Below are positions 1 through 64,000 of a DNA stretch of 64,000 nt, piece by piece (the stretch's first letter is position 1; every line of letters starts with the position of its first letter). The translations under genes and the position numbers were made by a program. The notes under the pieces were generated by a model. That model ran no database searches and was not told the origin of the DNA. It was given only the letters and a program-made list of their open reading frames with translations. The stretch covers positions 1 through 64,000 of the forward strand of contig JAHLKD010000118.1 in assembly GCA_025526935.1 (NCBI GenBank), written 5' to 3'. This stretch comes from Cladochytrium replicatum. Lineage: Eukaryota > Chytridiomycota > Chytridiomycetes > Cladochytriales > Cladochytriaceae.

Positions 1-843
1 CTGAAGATGGTGGCTGCTGTGATGGTGGAGGTATTGTGGAAGACTTTGCTTTTGATGCTCTCGATTTTCGGCGGAGGATTGTTATAAAGATTGCGGCAAA
101 AATGGCTGCCAAGACTGCAAAACCGCATCTAGTATGAGCTCAAGGAACGAACGGATTTCGAAGGGTTTACCAGCAATTCCACCAATGGCAATTCCTACAA
201 TGGCACCTACGGACAGGTCCCCCGATGCTGAGCTTCCGACGCTTGGATTGCCGGAACCTGAGCCCGTCGGAGCTGACCCACCGGTAATTGCGGCACTTCC
301 TCCCCAATTTGTTGGTGTCCCTGGAAGAAACGTCCAGAATGCGTTAGCACTGACCGACGTGCAGTTCACACGCGCAGCAAATGGGCAATAGAACAGCATG
401 GTGTATGTCCCTGGTTCTAGCGCCGAAGTAAATCTTCCAGTCTGAACAGCCGACGGCGTAATTGTGTCGAGGAATAGAAAGCTTTTGGGAACATCGTCGG
501 TAGCTGCATACAAGTGAATTATTGGTACGGGAATGATGAAATAAACCCTGATGCATACACTCTTTGAACGTGGAGTAGTCTTCGGGTTTAAGCATCATTG
601 CGTAAATTGAGCCGGTCGAAACTGCAACATTGTAGTTCAGCTGTGGTGGACAGAGTGAAGAAGTTGATGAATATCGGTTGAGTGAAACAAAGTTGTGCAG
701 ACTCACGCTCATAGAGTAGGCTGTACTTTCTGCCACAGCGCTTGCATAAATCCACTGCCCCGAAGGCAATATGCTGGTAGTCTTCGTCACGGTTGTCGAC
801 GGCATGGCGCCAGCGTTGATGGTGGTGGGTGAGCACAGCCCAC
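1..843 (-). CDS. type I membrane protein, 3' end beyond window, N-terminus unresolved
   Basis: I do not recognise this family. Four exons can be chained: 707-843, 547-640, 171-503 and 1-114, all joined by GT-AG introns in a consistent frame. The product has a Thr/Ser-rich extracellular part with a few cysteines, a Gly/Ser-rich stalk, then a membrane segment built across the last junction (GAIVGIAIGGIA joined to VLAAIFAAIFITIL) followed by the basic stop-transfer RRKSR and a Ser/Pro-rich cytoplasmic tail that runs off the window. Reading through the last intron instead gives a short unlikely tail, which is why I chose the acceptor at 115-116. No signal peptide or start codon is convincing upstream of 843, so the first exon is missing from this model or lost. 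Confidence 0.55.
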
Positions 844-1043
844 CTGTGGTGTTTAATTTTGACAATTTTGAGGTCTTTGGCGTTTTGATCTTTGTTTTGT
901 GTGTAGATTTCTTTCCCTAATACAATATCGCATAGAGCGCACAATATCACATGTAATCAAGCAGACGGTCCTTTGCGGACTGCTGACATCATAGAAACAA
1001 TCAACCATATGTGGTGGTTGGAAGAACGAGGAGTGGGGGGATT

Positions 1044-2905
1044 TTAACACAAGCTCCAGACTTTGACTGAATCAATAGCCATTGCTACGGATTCTCCCTG
1101 GTTTAAAATGAAAAGAGATGAAATCACGACACTTCAGTGAAAAACGCCAAACTTACGTTCCAAGTAGGAAGCCAGGATGAGCGGGCGTTCCAAAAGTCTC
1201 GAGCCGCGGTGGATGAAGTGGTGGACCATGGTTTGCCTCCAACACCATCAGGGAAGTACGTGTTAGTCCCTCCAACAGCCACATTCATGATGAGGTAGAA
1301 CTCTTGATCGAAAGGAGCCTGGATATGAAATGAGTATCATTCCATTGGTAGAAACATCATTCCATTGGTAGAAACATCAGTAAACTTACCTGAGTGCACT
1401 GGTTCGCCCACGGGTTGGATCCGTATGTGAATCCACCTTTGCTCCAGAACCCGCCGTTGTTGTTCAAAGGAACATTGAGCACGACGTTGCTAGGCGAATC
1501 GATGTACGTCTTAATGGCACTCGGAGTCCATTCGAGGCCAAAGGTGTGGAAGTCAGTCGAAAAGTCGCCAGAGGGTAACTTGTACTGAGCTGTGGTCAAC
1601 GGGTACTTGTTCTGATCCCAAGTGGGGCCCCAATGCAGGGTTGAACCAAATGCATTTCGCCCACCGGCAGAGTATGAGGGGTCGTTTCCACGAGACTCCA
1701 CGACATCGATCTCGCCAGATGCAGGCCTGCAACCAAATTAGGAAGAAATCTAAGTGAATGCTATGCTCTGCACTACCAGTTGCCGTAAAAGTCATTCTTC
1801 GGGAGAAGCCACAAAGCGGGCCAGATCCAATCACCTAAAGCAAGTCTTATTCAAGCTCGTCAAGGAGTCCGACTCACAAAACCTACCCTTAGGAAGCCTA
1901 GCCCGAAATTCGACACGACCGTATCTCAATGAAACCGTGTTGACTGATCTGAAAGGAATATTCAGTCTCTCACAAACAAGTGAAAAAACGGCGTGCATAC
2001 GTACCGGATTAAGGCGGACTGAATAGGATTGATGATGTTGGTGCCATCAGACGTTCGAGAGCATCCGAAGAACGCATTACCCGTGCACTGGTTCGCAGGG
2101 TGGTTTCCCCACACATCATAAGTGTACCCGCTGAGAACAGAGCTGCCAGTAATCTTGGAATTAGCGCAACGGTAACTTAATTATGATCGAAACTTACGCT
2201 TCGCCAATGTTAGCACTTGTCAACGTTGGGCGAATGTACAGAACGCCGTCCCGGACGTAAGTATTGTTCCTATTTGGAAGAGAGATGGTGAGTGAAAAGG
2301 TCGATCAACTACTTCACCCTCATGCTCACCTGGAGTTGCTGTACATTTGGAACTCCCAGTTGCCTACGGATTCTGTTGATTACTATCTACTCACATCAAC
2401 CAAGTATAATCGCATTACCTCCACCACCGAGCGTGATATCGTGGCGCCACTTGGAAGTGTCGAGAAAATCAAAGTCGTCTTGGAACGCAAGGCAAAAGTT
2501 GGTCTTTCCAGGATCACAGGCAGGCTTTGATCCAGTCGATGCTGTGGAAGTCGCAGTCGCAGTGGCTGCTCCGGTAGTAGTCCTCGATGCTGAAGCGGCA
2601 GTCGTGGTTGTGGTGGTAGTGGTCCTGGTCGCAGTGGCAGCGGTCGTGGTCGAAGTCTCCGGACCATCCGCCAATGCGCCGTTAACACAGTGGTACTGTG
2701 TCGGTTTGTAGCATGCACTGGTCCCGCAGATCTTCTGGCCGACCTCACAGAGAACGTTCTGCGGGGTGTAGCAAACGAACTGCGAGGGATTGTAGCATGC
2801 GGAGCCACAAACAGACAGACCCGATCCACAGTTGACCTGCGGAAGTGCGGATACGAAGTTGGTGCAGATGACAGCGATGAGAAGCAATTTCCCGATCCGA
2901 CTCAT
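1044..2905 (-). CDS. secreted GH16 beta-glucanase with two CBM52-like modules
   Basis: Nine exons (2419-2905, 2330-2363, 2198-2269, 2005-2142, 1887-1948, 1777-1834, 1390-1726, 1157-1318, 1044-1097) give 467 residues. A signal peptide (about 1-20) is followed by two short Cys modules of the form CG..CY.P.Q..C (about residues 25-75), as in CBM52, then a Thr/Ala linker and a GH16 domain of the laminarinase / glucan-binding-protein type. The catalytic ExDxxE motif is EIDVVE, with predicted nucleophile E289, D291 and acid/base E294; the supporting motifs YGRVEFRARLPKGDWIWPA and GLEW are present. Exon 4 must start at 2142: the more obvious acceptor 11 bases upstream breaks the frame. The family hydrolyses or remodels beta-1,3-glucan outside the cell. 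No disruption was seen. Confidence 0.88.
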
Positions 2906-3281
2906 AATGAACGCAGAGTTCGTAGAGGGGTCGCTGGCCCTTTTAAGTTATCCCTTGATGTTGGCACCACTGCAGCATGATCTGACAGTCACACGGGCAT
3001 TTTTTCTGCGTGGAAGTTATTGCCAACAACAATGAACAGACTTGCCTGCCAAGCTTCGCCTGCCGTTAAAACTGTTTCCAAAGACAATACGGAGTCGTTT
3101 AAGATCATTATTACGTTCATTCACTTTCAACCCCCCGTTTGATGACGCAGTGGGGGAGGTGCTCATGATGTTTGTGGCGTTCATCACAGAGCCACAAATA
3201 CATTTATTAAGAGGTCACATTGATCAAAAGTTTTCCTTTGCATAGCAGAAACGTACACCGTTTTCTGTCGATTCTATCCAT
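2906..3281. other. spacer, no gene seen
   Basis: Upstream region of the GH16 gene and downstream of the NOX pseudogene. Small open frames here lack any recognisable motif. Confidence 0.5.
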
Positions 3282-4760
3282 TTACAGGCCTTCCGGATCT
3301 ATATTAGCACTTGGATGAATAGAAACAGAGTACGCGCACCAAGTGAAGTTGATTGGAAAGCAAGCTGGCTCACAAAAGAATACTTCAGCGCAATCCTTGA
3401 AATATATCGTCCAGGTTCGGTCGACCATAATGCGTAGACCAGTCAACGCATCCCTCACGCCCTCTCCATCGTGCATCATGATATTTTTTACCTCCGATTC
3501 CTTCAAAGCTCCTGTGAGATACACTCATATCTCCAAGAATTGATCAAGGTCTTCATCTTCGATTGCCTGGAGAAGATGCTGGAACCATTGAAACGATTGT
3601 GTCTAATGGCAAATCAGTCAACTATGGAGTTTAATCCCAGGACACTCACGCTCGCTAACGGCAAACCCAAATGAAGCACACTTTGCGTAGTCGTAATTCT
3701 TGGGTTGAGTTGCGAACTTTGTACATCTAACGGAGAACATCAAAAATGACGCCGAAATCAAAATCAAATAGATTCATACCAAATTGACTTTAATATCGAA
3801 GCGTATGGTGATACTCCAATCCCTGCTCCGACGCTTCACAGCTGAAAAACATTCACTAAATCTTATCGTCTTTGTATTTCCACGCGCAAACAATCGCGCA
3901 GAGAGCTTCGTCGTCTAATCTCCAACCACACGAATATGAACGCTGATAAACCCTTCCTCCGGTGCAGATATAAGCGTAAGCGAGTGCCATTCATATGGGG
4001 GCAGCACAAAAATACGTATTGGCCCGTTGAAGTCTCGCCCTGTTCTTGATCTGGACTTCGACGACCTTGCTCGGATGCTGGACGGCTTTGGAGACATAAG
4101 ACCGCTGTCGACCACGCGTCTCGCGGACGATGCGCTCGACAAGGTAGTCCAGTACTTCCAGAACTTCGCGCACGTGTGTTGCGGACGCGGACGATCGGTA
4201 GGGATGAAACAGAAGGAACCGTGCCCGAGGGGCACGCCGAACCAGAGAACGAAGAGGTGGTGGGTAAACCCAAAGATGTCCAAGTGTTTGCGGCGGACTG
4301 ATTCGACACTGGAAGTGCTCATGACGAAAAGCCCGAGGACTCGAAGTCGTCCTGTCAGTCCAGTAGGTGTGAACAATGCGGACTGCACTGAAACGGGAGA
4401 AAATCAAAACATCAAACCACTTACCACGGTTGTATCCGCTCGGGTTTCTTTTGAACAAGGTTTGGAAGTTGAAGATATGTGACACCACATGAACTATACT
4501 CCCACCAGCGATAGACCAACCGAGCGCGATGTGGTGCTGGATGTTCTTATCCAGCGGAATAGACGATCCCAAAGAATGGACGGACGAGCGAAATCAGGTT
4601 ACTGCAAAGAAAAACAAGATGTTTCACGCACAAAGCATACGCGGCTCCTCGCGCGAAGGTGAGACCAAAGCTTCAAGATATTCCGTATGCGATAATAGTT
4701 TTCATCGGTAATGTGGGGACAAAAATGATACCCGAAGATGGAAACCTATTCAAGCAAGTT
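3282..4760 (-). pseudogene. NADPH oxidase (NOX family) pseudogene
   Basis: Conserved NOX blocks appear in order but scattered over three frames. They are: ARGAAYALCVKHLVFLCSN; IPLDKNIQHHIALGWSIAG with a downstream HVVSHIFNF (heme-ligand region); VESVRRKHLDIFGFTHHLF; VQHPSKVVEVQIKN; GQYVFLCCP; LTLISAPEEGFISVHIRVVGD; GAGIGVSPYASILKSIWY (NADPH site); EDEDLDQFLEI followed by YLTGALKESEVKN; and a C-terminal AEVFFC. Frames change at least four times without usable introns. A TAG replaces the expected Trp after VVGD (about 3916) and a TGA sits between FLEI and VYLTG (about 3540). Roughly 50-60 residues of the FAD/NADPH region are missing before GAGIGV. A living family member would make superoxide at membranes. 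This copy cannot encode one. Confidence 0.85.
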
Positions 4761-5147
4761 GCCTTACAGATCAATAACAAGTACACACCTTCATTATCGT
4801 CCAGCTTTGGACCTTCACGCTCCATTTCGACACTCGTTCCAGTGGTCGTCTAAAGTAGACTCGTGGAGGTCTCGAACATTGACGGTGACGACACCAAGGG
4901 TTTATAAAGCTTCTTCTGTGGAACTGACAGCTCCGTGTGATTGACTGGAGTTTTGATCAGGTGAAGTGTATCTGTGCTCCTTGGATGCAGATTCTCTTGT
5001 CTTTGAGGCGGAACGATCCTCACACTCTTCGGCACCATTAGTAGGTATGTAAATCTTTGGATCTGAGACTGTAGCTTTGAAAAACAATGCTACGATTGGC
5101 CAACGTATTGAAAGTATATTAAATGTTAAAAATTCAATTGCCTGTGT

Positions 5148-5844
5148 TCAACCGTTGTTTCCAACGTGGGAGTATTGTTGCCGATTCCACCACCGTCGTT
5201 CAGATTGAATATGATCCTGCAAGCTCGTCTGCCATGTCGTGAATTTGGTTAGAAAGCAATCGACAATGCGTCGGAACGACGTTTGTACACTCACAAAGAA
5301 TTTAAATATGTACGGCTTAGCCGCGGCACCAATTAGCAGCACCGACAAAATGATCAGGAAAGACCACACGATTGCTTCATCCTTTACAGATCCTCTTTCT
5401 GTTGAAACAGAATGGATTAGCTCGAACACGTTCCAACCATGCAGAGACAGCCTTACGGAAGCAAATTGCATGCCAGTCATGATCTGGAGATGGCGCATGG
5501 ATGGGAGTTTGGCTGGGTGGCTCTTGTCCCAGCAGATTGTAACCACTTGTGACCACATTTGCCAATAATGCTGACGTATTCGGCGGTGTATATCCTGGAG
5601 GGTATTCGCATGCACCTTTCTCGACACAGAAGCGTTTTGTGCAGTCATTGCATATGTCAACCGCCAGTACGGTTATTCGGTTACAGCTGCATTTGCACAA
5701 CATGGTCAGATTTGCGGCATTTGCGACCTAGTTAACGTATTTCTAAACTTTAAAAACGATTCCACACCATGAAATTGGATGCTCACTCACCTGTACAATT
5801 GCCAGAAACGCTGCTATTGCCATCACTGCTACCGTACTCGCCAT
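5148..5844 (-). CDS. small Cys-rich secretory-pathway membrane protein
   Basis: Family not recognised. Four exons (5791-5844, 5457-5727, 5295-5398, 5148-5228) sum to 510 bases, 169 residues. Exon 1 encodes almost exactly a signal peptide (MASTVAVMAIAAFLAIVQ) which cleaves near VANA. The lumenal part starts with a compact Cys cluster, CKCSC...DICNDCTKRFC...C, a pattern suggesting a disulfide-bonded ectodomain. A single membrane segment (IVWSFLIILSVLLIGAAA) follows, then a short tail rich in Arg, Trp and Gln. It lies between two pseudogenes but shows no disruption itself. Type I orientation is inferred from the signal peptide and the single C-terminal membrane segment. Confidence 0.62.
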
Positions 5845-6028
5845 CTTTCGTTGATTCTTCAGGTGGCGCGGCCGCACCTCACCAGAAATCGACCCGACAA
5901 GCATATACATCGGAGCAGGTGACGACGAGGATGCAGGGATCGTTCCACAACAAGAGCCTTTCGGATAGACACCGTATCCACATTCTCGGTTGTTCCAAAC
6001 CGACCTATCCGCATTCATGAAACGTTGC

Positions 6029-6707
6029 TGCGGAATGCGGCGGAAAGACATTGCAGGCAGCTGATGCACTGTGCGATTACGTGTATCACCGCTTTACCCA
6101 AAACTCGGCTGCATGGAGTAGAAAGCGGGTGCTAGAGCTTGGCTGCGGAATTGGAGTTGTCGGGATCATGTGTGCGATGCTGGTGAACAACGAAGGACGA
6201 GTTGCGCTGACAGATCTCGAGCTCCTCCTTGGTTTGATCCGAGAGAATGTGCGTGCCAACTTGTCGATAGAGGAGCGACAGAGGGTCGAAATATATGAGC
6301 TAAATGGTGACCTACATTCATGATCAAGCATTCGATTCAGTGCTCATTCTCTGTGGTTATCATTTCAGGGGAGGAAAGCTTCCAGAAAAGCCAAGGAATG
6401 AAAACAAGATGTCATTCTTGCAGCAGATTGTTTTTAACTGGAGTCAGCATTTGATCCGTTGCTTTCCATACTGCTTGATCTGTGCCCAGACGAAGCAGTA
6501 GAGCTCGTTATCGCATCAAAGGAACGGAGGAAAGCAGATAAGCACTTCTTCATTAAGGTGTGATTCAAGTGAAATAATATTTGATGGTACTAACACTGTC
6601 AACGTAGCTGCGGAAACACTTCAATTTGGTAGAGTTGATATATCCGCGACACGACGAGTTTTCGAAGCAAAGAATGACGTTGTACAGTGCTATAAGAAAA
6701 ACATGAT
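6029..6707 (+). pseudogene. METTL21/EFM-type lysine methyltransferase relic
   Basis: A seven-beta-strand methyltransferase of the Methyltransf_16 type is visible: GGKTLQAADALCDYVYHRF, the SAM-binding motif VLELGCGIGVVGI, then FDPLLSILLDLCPDEAVELV and ASKERRKADKHFF. A final exon after an intron (about 6560-6606) encodes LRKHFNLVELIYPRHDEF. The first block is preceded directly by an in-frame TGA, so the N-terminus is gone. A two-base shift at about 6436 (between IVFN and SAFDPLL) breaks the frame with no possible intron. Relatives methylate lysines on elongation factors or chaperones. This copy looks 5'-truncated and frameshifted. Confidence 0.7.
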
Positions 6708-7026
6708 GATTTGACAAAGACCGTGCAATAATGCCATATCATGATTTGAAAGCAGGATGTTTCTACTTGAAGATCTCCAACGCCGCTTCATTTATGGTGG
6801 ATCAATCTGAAGCCATTGCGACAAGTGTGTAGCTATGCTGGCCTCTTCGGTGTGCGATAACGGTCCCATATGCTTTGGTCTGGATATCCTAGCCCAAGCA
6901 CAACCTCATGTTTTAAAATGGCAAGAACTGAATTACGTATTGATGATTCCACAAACGACATTATTCAACTTCGTAGCCGAGAACGAACGGTGCACATGAA
7001 GTTGACAGTACATGCCACGAACTCAC
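6708..7026. other. spacer, no gene seen
   Basis: About 320 bases between the methyltransferase relic and the convergent PrcB-like gene. Nothing recognisable. Confidence 0.5.
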
Positions 7027-7467
7027 TTAAAATGATGACTTCTCAACGGCTTTGACCGCAAGGCGTTCATCCACCTTTGGAATAAGTGCGAATTCGAACG
7101 GCGTCGTGATCATCTGCATGGTCATGCTTCCTCTCGCCGGAGTTGACACTTTGTAGACTAGTTGCAATTCCCCATCAGCCGTCACCAAGTCATGAAGCGA
7201 AATCTAAAAGTATTTGAGATTCATTACATGCACAGGTTTTCCTGATGGAAATGCAACTACCGAATAACCACCGGTGTTTCGTTGACCGAGGTGCAGACAA
7301 GCAACCGAGTTTACAGTAAAGTCGACCGGTGGAGGGCCATCACCAGCAGCGACACCAGTGTAGTGAGCGTTCCAATGCGATCGCCAGCTCTCGCTGTCCC
7401 TGATGACTGAAACGCCGAATTGCCGCACTTTTGATGAGGGTCCCTTTGCGAGTACCGAGAACGACAT
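7027..7467 (-). CDS. PrcB-like domain protein
   Basis: Two exons (7261-7467, 7027-7203) with a 57-base GT-AG intron give 127 residues with the frame preserved. The sequence matches the PrcB/PrcB_C type pattern: IRDSESWRSHW, then PPVDF, then LGQRNTGGYS joined across the intron to ISLHDLV, and a C-terminal MTMQMITTPFEFALIPK. PrcB was described as a protease-complex subunit in bacteria; its role in fungi is not known to me. The start at 7467 (MSFSVLAKGPSS) is the first ATG in frame; a further 5' exon cannot be excluded. No membrane segment or signal peptide is visible. Confidence 0.55.
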
Positions 7468-7650
7468 GAGCACGTGTGCACCTTGGGTCAACAAACTCAC
7501 TGGCCAAAAATGAGATTTAGCACCATAGGCTCTCCAGGATGCTTGAAAGAGACACCTAGTACGCTAGAGCTCGGCATACCTCCAGCCCGCACTGTCATGC
7601 GCGGAATTGTTCCGCAAAATTAACTTCTTTACTTCCCCTCGACGTACGGT

Positions 7651-8545
7651 ATGTTTTCGAACCAACGAGGACCAAGATGGAGAATACAAAGCAACGGGAA
7701 AGAGGAATATGGTGGAAATACTGGTGCGAAGCAGGCGGTGCCTTTGCTGATGCATATGCACGGTATGCACGGCGCTGCGACAACCGCCAGCGTATTCGGC
7801 GCTTACACGGATATGGTGCGCGTCGCGGAAGAGTTTGGCTTATTATGGTAACAGATCTCCATTGCCTTCATGACTGTGTGAGGATGTGGTTCTGACCGAT
7901 GTCGCTTCACGATCAGGTTGCTCGGCAAGGATTGTGTGCAACATGGAACACGGGACGATGTTGCGGAAACTCTGCCACATTGATAGTCAATGACGTTGAC
8001 TTTATTGGTGAAGTCCGTGACAACATCCTCTCGGAGCTGTGAATCGATACATCTTCGATCTTCGCCTCTGGTCACAGGTATTCTTGAAGAAAGTGAAGGA
8101 GCTCTAACAAAACCAAGTTATGTTTGCATCGCAGTAATGGAGCCATGATGGCACACAGTCTTGCCACAGAGAAACCATTGTGGTTTTCTGCCATGGGAAC
8201 TGTGTCCAGAACCGACATGTGGTCCTCTGACATATCTCAAGACCCAGCATTGGTGTGCGAATGCACTTCCAAAGCACAGAAGATGCGCTTGCCCCATACT
8301 ACGTTGGAAGAGGCTGCATCACCTCGTTCCTCAACTTACCTACGTTGCAGAGACCGAGGAGCTCCGCGTCGCGCGAAACGGGTGCACCATGCCGTTTCAG
8401 CGTGAGATTATCTGGAGCAGGGAGGACGAGAGCACTTATTGCATGCGTGCGGTCGGTTGCGGTAGTGCCGAAGTGGTTGTGTGTACTGTGGTGGATGGTG
8501 GGCATGCCTGGGAAAATACCGCCCGGAGATCGTCGTTGGAATAGA
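7651..8545 (+). pseudogene. PHB-depolymerase/feruloyl-esterase-like pseudogene
   Basis: Blocks typical of the secreted PHB-depolymerase/LpqC esterase family occur in order: PLLMHMHGMHG (oxyanion region), WNTGRCCGNSAT, VNDVDFIGEV, the nucleophile elbow GHSNGAMMAHS, DALAPYYVGRGC, and VVVCTVVDGGHAW carrying the catalytic His. The elbow is rebuilt across a clean intron (about 8079-8135; CAC-AG|T-AAT), and another intron lies near 7846-7918. The gene is broken: a TGA falls in frame before IDTSSIFASGH (about 8038), and the 3' exon runs through three frames without introns. Family members cleave ester bonds of polyesters or plant wall polymers. Confidence 0.75.
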
Positions 8546-8639
8546 TGGGCCAGAGAGCTCTGCGAGGGCGTGTGTCGATGGAAGGCCTGCGATGAATATT
8601 GATGCTTCTAGGCTGTTGTGGAGGCTTTTCGTCAACGGC

Positions 8640-9008
8640 TAGATTGCGTTGGAATCAAGTGCTTAGACCGTCGAGCTTGTGGTATTTCCAACTTGCAAGT
8701 ACTTTAATTCATTGCGCGGCTTTCGATTAGTTTATCTCGTATCATATTTTGTATATTTCACTTCGTATCATATTTTGCATATTTCACTTGGTGCCTTCTT
8801 CTTCGTAACTTGCGAACTCCTGGGTAAACATGTCAACTTTTTATGTATGATAATAATCATAGCGTACACTGCGCAGAACTCTAAAACAAAAACATATTCT
8901 TCAAACAGTTAACATAAACATAAAAAGCAAAAGTTGAGGTGGAAAAAACTATCACAGCACTACGATCGTATTCCTATGCTACACGACAAAGGGATGTCAG
9001 CAAGCAAC
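8640..9008. other. AT-rich spacer
   Basis: About 370 bases, AT-rich, including a short near-perfect repeat of TCGTATCATATTTTG (about 8738-8780). Likely the 3' region of the ZIP gene. No gene seen. Confidence 0.5.
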
Positions 9009-10407
9009 TCAAACAACCAACAACATGCGTGACTCACCCCACTTTCCGATAACCGCCATGACGAGAGCACCGAACCACAAGGCACCGATCTGAACAACTT
9101 GGCTCACTGTAGAAGATTCCACAAACGAAGCAGATGATCCCTCCGTCTCGTCTTCGTTTCGCAAAAGCTTGTTCTTAACCACCGACTTGTCCTTTGCCTC
9201 AACTGCATCCGAAGTCTCCGACGACGCCAACGAGCGAGCAGCACCAACCTTCACCGGCGGAGCGAAGTGGTTCGCCATGATGTTCACCAGCGCATCGTAA
9301 AGCAAAATCCCAGCGCCGAAAGCTTCAAGGATCCCCGTGGTCAAGTTCTGCGCCGCGAGGTTCAAGCTAGACGCCGCCGCAGCCTCAAGCCCGACTCCGA
9401 TCGCGATACCCAAGGGCGTCGAGAGGGAGTACATGGCAACCATCAACGCGATCGGCGCGAGTGACGAGAACCGTGCGCCGACGACAACAGAGCTCAATGC
9501 AGTGCCTTCAAAGAACTGGTGGAAACAGAGTGCGATCAGGAGCGCGGAGAACTCTGCGCCGCGAGCGAAGCCGAGGATGATGCCGATGATGACGGAATGC
9601 GACGCTACGCCGAGTTCGAGGACGTAGACGGTCGAGTGCCGTTCCTTGATCATCTGGTACTCGATGTGGTGGCCGTGGCCGTGGCCGTCGTCATCCTCGT
9701 GAGCGTGGGATTGGGATCCTGCCACTGCGACGTTGCCGCCGTTCTCGAGGGTCGAGGAGGAGGTTTGGGTTTCGGGGTGCTTGCGGGCGTAGTTGTATGT
9801 GACGCGACGGATCAGGACTTGGATGAGGTGGGTCGCGAACAGGCCGATGATGGCGAAGACGCCGGCCCAGGCTTCGTAGTCGGACTCGATGAAGCCAGCG
9901 GGAAGACACTTGTCCGCAAGCAGCTCAGTAGCTAATCGTACCAGCACGCATCAGCATCCTTGAAGGTGTTAAGCAGGAAAAGAAAAACAACGTACCTGGG
10001 AGGAACATGTGCACAAAAGCAGTGCAGATGATCACGCCGGTACTGAACATCTTGAGTGCCTGGAAAGGAAGGCTCTTGGTGCTGAACCCGTTGAACAAGT
10101 ACCGGCCGAGGAGCGGAACGGCGGTGCCCAAGAACGAGATGCCCATGATGATGAAGATCGCGCCAATGTGTAGGGGGAGATCATAGTCTCCTTCCTTCTC
10201 GACGGCGCACGCATCAGCTTCAGTGGCAGCTGCGGTGGGTTCTCCTGTTGGGGCGGCTGCAGCCGCATCTGAAAATGATGAGTGGGAGAAGAATTCAGTT
10301 ATTTGTGGTGGAAAATAGAGCTCGATGTTACCTTGCGCTGCGGCTTGGGCAGCCAAGAGGAAGAGGACGGATAACACCAAAGGCAGAGATGTGTTGGAGA
10401 CGGTCAT
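9009..10407 (-). CDS. ZIP family metal (zinc) transporter, paralog 1
   Basis: Three exons (10332-10407, 9996-10268, 9009-9931) give 423 residues. A signal peptide (MTVSNTSLPLVLSVLFLLAA) is followed by an acidic Cys-containing segment and eight predicted membrane helices, with a His-rich cytosolic loop DDDGHGHGHHIEYQM between TM3 and TM4. TM4 carries ASHSVIIGIILG and TM5 HQFFEGTAL, the residues that form the binuclear metal centre in SLC39/Zrt transporters. The first intron is 63 bases, stop-free and in frame; I splice it because paralog 3 has an intron at the same position and phase. Expected role: import of zinc or a related divalent metal into the cytosol. Confidence 0.9.
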
Positions 10408-11287
10408 GTTTTGAAGCGTATGAGGGCTGGGCTTTTCTTGCCTTGTGAGTGTATATGTAGGCTTTTCTGATGAGTACCTTCCCAGCTGGGGGGGAGGGTC
10501 TTTTTATAGTTGCCCAACGATCAAACGTGGGGACCGCAATGGTGATGGATAACTTGTGAGGTACGCAGCAAACTGCACTGCCTCTTAGATTGCGCCACGC
10601 GAATCAAATTTGACTGTGGAGTTTGGAGATTGCGTGCTTAAAGAACATATCAAAGCGAAAGAATAGATCGTTGTGCGCGAAAATAGTATGCAAACGCAAC
10701 AGCGTTTGGCTTTGTCTATGCTAGCTTGTTTGACGTAAAACTCATTGCATGGTCCACTACATGTCATGTCTACTCGAGGTTCGCCTCGATCTGCTTGGCA
10801 ATCTATGCCCCACCACCCATGATGAAATCATCCGCAGTTGGTCAACTTTTGCTTTTCAGGATGGAAATTTCTTTCCATTGTTTGCAGAAAAGTGGGGATA
10901 GATCTTAAGTAAATGTGCTAAATCTGCTTCACATTTTCATGTTTCATGTGGTGGAAGTGAAATTCATTCATATTATCCATGCTCCCAATGATCTGAAACG
11001 TCGGGGTAAGCTGACAAATGACCACATTGAGTTGAAGATGCAAACGTCTCTGATTGCTATTGCACTTCTGTTACTCGCATGAATACATTCGTGTTCTTTG
11101 ATCATAACTGTATCCACGAGATCCACGCTCTTCCTTACTAATGATATAGTTAAGTCAGAAACGCAGAAGGCGTCAGCCGGGGTGTTGGAAACGTTGTTTG
11201 GTCTGCAAGGGAAAGAAACGCTCTAATGCGCAATAAAGAGAAACAGTCTATCTTCAGAACATCTCCGTGCGCTCCTCCGACACCAGT
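10408..11287. other. spacer, no gene seen
   Basis: About 880 bases, containing the ZIP paralog 1 promoter next to 10408 and the 3' side of the IES6 gene. Only short unsupported open frames. Confidence 0.5.
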
Positions 11288-11968
11288 CTATTTCAAGTTG
11301 ACCGCAGCATTCCGAAGGCCGAGGTAGCTCTGGACCGAGTGCGCGGGAAGCAGTTTGATAAACCTGTAAATATCAGCGTTGTGATATCGCAAGCCAGATT
11401 TTGGATCCACATAAGGTGCGACCAATCCCGTTATATCACAATATCGTTTGCTGGGGAGAACCGATGGCGGGGCTTCGATCGACCACCCTTGCAGCACACA
11501 AAACCGAATTATTAAAATTCGGACAGGAGAGCACGCATTCATAGCTTACTAGTGGTGATTTCCCTTGTGACGCCCCTGACACGTAATGCTTCGGCGTTAG
11601 CACGCTCAGCGAGGCTGATCTGTTTGAGGTTCTTGAGCTTCTTTGCGGAGGGAGTGAATCGAGGGTTTTTGAATGGTTTGTGGACTTGTGCGAGATTGAT
11701 GATTGTGTTCGGAGGGAATAGAGGTGGAGGGGTTGCTGTGGAGGAGGCTGGAGTTTGTGGAGCTGAAGGTTGGGGGCCATTCGAAGAGCTTGAGTTACGG
11801 GATGGAGCTGGAGTGTCGAAGATATCTGTAGGTTCGGTCTGCGAAAAAGTTAGCGTTACGATAGTTGCACGTATTGGGGCGGTACGTACTCTTTGCCTCT
11901 TTGCAGGTGGGGTACCACGAAGCTTGTCCGAGCTGACAGTGAGTGTGATTTTCGTCTTTCGTGTGGAC
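11288..11968 (-). CDS. IES6: INO80 complex subunit IES6-like (YL1_C domain), 5' exon not found
   Basis: Three exons (11890-11968, 11550-11838, 11288-11487) are joined by GT-AG introns. The central part has LAQVHKPFKNPRFTP and LKNLKQISLAERA, and the C-terminal exon is a clear YL1_C domain: SIEAPPSVLPSKRYCDITG, APYVDPKSGLRYHNADIY and VQSYLGLRNA. These are the hallmarks of IES6/INO80C, a small nuclear subunit that works with Arp5 in the INO80 nucleosome remodeller. The first listed exon begins with the third base of a codon and no in-frame ATG precedes it, so a short 5' exon is missing from this model. The N-terminal half is low-complexity Ser/Pro/Ala-rich, as usual for the family. Confidence 0.85.
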
Positions 11969-12446
11969 CTGCGATCAAATAGTCAGACTCGAGGATGTCT
12001 TCGTGCAAATTCAAACTGACATTGGCAACGAGTGTGTGTCACAAAGCCACGCGGTTTGGGACGTCGATCAAGCGGAAATCCAAAAGAGGGGGAGTTGCCA
12101 GATCACACGAAATTGTGCGTGATAGTGTAGACGAAAGAGTTCATAGATTTCACCTCTTGTATCGTCAAGGAGCAACACACATCGATCCGATGGACAAACA
12201 TCAACCATCGTTCCAAGCGCCAAGGACATGAGGGTTAGCTCTTGCAAGGATGTCACGGTGATTCTGGGAAGAATTGAGGTTGGTACGTCGTTGTTGAAAC
12301 ATCGCGCCAAGATCCAGGTTGAAGCATCAGCCGATGTATTGCTTAACCAGGATCAGGTCGAGAAGCGGACATCGCAGCTCAAACACCTCGAACTCGGGGG
12401 GAAAAATGGATGATTTATAGAGCAAGCTCGATGACTGTGAGAAAGT

Positions 12447-12779
12447 ATGAATGCCAAAAAAAGAAGGCACCATGAGGAAGACATGATCGCCTCGTGGACT
12501 CGTCAAAAAGGAGAAGTGAGAAAGTTGCACGACAATATCGACTCAATGCTTAATGAATGGGAGATGGAGCTTGCTGCAGAGAAGAGGGAGCGTGCCGAAG
12601 AACGGAGGGAACGTGTGGAAGAACCAAGGGAGTGTGCGCAAGAAGCAGGAGTGCTGCAGAACGGGCAATACGGAAAATTGGACAACCAGGTAGACTCTTC
12701 CGTCAAGAGATTCGGCGGAAAGTATCCGGGGAGCTCGGGACATAATTTGTTGACTGGAGGGACATGCGCTCGCGATTGA
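12447..12779 (+). CDS. short charged coiled-coil ORF, doubtful
   Basis: A 110-residue open frame, rich in Glu and Arg, with heptad-like repeats (EKRERAEERRERVEE) predicting a coiled coil. No family is recognised, no intron or upstream context supports it, and the opposite strand is also open. It may be the remains of a larger gene. Confidence 0.25.
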   Translation: MNAKKRRHHEEDMIASWTRQKGEVRKLHDNIDSMLNEWEMELAAEKRERAEERRERVEEPRECAQEAGVLQNGQYGKLDNQVDSSVKRFGGKYPGSSGHNLLTGGTCARD

Positions 12780-13102
12780 AGACGCCGAGCTTGCTGATGA
12801 AACATCGGCGAAGACACTCCGGCATTCAAAGTGATGGATGGGAAAAGTTCCACCTACTATCATCGGAATCGAATGACATATGGCCCGTGCACCTCTCAGC
12901 TCAAGAGGTAAGGCGAGATCGAAGATATCCGAGGAACGTTGAAATGATGAATACGTGGAGTGCTCACTGGAGCTTGTGAATGTACTTTGTGGTTCGGGGA
13001 TGAATGATTTTGTCATTTGAAATAAACGCAAGCTGTATCAACCGCAAATATCGCCTATGGACATTTTTGCCTTCCTATTGCTTAGAAGCTCCGAATCACC
13101 CT

Positions 13103-14736
13103 TCAGAAATTCGTCAAGCAGGCTGGCTTTTCGTCAGAAGCAAATAACTTCGACACGGCATCAACGGCCGATGCCGGCTCAACTTTCATCAGCCCAACTC
13201 GATGCAATTGTTTGATTGTGATTGCCCCAACCAGCATGGACGAAAGGTCTCGAACTGCCATTGTGAACGAAACATCGACATCATACTCCGCATCTCCCTT
13301 CCAGCACAGAACCTTTCCCTTCCCGTCGTTCCCAAACTCGATCACCATTCTGCCATCGTTGTCTGGAAGCATTTGATCTTTGCACGTCACCGCAACCCTC
13401 CAGCTTACTTTCTCGGGGAATTTTCGAGCCATTCCATAGATATCGTAGTGCCGTTCTGCCCAACACTCCATCAGCTTCGGGAAGTCGACCACCCGAATCA
13501 TGAACCCGAATCCAACGACACCGCCGTGATGTCCCAATTCGCCGACTTCAGCGCCGCGCCTCTCGACCACACCAATTTGATCACGATTGTCTTGATCTGC
13601 TAATAGCTGCAAGATCTCTTCTGGGCCAGTGAGAGACGGCAAGATCACGTTCCGGACTTGATCTGCTTGACCACGCAAGAAAGAACAGATCGCGAGGAGC
13701 GCATCGGGATTCAAGTATGCATATTCGATCACTTTGAGATCCTGCGTAAAGGAGAAGTTGCCCTCTGGACTTCGAACGCCGACAATCTTGAAGATTATGT
13801 AACTACCCAGTCGGAGTGAAGAACTCGAGTCCGATTCGGCTTCTGTATCGACAAAGCCGACATACTGCAGGCTAGGATCGCTAAGCCCGGCTTGTGTCTT
13901 GAAGTCAATATCATTCCTAACGAACAAGCCATGATGGTCTTTCGAAAACGACTGGTAGCAATCCCTTAGAGCATTGAGACATGTTTGTTCGCCTGCTTCT
14001 GGAAGCCCGATCGGCAGAACTTGGACAGGGTAGCGCTGGGACACAGCGGATGGTGCCTTTGGAAAGGCCATTGGAGAGAAGGTGTGTTCGGTGTTGATAG
14101 CACAGTTCCCGAATCCCACTGATGCATAGAAGTCGGGCCGGAAGGCCCAGAGCGCGGTCAGTGGTTGGCTACGATCGCGCGCGTCGAGAAGGAATTGCTT
14201 CACAATGTCGTGAGCAAGACCTCGCTTCTTGTTGAAGAAATCTGAATAAGGTTATGAACAATTGTTAGAGTGGGAGGGCTATGTATCAATCTTGGCTATA
14301 AACTACCCGTTGCAACGAATGATAATCCTGCGACTGGAGTCCCGATTCCGTAGTAAAGCCCCTCAAACTTCAGGTGGGCCCAGATTCCAACCATCACCGC
14401 TTCATTCAAGGGAGGAACTACGAGAGGGTAGATGGTTCCCTCGGTCGATGCAGGCACAGCGTTCTCCACTGCTGGTTTCTCCTTTTCTTCTTTGCTTTTG
14501 GTGCGCGCGGCCACCAAGACTCGCCCAAAGTTAGAAGATGAAGCGCGTCCTTCTTCGTACACAGCATGAAACTCGTATCGATTCTTCATGCGGGCCCGGA
14601 ATCGAGTCAGGAGATCATCTGTGCCGTAGGTTCCTGAACTCGCCAATGTAGGATAGGCGCGGTTCAGAATCAATGCAGCTTGAGTGAGCCCCAGCTCTTC
14701 ATCATGACCGAGGACTCGAAAGGTTCGTGAGGACAT
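13103..14736 (-). CDS. Eis-like GNAT N-acetyltransferase with C-terminal SCP2-like domain
   Basis: Two exons (14307-14736, 13103-14241) give 522 residues. The architecture is that of Eis proteins: an N-terminal GNAT fold beginning FRVLGHDEELGL, acetyl-CoA-loop-like KKRGLAHDIVKQFLLDAR just after the intron, the second motif LTALWAFRPDFYASVGFGNC, a central GNAT-like region, and a C-terminal sterol-carrier-like domain (SWRVAVTCKDQM, VSFTMAVRDLSSMLVGAIT). The C-terminus (CLTNF) is free, as in Eis, where it takes part in catalysis. Bacterial relatives acetylate amines, including aminoglycosides and lysines. The fungal substrate is unknown. It sits between ZIP paralogs 1 and 2, and its intron shows it is established in a eukaryotic genome. 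Confidence 0.78.
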
Positions 14737-14832
14737 TATGAGGAGAGAACGAGTGCACAGCCGGGGAAAACGTTGTCATTATGAAAGATTGATGATCTCA
14801 CTTAAGTTTAATGAGGGACAGTCACACACGTG

Positions 14833-15975
14833 TTAAGAAAACATTCTGAACCAAATTTTTACGATGGCCATCACAAAACCACCAAACCACAAGGCCAAAA
14901 TCTGCATTGCTTGCACCATTGCAGAATTGCCTTTACCAGACCGAAACACTTCCCGTTTACTTCGTAACTTTCCCAAGATTGAGCGTGTCGTAAAAGACGA
15001 ACCACGGGGAGTAAAGTCTTTGGCTAAGACAATGACAAGTGCGTCGTAAAGTAGAATTCCTGCGCTGAAAGCCTCCAGAACCCCAGCCGCCAGATTCCCC
15101 GCAGATAGATCGACAGCCGAGGATTTGTTGACCCCAATGCTGATCGCAATGCCCAAAGCTGTTGAACAAGTGAACGCGAATACCATGAATGCAACGGGCC
15201 AAGGAGATGCGAATCTCGCGTCGCAGATGAAAGTCAAAAGTGCGATGCCTTGAAAAATTTGACTAAAAGATAGAGCAATCAAGTGGGTGATAAAATGCGA
15301 TTTGTCTGAAAACCCCATCACGATTCCAGCAATGATGGAATGCAAAACAATGGCGAAAGCGAGGATCGAAACAGCCGTCTGACGCTCTTTGGTCGACGAG
15401 TCGTAAGTGGCCTCTTCATTGCCACAGGTATCGTGGACGATGCAGACTGCATTTTCGGCGCTGATGGTGGAATCGGTGGACGCCATGGTAGGTCGACCGT
15501 TCTCATCAAGCATCACGAAGTAACAAGACGGGACGCGATGTGCACGGGCGTAGACAATCTTAGCCTGTCGGATGAGGACTTGTATGAAGTGGTTCAGCAA
15601 AAGTCCAAAGATAACTACAACTCCGGCCCAGGCCTTGTAGTTGTGACTGACAATTTCCGGAAGACAGCTGCTCGCAAGAAGCGCACAAGCTAACATTGGT
15701 ATGAACATTATTGGAACAAATGTGAGAAATAAAGGATTCATACCTGGACCAAGCATATGCACAAACGCAGTGCATATGACAACACCGGCACTGAACATTT
15801 GTGCCAGCTTCTGTCCAATGCCAAATTTGCTAATGTGAGAAGTAAAGACAAGAGGAAGAAGCGCGCCGACGAAAGAGGTGGCAATGAGAACGAAGATAGA
15901 AACGATATGAAGGCTAAGCGGAAATTCTCTGTTCACCGCAGGTGTGCATGAGGTCGTTCTCTCTGACTGAATCAT
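14833..15975 (-). CDS. ZIP family paralog 2 with degenerate TM5 metal site
   Basis: Two exons (15744-15975, 14833-15689) give 362 residues. The intron (15690-15743) is 54 bases, in frame and stop-free, so the locus also reads as one 380-residue frame; the paralogs have an intron at exactly this position and phase, so splicing is likely. Eight helices align with paralogs 1 and 3, including FSAGVVICTAFVHM and EAFSAGILLYDAL. Differences: no signal peptide, no His-rich loop, and TM5 reads SQIFQGIAL where the others have HQFFEGTAL, so both metal ligands (His, Glu) are replaced. TM4 keeps LHSIIAGIVMG. It may be a non-transporting or altered-specificity ZIP. Confidence 0.85.
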   Translation of the reverse strand: MIQSERTTSCTPAVNREFPLSLHIVSIFVLIATSFVGALLPLVFTSHISKFGIGQKLAQMFSAGVVICTAFVHMLGPGMNPLFLTFVPIMFIPMLACALLASSCLPEIVSHNYKAWAGVVVIFGLLLNHFIQVLIRQAKIVYARAHRVPSCYFVMLDENGRPTMASTDSTISAENAVCIVHDTCGNEEATYDSSTKERQTAVSILAFAIVLHSIIAGIVMGFSDKSHFITHLIALSFSQIFQGIALLTFICDARFASPWPVAFMVFAFTCSTALGIAISIGVNKSSAVDLSAGNLAAGVLEAFSAGILLYDALVIVLAKDFTPRGSSFTTRSILGKLRSKREVFRSGKGNSAMVQAMQILALWFGGFVMAIVKIWFRMFS

Positions 15976-16249
15976 AGCTGCTCTGAATGGTCAGAAAGGT
16001 TTAAAATACCCTTGGTTCAGACGCTGTTTTACCTCTTGCATTGAGTGGCTTTAAAATATGGAAAGCCTGTGAACTGACAAAGCGCTTTTGACCATCAATT
16101 GACATGCCGGGAGATTTGTGGAGCTCGATTTGATAACTTGGAAGGTACCCGACAAGCCACATCACGCAAGCATTGTTTCATCTATTTACCTTTGAAAAAT
16201 CCGTCCTCTGAAAAATGGTTATTATTGGCGTAGGTGCCGGGATGTAATG

Positions 16250-16409
16250 TGCTAGAGCAATAGCTGTTATTTACTATACAATAATGAATACCAGAGAGCA
16301 CGACCCATACCTAGAACAACAACTGTTGAGAGCAACAGCTCTGTGGCAGTGTTGTTCTAGTGGAAAAAAAAAAATGTCAAGGTTCTACTAAGACCTTCTC
16401 TTCATTTCA
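16250..16409 (-). repeat. LTR of degenerate Ty3/gypsy element (left copy)
   Basis: About 160 bases starting TG and ending CA, diverged but alignable with 18283-18444. Shared blocks include AGCTGTTATTTA/AACTGTTATTTA, ACCAGAGAG, CATACCTAGAACAA, ACAGCTCTGTGGCAGTGTTG and GTTGTTCTAGTGGAA. No matching target-site duplication was found. Confidence 0.65.
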
Positions 16410-18282
16410 CCCCCCCTAGCCAAGTGAACGAGGCTAAGATCAGGAAGAGGATGGACCTGATCAAAAGCTTGAACCAGTTGCAAGGCAGCTGTCCCTACCA
16501 ACGAATAAGATATTGAAGAGGGTCGGTGTATCGCTGATCAACTTTGGCGGTTGAGGATTTTTCCACCTGGTGTTGGATGATACTGTCGATCCGGGAGAAA
16601 AAATTGAAGATTGAAGATCTGTCCGCAGGAAAAATGTTTCCAGTTGACGTTAAGTACACACCTTTGAGACGTGAAAAGTGTGGTGTGCAGGAATGGTAGC
16701 AGGAAGCTCCACAGTGACGTTGGGGTGGTGAGTTGTAACAACACGGTACTTGCCAAGCCAGCGTGCTCGTAGCTTGGCGGGGTGATTGGCATCTTCTGCG
16801 GAATTGACCATGGATGATCGATCATGACCCAATCGTCAACTTTATAGTGGGGAGCAGGAGCATGAAGATTGTCATAGTACTGTGATTGGCGCTCTTGAGC
16901 AGTGGCCATTAAACGTTGAGCTTTCTGCGTGTTCATGAGAATCAAGTTAGCCAAATCGCGACAAATGATTGCTAATAAACTGTTGAACCAATGAGCATTG
17001 GGCTGCCGTCAATGGCAGAGACATCAAGCACTAAATCCAGAAAATGATCTTCTAGGATGGGGAGTGGATGCAGGAAGCCATGAACCCCATTCGTGGAACG
17101 ATTATGTTGTTGACATGAATTTATAAGTCAATGCATATTCCAAGACGTCCTGACGTCAATGGGTCAGAAAAAACGGGAGCCTACCGCTTCCTATGTGCGG
17201 TTAATACCAAAATGTCCACCTAACTTATGGTTATGCGCCACTTGCAGAATAGTACGTTTGATTTCTGGGGCATCTGGAACAAGAATGCGAGTTTGATCCC
17301 GCATCCAGAGATTGGCTTGAGCATTCCACAAAGGCCAAGGTTGTCTAGCAGGGCGGAAGGTGCTGACATCCCATTCTGGCGAAGTCTTGAATGCTTCCTT
17401 GATGTGTTCCAGTAAGGTGTGACTTGCACATCAGTGCAGACACCAACAGTGGGAGAGGAATCCATGAACCGTTTGCATTCATCACATTTTGTCATAAAAT
17501 CTGGTTGTCAGGACAACCAATCAGCCAGAAAATTTGTTTGGCCCAGAATGTAAATGATCTCAGGATTGACTTCTTGTAGCACCTGCAACCATCGAATCTA
17601 TCAAGGCAGCAGACGCTGTTGTTGAAAGTGTTGAGCAGAGAAATGGTCAGTGTAAGCAATCACATTGCCATTCAGGACTAAGTGCTGGTGTTTTTGGAGT
17701 GTTTTGACCAATGCCAGCCACTCTTGTTCATGAACTGTGTAATTACGCTCTGCTGGCCTAAGTATTTGTGACCAAAAAGTTAGTGCAGCTGTCGTCGTCC
17801 AGAGGCTGGACAATCCGGACCAATCCATCCATCAATGCCAAACGTTGGGTATGGGATCCATTCATTGACCGCTATCTTGTATTCGTTATCTTAGTAGAAC
17901 ACAAACTCAAGGCCACACTGGGGCACTATAAAAAATACTTGCTGAGTAAGCGTGTCAACAGTCGCTTTGAGTTTTACATATTCTTCTGACAAGTTGTCGT
18001 GGAGAATCTGCATTTCCACGAGGCCAGACGTCCACGCTCCAATGTATCCACATAGGTGAGACCAGCCTTCTTTCGTGAATACTAGGGACTCAATCTCTTG
18101 TTGCATTTGTCGAACATCCTCTTTGGTGGAACGTTGCTGGTTGTTTGTCGCAGCAATTGGCTTCTGGGTGACAATCAGGGGGGTGGGAGGGTAATTTTTT
18201 TTTGAACTTCCGCTCGCCAATCTCTTGCAATAGTGGTTTGCTTCAGTAAAACCTTTGAAACCCGCTGGTGGCTCTTCTAATT

Positions 18283-18444
18283 TGTTAGAACTATAACTGT
18301 TATTTATAATGCAATGATATGTACCAGAGAGAGCACAAACATACCTAGAACAATAATTTGAAGAGAAACAGCTCTGTGACAGTGTTGTTCTAGTGGAATA
18401 TCAGAAATGTCAAAACCTCTAAGGACTCAGACCTCTTCATTACA
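18283..18444 (-). repeat. LTR of degenerate Ty3/gypsy element (right copy)
   Basis: Partner of 16250-16409; starts TG and ends CA. The two LTRs differ by many substitutions and small indels, which indicates an old insertion. Confidence 0.65.
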
Positions 18445-18769
18445 CGGCAATCGATTAAAATGTACCCCTGTTATCGAGGGAAAAAACGTGAGGCAAAAAT
18501 ATTTACGAAGCCTGATGAGAAGAATGTAGATAATACCGAAAAGCTGGGATAAGCAGACCAATCGACTGATCATACAGCTACCATTATTTTTTTTATGAAT
18601 GTGTGCTGGTTGATGAAGGGGATGTTGTGCCCTCTGTGAAGAATTTTGCAGTGGAATAAGTAAGCATACTGAGCAGCATCCACAATCAATTACGCATGCC
18701 GGACGGACAGGTATCTTGCAACGCTCCAATCCTTCAGAATCTTACCTCTCCAAATTTAGGACCTTCCAC

Positions 18770-19413
18770 TTTGCATATGCCCAAAATGGCTCTTCCATCC
18801 ACGCACTCTTGTACGTGCAAGCGAGAAACTTCTTCCAGTTGTCTCGGTACTCTCCACTCTCATCTTCGCATACTACCTCGCCATCTCCGTTTCGATTAGC
18901 CCAAATTGTAAAGAGCTCAACCCGGAGTTATCAACTTCCTGGAGAGTAATGTCAACCATTCTCAACGGTCTCTGGATGACGAAAGCGGCTTGGGAAGCCT
19001 ACGTGAAGAGAACTCGACCTTATCTGCTCGATGAGTTACTCGTGTTTCAATACGCCTTGTTCAACATACAAATGCTTGCCGTGTTGGGTGGAGAGTCCTT
19101 GAAGCTGAGAATGGGACGAGATATGGGAATTTTGGAGTGGGTCTGTTTGGCGAACTTTGCAGCAACGTTTCCAGCCGCCTTCAACATATTCCATAACGGA
19201 GATTATTTGGTCTGGGTTAGAGAGAGACAGTTCTGCTCAAAATGCGGCCGCCAAGCCAAACCGCTGAATGTTCTTGTGAGCGGGTACAAGGTTATTTATT
19301 TGGGAATGTTGAGTCTTCCTTTCGCCGTTCATTACCTCACCACTATGAAGAACGACCCGGACCAAGGATATGTTTTAAAAAGGGCTATGATGAAGGAGTG
19401 TCATATCTTTTGA
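18770..19413 (+). CDS. multi-pass membrane protein of unknown family, copy 1 (best preserved)
   Basis: An open frame with ATG at 18949 runs to 19413 (154 residues), and the same frame is open further upstream, encoding RTLVRASEKLLPVVSVLST and a membrane segment LIFAYYLAISVSI. Further hydrophobic segments are WVCLANFAATFPAAFNIF and VIYLGMLSLPFAVHYL. A Cys pair (CSKC) lies in the loop after DYLVWVRERQF. The family is not recognised. Compared with copy 2, this copy has one extra base near 18795, which separates the natural-looking start (MPK, 18777) from the rest of the frame, so it may itself be a recent pseudogene or start at 18949. Confidence 0.45.
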
Positions 19414-19639
19414 TAGCTGTTTTAAGTCTTGGTCATGAACTCGAACTGTTTATCTCAATTATTTGTCTCATCGAAGGGTTTGCAGAATCGATGGAACCAT
19501 TCGAACACTTTTGAAACAAAATTGTCCCTCATTTTCCAAATGAACAAACAGCGAAAAAGGAGGGGTTGACTAAGTATTTGTTCCATTCTTTGCCGAATAT
19601 GTACCAAAAAACTGCTTTTCAAGCAATCTCACACTCTCA

Positions 19640-20240
19640 ATCCAGGATTTTCCTTTGTGCATTTGCCGAAAGTCGTTGTTTCACCCCGCACTCTCGTTCG
19701 AGTGAGCGAAAAACTTCTGCCAGTGGTATGGTGACTACCGTGCTTGTGTACTACCTCTCCATCATCCGCTTATTTGTCAGCAAAAACAGCAAAGAAATCA
19801 ACAAACCGTCATCAAATCATCGGTGGCCACTGGTTATCAATGCACTTTGGGCAGCCAACCTGGGACGCTTACGTGAAGTGAACTCGAATGTACCGCGACG
19901 GCAGACTTTTGATTCAATACGCCCTTTCCAACTTGATAATGCTGCTCTTTAGCGGCGACGCTCTGGGGCTAAGAGAAGGAAAAGATATCGGAATTTTGGG
20001 GTGCGTTGTGCGGTGAACCTCCTGGTAATATTTCCGGCCCCTGCGAACTTTTACGACAGCGGAGATTGTTTGGTCTGGGTCAGAGAGGGAAAGTTCCCCG
20101 TGAATTGCGGTCAGCAAACCGCTGAATGTAGTCAGCAGGTGCAAGATCGTATTTGTCGGATTCTTCAGCCTACGGATCGCCCGTAGATTTCTTATCGCTA
20201 TGACGAATGGTCCGGGCCACCGGTATTGCAGAAGGAGTGC
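19640..20240 (+). pseudogene. copy 2 of the unknown membrane protein, decayed
   Basis: Collinear with 18770-19413. It has SPRTLVRVSEKLLPVV, then VYYLSII, then WDAYVK followed by an in-frame TGA where copy 1 continues with RTRPY, then LLIQYALSN and GKDIGILG, then GDCLVWVREGKFPVNCGQQ. Stops and frame changes interrupt it repeatedly. Confidence 0.7.
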
Positions 20241-20439
20241 TGCTTGTATTTGAAATAAGTGCAATGTGCATACTACAAGGGAATTAAATGTAACCTCAAC
20301 GCACTTACCCTAAATATACAAAGCGTTAGGCCCTCCGAAGACGTCAGCTCCTCCATCCCCCATTATTTGTCAGTTTCAGAAAGAAATAATAGTTAGGAAA
20401 GCTCTCCAGGTGCATGCTGAAGCTAACATTTGCTTATAA

Positions 20440-20720
20440 CGTGCGAGTAAGTGAAAAACTCTTCCCGGCTGCCTGATCTTGCTATTCTACCTCGCCATCG
20501 TCAGCTGGGATCAGTCCAAAGTGGAAGATTCAACAAGGCAGTTTCAATTTCGTGGTCAAGGGCTATCAACCCTCCCGCTGATGGCTGGTTATTGCCTCAT
20601 CACATTGAGGAAACGCTTTCAAAGGGACATGACGACAGAGCGCCGTCTATTTCGATTATTTGGTTATCTTGTTTGTGTATCTTCACAATGCTGCGTGCAC
20701 CGCTAAGCTGAGAGGATATT
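20440..20720 (+). pseudogene. copy 3 of the unknown membrane protein, remnant
   Basis: A shorter remnant: a start resembling SEKLFPAA with a hydrophobic block (LILLFYLAIVSWDQSK), then DNA similar to the later part of copy 1 (region encoding VSGYKVIYLGMLSLP and LTTMKNDP) but in several frames with stops. The middle of the gene is deleted. Confidence 0.5.
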
Positions 20721-20910
20721 ATTTTTTGCAGTTCTCGCCGAATCATTAAAGACATGAGAAGAAAAGAAAACATTCTAACACCAGGATCAGAATGCAGAAT
20801 GGATTGAAGTGAAGCAGCAAATGTACTCCTTTGCATCTACTTGCAGACAATAACCAGTTGTCAAAAATGCATGCAATGTGACCAAAACCAGATCCTTCGG
20901 GCGGATTATG

Positions 20911-22408
20911 CTATATCATGACAAGATAAGCAACTTTATTGTTTATCACGAGAATGTGCCACCTACCCCATTTTCCGATGATCGCCATCACCAGCGCACC
21001 CAACCACATCGCCCCGATCTGAACAGCCTGGCTCAGTGTCGAAGACTCCACGAAAGAAACGGGCGCATCGTCTTCTTCATCGCTTCGGAGTAATCTCTTC
21101 TCCGCCTTCTTTGCGAGTGACTTGTCCTCCACAACGGCCCCTGCGTCCGGTTGTACAGCTGCACTCATAGGCACGTACGATCCCGCAGACGTTTGTTCCG
21201 AGTTGGTTTCGGATCCAACGGATGCTCTCACGGCAGCTGTCGTCTCGCTTGCTTTCACTGGCGGCGCGAAGTGCGTTGCGACAATGTTGACAAGCGCGTC
21301 GTACAGCAATATTCCCGCACCGAACGCCTCCAGAATTCCCGTTGTCAGATTCTGAGCCGCGAGATCAAGCGTCGCCGACGCCGCAGACTCCAACGCGACG
21401 CCCAAGGCTACACCCACGGGCGTCGAGAGCGAGTACATTGCGACCATAAGCGCGATCGGCGCCAGAGACGAGAATCGCGCGCCGACAACAACGGAACTCA
21501 ATGCCGTGCCTTCAAAGAACTGGTGGAAACACAGCGCGACGAGGAGGGCGGTGAACTCGGCCCCGCGAGCAAAGCCGAGGATCACGCCGATGATGAGCGA
21601 GTGAGAGGCTACGCCGAGCTCGAGGACATATACGGTAGAGTGGCGTTCTTTAATCATTTGGTATTCGATGTGGTGGCCGTGGCCGTGGCCGTCGTCATCT
21701 TCGGTTTGGTGAGGGGATGGCTCGATGGAGTCTGGAGATGCGGTTGCTGTGGAAGTTGGCTTCGGGGACGGTGAGTGGTGGTGTTCTGGATGGTGTCGGG
21801 CATAGTTGAAAGTGACGCGACGGATGAGTACTTGGATGAGGTGGGTTATGAAAAGGCCAGAGATTGCAAACACGCCGGTCCACGCTTCGTAGTTGTCGGT
21901 GAAGCCAGCAGGGAGACATTTGTCAGCAAGAAGCTTGGTTGCTAGAAATAGGTGTAAATAACAGATAATGCCCCGACATGCATATTAGTCACTTACCGGG
22001 AAGGAACATGTGAATAAATGCAGTGCAAATGATGACACCCGTGCTGAAGAGCTTGAGCGCTTGAAAAGTCAAGCTCCGTGTACTGAAACGTTTGAAGAAG
22101 TATCGTCCCAAGAGAGGAATTGTTGTTCCGAGAAACGAAGTGCCCATGAGAATGAATACTGCTCCGATGTGTAATGGGAGGTTGTACTCTCCTTCCTTCT
22201 CAACGGCGCAAGCATTGTTAGCAGACGCTGAAGGCGGTTCTGAATGAGTAGAGTTGACGGCTTCTGTGAAAGAGCGCAGCAGTCAGATTGGGTTTTTGTT
22301 GGTGAAGGCGAACATACCCTGCGCTGTCACGGGGAGAACGAGGAGAGAAGCGACCAGCATGAGCGGATACAACGAGCCAGAAGGGATGAATGATTGTGAG
22401 GTGGACAT
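20911..22408 (-). CDS. ZIP family metal (zinc) transporter, paralog 3
   Basis: Three exons (22318-22408, 21997-22263, 20911-21941) give 462 residues. A signal peptide (MSTSQSFIPSGSLYPLMLV...) is followed by a short ectodomain with ACAVEKEGEYNLPLHIG, eight membrane helices, a His/Pro-rich loop (HHPEHHHSPSP and DDDGHGHGHHIEYQM), and the metal-site motifs ASHSLIIGVILG (TM4) and HQFFEGTAL (TM5). It is closest to paralog 1 and shares both intron positions and phases with it. A variable acidic cytosolic segment precedes the last helix. Predicted zinc uptake transporter of the plasma membrane or secretory pathway. Confidence 0.9.
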
Positions 22409-22706
22409 AGCAAAGGATGAGGGCTGGATGCGACGAAAATGTGGATCGAGAGAGCGGTGCCCCAATTCAGGTAGGCAAGCGACCAGAACCTCCCACTTTG
22501 GGATAACTAAGGAGGTACTCGCTTGGTATGAAAAACCGCCGAGCCACGAGGGAGGGGAGAATTTTTTATGTGAAAAATGGCGACATGAAATCATGCAGTT
22601 CTGCGCATCACAACCGAACGATTCAACGCACATGTAAACATAACTGAAAGCTTGTCCAAACACTTCAACTGCATCTTGTTCAATCAGTTAATAGTCTGTG
22701 CTTCAC

Positions 22707-23290
22707 TCATTTCTTGGATTTAACAGCACATTTGCACACAATACAAAACATCTTGCACTTGACACGACTCGTGATCTCGAACGGAACTGCAATACCCAGC
22801 ACCGCGAAAGTTGGGCTTTCGAGGCAACCTTCTCCGACAGCGTTCGATTCAAAGAACGGTTTGACCCTGTTTGTCCCAGTAATCCTTCTATTATCAATCA
22901 TATTCTTGTAAAAATGTGCCGGAGGGACCGGGGGCGAAGTATTTATCGAGAATGTGCAGAAAGATCGCAGCTTTCTCGATCAGGCGGATCTCGCCGTCTT
23001 TGAATGTAGGGACCTTTGATATTTGAAGATAGTGATCAGCTTTGCGAACTAACCAATGTATCTGTGCCTTTCCCCTCAGATGTATTTCCTTCATGTACGC
23101 CTCGCTCGTCAGATCAGCTTGCCCCTTGCTTGGCCCGAGCGGACTTCAATTTTATCATCGAGACCGAGCTCATGGACGAGTTGGACGGACGGGTTGAGCA
23201 CCGGTTGGAGTGGTGGAAGAAGGTGGGTTTGGCTGTGACAACGAAGTTGGACTTCGATGTGGACATTCAGATGTTGGTGGGCAGAGCGGA
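22707..23290 (-). pseudogene. glutathione S-transferase pseudogene (tandem copy)
   Basis: Collinear with the intact GST gene next door. The N-terminal part reads QLVHELGLDDKIEVRSG before a stop; the middle exon is preserved as KVPTFKDGEIRLIEKAAIFL; the last part reads NRVKPFFESNAVGEGCLES and SPTFAVLGIAVPFEI before degenerating. The frame changes between parts, and the region between the middle and last blocks (C-terminal domain start) is missing. Confidence 0.8.
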
Positions 23291-23416
23291 GTCAGCTGCA
23301 CGCCATCAATATCATATCAACCCGTGTATTATTTACAGAAAGCAAATAATATTCGGACCATAGTGGCGATAATGAAGGAGATCACGGTGGCTGATCAGCT
23401 AAACAGTCGGAAACTT

Positions 23417-24155
23417 TTAAGCGTACGCTTTTTCAAACGATTCTCGCTGCTTCACCCTCTTGAAGTACTTGTCGAGCTTTGAACCTTCCTCAAACACTTT
23501 AAACTCGTCCAGCCTGGTCATCTCGTACGTCACTGCAATGTCCAGCACCGTGAACGTCGGGCTATCGAGGTACCCATCCTCAACAATATGCTCCTCGAGA
23601 AACGGCTTGACGCTGTTGTTCCAGTGATCCATTTGTGCCTCAGTCATGTTGTCGAAAAAGTATCCGCGCAGGAAGTAGTCATACAGACTAAATTGAGATC
23701 AAGCTGTGAGTGATTGTGGGAAGTTAGATGTGTTCCGTACCTAGTGATGGTCACGAAGAGATGTTGGTACAGAAGCGGGCGTAGATGGGGAGGGAGCAAT
23801 GAGGTGGGGACGTGGGCAGAGTACTTGTCAAGAATGTACAGGAAGATTGCGCCGGACTCGATCAACCGGAAATCACCGTCCTTGAAAGCCGGAACCTATT
23901 GCGAACGGTCAGTTTCATCCTAAACTTGATCCGATCATGCCAGCTTGCCTTTGCGAGGAAATGGACCTCCTTCTTGTATTCTTCGCTCTGCAGATCCTCT
24001 TTCCAGTCCTTGGCCCACCGAACTTCGATCTCGTCGTCTAAACCGAGCTCGTAGATGAGTTGGGCAGGTCGGGCAGACACGCAGCGGGAAAAGTGGAAAA
24101 GAGTGGGTTTAGAAGTGGAAACAAAGTCGCCGGGGCCAGTGGTTGTTGTTGCCAT
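23417..24155 (-). CDS. glutathione S-transferase-like protein
   Basis: Three exons (23949-24155, 23741-23895, 23417-23687) give 210 residues. The thioredoxin-like N-terminal domain is PTLFHFSRCVSARPAQLIYE followed by LGLDDEIEVRWAKDW, KVPAFKDGDFRLIESGAIFL and YILDKY; the conserved VPAF cis-Pro and ESGAI glutathione contacts are present. The all-helical C-terminal domain contains SPTFTVLDIAVTYEM. The first intron (23896-23948) uses a GC donor (AAAG|GCAAGC) with a normal AG acceptor; the frame works only with this junction. Cytosolic, predicted to conjugate glutathione to electrophiles. The start at 24155 gives a normal-length GST. Confidence 0.88.
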
Positions 24156-24424
24156 GGTGCAAACAAGGACCACAACTGCGCAAACTCAGTTTCATGCCCA
24201 ACGATAGTTTAATACATAGTTGATATGAGAATACATTAAAAAACATATTGCACAAAGTGCCATGCTAGGCTAAAGCAGAAATGCCCTCGACAATTGCAAG
24301 AAATTTAGCAGGTATGTAAACAAATATTCAATGGAGGGAAATAAAGATAAATGTCCAGCATGCTTCCAACAGCTTGAAAAGAGCAAATGGATTCGACAAA
24401 ACCTTTCGCGCAACATCTTCATGT

Positions 24425-25045
24425 TCACCACCAGTCATTCGAGTCGTCAAATTCATACACGTCCTCCTCTTCATCGACAAACCCTCCGATGTCCTCCGAA
24501 AGTAAGTAAGACCAGAAGCTCTGTTGTTGCGGCTGCTGTTGCCCTCCTTCCTGCTTCCTTTGAGGTGGCACCTCTTTCACCGGAACACCTCCAAACTCAG
24601 GATCAAACCACGATTCCGCGTCCTTTACAAACACATCTTCGTCCGTATCCTCGAAATCTGCCGGCCCACACGGCGACTGCGTTGCCAATGGACTGACTGG
24701 TGTGTGCGGTGGTTGTGGCAGAGGAGTAAGCAAGGTAGTATTTTGTGAGAGTACGCGCGGAAGATCCGTTGTGAAGAAGTTAAAGACTGCGTCGAGCGGA
24801 GACGTTGGGGTTGGAGGCGGGCGGAGTGCGATGGAAGGATTCGAGTGCTTGAGCGAGAGTTTCAACGGGGATGGATTCGACCACGGCGGGAGGGGGAGGA
24901 ATGGCGAGGATGCTGATGCTGGGAGCGAGTCGTCGTCGGAAAGGTCGTCGAACCAGTGGAGTTCTGGGGGTGGGGAGTCATGTTGAGCAATGGACTTAGG
25001 GATGCGGATGCGGAGGTGGAGCGATGGAGAAGTCGGTGAGGCCAT
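24425..25045 (-). CDS. acidic proline-rich protein, unknown function
   Basis: A single-exon frame of 206 residues. The N-terminal half is Ser/Pro-rich with acidic patches (WFDDLSDDDSL), the centre has a possible short helix (LDAVFNFFTTDLPRVL), and the C-terminus is strongly acidic with a Gln run and aromatic residues (EEEDVYEFDDSNDWW). It looks largely disordered. No family recognised. An acidic/aromatic tail of this sort occurs in activators and adaptor proteins, but that is only a resemblance. Confidence 0.6.
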   Translation of the reverse strand: MASPTSPSLHLRIRIPKSIAQHDSPPPELHWFDDLSDDDSLPASASSPFLPLPPWSNPSPLKLSLKHSNPSIALRPPPTPTSPLDAVFNFFTTDLPRVLSQNTTLLTPLPQPPHTPVSPLATQSPCGPADFEDTDEDVFVKDAESWFDPEFGGVPVKEVPPQRKQEGGQQQPQQQSFWSYLLSEDIGGFVDEEEDVYEFDDSNDWW

Positions 25046-25290
25046 TTCGAGGAAGTTGCACAGGCGGGGCGAAGAGAAGGATATTTATAATTGATACGAA
25101 TATGCGGAAATAATGGAAGAGCGGCATAGGAGGTGCAGCACAGACAGCGCAGTGCATGGGCAGGGCAGGGCACAGCGCGGCGGGGTGGGTGAGTGGCCCG
25201 AGTGGCCAGAAGTGAGACACGGAAATTAATGATTATTGGAAGAAGCTAATGCGTGATCAATGTGAAACATATATCACCAGGAGAACAAAA

Positions 25291-25680
25291 TCAATACAAT
25301 GAATGACTGGGCACCATTGTCAGGAATGTGTGCTTTGAAACAGGAGCAATGATTCCCCAATCAGCCAGTGTGGATGGACTGATCGGTAATTCAAAAAGCG
25401 ATCGGTATTTCCATTTCAAGCATGCGAGAATCCCGATGAGCTTCAATCGCTTATGCATCTCAGTAGCTCTTTTCACTTGGGACGACATTTCTGCAAATGC
25501 AAACCGAAAGGTGGCTCCTTGTCCACTTTGTGTGAAAGCCAGATCGACCAAATTTCTAACGGACCATCCACTTTCGACAGAGGTGATGGACGGAAGTAGA
25601 GATTGCTTTTCAATATTCGGATCGACTTCTTTATTTCCCATATTTTCAATGCCTTCGTCTGTACAAATGGCCATCGACAA
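25291..25680 (-). CDS. 129-residue ORF overlapping a gene 3' end, doubtful
   Basis: An open frame on the same strand as the 1124-residue gene whose end it overlaps by about 35 bases in another frame. It has no recognised motif, signal peptide or membrane segment. It may be a small gene, or a 3' exon of the neighbour joined by an intron I cannot place. Confidence 0.25.
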   Translation of the reverse strand: MSMAICTDEGIENMGNKEVDPNIEKQSLLPSITSVESGWSVRNLVDLAFTQSGQGATFRFAFAEMSSQVKRATEMHKRLKLIGILACLKWKYRSLFELPISPSTLADWGIIAPVSKHTFLTMVPSHSLY

Positions 25681-28600
25681 TCATCTCTGACACCACAACC
25701 GCTTCACCGCCCGCACTCACTCCAACACCAACAACAGGCACCACAACAACCGAAAATTCTGCATTCACTCCCGCCGCATTCGTGATCTCAAGCGTGTAAT
25801 GCCACACCCTATACCTCCACCGCCCACTGTTCGCTTGTGCCTGATCCCGCCTCTCGAACCGGTTCAACACAAACGGATCAAACACGACCACGCGTCCGTC
25901 CCTCCAGAATTGTAGGAATCGCCCACTGCTTCCATTCACAGACGAATACCGCCCGTCGAGAATGTATCCTGATCCTCCTACTGCACCGGGCGTACCCAGT
26001 TCCCCACTGTTTGTCGAAGCGCCGTTGCCACCAAGCATCGAGAACGAGGGCTGGTATGGCACGACGTATCGCACACCCAAAAGCGTCTCGTCTCCAGTGC
26101 TCGAAACCTTTCCCAGATCCGCATTGTAATCGCCCAAGATCTCGTCAAGTTGCTCCCGCTGCAACGCAAACCCGGAAACTCTCTGCAACTGCAGATCGTG
26201 CACGAGCCCGTACCGCGACGCCGCGACGACCAACGTATCGTCGTCGACGACTTTGATCTCCGATACCTCGTCGATCGCAGTGGTATTCGCAGTCGAGCTA
26301 TTCCTCGTGTGAACCACGGTCGCACCGGACCCTCTCCGTCCGTTCCCACTTTGCCAGCTCTCACTCCACTGCACTTTCATCTTGTCGGCCTCGTACGTCC
26401 CCAGCTCCATGGTGTACTTTCCAAGGTTCACCGGCCCACCAAGCACACCCTTCCATCCCGCTCGACTGGGTTCCGCGCTCGCCCGGCCCGCGCCATTGCT
26501 TTTCGGATCCCGCGCAGTCACAAAGAACCGCGAGAGCTCGCCTTGTTCCGGCACGCTCCCTTCGAGAACGTGCCCGTCATTCGTCACGATCATAACGACA
26601 ACAACAAATGGGTTCTCGGTCGCATCCTCGGAAACCAGCCCGCGCGCACCGACGCCGAGACCGATGTACACGCCGTCAAGTCGGTCGGGGTACCTCATCG
26701 TCCCAATGTACCGCCCGACTTTTCCGACTTCTCCCACTTTGTTTGTACTTGCAAAGCTCAAGCCGGGGACATCCAGTGGCGGCGAGACGCTCTTGCTGCC
26801 ACTCGGGTCCGCTTCCTCAACCTCAAGCGAGTCCTCCCTCCGCACCTCCCCGGGCTTCGGCCTCGTCAACGACCGGCGATCGACCTCCTTCAAATCGATC
26901 TCCTTTGCACCTTTCAAAACCTCGTTGAATGCAGTCACGTTCGCAGTCGTATGAATCAGGTCCGTGTTCACGCACACAACGACCTGCACCAACGGTGTTC
27001 CGGCTTCCTCGACTGAATTGGGCACCTCGAGTACCCAATACACTCTATGCTGCGGCCGTCCCTCTCTCGGCCCCTTCCGCAACACAAACCGCTGCTGCAG
27101 CATGCGTCTCACGCCACCACCGTCACCCTGGAGGATCTCGCCCGCCGCCGGTGTCACCATGAGCTGCCACCCTTCATGTGCGACAGCTACGAAATCCTTC
27201 AGCCAGATCTCAAGCGTCGTGCCAGCGTCCCGCGGTCGCGGCGGGAGGAATACAAAGACGGCGGAGGACGTCGATGTCGGTGCGACGACGCTGAGACCGT
27301 TAGATGCGAACTGGTGCTGGATGACGAAGCGGTGCCACGAGGCGTCGACGGGGAACCGGAAGAATCCGCACTCGATCTCCCCGGCCGGGACGGTGGAGAC
27401 GGATGTTGGGGCCGGGGTCGGTCCGCGACCGATGTCGTTCAGGACGGTCTGTAGAGCGTAGGTGTCCCAGCTCATCAGCTCGGGGAGGTGGTCGGGCGTC
27501 AGCGACGCCAGGAGGTCTTTCACGTTGTCGGTACCGAGGTTCATAGACGCCAATGATGCCCGGGAGTTGCGGATATCGGCTTCGAAGCTCGTACCACCAA
27601 GTGCACTAGGGGGTGTCATTGGTGAGCGGGCGAGAACATTGAAATCTGAATGTACAGAGTTCGCTGAAGGGGAATGCATCGTTGGAGAGGCATGGTGAGT
27701 GTCCAGCATTGCATTTGGGACTGCGACGTGTGGGAGCATCGCTGGAGGTATGTGCCGACGTGGAGGGATCGGTTGATGTTGGGATGCTCTGCTGGTTCGA
27801 CGGACCGGAGGGCTGGGCTGGAGGAACGGTCCTTGAGATCCAGAGAGGCTCGCGATGTCCGGGGATGCACGCCTGGGGATTCCGACCCCATCTACTGTCA
27901 GTCCAGCAGAAGACAAGTTCGAGGAAGAATTATTGTCAACGGACTCCTCGCTCCATTGCGCGTATTTGATGGATCCCAGCACCCGCATGTACATATGACT
28001 GTAGGGAACTAAACTGGTGGAGGAGTAGACGGCAAGTACTGGCAGTGCTTTCGAAGATCCACGCAGAGCAGCGAAAGTCAAGTACTGCGTAACGTTCTCG
28101 TCTATCCTGAGCACTCGAGAAGCCCCATACACGTCAAGAGCCGTTGTAGGATGAGTGAACGAAGGGGAGGACGGAGCTGGGGGAGTTTCGGGCCAAGCGA
28201 TGGGGGCGTCGCGGCTGATCTCAACGAAAGAGGAGCATGCTGCGTCGGCGGTATTCTGAACAAAGTCACTCAGCTGCATCCGGCTAAACAAGATCGCATC
28301 GTCTGTGGTTGGGCGGATCGAGACAAGTGCAAATGTAAGGAGAGCGCGGGGATGAGCGTGGAGCATATCATTAAGCGCAAAGAAACTCATGTCGACGGTC
28401 TGCGATGGAGGGGGATCAAGTCGGGAACCGAAGGAGGTTGGAAGCACGAATCTCGCCGAACCAGAGCGGACAGAGACCGAGCCAGAAGGAAGCGGATTTG
28501 TTTCGGGAGGAGGAGGTTGCGATGCCATCTTCACGATGTGTTTAAGCAACCCTTCAAGGTCCTTTGCAAACGGGGTATCTTTGAATGAGAATGGTGGTGG

Positions 28601-29020
28601 GGGAGGCGAGGCGGTAACCGAGCGGGGACGGTTGAGAGACCCATACTGCGAGCCTTCGTGCGCATGCAATGGGCTGGGATGGCGGTAGGGCGAAGCGATA
28701 GGAACCTGATTGTAAGGTTGGGGATAAACATGCTGAGGGTATGTGAAAGGTGCGAATGGCATCCCCTGGGGAGATCCGGCTGGAATAGATTGGTACATTT
28801 GGGGCATCGAGCCTGGGCGAGCGAGAACCATGCCTGGGCCCGGTTGCGGGTAGGCATACAAAGGAGCTCCAGGTTGGGCAGGGGGACGATAGTAGATGAC
28901 TGGTTGGGGCTGGAAGTAGTGTGCACGCACAGGGGCATACTGTGGCATTCGTGGAGCGGCGATAAACTGGGCCTGTTGAGGATGCTGCCCATTTGGATTC
29001 ATCTGACTGATTGGATTCAA
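25646..29020 (-). CDS. large unrecognised protein, 1124 residues
   Basis: One uninterrupted exon. Residues about 1-140 are rich in Pro, Gln and Tyr (repeated YPQP/PQY words), typical of a disordered region. From about 160 there is a folded-looking part (TVDMSFFALNDMLHAHPRAL; DDAILFSRMQLSDFVQ), then Ser/Pro linkers with RRTSRAS, then a long mixed region of about 500 residues with beta-rich patches (ECGFFRFPVDASWHRFVIQH; GRYIGTMRYPDRLDGVYIGL; RFLQFWRDGRVVVFDPFVL). No signal peptide or membrane helix. Neither family nor function is recognised; the regular beta-type segments at the C-terminus suggest a genuine domain rather than random coding. Confidence 0.75.
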   Translation of the reverse strand: MNPISQMNPNGQHPQQAQFIAAPRMPQYAPVRAHYFQPQPVIYYRPPAQPGAPLYAYPQPGPGMVLARPGSMPQMYQSIPAGSPQGMPFAPFTYPQHVYPQPYNQVPIASPYRHPSPLHAHEGSQYGSLNRPRSVTASPPPPPFSFKDTPFAKDLEGLLKHIVKMASQPPPPETNPLPSGSVSVRSGSARFVLPTSFGSRLDPPPSQTVDMSFFALNDMLHAHPRALLTFALVSIRPTTDDAILFSRMQLSDFVQNTADAACSSFVEISRDAPIAWPETPPAPSSPSFTHPTTALDVYGASRVLRIDENVTQYLTFAALRGSSKALPVLAVYSSTSLVPYSHMYMRVLGSIKYAQWSEESVDNNSSSNLSSAGLTVDGVGIPRRASPDIASLSGSQGPFLQPSPPVRRTSRASQHQPIPPRRHIPPAMLPHVAVPNAMLDTHHASPTMHSPSANSVHSDFNVLARSPMTPPSALGGTSFEADIRNSRASLASMNLGTDNVKDLLASLTPDHLPELMSWDTYALQTVLNDIGRGPTPAPTSVSTVPAGEIECGFFRFPVDASWHRFVIQHQFASNGLSVVAPTSTSSAVFVFLPPRPRDAGTTLEIWLKDFVAVAHEGWQLMVTPAAGEILQGDGGGVRRMLQQRFVLRKGPREGRPQHRVYWVLEVPNSVEEAGTPLVQVVVCVNTDLIHTTANVTAFNEVLKGAKEIDLKEVDRRSLTRPKPGEVRREDSLEVEEADPSGSKSVSPPLDVPGLSFASTNKVGEVGKVGRYIGTMRYPDRLDGVYIGLGVGARGLVSEDATENPFVVVVMIVTNDGHVLEGSVPEQGELSRFFVTARDPKSNGAGRASAEPSRAGWKGVLGGPVNLGKYTMELGTYEADKMKVQWSESWQSGNGRRGSGATVVHTRNSSTANTTAIDEVSEIKVVDDDTLVVAASRYGLVHDLQLQRVSGFALQREQLDEILGDYNADLGKVSSTGDETLLGVRYVVPYQPSFSMLGGNGASTNSGELGTPGAVGGSGYILDGRYSSVNGSSGRFLQFWRDGRVVVFDPFVLNRFERRDQAQANSGRWRYRVWHYTLEITNAAGVNAEFSVVVVPVVGVGVSAGGEAVVVSEMIVDGHLYRRRH

Positions 29021-29229
29021 GGGAGTGCCGCTGGGATTGTTGGGGTGTCAAAAATAGTGGCAGTGGAATGAGGACGGTACTTTGCTTCGGCGGGAATCAG
29101 AAAGCAGTCCGGAGTAGCAGCAGGTCATGGATAGTGTGTGCCGCTTCCTTGCTAGAAATGCCCCTGTGATCGCCCCACTGAAATCTGAAATCGGATCAGA
29201 TTTTAGCCCATATAAACTATTTCACCCGC

Positions 29230-29930
29230 AGAACAAATGGATCTGCACACTGGGAGTGGTTGGAGGTCCTGCATCGAAATGGACAAGGAAGCAGTGTCAC
29301 CAGAATCTGCTGTCTCGTTCACTAACGTATGCCTACCCAAACTCTTCGAAGAAGCAAGGCAGGATCACCTCCAATGGAAGTTCATTTGGCCATCCTGCGG
29401 CACTCCGCTAAAGGTGGACTCTACTCGTTCATCGTATCGTTGAGCATTTGTGCCGGTTTCTCGTCCATCGTGCGTGTGATCCGCGCGCTCCAACGAAAGT
29501 GAGGGCATTAGCCTGTAAATCTGACCAATATTCTACCATTTATTGGGAGCTAGGCCGGACTCGTTTTGTACATCCACCTGCTGCGTAAATCTGACCAATA
29601 TTCTACCATTTATTGGGAGCTAGGCCGGACTGGGTGAGTCGCTTGTCGTTTTGTACATCGACCTGCTCCGTTTCGATGCAACTCTTGGGAGAAATTCATT
29701 GATCTGGAAACTCATATCTAACACGCTCAACTTTTACCGCCAGAAGCACGAGCCCAAATCAATAGTATTGCATTTGCGGTACAGCTCTTTGTGCGTGCGA
29801 TGCAGGCTTTCTTCACTGTGCTGAGCGTGAAAAGACTCTTGTCGTTCGAGCACGGTGATTCGCTTCTGTTCATGCTCGCTTGTGGATCCATCATGTGAGT
29901 TCGACGTTGAATGTTCAATGCTTGAGAAAT
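29230..29930 (+). pseudogene. TMEM135-like membrane protein relic
   Basis: Two short blocks look like TMEM135-type peroxisomal/mitochondrial membrane proteins: GGLYSFIVSLSICAGF followed by SSIVRVIRALQRK (about 29410-29500), and INSIAFAVQLFVRAMQAFF plus LSFEHGDSLLFMLACGSIM (about 29755-29895). The second ends at a GTGAGT donor-like site. Between them the frame is interrupted and a ~71-base segment is tandemly duplicated. The rest of the protein is absent, so I call a relic; family assignment is tentative. Confidence 0.45.
29515..29634. repeat. tandem direct duplication, ~71-base unit
   Basis: The segment beginning GTAAATCTGACCAATATTC and ending GCTAGGCCGGACT occurs at about 29515-29562 and again at 29586-29633. 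The two copies appear identical over this ~48-base core. The separating sequence (CGTTTTGTACATCCACCTGC...) also recurs in slightly altered form after the second copy. Confidence 0.85.
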
Positions 29931-29933
29931 CCT

Positions 29934-30375
29934 CTAACTGCGTCCGAAACTCGAGGATCGCAAGTAATGAGACAGTTTCCCCTCCACCTTCTTGCCATCT
30001 GATCCGGCGGTCATCCGGAAGAAATTCGCGTTGCGTCCGACAAATCGTCCTAGCTCTGCCGCCACTGTTTCGATCCCACGTTTCTCAATCCGTGGTTTCG
30101 CGAACTCGATTTCACCAACGCAGAATGTGCCCTGGGCAGTACGCCTTTCGCTGTTCGTTGTTGGTTCGAGGTCGTTGAAATGTTGTCTCATCAAGTACGA
30201 TCAAGTATTGTCCGTCATGAACTGAGAATTGAGTGCGGTGGGTGAAGATGTCGGCAATCGGAACGAGCTTGGGTCGCCAGATCTCCGTTGCGAGCAGTTC
30301 CGCCGCCTTTGACTCCGTCCAGTCCCTAAAGTAGATGTAGACACTGCTGTGAACAGTGGGTGTGGGCAGCTTCAT
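29934..30375 (-). CDS. small two-exon protein, unknown
   Basis: Exons 30199-30375 and 29934-30131 are joined by a 67-base GT-AG intron with the frame kept, giving 124 residues. The N-terminal part reads SSVYIYFRDWTESKAAELLA, followed by RPKLVPIADIFTHR; the second exon begins GTFCVGEIEFAKPRIEKRG. No family recognised, no membrane segment. Skipping the intron leaves two unrelated overlapping frames, so the spliced model is the simplest. It converges on the TMEM135-like relic. Confidence 0.45.
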
Positions 30376-33300
30376 CGAAAGGAAGGGCGAGTACGGATGG
30401 ACGAAGGGTGTCGCTGATTGGTGAACAAGGGTTGAAAAGAAGGGTTACTTGACACATTTTACCAATTTTTAAACCGGGTACTGACATATAGTCTTTGCTC
30501 ATTTCATTTTTAATTAATAATGATTATTGCTGCAGAAATCTTTTCATGATCTTCAGAATACATTATCATTTTTTCAGCCAACACTCATTGCAATTGCAAA
30601 ATCCAAATACAAGTGTAAGAAAGCTAGGGACTGGACAAGTGTTCGTGGACAGACAAACCTGGGTATACTAACGTTATGTTAGACGCAGATATTTGGTACA
30701 TTTCGCACTGGAGCCTCAGCCATCTTCCCTTACCACATGTATTTGATGACCCTGGAGATCAGAGCAGGGTCTGTTTACTGATGGGTTTGTTGCGTGAATT
30801 GACAGCACGTCGTCAATCACCTTTGCATTAGTTTGGCTAGTTAGTTTGCAGTACAAAAATTGTGGTAGCTGCAGGAATCGGTCTTTCCCAGTTACTCAAA
30901 ACTGTTCCTGGCACCATGCTGCACGTGAGGTCTGTTGGCCTGAGTTAACTCAGGTGGAAGCAACCCAAGCTCAACATGGCTGGATAGGCTACGGACGACT
31001 GGATGCTGCAGAACCAGGGGCATGGGGTATGAAGTTGAGCTGAAGAAGTAGTGGAAGGGGTTTCTGATCAGTCCAAGACATGTGTTTCTGGGTAATTGGG
31101 AGAGGCGGATCAGGTGTTGGCCATTGGGGATTTGGCTGTTATCTTTAGTGATCACGGATCTGATTCCTCTTGCCTTATGGTTGTGTTGCACATTTGTTTT
31201 GTTCCAGTTTGGAAGGTTAAGGCAAAGGGGTTGTCTGAGTGTTAAAAACCAAGGGCTTCTCCTGGCAGTGGTAGGGCGTCTTTAGCTGTACTGTAGCTAG
31301 CACAACAGCTCCAGGTTCCGTGTCTTGGCCCAGTACCTGTTCTCCCAGGTGTGTATATGCCTAATACTCTGACAGGCTGTACACTACACCCAAGCTGGTC
31401 AGGCAACCAGGGAATGCTGTGGTCAAAGACATTGGTCACATCAACTCCTATATTCAAGTGAACAGTGCCTGTGGGCATACCTGTGGTCAAAGACATTGGT
31501 CACATCAACTCAAAGGACCAAGCCACACCACATTCCCCACTAAATGCCACCATCACTCCACACAGAACCTGCCAAACATGGAAATAAATACATGAAATAC
31601 AAGTCCTTAAATAAGTATGAAGAGGGATTGACAAAAAAACTCTCAGGTCAAAGAGAAAAAAGACAACCCAAAGGATAACCCATATAGCAAACAGTCTGAT
31701 ATGCTAGTTTTTAACACTGAGCCATTGTTTTATTGTCTTGCATATCTCAGTTTTAGTGTGTCAGAAGTCTATTATATCAGTTGTGTTTACATTCTTATTT
31801 TCTTCATTTTTCTCTTTTTGTTTCTGAATGGTGGCAGGGTACCTTGGAGATTTTGCTCTGTGGTGGGTTTCGTTTTCACAGATTGATGTTTGAGGGTATT
31901 GAGGTGGTGATTTGATTTATCCCTGTGCATTTATCCGCGGTAGGAATCAACAATAGTGGTGCTAATGCTATCTTTTCCAATCACGGTTCGTCGCTGTTAA
32001 CACCCTCTTCTGTGGTTGAGCTGTGTGTGGATGAGCAAAAATTAGCAAGATACAGTTTTGTTTGTAACGAGCATGATCTTGACAGCGAAATCACAGGTAA
32101 ACATGGTCTTGTTTTGCGTTTGGTTATGGCTATGTCAGTGGCTAAATATAGAGCATGCATTGTCAGCAACATTTATGGAGGCTTTTTCGCACAAAAATCG
32201 AACAGCCCCTATGTCACCTGTTTTTTTGTTTGTGTTAATGAGGAATTTAACAAAATGTGTCTTACCTTGCCACATCCTCTTCATTTGGGATGCACAAGAA
32301 CGTGTGTTTGATTTATCATATGTGTCTTTACAGCACACAAAATCGTGATTTGGATTTAAACTTCTGTATATTAAAAAATGTCACCATGTACAACTCTGAA
32401 TCATGATGCTAGGTCTTATCAATCACAAAAGCTCATGAGTTCACACCACACAGCCCCATGCAAATCGCCCGCACCAGAGAAGTTGCCTCGATCGCTGAAC
32501 TGGGTGCTCAAAAGATCTGATAAAATGGTTCAGAGTAACGATGTGTTTAGATGTCACATACTACAGATAGGTGGTCACATGTATAATTAGTTTCCGGATT
32601 AATAACAAACACAAAGTTGCTCAAAACGTCCAACAGGCTGAGCTATTTTCTTATAGACACATCCAATTTTCCGTCACAAACACCCCCCATTTCCATAACA
32701 GGATTTCTGTGCATAAAAGCCGCCATAAACATTTGCGTTGTTAAGGGACTGGGAGGGTGTGTTTGATTGTGTGCGTTATCTGACTATATTACCACACTCA
32801 CTTTAACAACCATACACACTACGACATAACAGACGGACTGGATGAAAGAATTCTTTGTCACGTGTCAACTAGACCATTATTGTTAGGTAGATTGAAATGA
32901 TGCGAAAGAATTAAGATTGATTTTTGCCAAAAGATTCGAGATAACAGAATGTCGGAAATGTTTCAAGAAATAAATATAAAGAATTGACAAAACGGTAAGC
33001 GTAAAAAATACTCAATTCCAAAACATTCCATTTTTTCCAAAAAAGAACAGAAAGAGTTTTCGAGCCCTGATTAGTCCAAGACCAGTAATTCAAGAGGCAG
33101 TGACACTCGAGCAAGGAGAATCCTTACATGTATCGAGTGGCCGTATTTTCGACATCATAACTTGCTTGCTTTCTTTCGCGGCTTCGCCTTCACAGAAAAA
33201 GTTCTCTCGCAAAACGTGCAGCCTATTATTCTGTGGTGTGAAAAAGGTCTCATCGTCCCCCAATACATGCATCTTTCTTCACAAAACGACAGCTATCGTT

Positions 33301-33770
33301 TCCGATCTCTCCTGTGCTTTTTTTTCATATACCCAATAAAAACACACACAAACGGAAACAGAAAAAAAAGCGAATTAGGTTCTGGAAAAAGCATATATGG
33401 GGCATAGATGTGGGGGGTTGAACAAAAACATCCCGGAGAGACGAGCGCACGAAAACAACAAAACAAAAGGAAACTTCTAGTTTGGAGAGCAGAACGATTC
33501 ATGGAAAAAAGAGCTTTTCCTTCCATGTAATAATAGAAGAAATTAATGATTCGTTTTCCCGCGATAGCAATCGAAAAATTATACCAGGCAACAAACCACA
33601 AAAAAAAGTGCAAAACGAGCCCGAAACAAAATCAAATTAACAAGAGCAGGCTAAAACGAAAAAATGTAACACGCTTGCATGTTTTCCAGATCAAAAAATG
33701 TGTGTGAAGAGTCATGTTCACGCACGTCTAGCCAAAAACTTCTAACCCACCCCAAACGCCTCGTCGCTCT
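30376..33770. other. AT-rich gene-poor region, about 3.4 kb
   Basis: No convincing gene. Small frames at 31925-32311 (+) and 31242-31496 (-) show no motif. A 31-base direct repeat (CTGTGGTCAAAGACATTGGT plus CACATCAACTC) occurs at about 31419-31449 and 31480-31510. The last kilobase contains long A-rich stretches that may be the 3' UTR and terminator of the following minus-strand gene. Confidence 0.6.
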
Positions 33771-36700
33771 TTACCGAATCCTTCCATCCCTCAGCGCCCT
33801 CGCAATCATATCCGGAACCTGCCTCTCCTTCATCCTCTGAGCCCGCTCCGACCTCGCCGCCTCGCTCCACATCCTCGACCTCCCCATCGCGTCGCCACCG
33901 GCACCCCCCGCGCTCGAGATCGAGTGCCTCCGTTCCAGCACGCGTCCTTTCCGGCTCGCTTCCAGCTCGTGCAGCTCCATCCGCGCGAAATCGACGTACA
34001 TCATCTGCTGCGCGCGCTCCTCGACGTCCCGCAGTCCGCCGTGCGCGTGGTGCGAGCTCGAGGACGTCGCGGACGTGGCGGTCGTGGACGAGATCGAGCG
34101 CGCGTGGTGCGGCGCGAGGTGGCGCTGGGCCAGCGGGCCGGAGAAGAGGTCGTAGGACGGTTTGGGCGTGAGCTGCTTCCTGCGCTGCCGACGGATCTCG
34201 GCGGCCGCTATGCGTTCAAACTCAAAGCTTGTGAACGAGCGTTGCGGTTCGGGTTCTTTCTGCAGTGCCGCGGGTGCGGCTTCGGCCTCGACGAGCTGGA
34301 TCGGCGCCGTGAGCGACAGCCGTTCCTCCTCCTCTTTGAAGAACACCAATTGGGGCGCACCGCTCTCGTCGAGGATGACCGACGAGTCCGTTGGGATCGT
34401 GAGCTGATAGCGCGGCGCGTGGGATTCGACCGAGTCAGTGCGCTGCGCGTCGACCCCCCCACGCGCGCGACTCCTCGACGTGCTCCGGCTTCGGCTCCTG
34501 CTCCGCATGCGCACGACCATCTTGCTCGCAGACTCGGAGATCGTGGACGTTGTGTTGCGGAGACGGGAGAGCAGGTTCGCTAGCTGGTTCTTCTCGGGTG
34601 GGATCGTGGTGACAGTAGGCTCCTCGTCAATGTGCACGGTTCGTTGGCCGCGGGGCTCCTCGTGTGTGCGGCCGGGTGCACGTCCGCGACGACCTCGCAT
34701 GCTTGAACGGGGCTTGACGGAGGTTGCCGGTGACGACGGTGGCGGTGGAGACTTGGGGCTCTCCTCGACCACAACGACTGAGCTTGAAGATGCGTCGCGA
34801 AGCGAGCCGGGCATGGATGATGAGCGGGTGAGGACGCGAGGTGGAGAGAATTTGAGGAACGAGCGGCGGGTGCTGAGGATCGGTGAAGTCGGTGTCTGGG
34901 GAGATGCAGGAACATCTTGTGCGGCATCAGTTACGACGGTGACCTCGACGGGTTCGTCTGCTTGAGGCACCGAAAGCTCAGCAGGAGCGTCTTCGCCGAC
35001 CTAAAACGGAACACCATGAGTGAGTATAGTGGCCCAAGATACATTCTTATCAAAACGTACCGGAGCGGCCTCGACTTCCTTGTCCGCTTCAGGTACAACA
35101 GCGACTGCTTCGCTGGCAACAACCTCATCAGAGGGCGCAGAGGGTGGTTTGGACTCGGATGGCTCGACAGCCTCCACCAGTACATCGGTCGCCGCCTCAG
35201 ATGACTGCTCAGGAGTCTGCTCGACCTCCAAGGTCTCAGTCACCGGCTCAGCTTCCTCGACAACTGCAAGCGGCTCGCTCTCAACGGCCGCATCCTCAAG
35301 GCTGACCACGTCCCGCGGGGACGCCACATCCAACGAGCCCCTGCAGCTCACACCAGCCCTGACCCCCTCGCCCGCCTCCACCTCTTCAACCTCCACAAAC
35401 GACCTGACCTTCCTCACCTCCTCGTCCTCGTCCGGAAGCGGCCACACACCCGTCGAATCCGACATCCTCAGCGGATCGAGCACGCACTCTTCTTGCTCCG
35501 GGCTCGACACCGCGGGTGTCATGTACGCGCTGCTCGTCTCCTCCGAGGCCCGTGGAGCGACTTCAGAGCGTGCGACGAGCTCTTCGTCGTCTTCTTCGAT
35601 GGGGATCGAGGGGAGCTCGGCGAGAATCGGGGACTCGGTCGGTTGGGCGGCGCCGGGCTCACCGAAGAGGATGGCGGGGGCGGGGCTCTCGACACTCAGG
35701 TCGGTTGGGGTTGCGACAGGCGGTGTGTGTAGCCTGTCGTCAGAGTCGTCTGCTTGGACGGTCTCAAGGGAGGGAGAGCCGACGCCTTCGACGGATGGGG
35801 AGCCGCTTTCCTCGAGTTGCGGGGAACCGGACTCCCCGATGCCGACTTCCTCGGTCTCGAGGGAGGGAGAGCCGACACCTTGGAAGGATGGGGAGACGCT
35901 TTCCTCGAGTTGCGGGGAACCGGACTCCCCGATGACGAGTTCCTCGGTCTCGAGGATGATGCGTACTGGTTCCAGTTCAGACTCCCGTTGCTCTTCTTCC
36001 TTCTCCTCCACTCGACCGACCACCCGCTCCTTCTCTTCCTCGACGACGACGCCCACGAGCCCCAGGGGCGTCTTCACGACCGTCTTTTCATACGCCATGT
36101 CGACTCCATCGGCTTCCGTCGACTCCCTAGGCGTAAACACCGGCGTCGGCGAATCCTCAATCTCCTCCTCGTCCTCCTCCTGTTCTTCCACAGGCCTGCC
36201 ACCACTTTCCTTCAGTTCGGTCGACGACCCGCTATGTTCGCTCTCTTCCATGATGACATCCAAAGACCTCGGGCTGCCGGGAGTGTCCTCGCACATTGTG
36301 TCAGGCCTCGACGAACCAGCTTGGCTCGGCGACGGCGGGGCGGGGGTCGAGTTTCGCTTGCTGACGAGCACGGGCGAGTCGACGGGCGTGGAAGGTTCGG
36401 TCGAGTGGTGCGAGACGGGTTCGTGGAGGATGGCGTCAGCGGACGCCTTGCCGCGGATAGCGCGCCAGAGGAGCTTTGATTTCGGAGAGGCAGGCGACGA
36501 GGAGGAGGAAGATGACGCGGGGGAGGACCAGGACTTGACTTTTTCGGCACGGCGGGAAGAGGGCTGCTGGAGGAGTTCAGTTGGTGGAGAGTTGTCGATG
36601 ACATCAGTTAGCGAGTCAGGGACGACGGGGACAGACAGCGGGATGGAAGCGGAGCGTCTGCATTTCGAGAAGAGCGAGAAGATGGCGGGGATTTTTCGTT

Positions 36701-36797
36701 GCTGTTGTTGCTGTTGTTGTTGTTGTTGTTGTTGAGGGGTGGATCGTGATAGATTTGGACGCCAGGACATTCGTCTGTCAGTCGAGGAGGAGAGCAT
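33771..36797 (-). CDS. large low-complexity Ser/Pro/Glu-rich protein with polyQ tract
   Basis: Two exons (35061-36797, 33771-35000) give 988 residues. Residues 22-33 are twelve glutamines coded by mixed CAA/CAG. The middle is extremely Glu/Ser/Pro/Val-rich and contains a perfectly legible tandem duplication (about residues 306-365) of a ~31-residue unit built on GESGSPQLEES followed by GVGSPSLETE. The second exon has RS-dipeptide clusters (MRSRSRSRSTSRSRARGG), basic helix-like stretches and a C-terminal Arg-rich helix (SERAQRMKERQVPDMIARAL). No enzyme motif, signal peptide or membrane segment. It appears mostly disordered; a scaffold or cytoskeletal/cortical role is only a guess. The ATG at 36797 is favoured over an upstream frame extension because the extension has no ATG context. 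Confidence 0.75.
36703..36735 (-). repeat. CAA/CAG trinucleotide repeat (polyQ)
   Basis: Twelve consecutive Gln codons, mostly CAA with two interruptions by CAG on the coding strand. A likely site of length variation. Confidence 0.85.
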
Positions 36798-37112
36798 GGT
36801 CGGGGGAGGGAGAGCGCGAAGACACGAAACGAGCCAGAGGGAGAGCGCGCGAGACTTATACGGGTTAAATTGACGGACGAAACGAACGAAACGAGAGGAG
36901 TCCACTGCCACAGCCACCGGACAGGCACAACACCCGTCACTCTATATTAATTAATGGCTGCCGGAACATCTACCTGGCCTGGCGGCCGCACGTGCTGCTA
37001 TGCTAAACTGGCGAATGCACAAGCGAACAAGCGAACGCGTTTGCGTCTGGCCAACTGTTGCGGACAACCTTAACACCACCAAAAAACACCCCTCTGGCCA
37101 CTTCACGTCTCC

Positions 37113-40100
37113 CTATTCCGCAATCCCGCCCAGCGCTACCGATACCGGCAGCTGCTCGGCAATCTGCTTGATCGCACTCTCGTTCGTGGGACTGTCGCCC
37201 CGCGCTGTCACTAGCGAACTGTGCCTCTTCGGCGGTGGCCCGCTCGGCGCTTTGGTCTCCGCAAGCGCCCACGCCGCTCCGCTCACTTCCGACGGACTCA
37301 ACACCCCGCCGCTCTCGCTCCCGCTGCCCGTCGTCACGACGCTGGCAACACTGCCGCGGTTCCCTGCGGCCGCCGCTGCCTGCTGCGTTGGGCTGCCTCC
37401 TGACGTCGACCACCCGAGCCAGTACCGTCCCCCGACCTTGGCTACCGTCTGCGACGGTCCAGACTTGATCGCTGTGACAAGCGTCAGCGGGAACAGCCCT
37501 CGCCGTCGCCCTTGCGTGATGTTTTGTCCGCGCGCCCATCCGTCCGTGAACTCCTTCTCGACACCGATAAGGTCCCCCACCACGAGCGGAAGCTCGTCAG
37601 GGTAGATCGGCCGGTAGTTTGCAATCACAACGTGCGACGTCGGTGCCGGCGGCACGTACGCTGACAAGTCCGGAACGTCAATGTCGTCCGGAATCCCCTC
37701 GTACGGTCGACCGGGCTTCTGCCCTCCAGACTTCCTTGGAGGCTGCTCGCCAGATGTGCGTGTCTCGAACGATGACTTGAGCGCTGCGAAAGCAGAGCTG
37801 GGTGCGGGTGCAAGCGTCGTTGTCGTGCTCTTGCTCTGCTTTGAGCTACACACACACACACACACACAAACAAAATACAAATCAGCCAGATCAAAAGCGT
37901 TGCAATCTCTTAAACTCACCTCTCCATAAGCTTCTCAAGCTCGGCAGGAGTCAACTCGCTCAAATCCTTGTCCCCAAACTCGGACGGGATCGACACCCCA
38001 GATGCGTACGCGCTGATCAAACCGCTAGGGTAGCCCGTAGCTCCATCGCCCCCGCTCACCATGAACGAGTCCCGCTTCACCGCCTCAAGACCCAATGCTG
38101 TCGCAACCGGCACGTGCACCCCCACAAATACCGTTCGCAAATCCGAACCCACCGTGTATGCCTTCACAACCCTCTTTTGCCCAGTCCATCCCTTCAACAA
38201 GAGCGCCTCCTCCGCTCCTGCTTCGTCCTCAAACACGTCGTCCTGGCTCGAAATCATCCACACCTTCTTGCCAGCAGATCCCTCGAACCGCAACGCCTCC
38301 GAACCTGCAGTCACCGCGCCAACGGCCTGCCCTTCGTCCTCGTACACCGCAACCCGCTCCTCCCCAACAACCTCGTTCTTCTCGTTGTTGCGCACGATCC
38401 TGAACGTGCGCACCGCGGGAAGCTTGGCGGGAACGGTGTACGTCACCCCCGTCGTGGTCGCAACGGCCTGGTGAATCACAAGGTACCGCACAGTACCGCT
38501 CTCGTCAATGTGCTTCACGACAACCTTGCCCTGCGACCTGGCGGACAGGGTGGCTGCACCCTCGTCGGCAAAAACGTCATGCGAAGGCCACAGAACCACG
38601 TAGGCGACCTTGTCGCTAGATGTGCTGTGCGTGAGCTTCACAACAAGCGCCTCGCCGTCAATCTGCGCCGCCGCGCTCTTGGCGAGCACGTCCGTGTCAT
38701 AGATCGACACGTTCTCAGACGTCACCTGCTCGCCCTTCTCGTTTCGCTTGACAATGTTCAGGGTTCGGATTCCAGAGGGCTTGGTGGTCGTAGTGGTGGA
38801 GGAGTTCGAGCTCGACATGGAGACACCGCCGATGGCTGCGGCACCGCCAAGGATCAACTTGTCGTCGAATTCAATCTTGGACGCAACGGCAACAGGTCGG
38901 TGCAAAACAAGGTACCGGACGACGTTGTTCTCGTCAGTGTACTTGTACACCACCTTGCCCTGTTTGCGAGCCTCCGTGACGGCCTCATTCTGCTCAGAGT
39001 ACAGGTCGCCGTCCTTCACCACAATGTAGCTCAACCCGCCCGTCCGCGACATCAGCGTAACCACCTTGGTGCCAACAACTCCAGCAGCAGCAGTCGTCTT
39101 CGCAAGCTCCTCGTCTTCATAGATGCTGACTCGCTCCTCGCCAACTTGTTCGCCCTTCTCGTTCTGCTTGAGAATTCGGATAGTTCGCGTCGTCTTGACA
39201 ACAACGCCGGCTGCGGCGGCTGCGGCGGCGCTCAGGAGAACGTACTTGATCTTGCCGGATGACTCGACGATGCGAGTGACGGTGCGTCCACGGAGCTGCG
39301 CTGCAGCGGTCGCAGTACGCTCGTCTTCAAACACCTCGTTTGACTCGACGAGCACGTACATCACCTTTTGCGTCTCGCGGTTCATGATCCTGGTAACGAC
39401 CTTGCGACCTCCAGATGCGGCGGCGGCCTCAGCGGCCTCCCACTCCTCGTCAAATATGGTAACGTTCTCGAACACCTGCGATGATCCGCGACGACGGTCG
39501 GTAGAGATCTTTGTCTGCGAGACGGCGTAAGCTGCACCAGCAGCTGCGGCGGCACCTCCAGCAACGAACGCAATCTTGGATGCATCAATGTCGCTCTCAA
39601 CAACCTCGGTCTGATCAACGTGGGTGGTCTGGACAACAGGCTTGCCGGCTATGTGCTGGAGATCTTCTTCCTCCTCAATAATCTCGACCTCGTCAACCAA
39701 CATGCTTCCGCGGTTTCCGCGACCCACACCGGATCCAGAAGAGTCCGATGCCGCAACAGATGTGCGCTGTCCGGCAATCAAACCAGTCACAAGCGTTCCG
39801 ATAGTTCCCAGGAAAGTGGATTGCCGCTTCGGCTCCTCCTTAGGCTGGTTCTGCACGGTCGTCGTTGTGGTCGTGACAACTTCTGTCTCTTCGATTTCCT
39901 CCACCTCTTCCTCGGCAGATGCTTCGGCGGTGACAGCCTGGTAGCCGTAGTCCTTCTTCTCCTCCTTCTTGTGGAACGCGGCAGCGGCAGCAGCAGCAGC
40001 GGCCGCAGCAGCGGCACCGGCTCCGACCGCGATGTTCTCAGCCATCTCCCTGCTCCTTCGAGCAACGCCTGCTCCAGCGCCGGAGCCCTCGGCACCACCG

Positions 40101-41369
40101 GCGAGCGGCTCCCGACTAGGCGAACCGACGTGGGCAGGAGCAGTGGATTCGTACTCGGTGTCTGTCTTTGAAGTAGAAGCATACGCCGCAGCAGCACCTG
40201 CAGCAGAAGCAGCTGTGGCGGTTGCAACGACTTGGGCGGCATTGGACGGCATCTCGGCTGAGGGAGCGGCAGCTGGGCCGCCTGTACCTTGCAGGAGACT
40301 ATAGTTGCTGAATCGGTGGATGTTGCCGAGGGGTTGACTGGAGTCTACCTGCGGTGCTTGTTCGGGCACTTTCCCAGCAGCACCACCACCGTTCGGTCCC
40401 TGAGAGTTGTAGTGGGCAGCTGCAGCCGCTCCACCCCCAACAGCAACGGCAGCAGCAGTAGCATAGCCAGCTTCAGCAGCGGTGGCGTTGTGAGCGTACG
40501 GGGTCGGACCACCGGCGCCCGCGTAACCACTTGCGGCAGCTGGGGGAGTGGAACCATAGGCAGCCAGGGGAGCGGAACCATAGGCAGCTGGGGGAGTGGA
40601 ACCATAGGCAGCGGTGGTTGCTTCGGCCGGAGTTTTAGTGCGATTGGCACGCAGGCGCCAGACGAGAAATCCGACAGCGAGGGCCAGCACAAACAATCCA
40701 ACGGTAAGACCGACAATGAGCGGGACGTTTGCGCCACTACCAGTCACAGGCGGGATAATGGCCGCACCGGTAGGGGTCGCACCACCGCCTCCTCCTGGTG
40801 GAACTGTAACCAGAACTACGGTGGTCGTTCCGCTGATAACGGTTGTGATAGGTGTGAGAATAGGAGCAGAAGCGGTCACCAAAACGACGGTGGTTGAGCC
40901 GCTAATGACTGTGGTGATGGGCGTGAGCGGAGGGACGATAACTGGCGGAACGACGGGTACGAGCACGGTGGTTGTGGTGCCGGAGATTACAGTCGGGCTA
41001 GGAGTGAGAGGAACAACTGTGACGGTTGTTGTGCCGGAGATAACTGTTGTTATCGGAGTAACTCCAACAGCGGGAGACGTGGTCCCGCCAGAACCTCCCG
41101 GGGCTGTACCGGGAACCCCGCCGCCGCCACCTGGTGTAATCTCACCGCCGGGAGAGTAAGTGGGCGTCGTGCCTTCGACAGGAAGTGTTGGTGTAGTGGC
41201 AGGCGGTGTATATCCAGGAGTTACGCCATCACGTTCAACAACTAGACAATAGCTATTGTTAGGGCCAAGAAGTATGAGTGAGGGTGGATTGAGTCGACTT
41301 ACAGTTGAGCGGCCCGGCACGAGCAGTGGCGACGAGAGCTAGGAGGGCCAAGAGTACAGAGCGACGCAT
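37113..41369 (-). CDS. single-pass membrane protein with eight novel repeats and C-terminal SH3 domain
   Basis: Three exons (41303-41369, 37920-41241, 37113-37845) give 1373 residues. Order: signal peptide (MRRSVLLALLALVATARAG); a Thr/Pro/Gly-rich ectodomain with four TVISGTTTV-type repeats (about 85-170); one membrane helix at about 196-217 (VPLIVGLTVGLFVLALAVGF) with WRLRANR after it; a low-complexity Ala/Gly/Tyr region; then, from about residue 610 to 1090, eight ~45-residue units of pattern [VI][FY]xDExxAxxxAxxxGxxVV...YVVL arranged as four pairs; finally an SH3 domain at about 1201-1254 (VIANYRPIYPDELPLVVGD, GWARGQN, GLFPLTLV). The topology recalls fungal surface sensors that signal through an SH3 domain, but the repeats are not a domain I know. 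Function is inferred, not shown. Confidence 0.85.
37849..37868. repeat. AC/GT dinucleotide microsatellite at a splice acceptor
   Basis: About ten GT units on the coding strand end directly in the acceptor TAG of the second intron of the SH3 membrane protein gene. Confidence 0.9.
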
Positions 41370-42121
41370 TATTATGCTTTTTTCGAATCTAGCGGATTTA
41401 TATCGACTATCTACAGCAGACACGGATTTCGCACTCTCGACTCGACACTCGCCACCCTTCCTGGTTGATAATGAATCGAAATTTTCTTTCCCCTTCAGGA
41501 GGTGTTCCAAGAGGCAACAACAACACCTAGTGAAGACCCAGGTAATTGTGGCAGTGCAGTGAGAATTTGGAACACACTGCCACTGAGTAGCACATTACCT
41601 ATTACGGCATGAGTGAATCACTCACCCACCCGTGCTGAATGAGTGGGTAAGTAGCTGACTGTTAATCAATCAGCATCCTCAGCCGTCAAATTCGTTCAGT
41701 TCAATTCATTTCAACACATCCAGCTCAATTCTTCTGTCTTGAAAATCAAACTCTCTCTCATAGACAATCTATCTGTATCTCTATCATCTACCAATGTGTC
41801 TCTAACTAAACTCGAGCTGTTGTGTAATACAATCGTCTGTGCTTGATCCCTATCCCCTATTGCTGGGGTCAGCGGAGTCGATGCCCAAAACCCCAACAAT
41901 ATTTATACCAAGTACATAAACACTCGCTGACGGATTTTCGTTCTCCTTGACCAGAACAATATCCATTTCCTTCCGTCACTCCCTATTCCTCATGTTGCCC
42001 ACCCCGATCATCGAATTCAGTCTCTGATCTTCTCCTGCCTTCAAGTCCCTGAAACTCGGCACGTCGTCCAAGTTCCTCCTCTCGCCTGACACTTTTATCT
42101 CGACGATCGCTTCTACGCAGC
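41370..42121. promoter_or_regulatory. shared upstream region of two divergent genes
   Basis: About 750 bases between the SH3 membrane protein gene (minus) and the small membrane protein gene (plus). It holds CT-rich runs and TATA-like stretches (TTATATCGAC near 41398; ATATTTATACC near 41900), but no site can be assigned with certainty. Confidence 0.35.
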
Positions 42122-42409
42122 ATGTCTTCGCCTCTGCTCATCATCTCAAACATCGTTCTGGTCATTGCCATTCTCGTCATGGTTGGCCTCATCGTGGTCG
42201 CTCCTGCCACAGAGAAAGCTGGCGACACTAAACAACAGCGCCAGCCAGTCCGGGTCTCGAGGTCCCCGTCCAGAAGACTCGACCGATCGGACAACGTTCT
42301 ATTCAATCATTCGGCCGGTGACCTCATCACTTCTTCCCCAAAACCGCGATCTTCCTCCGTCCGTGTAACCGCCACAGTTCAGTCACATTCATACCACTAC
42401 GAATTGTAA
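42122..42409 (+). CDS. small single-pass membrane protein
   Basis: A 95-residue intronless frame. Residues about 6-27 form a hydrophobic helix (LLIISNIVLVIAILVMVGLI) followed by a basic Ser-rich tail (SRSPSRRLDRS) with RSSS/SPSR words that could be phosphorylated. The coding context is GC-richer than its flanks, and it begins just after a pyrimidine-rich leader, which favours a real gene. No family recognised. Confidence 0.5.
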   Translation: MSSPLLIISNIVLVIAILVMVGLIVVAPATEKAGDTKQQRQPVRVSRSPSRRLDRSDNVLFNHSAGDLITSSPKPRSSSVRVTATVQSHSYHYEL

Positions 42410-43015
42410 GAGAAATCCGAGAATGAGAACCCAAGTGCACTGCGGGAACAGTTGCAGCCTTTGCAGTGAACGCTATCGCCGTGCAGCCTACATGCAGCTC
42501 GCGACTTCTATGCCCCTGACAAAACGATATCCCTATCCGCGCCGCTGTTTTAATCTGCACTCCCCCCTATTGTCAAACGTGCTCATTACATTCCCCTTCC
42601 CATTCACAATGTTGAGCAGTAATGTTTTCAATGTTCTTTCTTCCATGTTTTGGGTTTGTAGTAGATTAGACTTGCTTTTCGCTCCCTCAAATACATTTGT
42701 ATTTCGCTTTGTGTTTAGCCATTCGTACCAACCAGAAAAGCATTGCCATTTCTAGACCAGAGACACCAAGCACACTCTCCTTTCAGATCTTTTAGGAGTT
42801 GATCCAAGCATCATTCTTTATCTTAACTGACAATACCCAAACTTCATCCGCAGTCAGTCAGTCGTTGAGTCTTTGTAAAATTGTCCATCTCTGCGGCCAA
42901 CTCACAAAAATTTGTTCATCGTTTTTAACAGTATTCAACCAAAAATGAACCCGTCCCACTCACTTAACACGATAAATCGTGACGATACCGCCTTCCATGC
43001 TCTCTAGACGCTTCA
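42410..43015. other. spacer, no gene seen
   Basis: T-rich sequence, probably the 3' UTR of the small membrane protein gene and the promoter of the acetyltransferase gene. Confidence 0.5.
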
Positions 43016-43939
43016 ATGATCTCTGCGGCTGAATTTGCTGTCTCATTCACTTCCTCGGCCGCTGAACTCCTCCAAACCGCCTCAACGTACCTCAAAGCCC
43101 AACCCACCTCCACCAATGTCATCAACACTATCTGCGCCCAAATCCTGTCGGGTGAACTCAACTCAGATCCCTCCAACACCGTCTTCGCAACCCTTTTCTC
43201 CAACTCCGCACCCGTGGGCGTTTTCATGATGATGGGCAGGACCATCGGAGTTATCACCGCGATGCCCACGGGTGCACCCACAGCGCTAGCGAATGCGCTC
43301 CACGCGCGGAACCAGGCTCCCTCTACAGATCTTACGGGGGTCGACGGAAACGTCGCAGCGTGCAAGGAATTCTGCAAGCGGTGGAGCGAGCTCACCGGGA
43401 GACCGCACAAGATTCTCCTCCAAGACACGGTGATGCTGGTCGACCGCGAAGGCTTCGATGACGCCTGCAGAAACGTAAAGTTCAACGGCGGCGTCGACGA
43501 GTCGTGGACTGACGAAAAGCTCGTCGAAGTCGTTGCCATGTTTGTCGTGGATTTCCAGACCGAGGCGATTCCGGGCGAAAAGGCGTCTGTCCCGAACAAG
43601 CAGCGCTTGTTGAAGCAGTTGAGTGAGAAGAAGGTGGTGGTGTGGTTCTCGGACGGGGATGGTGAGGCTGAGAGGACACCGGTGGCATACTGCAACTGGA
43701 GAACTGCATTTGAGAAAGGTGGGATCGCTAGGATTGGGCCTGTGTACACTCCACTGGAACACCGCGGGAAAGGTTATGCCACTGGGGTTGTTGCGGAAGG
43801 GACACGGCGAGCATTGGAGATAGGTGGAGCGGGATCTGTGATGCTGTTTGTGGAGAACAATAATGGTGCTGCTAGGCGTGTGTATGGGAAGCTGGGGTAC
43901 AAAGAAGTGGACCAAGACGTGTGGATGCGATTTGAGTGA
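43016..43939 (+). CDS. GNAT family N-acetyltransferase
   Basis: An intronless 307-residue frame. The C-terminal third is a GNAT domain: GIARIGPVYTPLEHRGKGYA (beta4 and the acetyl-CoA pyrophosphate loop of form RxxGxA, with GKGYA), then VAEGTRRALEIGG and the terminal VMLFVENNNGAARRVYGKLG with the Asn/Tyr pattern of the family. The N-terminal two thirds resemble the extra domain of fungal GNATs of the YkkB/FR47 type: VFMMMGRTIGVIT, followed by TGAPTALANAL. The substrate is unknown. The start at 43016 is the first in-frame ATG and leaves a full-length N-terminal domain. Confidence 0.85.
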   Translation: MISAAEFAVSFTSSAAELLQTASTYLKAQPTSTNVINTICAQILSGELNSDPSNTVFATLFSNSAPVGVFMMMGRTIGVITAMPTGAPTALANALHARNQAPSTDLTGVDGNVAACKEFCKRWSELTGRPHKILLQDTVMLVDREGFDDACRNVKFNGGVDESWTDEKLVEVVAMFVVDFQTEAIPGEKASVPNKQRLLKQLSEKKVVVWFSDGDGEAERTPVAYCNWRTAFEKGGIARIGPVYTPLEHRGKGYATGVVAEGTRRALEIGGAGSVMLFVENNNGAARRVYGKLGYKEVDQDVWMRFE

Positions 43940-45753
43940 ATCATAATCTTCAATCTTCACAATTGCAAAAATGGATGATCCACGACTTTCATGTTCCTGG
44001 AGTCATCATAATGAATGGCCAGGCATCAAAACTGAAATACGAAGTCACTTGGCATGAGCTAGTTGGGCGGGAAGATGAGAGCGAAAATGAAGAAATATTC
44101 TTCGAGGTTGCACATAGAAGCTCTGTGAAAAACAGTACTGTTTCTCATTCTGCCTCCCCAATCTGCATCAGTCCCGTTCTGGATCATGCTGCTTCAAAAC
44201 TTTCGAACCGGCGAATGCAGTGGAGGACGAGGCAACTCAGCTTAACCGTTTGGAGATCGGCTTACGAATGAGGAGACGTTCACTAACGGGTTCGAAGACC
44301 CTATAATAGCGCCGACAGATCCACTATCAGCCGCCGGTCAAGCAAGTGGTGGAAGAAGCCAAGAGCTCTTTCGTAAGCACATTGTAATGCCACGAAATCG
44401 ATGTTGGGGGAACACAGTCCGATTTTTACTAGCCAGCAATGATCGTGGGGAAAACGAGGTCATGGAGGTGGTTGGTTTCTGCATACGTGAGATACGTCGG
44501 ACCTTGGGGTCGCAATTATTAGCGAACAAAGATTCCAATTCCAATATAGATAAGAGAGTTTAGCTGATCGAGTTACGCATTAGTCACACAGATCATCCAC
44601 ATCCTGGCAACACCCGTCGGAATCAATTCGCGAACAGTTCAGGATTCCATCAATGTTTACGAAATACTTTCCTTTCGTCTGCACTCAGTCTGGCGAACGG
44701 CCGTTCGATTGGTTTCATTTCACTCGGAGCGGTGTAGCTTTTAACCCCGTATGGGAGACAAGCGCAGAGTCTCCAACATGTTACCATGAACACCATAGAT
44801 GGTTCTCAGAGATCTAGTCCTGGGGACGACAATGAAAACGAGGATGGAGTGGAGAAGAAGTTGAGGATGATCTGAGCGCGATTCGACCCAGAAAGACGAA
44901 AGCGGGAAAGGAACCGGGAGCAGGCCACAATTACGTAATGAAAGCGATCAAGGGGTATCCGCAATACGAAACGATTCTTCCTGAGGACTTGGTTGGCAGG
45001 GTTTGACGTTTCGGAAGAGTCATTTCGATATTGTGGGCAACGACAGCAGACCGTAGCCAGAACATGAGGATTCTCTCTCGCTGTCCCAATGCAGCACATC
45101 GCACTTCTGAGGACTTTCGTTCAATAAGGAGTTAAACGTTGCTCATCGATTGGCTGATTTGTCGGAAAACCTGGGGCGTGAGACGACATGGTTACAGCTT
45201 TGCGGAAGAGAGTACGGTGCACACCAAAGCAGCCTGCATATAGTCCTGTTTTCTGTGCTGCCCTCACACAGGCCATTGTCGCCATCGCCGGCTCCGTCGC
45301 TCATGCTCGATCACATCTTCTATGCACCAAAATATTGTTTGTGGCGGTACCCGGAAAATTACGTTATTGACAGTGAGCACTGGCGGGCAATGCAAAGAAG
45401 ATCAAATTGAGGACCATCCCAATAATGGAGGTAACCTAGAAGCTCTTCCTCGTCCATATTGTTGAGTGCTACGAAATCTTTTCTGAAACACCTAGTTATT
45501 ATATGCCAGACATTATCTTCGGGAAACTTGAATCGGGAAGGTTAGCTTTTGCGAATTCACTACAATGAACCTGAACCCCATTATGAGGAACATTCGCAAT
45601 TAATCGATGCTCATTATTAAAAGCGGACTTAGGTCAAGGCCATTAACAATATAATAGACAATGCTTGCTGTTTCTACACGTTCAATTGTGAATCTTGTGT
45701 TGTGTACTTTCCGGTGGTCATCGCTCGGTTAACCTTCAAATATACGGCAAAAG
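43940..45753. other. gene-poor, probably decayed sequence
   Basis: About 1.8 kb with several short open frames (for example 43936-44271 and 45150-45410 on the plus strand) that look protein-like in parts but are repeatedly interrupted. I recognise no family. Likely relics of one or more genes. Confidence 0.4.
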
Positions 45754-47589
45754 CCCTCACCTAAGCATCAGCGGTGAGCCAAGAGACGCTGCATACTCAG
45801 CATTGCCTCGGCATACCATCGTAATAAACGTATCCTGAAGCGCTGTGATTTCCGTTATCTTGCTCCTGTTCTTACCGTCCAAGGTCTTCTTTTCTAGAAC
45901 TGAAAAATCCAGTTTGGTGAGCTGTCTGTGTGGAAATAGGTCAGCTTTCTGAAAAGAGTTCTGAATTCTGCTTCCCTTGTTGCTCTGCAGAGGACAACGA
46001 GGGGACGAACAGTAAAGTAGGAAAGTAACAACGTCAGGCCAAGTCCGACTGCGCCCAGAACTGCAGCGATAATGATCGTGCGCATTCTGAGTTGATCAAC
46101 AACGCCGAAGAACCCTTCGTAAGGGATAGCTACGACGGCAACCCAGTTTGCTTCGAAATCAGATATAAGGCGTGCGCGGACCAAAAACAGCTTCGATCTT
46201 CCTTGCGCAACGAATCCAGATAACGTCATTGTGGGAACGTCGAGGATGGAGTGGGTTACAAAGTCACCGGATCCATCAGGGATCGATCTCTGCAGCAATG
46301 CAGAAGTTAATGACGAGATTGTCAAGTCTGCCGTTGAGCTCGCCGAAAACTGGAAAAGCCATTAAACGGGAACAGAGCAGAAATCATGACATACTCTAAT
46401 ATCGCCTTCTGCAATTGCAGACGCATTGTCTGAGGTCACCAACAAGCCGCTAATCTTTTCAAATAGAAAAATACGCGTTCCATTTGTGAAAGAAGCCGAA
46501 ATACCCTCAATGAATTTGGAGAAGGACGTTTGGAGTTCTATCATAAGCCCGCAGACGAATGCGGGCATAACCCCCAACGCTCGATCTCTGTCGTTTGGGA
46601 AGTGGTACCCGAGATGAACAAATTGCCACACCACAACACCCTTATCTACAACTGGAAAAGTAGTAGCCACAATCAGTTTCAGTGTCATCTCGAAAACATG
46701 TTCCCTCACATGAAGACGGTACCCATGATGAGTTCAGACCAACGGGCGGATACCCTGGCGTAGATTGAAATGCAGGCGGACCAAGAGGACCACTGCCATT
46801 CCATGGCGTAAGGGAATAATGCCATCCCGTTGAATCGTCCGCAAAGGCGACGAATGGGATGCCTGATATTATGTACACTCCTATTTGAGGCGGTGGAGTG
46901 CTCGAAAAAAACCTTCTCTTTGGATTTATAACTCCTTGATGTTTGTTGTCACCTAGAAGTGGTTTAACAGTGGGTTTCTCACCAACCTGTGAAGTTTTCC
47001 GTTGCTGAGCAGATAAGTCCGTTGTGAATCGGTTGAGTTCTCAGGGCATTAACAAGCTCTCTAAACGTGTCCGTTTGGTTCCCCACAATTACTGGTTCGG
47101 CCGTTGTGGTTAGAACACCGATAATCCCCGTGTTGTTCGTGACCATGTTCACAGCAGTATTTGCAACAGCGAGCGCTCTGACGGTTGAAGTTGTGACCTG
47201 CTCCATAATCAGCTGTGCTACCAGAGGACAATTTGCAAGATCAGACAGACGAAGGATCTGTGAACGATACGTCGGACCTTCAAATTCTGCTCCCCTATGA
47301 TTGATATGGAATCAGTGGTAGATACTGTGATAAGCACCCACGTCTTCCACGATATTATTATTTGCTCTGACCCAATATCAAGCTGGGGACCCACCGGAAG
47401 GCATATTCCCAGGAGAGGAATTGTAAAGACCAAGGCGAGAGGTACCAGCAAAGGAAAGCTGAAATTTCTCGCAGATTGCGATGATTTCCCTGCTTCCTCC
47501 ACTGACTGATAAGGTGGAAGCGGCCGCACCTTCCGTGAGGACGGGTGCAGTGAACCATGGCCTTCTTTGCTGTGAAAAAAGTGTGTCAT
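45754..47589 (-). pseudogene. dCache-type membrane receptor lacking an output domain, probable pseudogene
   Basis: The minus strand encodes an N-terminal membrane anchor (NFSFPLLVPLALVFTIPLLG), an extracellular sensor of dCache type in pieces (TTSTVRALAVANTAVNMVTN; GIPFVAFADDSTGWHYSLTP; MTLKLIVATTFPVVDKGVVV; WVAVVAIPYEGFFGVVDQL), a second helix (IIIAAVLGAVGLGLTLLLSY) and a HAMP-like linker continuing after a small intron (LTKLDFSVLEKKTL; EITALQDTFITMV). In chytrid-like fungi this arrangement leads into a cyclase or histidine kinase; here no catalytic domain follows. The frame changes near 47297 at a GGGG run and again near 46720, where no intron is evident. I infer a 3'-truncated, frameshifted receptor gene. 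Confidence 0.65.
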
Positions 47590-49278
47590 CTAAAGAAACT
47601 TATCTGCGAAAAGCAATCACTTACGGCACTTGTGTGGCATTTGAGTTGATATCACCACCATCAAGTGGAGAACCTGCGCTTGGGTAAGTCCTATCGGTGT
47701 TGTACATAGTTTTGGTGGACTTAAGTCCTCAGGAGGAAATCCAAAGTGTGATTTCCAATCAAGAATGATTTCTTGGAATAACGATCGGATCTCACTTTGA
47801 TGGTATGTTAAAAATGTACGCCAGACCATTTGTTGATATGCAGCTTGTTTTGGCAGTGTAAACCACGGCAAAGCCGGTACAGCCGAAGAGAGCCCTTCTT
47901 ATCGTCGGCTTTTGGTTGATGATATGATATACTGCACCACAGGATCTCCGTGTTGTGATTGATCGCGTGGACATGAGACCAAGTTGCAGCCATCAAGAGT
48001 GACCAAGAACTTCCCTAAGATGCGAGTGCCAAACGTGATACACAGATTGCGCGCATCCTCCCAACGCGACTGGAATTAAACGCGTTGAATGCGGATTCCA
48101 TGATACATGAGCGCAGCGCAGCCGCTTACTGCGTCCCATCCTCGCACTCGCACACAACCTTTGCCCCCCAAAACAAAGCGTTCTGGTGCACCGCTATAGA
48201 CTCGGGGTTTGATTTCACACACTTTCCCTCATGCAAATTCAAAACCCCGATGGGATGGAAACGACCACACACCACAGTCGGTTGCGCGGACAATGGAAAG
48301 CAGTCGGTTGAAATGGCGCCCTCAAATTTCGCAAAAAATTAGTCGAAGGTTACACGTTCTCGGCGGGTATACCGGAATGTAACTGGCCAAGTATGGTAGT
48401 CGGAAACGCGAGATGAGGGGGCGGTTTCGGACTTGCTCACACAAGATGTGATCCCATTATTTGTTGATCATGTTGAAATCTGTTAGAAATATACCCGATA
48501 TGGAAAGTTTGAGACCAAACTTACCATGGAGGTTCGGAGATGTTAAAAACATGTTAACAAGATTAATCCCGTGTTGGACAAACATAGCTGCATTTAAGGG
48601 AGGACTCAGTCGTCGTTGTCTTGTATTCACCCTGTATCTATACAGTGTCATATATTGTTATAAATATGCCGACTATTAAAGCAACGAACGGATAGGAAAC
48701 ATCCTATCTGTCTGAGTTTGGGTTAATGGTATGGTATAACTATATTATATTATATTATTATTATTATTTTTTACGGGGACATTTTATCACTGTTCCAGCT
48801 ACAAACAACTATCTTTATATATACACACAAAATCGTCGCTAAGTGCCGAGTAAAGAGGTCGGATTTTCCCAACGCCCTTTTCCCACTGCAACTCGAGTTT
48901 GGTGTGTGGTCTATGTCATGAATTTGAACTTCTCAATGCCACCATATCCCTCCATGGTCACAACGGTTCAAAACCCAGCTTATCGACTCTTTATCTACTA
49001 GAAAGAAAATGTTTCGAATATGACAAATAAGTAAAAAATGCGGAACATGAACGAACTATCATCTCGTACCAACAAACCAAATCGCACACCAATAAACATT
49101 TCGAAATCAAGCTCTCATATCTACCCATTTGCATGCCATTATTCCTCGACCTATATAAAAATTGGGGGGGAAATGGAGGGAAACAAACTCCAAAACTCTA
49201 TCGCAACGAAAAAAACGAGCACGAATAGTGCATACACTCGCTCGGGTCGGGGACGATATAAGAAAAGAGGATTCTTTT
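47590..49278. other. spacer, AT-rich, no gene supported
   Basis: About 1.7 kb. Short frames at 47617-47871 (-) and 48085-48342 (+) show no motif. A TTA/TAT microsatellite lies at about 48740-48772. The last part is probably the 3' region of the CBM19-like gene. Confidence 0.5.
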
Positions 49279-52119
49279 TCAAGAGACGTTCATAGTCACA
49301 ACCTCCGTCACGATCGCGGTGGCCACCGCCGCCGCCGTCGCAAATGCAGTCTCCACAGCCGTCGACGTCACCGTTACCACATTCGAAATCACCGTCGTCG
49401 TCACAATCACTGTCGACACAATCGTCTCCTGCGGCGCCGTCACGGTCACTACCACAGTGCTCACCGCACTCCTTAAGATCGTCGGACTATCCATTAGTAC
49501 ACCAACAAGCTGGAGCCCAGAGATCCCGGGCTCGCCGAGCAGATTCTCAAAGTCGCAGAGAATATCAAGCAGTCCGTCGGGCGCGTCGTACATGTTGTAG
49601 CACACGGTTCCCTCGGCACAATCGCGTGGCTCCTCGAGCGTCCCGTCAGAGATACAGGTTAAGAATGTTCTCGCGTTCATGCACACGTTTCTGATCTTGT
49701 TGATATCGCATGGTTTTCCGGGGTAGTTTGTTTCGGAGCTTTGAGGTGGTGGTGCGGTTGCCCCGCCATTATTGCCTTGGCTCGGTGGAGCGGTTGTTGC
49801 TGCGGTGCTCTGGATCGGCGGAGCTGTCGGATCACCAACCGGAAACGTTGTCGGTGCCACAGTGGGGCCAGTTACATCTTGCCTTCGTGAAAGTGGTTCG
49901 TTCTCTCCGCCCTCATCACTCTCTGATTCGCTCGGCGTTTCCTCCCCTGTCTCGACCTCTCCCTCGTCTTCATCTCTTTTCGTCAGAGTCGGGGTCGAGT
50001 CTAGTCTCCTAACAGCCACGACCGTCGAATATACCGTTACAGTCGTCCCAGTCCCAGGTGCGATACCCATAGTGTTGTCACCCGGAATCTGGGCAGGAAT
50101 TTGATTCGACCCCGCCTTGGGCCACCCACAATACACTCCAGTATGCCCACCTGTGTCTTGCTCATAACACACCGTTCCAATTCCGCACGTCCTGTACGGC
50201 CCAAACACCCCACCAGGCCAACACTCCAAATAAGTCGTCGAATTCTTACACACACTCCACACGTTGGCATTATTGCACGGCCGCCCAACATCAACCTCCG
50301 TCGTCATCGAAAACCCAGGGAAAATATTTGGATTCCCAGATCCATCGCGCTTCTGAAATACCTTGTGATCGGGCCATCCACACGTCACACTTTTCTTGCC
50401 GTTCGCGGTGCTTTCGATGCACGTAGTACCCTCCCCGCACGCTTGAACCGGGCCCACAAGATTGACACTGAAACATTTCGCGAACGTGCAGTACGAAACG
50501 CACATCGAGTCGACCCAGTTGGCTTCGCAGTAGTCTCCAGGCTTGATCGCCGCGCTCTCGTCTGGTGCCGGCCACCAGCACACAGCACGTCCGACACCGT
50601 TCACTGTCGTTCCCTTGCATACTGTTCCTTCAGCACAGCTCATGGGCTCGCTGAGGCTGCCGTCCGACAGACATTGCACGAAGCTCTGTGAATCTTTGCA
50701 CATCCCTTCCATCTTCGATGGATCGCATCGCTCTCCTCCCCCAGATCCTCCTGATGCACATCCTGAATGGCATCCTCCAGAGCCTGCTGATCCACAACCT
50801 GATTCGCAACCTCCAGAGTCTCCCGATCCACAGCCTGAATCACATCCTCCATGGTCTCCGGGTCCGTCATTTGAGCCGTGGGAACCTCCAGAATCGTCAG
50901 AGCCTCCCGGGCATCCTGATTCGCATCCCCCAGATCCTCCAGAAGATCCACATGTCGGCTCTGATCCGCATCCTGTGTATCCTGTACCTGTAACAGACTC
51001 TTGTGTTGTGGATGTCGCGGTAACCGTCACAATCACTGGCGACGCAGTCACAATCTCCGTGACAACATACACCGGTCTAGACGCTGTCGTGGTTGCCGTC
51101 GCGGTCTCAATCGCGGTTGCCGTCGAAGTAACAACAACGCATGTCTCGCATCGCTCATGAAGCCTTCGATCGCCATGATTGCTCTCCTCGTCTTCATCCG
51201 ACTCGTGCTCATCCTCATCGATCAACTCACATGTAGCTCCACCCTCTTCAAGTTCGACGCACGTCGAGCCCTCAGGACACCGCATCGGCACGCTTTTCCT
51301 CCCATCCGCAAAGCAAACACTATAACTCTCCATATCAAAGCACTCCGTCTTATCACATCGCGAACCAGCTCCCTCATTCACCCGTCCGAAGATCTCCGCG
51401 GTCCAATCAAACAGCACGCTTCCTCCAAGCAGCCCATACACCGACTTTGTTTCACCGCGCTCGCACAGAACCCTGTTCACGCCCCAGACCGTCTGATCCA
51501 CACACCGCGAGTCAGTTGGACAATCGTGCTCGTTACCAATCTCATCGTTCGCATAGCACTTTGCAAATGTTCGCGAGGTAAGGCAGATCGTATCTTGACT
51601 CTGGTTGTCGCACGATCCCCCAGGGATCTGCGCGATCTGTGTCGGAGGTGTCATCGGATCGTACTCGCTCGAGTCGGAATCGCAGTAGGCTCTCGTAACC
51701 ATACCAAAAACCCACTGGCGGCACTCCCCAGAGCACTCGGTGGGCCACGAAAGCTCCCCGTTTGACATGCAGAGAGAATATCCCGACCCGCTCACGCACA
51801 ACGACTCGGTTGTCTGTCGAGCGCACTGAAGTCCCATGCCCGGGCGGTCCAAATCCACGTCATACGTATCTGTGATCGAGTCCGGGAGGCACGCTATGCG
51901 GGATACCCCATTCGTGCGGGATTCCCGGCATACCGTGCCCGATTCGCAGTTGATCGCGGGTCCGAGGGCGTTCCAGGCGTTGCAGTAGGCAAAAATAGTC
52001 GGGCTGAGACAGGTTGTGTCGGTGGTGTTTCTGTTGCAGAGAATCTCTTCCTGGGGGGCGGAGGTGATCGGGGGACTTAGCACGCCGAGTATGGCGAGGA
52101 GTGTGGACGATAATGGCAT
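49279..52119 (-). CDS. large secreted protein with eight CBM19-like Cys modules
   Basis: A single exon of 946 residues. A signal peptide (MPLSSTLLAILGVLSPPITS) is followed by eight Cys modules of about 45-50 residues with the pattern C....(x)C...TF..C..G.....CxxGTxC.......C, close to CBM19 chitin-binding modules of fungal chitinases. Four lie N-terminal (about 25-305) and four C-terminal; typical blocks are CAEGTVCKGTTVNGVGRAVC and CGEGTTCIESTANGKKSVTC. Between them sit a Thr/Val tract (TATAIETATATTTA) and an extraordinary Gly/Ser/Cys segment with CESGC, CDSGC and CHSGC repeats (about 395-470). The C-terminus is a long Val/Thr beta-rich tract. No catalytic domain is present, so a chitin-binding or structural surface role is inferred. 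The last 60 residues may anchor it. Confidence 0.82.
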   Translation of the reverse strand: MPLSSTLLAILGVLSPPITSAPQEEILCNRNTTDTTCLSPTIFAYCNAWNALGPAINCESGTVCRESRTNGVSRIACLPDSITDTYDVDLDRPGMGLQCARQTTESLCVSGSGYSLCMSNGELSWPTECSGECRQWVFGMVTRAYCDSDSSEYDPMTPPTQIAQIPGGSCDNQSQDTICLTSRTFAKCYANDEIGNEHDCPTDSRCVDQTVWGVNRVLCERGETKSVYGLLGGSVLFDWTAEIFGRVNEGAGSRCDKTECFDMESYSVCFADGRKSVPMRCPEGSTCVELEEGGATCELIDEDEHESDEDEESNHGDRRLHERCETCVVVTSTATAIETATATTTASRPVYVVTEIVTASPVIVTVTATSTTQESVTGTGYTGCGSEPTCGSSGGSGGCESGCPGGSDDSGGSHGSNDGPGDHGGCDSGCGSGDSGGCESGCGSAGSGGCHSGCASGGSGGGERCDPSKMEGMCKDSQSFVQCLSDGSLSEPMSCAEGTVCKGTTVNGVGRAVCWWPAPDESAAIKPGDYCEANWVDSMCVSYCTFAKCFSVNLVGPVQACGEGTTCIESTANGKKSVTCGWPDHKVFQKRDGSGNPNIFPGFSMTTEVDVGRPCNNANVWSVCKNSTTYLECWPGGVFGPYRTCGIGTVCYEQDTGGHTGVYCGWPKAGSNQIPAQIPGDNTMGIAPGTGTTVTVYSTVVAVRRLDSTPTLTKRDEDEGEVETGEETPSESESDEGGENEPLSRRQDVTGPTVAPTTFPVGDPTAPPIQSTAATTAPPSQGNNGGATAPPPQSSETNYPGKPCDINKIRNVCMNARTFLTCISDGTLEEPRDCAEGTVCYNMYDAPDGLLDILCDFENLLGEPGISGLQLVGVLMDSPTILRSAVSTVVVTVTAPQETIVSTVIVTTTVISNVVTVTSTAVETAFATAAAVATAIVTEVVTMNVS

Positions 52120-52399
52120 TCTTTGTTTGATGAAACTGTGAGCTGAGGTCTAGGAATAAGTAATCAGCAAATATTGGTGGGGCCCTGATGTGCCCGTTCG
52201 GGCCAGGCAGCATCATCCTTTCATACTTATGGGGTTCTTCGAGTGTTCTTTTGGAGCGATCGCTCGTGTACAGGCTTGAAGCTTATGTGTCCAAGAATCG
52301 ATCTAAAAAGTTGCAGCTCGTTTGTTGGGATTGCTGGATTTCTCGACTGAGCTGGGCGGAACTTGGCAAAACAAGCGCCCAGCCGTGCCGCAGTTCGCG

Positions 52400-53465
52400 T
52401 TTCCTTCAAGAATTCACCTCTATGTTATCCAGACCCTCTATTTTATCCAGACAGAGTTCTTCACCGGCAAGCAGCGGGTACTTCGGCCCCGTCCCCGTTT
52501 CAAATAACACCGCCTCTTCGTCCTCTATAATCTACCCCTCCTGCCTCAGCTTCACGTACACTTCAAGCGTCGCACAACCCTCAAGCGAAAAAAGATCCCT
52601 TCGCTCTTACATATCAGCACACTGTACTCCTCAATCTCCCCCTCGGTCACCGCGACCGCCGTGCCCCCGCTCTCTCACACAGCCCTCAAGGATCAAATAA
52701 TCCCCAAAAGCGACCGGAACTCTGATCCCAGCTATGGGGGACCTCCCACCTCTTTACGCTCTCGACGCCCTCTTCGAACGCACGGAAGATTGGCGCGACT
52801 GGACGACGACCATGCGCGGGAGACGGGTCCCGGAAGGCAGTCAGTTGAGGAGGGGGAAGTTGAGGAACGTGCCGCCGCAGGTCGGGTAGAGGATCACGGA
52901 GGGGAGACGACCGCTGAGCTGGAAGAAGAGCTCGTAGCCGAGGGGTCTTTTACCCTAGACGCGGTAGGGTTCTTTGATGGCCGAGACGTCGATGGCGCGT
53001 GGTCGATCAGGCCATTGACCTGGACGAAACGCAACATGGGCTCAAATGAAGGGAGTGTAAAAAAGATGTGGACTCACCTCATGGTTGGTCGCTCCGAATG
53101 CTCGGAATTCCTGTTGTCTACTCTGTGAGGTTATGCCTACAACACTGCCATCTTGAGAAGCCGTAGTGTGCGTCATCTGGCATGACCACATCCACTTTGA
53201 TGCCCGCTCTCGCACCATATGCCGCCAGCGCGCTCCCCGAAGAAGTTGGACAGGGACAGAAATCGAAGGTGAAATTGTGCAAGAATATGTTTGGGGGAAC
53301 ATTTCAGGGAAACATGAGATGGTTGTTGGGATGGAGTGATAATGGACAGATTCTCGACAGGTTACGCAAGGACATATTACATCCTTGTCTTGATCTGATC
53401 TCATCCCGCACCCACACACGCTTACTAAAAGGGATTGTTCCTCACGTGTTCGATATGGAGTGATA
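52400..53465 (-). pseudogene. threonine synthase (PLP enzyme) pseudogene
   Basis: On the minus strand, conserved threonine synthase blocks appear in order but in several frames: a decayed VWVRDEI near 53410; SGSALAAYGARAGIKVDVVM then PDDAHYGFSR (53160-53250); IKEPYRV followed by a stop and GKRPLGYEL; LPSVILYPTCGGTF (the PLP-phosphate GGGT region with Cys for the first Gly); RLPRMVVVQ; GIRVPVAFGDYLIL; EGCATLEVYVKLRQEG, then a stop; and EEAVLFETGTGPKYPLL. The stop after YRV (about 52972), at least three frame changes and missing internal pieces make it non-functional. The living enzyme makes threonine from O-phosphohomoserine. Confidence 0.82.
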
Positions 53466-53527
53466 GGACCACGGAATCAAGAATCATTACACTTACAAAT
53501 CATTGCACAGTGTGGCTTATCATACAG

Positions 53528-54618
53528 ATGGAAGGCATCAAGCACATCGTTTTGGTTCTCTCTGGAAAGGGCGGCGTTGGAAAGTCAACCGTATCGACAG
53601 AACTAGCCCTCACGCTCGCAGATAAAGGATGCAAAGTCGGCGTGTTGGACATCGACCTCACCGGTCCCTCGATTCCGCGCATGTTTGGTTTGCATAACCA
53701 CACCGTTCACCAGTCGTCGGCGGGATGGACGCCCGTTTACACGGACGAGGCAAAGAGAGTCGGTGTCATGTCCATCGGGTTCCTGCTGAGCAGTCCCGAC
53801 GATGCGGTCGTTTGGAGAGGGCCAAAGAAGACTGGTATGCCGCTGGTGGTGCAATGAATGATTTGCTAATTAACACGTGCTCAAATGTAGCAATGATCAA
53901 GCAGTTCTTGACTGATGTTGCTTGGGGAGAGCTGGACTACCTTGTGATCGACACGCCTCCCGGTACTTCGAGTTTGTTCCAGGTCTATTCTTTACTTACT
54001 GTCCATGTAGGGACCTCTGACGAGCATATATCGATTGTCGAATATTTGCGAGAGTATAACCCTGATGGAGCCGTGGTGGTAACTACACCGCAGGTAAGAT
54101 CGAAGGGAAAAGCAAAGTTTTGGTAAATGCTCAAAGAACATCATCTAAAAGGCAGTAGCGCTTTCGGATGTAAGGAAAGAGCTGGATTTCTGCCGGAAAA
54201 CAAAGATTCCGGTCCTTGGAGTTGTGGAAAACATGAGTGGATACGTATGCCCTCATTGCGCAGTAAGTATACAAACAAAACAGTCACAATGATCAAGCTT
54301 GTTTCTAAACTGAAGATGATTATTCAAGGAGTGTACCGATGTATTTTCGAGTGGGGGCGGAGAAGAGATGGCGAAGAAGTTTGGTCTAGACTTCCTTGGT
54401 GAGTCAACCAACCACTGGAGCTGTATGAATATGGATGCTAAATGGATATTTTTGTGTGGTGTACAGGACGAGTTCCGATCGACCCGTCGCTGAGTGGATT
54501 GATTGAGGGTGGAGGGGGTACGTTTTCTGCGCGGTTCCGGCAGAGTTCGGTGCACGGGATATTTGAAAGGATTAGTGAGAAAGTAGCTGCCAAGTGCAGC
54601 AGCAACAATAAACATTAG
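53528..54618 (+). CDS. CFD1: cytosolic Fe-S cluster assembly P-loop ATPase NUBP2/Cfd1
   Basis: Six exons (53528-53834, 53891-53962, 54011-54093, 54152-54262, 54329-54398, 54467-54618) give 264 residues, the usual length. The deviant Walker [10 protein letters not shown] lies at residues 13-21, followed by [36 protein letters not shown] (switch II), [12 protein letters not shown] and a CPHC motif (C187, C190), then [20 protein letters not shown], split by an intron exactly after the CxxC. The short-form Nbp35/Cfd1 family without the N-terminal four-Cys motif is NUBP2/Cfd1, a scaffold with Nbp35 for assembling Fe4S4 clusters for cytosolic and nuclear proteins. The ATG at 53528 gives the standard N-terminus just before the P-loop. 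Confidence 0.93.
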
Positions 54619-55306
54619 AGATTGACACCTGACCATTGATAATTTAATCTTCTGCAATAATATCGACGGACTACCATCCATCACCCATCACCACCCACCA
54701 GCCGTGACAGACACATGCTGGGTGGCAGTGTAATAGTGGCAGTGTCTCCTTCCCAACCCTAACCCTAGTGCTCTGACACCCTGTCTTTCCCCCGTCCATC
54801 TCTACGTGCTGGTGATTTAACGCCGTATTGTCCCTGCACCGAGAGCCATCAGGGTGTGAAAGTGAAGCTTGCTATCTGGGCTAGTGTGCCGTGCCGACTG
54901 CATTTGCATTCCCACTCCACTACTGTTGCATATCACATCGCATTCAGCCTGTCTGACTCTGCGACTGCCACGACTGTGCCGCCCTTATAGCTTCACCTCA
55001 CTCCCTCCCCACTTCAACCTCTGCAATGCTGCCGGCCTTGCACTCTCTTCAGCCTTCATACCCGAACCACAAGGCGACTGTGCTTCCGCCCATCTCGCAC
55101 TTGCTGGAAGCTACATACCCGTCCCACTATTCTTCCCAGGTGCGTCCTTTATTTATCCCACCCATTATTGTTGACCACGTCACTCAACCTACCTTGTTAA
55201 CCTTTAGACTCTTCAGCCGCAACATCAACCACTTCAGCTTCACCATCGTTCAGCTCAACAAACTACTTGTGCATTCCCTCTTCTAGACCGACTCCGCACT
55301 TCGGCA
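54619..55306. promoter_or_regulatory. upstream region/leader of the cyclin gene with a telo-box-like site
   Basis: About 690 bases with no gene. At about 54755-54768 it contains AACCCTAACCCTAG, a double telomere-type motif like the telo-boxes bound by Myb-type factors in promoters. Long CT-rich stretches before 55307 fit a transcribed leader. Confidence 0.35.
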
Positions 55307-56545
55307 ATGGACTCACACGTTCCATCTCCAATTTCCCCCAACCGTATGGACGGCACCCCGACCGCCGTTCTCCACTCTGCCGCATCCTCAACTTCTTCAA
55401 CCCCCTCTTTATGCTCAGACGACGTCTCCGCACGCTCCATTCCCTTCATCTCCAACAAAGTTCTTCCGACACCCAACTCTTTCGTGAGCAACCCTTCTGA
55501 TTCAACCCTCGTCTGCCAGCAGCCCGTTCTTCAGCAGCACCAGTCCACATTCCAACCACCAGCGTTCCAACAGCAGCACACTCACCAACTCTTCAACTCA
55601 TTTACTGTCCAGCAACAATCCAAACCTGCGCCTACGCGTCCTTCCACCCACCGCACGACCCCAAAAGTCCACGCCCCGCTCTCCGACCGCGCACGCCTCG
55701 CCTACTTCCAGCTCGCAAACCTCTCTTCCCTCGTGAACCTCACACTCCTTTCCCCGGTCCTCAAACCCCCGACCTCCACCTCACCAATCCCACCCCTCCT
55801 CGTCAACTCTCGCCGCCACCTCGCCCTCCGCTCCTTCTGCGAGCGCATTTTCCTCTCCACTCGCCTTTCACCTCCCGTCGTCATCCTCGCCCTCAGATAC
55901 GTCCACCGCCTCGTCATGCGCGCCAGCGCGACCTCGGCAGCGCCGTGCTACTTCCCCTCCACTCTCCCGACGGGGCTGAAACTATCCCCGCGGGCGCTCT
56001 TGATTGTATCGCTCTTGCTCGCAAACAAGTTTCTGGAGGATCAGAGGTACTCGAACGCGACCTGGGCTCGGCTGGGCGGGCTCCCGCTCGAGGAGATCAA
56101 CCGCGCCGAGCGGGAGTGTCTCGCCGCCCTTGCGTACGATCTCACGGTCTCTGAAGCAGAGTACGCAGCGTGGCTCAAGGAGCTCGAGGGCATCGTGGAC
56201 GCCGCGAAGCGTACCCAGCCTGGCGCGTCCGCAGCAGCAGCAGCAGCAGCACCAGTGGTTGTGTCCGACGCGAATGCGATCGACAAGCACGCCCTTTTGT
56301 CGCAGTTGCTGACCAAGACGGACGGGCAGAACGTGACGGAGCTTTTGGAGGACAATGAGGCGGCGGAGAGGGTGAAGCAGCAGCTTCAGCACCATGCGAG
56401 GGTCATGGCGAGGACGAAGATGTGGGTCGCGCAGCAGCAGCTAGCTGCTATAAGCGCGGCCAATTCCGCCCTGCCGTCGATGGTGTGTGGAGGCAAGGCT
56501 GTTGGGAAAGCCCGGGATGGCCGGGTCGGGTACATGCCCTACTGA
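55307..56545 (+). CDS. PCL/PHO80-type cyclin
   Basis: An intronless 412-residue frame. After a Ser/Thr/Gln-rich, disordered N-terminus (about 1-120), the cyclin box spans about 150-290: RSFCERIFLSTRLSPPVVIL, ALRYVHRLVMRA, LSPRALLIVSLLLANKFLED, NATWARLGGLPLEEINRAER and ECLAALAYDLTVSEAEYAAW. The KFLED(Q)xxSN and EIN.xE patterns are typical of PCL-type cyclins that bind Pho85/Cdk5-type kinases. The C-terminus is Ala/Gln-rich. Predicted regulatory partner of a CDK; the exact kinase is not determinable here. A C-terminal coiled-coil-like segment (EDNEAAERVKQQLQHHA) may aid dimerisation. Confidence 0.85.
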   Translation: MDSHVPSPISPNRMDGTPTAVLHSAASSTSSTPSLCSDDVSARSIPFISNKVLPTPNSFVSNPSDSTLVCQQPVLQQHQSTFQPPAFQQQHTHQLFNSFTVQQQSKPAPTRPSTHRTTPKVHAPLSDRARLAYFQLANLSSLVNLTLLSPVLKPPTSTSPIPPLLVNSRRHLALRSFCERIFLSTRLSPPVVILALRYVHRLVMRASATSAAPCYFPSTLPTGLKLSPRALLIVSLLLANKFLEDQRYSNATWARLGGLPLEEINRAERECLAALAYDLTVSEAEYAAWLKELEGIVDAAKRTQPGASAAAAAAAPVVVSDANAIDKHALLSQLLTKTDGQNVTELLEDNEAAERVKQQLQHHARVMARTKMWVAQQQLAAISAANSALPSMVCGGKAVGKARDGRVGYMPY

Positions 56546-57835
56546 AAAAGAGGCAGAATGTTTGTGGGGGGAAGAAAGGGAGAAGAGAGTTTGTCAATTC
56601 CTTTTTCGACTTTTTGATGTTTTTGATGGTTATTTTCTTTCTCCCCCCAACTTTTTTTTTGTGATGAGCGAGATTTTTGTGTTTCCAATTCTTTCCAACC
56701 GTCTTTTTCTTTCGAGTACTGTTTTTTATTTAGTGCGATTTTTACGGTGATGACGGGATTTCGGGTCTTTTGTAACAGCAGAAAAAAAAGATTTGTTCTC
56801 AGAAAAAAGATGTTTTGTTTATTTTTTTGTGTGTCAGGTTTCCTTTTCATATTTTTTTAGACTTTCACACTCACCTTTCTTTGGCAAACGCTTGGAGTGT
56901 TTTATGTTTTATCATTTACCCAACACACAGCAGGAAAAAAAGAACACATTGGGAACCATTGTCTCCTTCAAAAAAAGAGGTTTTTTTTACAATTCAGTTC
57001 ATTTCTTGATCAGTTTTAGCTGCACTTCACATTCCCAATTCTCTTCTAAAGGGTAGCAGTTTTTCCTTTTCCTCGATTGCCTTCTTCGCCATCACTCACG
57101 CACATTTTCTCTCTGATACGGGAGGGAGATGGTTTATTGTAGCACCCCCTTTTCATATTGAATCCCCCCTTGTCGTCTATTTTTATTTTATTGGATTTTG
57201 TTCCGTCCAACTGTTTGCTTTCTCTTCAAAAGTGTTTCTTGTGAGCAGAAAAGCAGTTGCATGTGCTTAACCTTTCTTTCCTTATTATGCCCTTTCTTTT
57301 TTATTCTTACCTTCCATTTTGTGGGTTTCTTGTTTTTCTTAGCCGTGATGAAGGTATTCAGAATGTCTGCAACAAAAAGAATTTTGTACACACCACAAAA
57401 TATACTTGGAATTTTGCTGAACCAAGTTATTCAAAGTGTTGGTTGTTTATCTGAGTGACTGATGAGGATCTCCAAGCTTATTTCGTCGAGCGAAAAGGAG
57501 GGGAAGGAATCGGGAGGAATTGAAAAACTAATTGCCAGGATCCAAGACCCAGGTATGAATAAAAATATTGGTGTCTTTGCACTATTGGAATCGGGGATTT
57601 GCCCATTGCAAAGCCAGAGCAAATGTCGTTGGTGTTGATTTCAACAACGATCTCGTGCGCGAGTTGCAATCCTCATCTGGCTTACCCCTGTTCAGCTAAG
57701 CACTTCCCATAACCAGCGAAAAACTTGCTTTTCTGCAAGGGTCTCCTCCACTTGCGGGGCTGTCTCATTTTAGAAGACCACACATCCCAGTAACTTTGCA
57801 CGTTCTCACACAACCCATACACACACACACACACA
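56546..57835. other. T-rich 3' region and spacer
   Basis: About 1.3 kb. The first 800 bases are dominated by T runs, with no supported ORF, and probably hold the cyclin 3' UTR and terminator. A weak protein-like stretch at 57470-57700 is unassigned. An (AC)n tract directly precedes the next start codon. Confidence 0.5.
57819..57835. repeat. (AC)n tract abutting the kelch gene start codon
   Basis: Seven AC units lead directly into the ATG at 57836, so the 5' leader ends in a microsatellite. Confidence 0.8.
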
Positions 57836-59486
57836 ATGTCCAGCTCACGAGTATGGCCAATGCTGTTGCTTCTGCTTGCCTTGCTTGCATCCCCAGCGTT
57901 ATCGGATACCCCGCCGTACCTCGAGGGAGGCGCTGTAGGCGTTTACGGCACCAAAATCATCGTGGCGGGCGGTCGAACCTGGTCCGACGATCTCGCCACC
58001 GCGGCATCCAACGATGCGATCTGGGAGTTTGAGACGCTCAACAACACATGGACCAGGGTCGCATCGGGCTCGATCGTGGGCGACTCGAACGTCGATGGAG
58101 AGAAGGACGGCGAAACCTATTCCATTCGAGGTGCGGTGATAGGCGACAAGATGTACTTGATCACCTCGGGTACAAAGGGCAACACTTTTTTCGAGTACTC
58201 TATGGCAACAAGACAGATCAGCCAGCTCAATTTCCCGACTCTGGTCGCACCCGGGGTCAAACACTTTGCTGCCATTGCTACCACGGACACGTTCTATGTT
58301 GTCGCGGGACGAAGGATCGGGACTTATGTCGACATGCCGACTTGCTTCCGTGCAGAGATTGCGACGACGGCGTGGAGCCCGTGTGGGAACCTCTCCTTTG
58401 GATTGAACCAAGTTGGCGGGGCGAGCAATAACGCGCTTCAGTACATGCTTGTGTACGGTGGATACTCGAGTGACAAATTGAGCATCGGGACATGGGCGTT
58501 GTCTCGAAAGACGGACGTCGCACTGTCAGTCGGCTGGACGGTAACCGAAAATGTGGGTCTACCCATTATGGAGAAGGCTTGTGTTGTCGGATGTAAGTAA
58601 AAACTCTGCTGCCCTGAGTTTCTCGCTAACGATTTCGTTGACAGATGGGAATGGATTCTTGGTTTACGGAGGACGCGCTGCCACCTCATTCACGGGAAAC
58701 CGGGACGACATTTACTTTGGAAGCCTCTACCAGATCAACATGAACACGAGCCCGATCACTTCCTCCACACTCTTCAACGCTACGGCTCTCAACGGTAATC
58801 GCTGGGGAAGAGCGCCGATGTGCGCGGTCGTCGGCAACGTGTTCTATGCCATCGGTCGCCCGCTTTCCAGCCAGTCAGCGCTTTACCAGGAGCGCATCGT
58901 CGGCGTGAACCTCACTGCACCAGACAGCGGACTCTTGAAGCTCGATCCCAAGAACTCGACTACGCCGGAAAACTCGGGTGGCGGTCTCTCTACCGGAGTG
59001 GTTGCTGGGATCGGTGCTGGCGCAGGGCTCCTGGCCATCGTCATAGCTGTCGGTGCTTTCATTTTTGTTCGGCGCAACCGGTCAAAGAAGCTCAATCAGA
59101 ATCCGGGCTTGTCAAGTTCCGATCCTCTCACGTCACCAACGTTCACCAACGGTGGCGGACAACAGAACAGCCCTCCCGGTTGGATGTACCCGCCATTATC
59201 TCACCCCAACATGCAGCCACCTCACCCCAACATGCAGCCACCAAACTTTGATCCGAACAATCCAAACAAGGACAACTCTGCGGGTTGGCCCTTCATTCAC
59301 TTGTCTCCCCCCACGATGCCGGCAAACTTTGACCCCAACAACAACCAAAACATGTATCTCACGCCGCTTTCGACAACAAATTCAAGTTCCAGCCAGACGG
59401 CAGCGAGCCAGTCCACTGGCACACCAAACCAATCATCCAATTTGAGCTCGGTGGTTCCTGGTGGAGTGCTCTTGGAACGATCATAA
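57836..59486 (+). CDS. kelch-type beta-propeller type I membrane protein
   Basis: Two exons (57836-58592, 58645-59486) give 532 residues. A signal peptide (SRVWPMLLLLLALLASPALS) is followed by kelch-like repeats, seen as GGAVGVYGTKIIVAGGRTWS, AVIGDKMYLITSG, FAAIATTDTFYVVAGRR, LVYGGYSS and, across the intron, GYGNGFLVYGG, then CAVVGNVFYAIGR. A Ser/Gly stalk leads to one membrane helix at about 370-394 (GVVAGIGAGAGLLAIVIAVG) with a basic stop-transfer (RRNRSKKL) and a disordered tail of Pro/Asn/Gln repeats containing HPNMQPP twice. The propeller is predicted to bind glycans or proteins outside the cell. A decayed duplicate lies at 60550-60910. Confidence 0.88.
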
Positions 59487-59592
59487 AGAAAGTTCCAAAT
59501 TTTCATTTCTTACATTTAAGAGGTTTTTGTTGCATTATCCCATCTCTGGTTTTGTTGTGTTTCACCTGGCCGGCATATGTTTTTTCGGTATT

Positions 59593-59802
59593 GATTAACT
59601 CCATCCCTGCACAGCTCCGTAACTGTCTCCTAAACATAAAGTTCTGTTAAGGTCGTTTCTGGTTGCTCGTTTTTTCCTATTTGTTGACATTCGGTTTTGA
59701 TTAACTCCTTTCCTGCACAGCTCCGCTCCGTAACTGTCTCCTAAATGTAAAGTTCTGTTAAGGTCGTTTCTGGTTGATCGCTTTTTCCTATTTGTTGACA
59801 AA
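59593..59802. repeat. two-copy direct repeat, ~103-base unit
   Basis: Two copies (about 59593-59690 and 59694-59802) share GATTAACTC, CTGCACAGCTCC, GTAACTGTCTCCTAAA, AAAGTTCTGTTAAGGTCG and TTTCTGGTTG, ending in CCTATTTGTTGACA. The second copy has a five-base CTCCG expansion and a few substitutions. Located just after the kelch gene. Confidence 0.85.
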
Positions 59803-60549
59803 GTACATTCGTTTATTGCAGTTTCTAATGGCAACCATCACTGCAATACACCTCATACTATCAAGTTGCCGGAAGTGTGTCCCCGAAAATATAGAAGGTT
59901 CTAATTATTTTGGCGCTTTAAGCGGGGTTGTCATGCTTGATGGATATTCCAGATAATACCAGTTTCTTCTTGGGTTGTCGGAGATTTCGCCCAAATGAAC
60001 TTCAACGCAGCTGAGAGCTGATTATTTCTTCAACCATTCACAGAATCACAACGCAGTTGCCGAGACGAGAGTGACTCCATGCAATTGAATGCAGCTACAA
60101 AAGACTGTCCTAACCGTTTGGTTTTGTCCATAAATCTGTACCCACTCGATATCGATTTGCTTGGTCATACAAACAGCGGTCTGTTTCTTAGTACCATTTT
60201 ACTTGGCCTTGTATCAAGCGTGATTCGCAAGTGGTGTGGTTGACCCCGCCTGTTTTGCTAGGTACGTGCGTGTGAAAATTCGATGGCTCGTTCGCTGGGT
60301 GACGCGGTTCGTCGGGTCACTGTCCGCTTCTGTGCTACCATTGTTGATGTGCTCGGTGTTGGTGGATTGAGTGCCGTACCACGTAAAGAAACATGTGTAT
60401 GGTGGATGGGGCAATCTGAAGTCCCAAAACGCTGGATGCACCTAGGTCCACTCAGAAAATTCGCTGCTACAGTTCGAGTTGCCGGTGATTCTGGTCGCTT
60501 TCCTCAAGCTTTTGTCACCGTTTTCATCAGAGAGACCTCCGTACTTTGA

Positions 60550-60910
60550 AGGAGCACAATAGGAGTCATTACATGCTTGTGTTTGGTGGGTATTCCAGCG
60601 ACAGGGCTGTGGGTGGGTGCTGTCCCGAAGAACGGCCTTTACACTGCATTCAACCAAGAATGTTGGTCCACCGATCTTAGCGGAAGCAGGCGTTGTAGGA
60701 TGTGAGTTCTAAAAAGCAGCCCGCATAGTAATAGCCCAAATCTGATCTTACAATCCTTGGGCCAAGATGGCAACGGATTTCTAGTTTGCGGCGGACTGGG
60801 CTGCCAAGACTTTTATCGCTGATCGGAACGACATCCTTGCCGGAAACCTTTACCAAATCAACATGAACGCAAATCCGATCAGTTTCATCGACTGTTTTTT
60901 TTAACGGCAC
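60550..60910 (+). pseudogene. partial, decayed duplicate of the kelch gene
   Basis: Collinear with 58430-58760 of the kelch gene and includes its intron position. The region coding YMLVYGGYSS is matched by TACATGCTTGTGTTTGGTGG; ENVGLPIMEKACVVGC is matched by a segment reading KNVGPPILAEAGVVGC; then GNGFLV, and LYQINMNTSPI by LYQINMNANPI. Indels and stops break the frame, and only the centre of the gene is present, without signal peptide, membrane helix or tail. Confidence 0.85.
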
Positions 60911-61097
60911 TCTTCTCAAAGGTCGTTTCATCTATCCCCGCATTGAACAACGCCGAATTTTCTAATAAAGACGGCTTGATATCAAATTTCTTTTGCAAGA
61001 GTCGTGCATATCGTATCATTTGTAAGCGTCTGATAGACACAATAATTCAACTTAGTCAACAATAAACCATACGTAGTCAATTCCAACTACAAAAACC

Positions 61098-61719
61098 TCA
61101 GTGTCCCACCTCCGTCCACGTCACCAAGCCCGAGTTCTTGGCGACCACAGCAAAAGCAGCTAGAAGCGCACAGCCCGCGTACGCAACCATCAGCAGCATC
61201 CCCGCGAAAGCCGCAAACGCAACCACCACTATCCCAACGATCGCAGCAGCCAGACCCCCGGATGCCGCAAAGAGGCCTGCACACGACGCCACGAACAACG
61301 CGGTTGGAACAGCAGCCGTGAATCCAAACGCATAGACGAATGTCTAGCACAATGATTCCATGTTGAGAAATCAATAATTGTGTTTACGTGATCTGGGGGG
61401 AGAGTGGGTTTACCCTGAGAGCCGGGTTCTTGTCCATGAGCAAGAGCGCGTACTGATACAGTCCAGTCGCAGTCTCGTGGGCACGTGTGATGGCGGGACC
61501 GAAGCGCGAGGAGAGGTCGTCGCGGATCCGGACGGCGCGGTTGGAGATGTTTGTGATGGTGTTTGCAAAACGCATGTATTCTGTTGCCGACGCGGAGGCA
61601 GAGGAATAAGATGGAATCGAAGACGCGTAGGATGTGGGAACGGATGAGGTAGCCACACCACGGGAGCTCATTGTTGCCGGGGTGGCAGCCGAGCCAAAGA
61701 TGGAGGAGAGGATGGCCAT
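61098..61719 (-). CDS. LDAF1/promethin-like membrane protein
   Basis: Two exons (61414-61719, 61098-61343) give 183 residues. The N-terminal half is soluble and Ser/Ala-rich, with a helical stretch (RFANTITNISNRAVRIRDDL). The second half is nearly all hydrophobic: NPALRTFVYAFGFTAAVPTA, followed by GGLAAAIVGIVVVAFAAFAG and LLMVAYAGCALLAAFAVVA, consistent with hairpin or multi-pass ER topology. The HP/NP-plus-VP arrangement resembles the promethin/LDAF1 family that works with seipin at lipid-droplet assembly sites. Similarity is judged by pattern only; other small ER membrane proteins are possible. Confidence 0.6.
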
Positions 61720-61861
61720 GGTTGGTGCTGGTCACGTGTATTCGCGACTGATGAGAGCAAGGAAAAATTAACTAATATTCTTGGTCATCTGTGGAAGGAT
61801 CTTTGCTGTAAATATAAAATTGGACAAATGTCACTGATGCATGGAATCCAAACATATTGTT

Positions 61862-62323
61862 CTAGTTTGACTTCTTTGTCTTATCCGATCCTGGCGGTAT
61901 ATCATCCTCACGAACCGTTGCGAACCACGCAAGCCGCCCAATCACAAGCAATACGGTCACATGCAGATTCATCACCGCCCCGCTCGTCCACAAATACCTC
62001 TGCAAGCTCTCCACAGTCGCATCACCACTCAACCACCACTGCGCATACGGCACCGAGTATGCTCCAAGGTGCACGAAATCACCACACAATAGACCAAACA
62101 TTAGTCTCCGAGACACGGCTGGTGGTTGACGAGCAAGCTGCAGGTTCAGGATGACGAGCGGGAAGTAAGCCGCGGCGAGCAGACGGAGGATAAAATCGAG
62201 CTGCTTGGAAGGTTCGCCGAGATCGTCAAAGATGGGATAGAGTTGGGTGAAGAAGTAGCGGGGATTGAAGAGGCCAAGAGCGACACCAGCGAACGTAATC
62301 GCTATTTTGAATGTGGGAGTCAT
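61862..62323 (-). CDS. four-TM protein, unknown family
   Basis: An intronless 153-residue frame with about four hydrophobic helices: FKIAITFAGVALGLFNPRYF, FILRLLAAAYFPLVILNL, LMFGLLCGDFVHLGAYSV and AVMNLHVTVLLVIGRLAWFA. The loop before the last helix has WWLSGDATVESLQRYLW. The C-terminus is charged and cytosolic-looking. It resembles the small fungal DUF families of four-helix proteins, but I cannot name one. The start (MTPTFKIA) is the only ATG before the first helix. Confidence 0.55.
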   Translation of the reverse strand: MTPTFKIAITFAGVALGLFNPRYFFTQLYPIFDDLGEPSKQLDFILRLLAAAYFPLVILNLQLARQPPAVSRRLMFGLLCGDFVHLGAYSVPYAQWWLSGDATVESLQRYLWTSGAVMNLHVTVLLVIGRLAWFATVREDDIPPGSDKTKKSN

Positions 62324-62622
62324 TTTGAAATGACGATGAAGGCTGAATCAGTGGAGAATGAGATTGGCAGACAGGGTTGGGAGACAAACATGGCTCAATG
62401 TAATGGAATAGGATACGCAACAAAATCGGGGCCGATTTGGTGGAGGTCATCGTTGGTGGTCAAGTTGACGTATGCTGCGCAGCATCATCAATCCCAGAAT
62501 TACAGCTTTAGCGACATATTGCAAATTTTATACGAGTCTCAATCATTTCCCGATTTGATTATCAAAACACGCTCATAGCACAACTGGCAGCACATTTCAA
62601 TGGTGACCGCACATACAGAACA

Positions 62623-63925
62623 TCATGAAGGACGAGAGGTATCATCGACGCACACGACCATGTGCAAGAACCCATCCGAATGGGATGCGTGCCGGCTGAG
62701 CCATAGCAATGGCGTCGTAAGCTCAACTTTCAGGCCATGCACGATCACATCAGGAACCGCGGAAGATCGGATCTCGTTAGGGTTCGAACTGCTTTCGAGT
62801 TCCGCCGAAGGGAACATATTTGGGAGAGAAGACTGTAGGCATTGGTAAAGGGTGATCGGTTGCGCTGTTTTAAAAATCAAAAAAAAGCAAACCTGAGAAA
62901 TTAAAACTTTAGAGAGCTTGTAAACTTGAAATACCCGAGGAATCAAATGGTGCGATGGGCTCTTGTAGGACGACAGTTGAGCCCACATAGATTCGAAGAG
63001 GGACATGTTTCGGCGGTATATCTGAGTCCAGGCCCGCAAGATGCCGATAAACTTCAAAGAACCGTTCCTGGTTATCTGATTTTAGGTAACGTAAGTTCAA
63101 GCACAAAAATTCTATTCGCAGAGTGACTGACTGGATACGAGCGCACTCCACAACGAGCTTTGATCTTCTTTTGGGAGGGCCATCAGCTTATTGATGTTTC
63201 CATTACGCAAGTGATCTGCCTTAAAATTGCCAAATTAACCAATGAATTCAGCCCCACCTTTTTTTCGCTTTTGTACCTCTTTTTGAGTGGACATGAAAAA
63301 GTCGTGTGGAGCATCGAGTAAACCAGAGGAATGGACACGGATCAGCTTTGTGGCGGGAAAGTCTCTGAAATGCACTGTGACTGGCCAAGGGACAGGTGGA
63401 TGTGACGACGGGGCGGATGACGAAGGGGAGGATGTGTAGATGTCATAAAGTACACCGATGGGATAGTGCCTTTGAATGCCACAGTTATTCTTTTCATGAT
63501 GATGAATCGTAAAATCACGTACCACTTTAAGGGAGATCCAAGAAAATCGTACCAAATCTCGACGTCGTCGGCGACAACGGATAGTTTGCATTGTTCCACA
63601 AAGTATTTTCGAACGTCTTTGGCTATGAACGGGAAATACGAGCATCTCCGGGCATGAATCTGGGTGTTCGATCAGCAAAGGAGCGGTCGTGACGAAAAGC
63701 GACATCCATACCGCCAAGAAATTGCAAGCCATCAGAACCAAAACGAAACAGTTTGAGGTGGATATCAAAGGGACTTACGAAGAGAGGCTCAGGTACAGGC
63801 GGCAGAGCACCCGATGCATTTTTTGAAGCGAGGGCGTCCCAATCCGTACTGTCGAGCGATATTCTCAGCAGGATCTGACCGTCCCAAATTTTGCGATGGA
63901 TTGAATTGTCAGTGGGGCAGTTCAT
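62623..63925 (-). CDS. ATG5: autophagy protein 5
   Basis: Six exons (63779-63925, 63523-63659, 63277-63469, 63132-63219, 62935-63075, 62623-62864) sum to 948 bases, 315 residues. The N-terminus begins IHRKIWDGQILLRISLDS; then come CSYFPFIAKDVRKYF, CKLSVVADDVEIWYDF, WHYPIGVLYDIYTSS, PWPVTVHFRDFPATKLI, DFFMSTQKEADHLRNG, NKLMALPKEDQSSLW, HVPLRIYVGS and HSDGFLHMVV, all in ATG5 order. Lys158, in the STQKEAD segment, corresponds to the residue to which ATG12 is conjugated; the exon 3/4 junction falls immediately after the following Glu. ATG5 with ATG12 and ATG16 acts as the E3 for ATG8 lipidation at forming autophagosomes. No disruption is seen. The start at 63925 matches the family's usual short N-terminus. 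Confidence 0.93.
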
Positions 63926-64000
63926 TGACGATTAGCGGGCAACAACAAGCCACCAAAGGACATGGCAGTTCAACTGGTGGTTGACAAACTGGTGACATGT

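Follow-up and report, generated by a model that had tools for sequence, protein, structure and literature searches.

We report a gene in a 64,000-nucleotide stretch of the genome of the chytrid Cladochytrium replicatum (contig JAHLKD010000118.1, positions 1 to 64,000; hereafter the window) that codes for a predicted membrane protein with four tandem copies of a new-looking domain of ~100 residues, itself two-fold repeated, which found no match in the searches made. The protein has relatives in other chytrids, with which it has a common frame of stalk, membrane helix and SH3 cassette; the cytosolic middle between helix and cassette differs between the lineages. If the repeat pairs fold as predicted, they represent a small domain without a recognised relative that was multiplied by duplication within one gene, with all eight of its units and their order still readable.

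Gene structure and domain architecture

The gene lies on the minus strand (41369-37113). Its reading on that strand with GT-AG joins gives three exons (41369-41303, 41241-37920 and 37845-37113) in a single open frame of 1373 residues, a length that the earlier note had given and that this gene model with its two GT-AG introns, predicted from the sequence to be spliced out, reproduces. Exon 1 (41303..41369) contains the start codon and a signal peptide (MRRSVLLALLALVATARA, residues 1-18, assigned by eye), followed by a GTAAGT donor at 41302. Exon 2 (37920..41241) begins after an AG acceptor, runs without a stop throughout and ends at a GTGAGT donor; it codes for the stalk, the transmembrane (TM) helix, the cytosolic linker and all the repeats. 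Exon 3 (37113..37845), whose acceptor is preceded by a TG run, supplies the remaining linker, the SH3 cassette, the tail and the stop codon.

The domain order is thus a signal peptide, a Thr/Pro-rich stalk, a TM helix, the cytosolic repeats (residues 610-1070), the SH3 domain (residues 1201-1258) and a tail, with an Ala/Gly-rich stretch between the helix and the repeats and a linker between the repeats and the SH3 domain. The stalk (40724..41241, minus strand; residues 19-195, the first of them in exon 1) is predicted to be extracellular and is composed of 23% T, 16% P and 6% S. It features four VISG[ST] motifs, with VISG at residues 89, 107, 134 and 157. There is no N-glycosylation sequon in residues 1-195 and no cysteine in the stalk or, for that matter, in the whole 1373-residue protein. 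The single TM helix (40655..40723, minus strand; residues about 196-218) corresponds to the only hydropathy peak over 1.9, at residue 198 (2.73). On its cytosolic side is an LGNIHRFSNY motif (40301..40330, minus strand; residues 327-336) with counterparts in two relatives: LGNIHKFNNF in Rhizophlyctis and LGKIHKFNFT in Borealophlyctis, both members of the Rhizophlyctidales. The signal peptide seen by eye and the single helix seen by hydropathy agree with what the earlier note had claimed, and together they would place the protein at the cell surface. The SH3 domain that it had put at the C-terminus is indeed present; the chain continues beyond it for about 115 low-complexity residues, and hence it is not terminal.

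The product of the adjoining open frame on the minus strand (35001-36917) is acidic and of low complexity; it has a poly-Gln run and a GESGSPQLEESxSPS stretch that recurs, and Pfam gave no match for it at E <= 0.001.

Eight units in four pairs

The repeats comprise eight units of 37-44 residues each as cut (39463-38108, minus strand): units 1-4 at residues 616-656, 658-694, 727-766 and 768-805, and units 5-8 at residues 867-908, 911-947, 986-1022 and 1024-1067. They form four odd/even pairs of ~100 residues, separated by linkers of 9, 38 and 14 residues. All are on the minus strand: pair 1 (39218..39481; residues 610-697, units 1 and 2) is without the N-terminal hairpin; pair 2 (38885..39190; residues 707-808, units 3 and 4) and pair 3 (38456..38770; residues 847-951, units 5 and 6) are the two that were modelled; and pair 4 (38099..38413; residues 966-1070, units 7 and 8) contains unit 7, the weakest-scoring of the eight. 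The earlier note had thus correctly recognised all eight units and their pairing, at ~45 residues apiece. Its span of 37920..39500 encloses them, with 37920-38098 lying beyond the last pair. Its description of the repeats as making up the cytosolic part was too generous: residues 610-1070 account for 461 of 1155 cytosolic residues.

Several lines of evidence bear on the repetition. First, in local alignments of pair against pair, all six comparisons scored above every one of 500 shuffles, with z ranging from 6.0 (pairs 1 vs 4) to 33.2 (pairs 2 vs 3); identity is 23-46% across five comparisons, pairs 2 and 3 standing at 46%. Second, the joint odd-even score of 520 was reached by none of 500 shuffles (323 +/- 18). 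Among the 16 single odd-even comparisons, eight had at most two of 200 shuffles at the observed score and three further ones had 4 to 11, while u3-u4, u3-u8, u4-u5, u4-u7 and u5-u8 were chance-like (36 to 92 of 200). Within the classes, four of six odd-odd and five of six even-even comparisons lay above all 200 shuffles. The doubling within each pair is therefore well supported jointly and not for every unit combination. Third, a motif derived post hoc from the eight units is found 8 times, whereas 1000 shuffled versions of the cytosolic part contain 0.17 on average and 2 at most; a unit HMM, built from those same units, recovers all eight in the protein. The shuffles, the motif counts and the assembly search show that the repeats stem neither from chance nor from low complexity.

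At the nucleotide level, synonymous differences between pairs (0.61-0.78, values near saturation) exceed nonsynonymous ones (0.41-0.50) in all six comparisons, as expected for a constrained protein. Opposite the repeats, the plus strand has an antisense open frame of 486 codons (37802-39262), which is probably a by-product of the codon bias of the coding strand.

A predicted compact fold without a match in the searches made

AlphaFold2 models of pair 2 (me8cca18121ef) and pair 3 (ma7a081af2959), both run with an alignment of the same four sequences, share a ββ-α-ββ-α-ββ order. The best model of pair 3 has a pLDDT of 80 and a pTM of 0.64, and that of pair 2 a pLDDT of 79 and a pTM of 0.59; across five models the pLDDT spans 80.2 to 62.2 (pair 3) and 78.5 to 73.0 (pair 2). 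At these pTM values, the placement of the two halves relative to each other is uncertain. As modelled, the domain would consist of two related β-α-β-β units, to which pairs 2-4 add a hairpin at the N-terminus. Where the earlier note had considered pure disorder as an outcome that would tell against it, the two modelled pairs are instead predicted to adopt a compact fold.

Sequence searches with the repeats were negative in each collection examined. The repeat block and the four pairs had a best Pfam E of 0.23 (11.4 bits against a cut-off of 30), and the repeats a best NCBIfam E of 0.0078 (14.8 bits against a cut-off of 600). The PDB sequences gave no match, the one chain at E 1.6 being a designed protein. 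A known domain as the identity of the repeats was accordingly rejected, and the earlier note's failure to place them in any known domain is upheld within these Pfam, NCBIfam and PDB sequence tests.

Nor did the repeat recur elsewhere. A six-frame search of the species' own 50.5 Mb assembly with pair 2 returned, at E <= 1, only itself and the three other pairs (E 4.4e-19, 1.5e-6 and 1.2e-5), and the whole block returned itself and one chance-level match (E 0.84). These searches score only first-look candidates (two for the block, four for pair 2); among these no second copy was found, and a very diverged one could be missed. When the repeat block alone was searched against proteins, none of the 7998 candidates scored, all of ~256-815 residues, reached E <= 1. 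Given this length range, and the division of the query words of the whole-protein search between repeats and SH3, a relative of the repeat may exist in another long protein; chytrid proteomes near this species may also be absent from the proteins searched. In the nine chytrid relatives described below, hmmsearch with all filters off detected no repeat (full-sequence E of 0.64 at best with the pair model and 0.15 with the unit model). The repeat is thus seen in no other gene by the searches made of proteins, own assembly and relatives. The proposed new domain family is a different matter: with recurrence absent from the nine relatives and no other gene of the assembly matched, the repeat has so far been met in a single gene, and is hence a new-looking domain and not yet a domain family.

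The extended SH3 cassette

The SH3 domain is embedded in an extended cassette (37398..37706, minus strand) composed of PDLSAYVPPAPTSHVV, the domain proper and KSGPSQTVAKVGG. Its assignment is secure, with three Pfam models above their cut-offs: SH3_9 (E 6.8e-9, 35.9 bits against 30), SH3_2 (E 2.4e-6, 27.6 bits against 21.8) and SH3_1 (E 1.1e-5, 25.4 bits against 22.9). The window protein displays the cassette pattern PDLSAYxPPAPTSHV ... GDLxGxE ... DGWARGQNIT ... SGPSQ. Across the window protein and its nine relatives, the first Tyr/Phe, the Trp of DGW and the Pro of FP/VP are retained in 10 of 10 proteins. In the cassette alignment, the window protein has replacements of the second Tyr of ALYDY and the Tyr of SNYV, which we take to be aromatic residues on the surface that classically binds proline; the full aromatic set of a canonical PxxP-binding SH3 is therefore absent from it. 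With these two binding-face aromatics lost, ordinary PxxP binding is not assured, whereas the SH3 assignment is unaffected. The PP[AP]P motif directly upstream of the SH3 domain and the SGPSQ motif are also present in all ten proteins, PP[AP]P having belonged to the pattern used for excising the cassettes. An intramolecular contact between the SH3 domain and this upstream motif is a speculation that we note in passing.

Elsewhere in the assembly (G000), 93 stretches match SH3_1 at E <= 0.001, several of them clustered on contigs C82, C93, C81 and C129. Very similar SH3 stretches (loci L010-L038) occur on the contig pairs C10/C26, C7/C20, C16/C21 and C82/C130, which looks like the separate assembly of two haplotypes or of the copies of a duplicated genome; for the repeat gene itself no second copy was seen. 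One paralogue pair (L011, positions 1-1890, on contig C10, and its counterpart on contig C26) has a weaker cassette, EPDLMVQVHGQSTDYVV ... ARGQNVSKSRRRGVFPLPVLSAIRSGPS, apparently interrupted by an intron within the SH3 domain.

Chytrid relatives with differing middle segments

Whole-protein queries recovered nine relatives (P0001-P0009). With residues 605-1260 scored, there were seven matches among 7981 candidates, all SH3-bearing; with residues 1177-1285 scored, five of 94 candidates matched (E 9.7e-42 to 2.0e-24), two of them new. The nine represent eight species, distributed over the seven genera Borealophlyctis, Rhizophlyctis, Blyttiomyces, Irineochytrium, Geranomyces, Polychytrium and Phlyctochytrium. 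The seven species with taxonomy checked are all Chytridiomycetes, Geranomyces michiganensis being the species outside this check. Over the extended cassette, 49-62 of 82 residues are identical between the window protein and the nine, which were themselves found through the cassette. A tree of 29 rows (the window protein, the nine relatives, 18 of 30 SH3 loci and the C10 paralogue) left 18 of 26 inner branches open, so that the cassette, with its flanks, is the basis for regarding the nine proteins as kin; these SH3 flanks are what marks the group combining stalk, TM helix and SH3 cassette.

Seven of the nine (P0001, P0003 and P0005-P0009) also show a strong TM-like peak, with a long tail after it. 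P0002 has no hydropathy peak over 1.9 and P0004 starts, by eye, at a hydrophobic stretch, and hence both models may miss the N-terminus. The VISG stalk motif recurs in the Polychytrium relative (two copies against four in the window protein).

What occupies the slot between the helix and the cassette (583 to 1494 aa long in the seven relatives whose TM peak is clear) differs. A ~52-residue GYLTYxEW unit (GAVLVPGVGYLTYEEWLKHHNKP...) is present 14 times in P0001 (Borealophlyctis; residues 1015-1874) and 13 times in P0002 (Rhizophlyctis; residues 547-1537). A unit-model search found this unit absent from the other eight proteins, and a profile comparison that tested its homology with the window repeat gives nothing. 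DUF1244 in P0001 and MitoNEET_N in P0002 score over their cut-offs, the best stretch in each case covering ~20-25 residues of one copy. In P0008 (Polychytrium), TVITRRKRVLADGTIEE occurs four times, and none of the other eight relatives has this motif; the Polychytrium repeat was compared with that of the window through the hmmsearch of the nine relatives alone. BLAST, run stretch against stretch over the part ahead of the cassette, detected repeats in the window protein as well as in P0001, P0002 and P0008; in P0005 and P0006 (Geranomyces) it detected a minor repeat, and in P0003, P0004, P0007 and P0009 none. The Geranomyces and Phlyctochytrium proteins also feature a hairpin-like stretch, DEVVTVVDERTGHVLDKKTVTVTQYEGD, ahead of the cassette.

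Possible roles of the repeat array

We tentatively propose, at somewhat less than even confidence, that the protein is a Fus1-like membrane-SH3 adaptor that carries, between membrane and SH3 domain, a four-copy array of a small ~100-residue domain as a binding or clustering platform. The four pairs might serve multivalent binding or self-association, clustering the protein at the cell cortex; the atypical SH3 domain might recruit a conserved partner; and contacts of the stalk with the wall could determine where clustering takes place. The SH3 end would thereby keep a fixed partner and the middle would tune clustering or reach, with a possible link to the wall or to polarity. A shared frame with a differing middle is the expected look of an adaptor whose SH3 domain has a fixed partner. 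Of the surface sensor or adaptor that the earlier note had suggested, the adaptor part also fits the cassette being common to seven genera, although the relatives were found through that cassette.

A membrane-SH3 frame with a middle that differs between genera lets one ask whether such middles are functional platforms or interchangeable spacers. That the array is a passive spacer keeping the SH3 domain at a distance from the membrane, for which any folded beads on flexible linkers would suffice, in a slot open to any tandem repeat that happens to arise, and whose sequence would have no specific partner, we regard as rather unlikely. The variable length of the slot and its different fillings in the relatives (GYLTYxEW units, TVITRRKRVLADGTIEE, a minor repeat, and none detected in four) point in this direction, as does the empty profile comparison of the window repeat with the GYLTYxEW unit. 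However, at only 23-46% identity the pairs still have a core in common and are uniform in their predicted fold, and the predominance of synonymous change bespeaks more constraint than a spacer would need.

It is less probable still that the pair belongs to a known α/β superfamily with doubled β-α-β-β units (SPOR or another ferredoxin-like fold) as a remote member, unrecognised after losing its sequence similarity. The comparison of the models with solved folds produced no convincing match: the SPOR domain of RlpA (PDB 6i05) aligned with only half of the model, at a Z tied with an unrelated fold. We consider improbable a single origin of the slot, with an ancestral region diverged past recognition and the repeats as local amplifications of different pieces. 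In its favour, the DEVVTVVDERTGHVLDKKTVTVTQYEGD stretch resembles by eye the N-terminal hairpin of pairs 2-4, with the 16 columns aligned by hhalign in hairpin register. Against it, the profile-profile comparison gives a probability of 0.3% (E 0.23), and the hmmsearch of the relatives found neither pair nor unit.

The adaptor reading can be extended to the relatives, with more hesitation: they may constitute a conserved chytrid surface-adaptor family that retains stalk, membrane helix and SH3 cassette and whose middle was refilled independently in different lineages with unrelated, newly arisen tandem domains, the array in the window being one such birth. If true, this would amount to a naturally occurring series of new domains born at one fixed position.

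Comparison with known systems

Among titles and the opening parts of abstracts, in a literature scope with most subscription journals outside it, we found no account of chytrid SH3 membrane proteins, and the accessible part of a survey with one chytrid proteome does not name them (PMC4102429). The nearest relatives by sequence, P0001-P0009, have in common with the window protein the extended SH3 cassette and, in seven of nine, the TM-like peak ahead of a long tail; they differ in being without the window repeat, their middle segments showing no similarity where tested. The SPOR domain binds cell-wall glycan in bacteria, whereas the window repeats have no Pfam match and are predicted to be cytosolic.

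Two yeast systems offer architectural parallels. Fus1 of Saccharomyces cerevisiae is an O-glycosylated single-pass plasma membrane protein of cell fusion, the budding yeast FUS genes having no orthologues in fission yeast (PMC3718343), and Sho1, with four membrane-spanning segments and a C-terminal SH3 domain at the plasma membrane, forms complexes with the highly O-glycosylated single-pass proteins Msb2, Hkr1 and Opy2 (PMC8533825). In the latter system, the SH3 domain and the glycosylated part belong to separate proteins, whereas the window protein joins stalk and SH3 domain in one single-pass chain. Sho1 itself is not known to have a long stalk. Fus1 carries its SH3 domain in the cytosolic part, is about a third of the size of the window protein and is not known to have a tandem domain array. 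Compared by architecture and not by sequence, Fus1 may thus serve as the closest working parallel: a one-pass membrane protein with a cytosolic SH3 domain, to which the window protein adds greater size and its tandem domain array.
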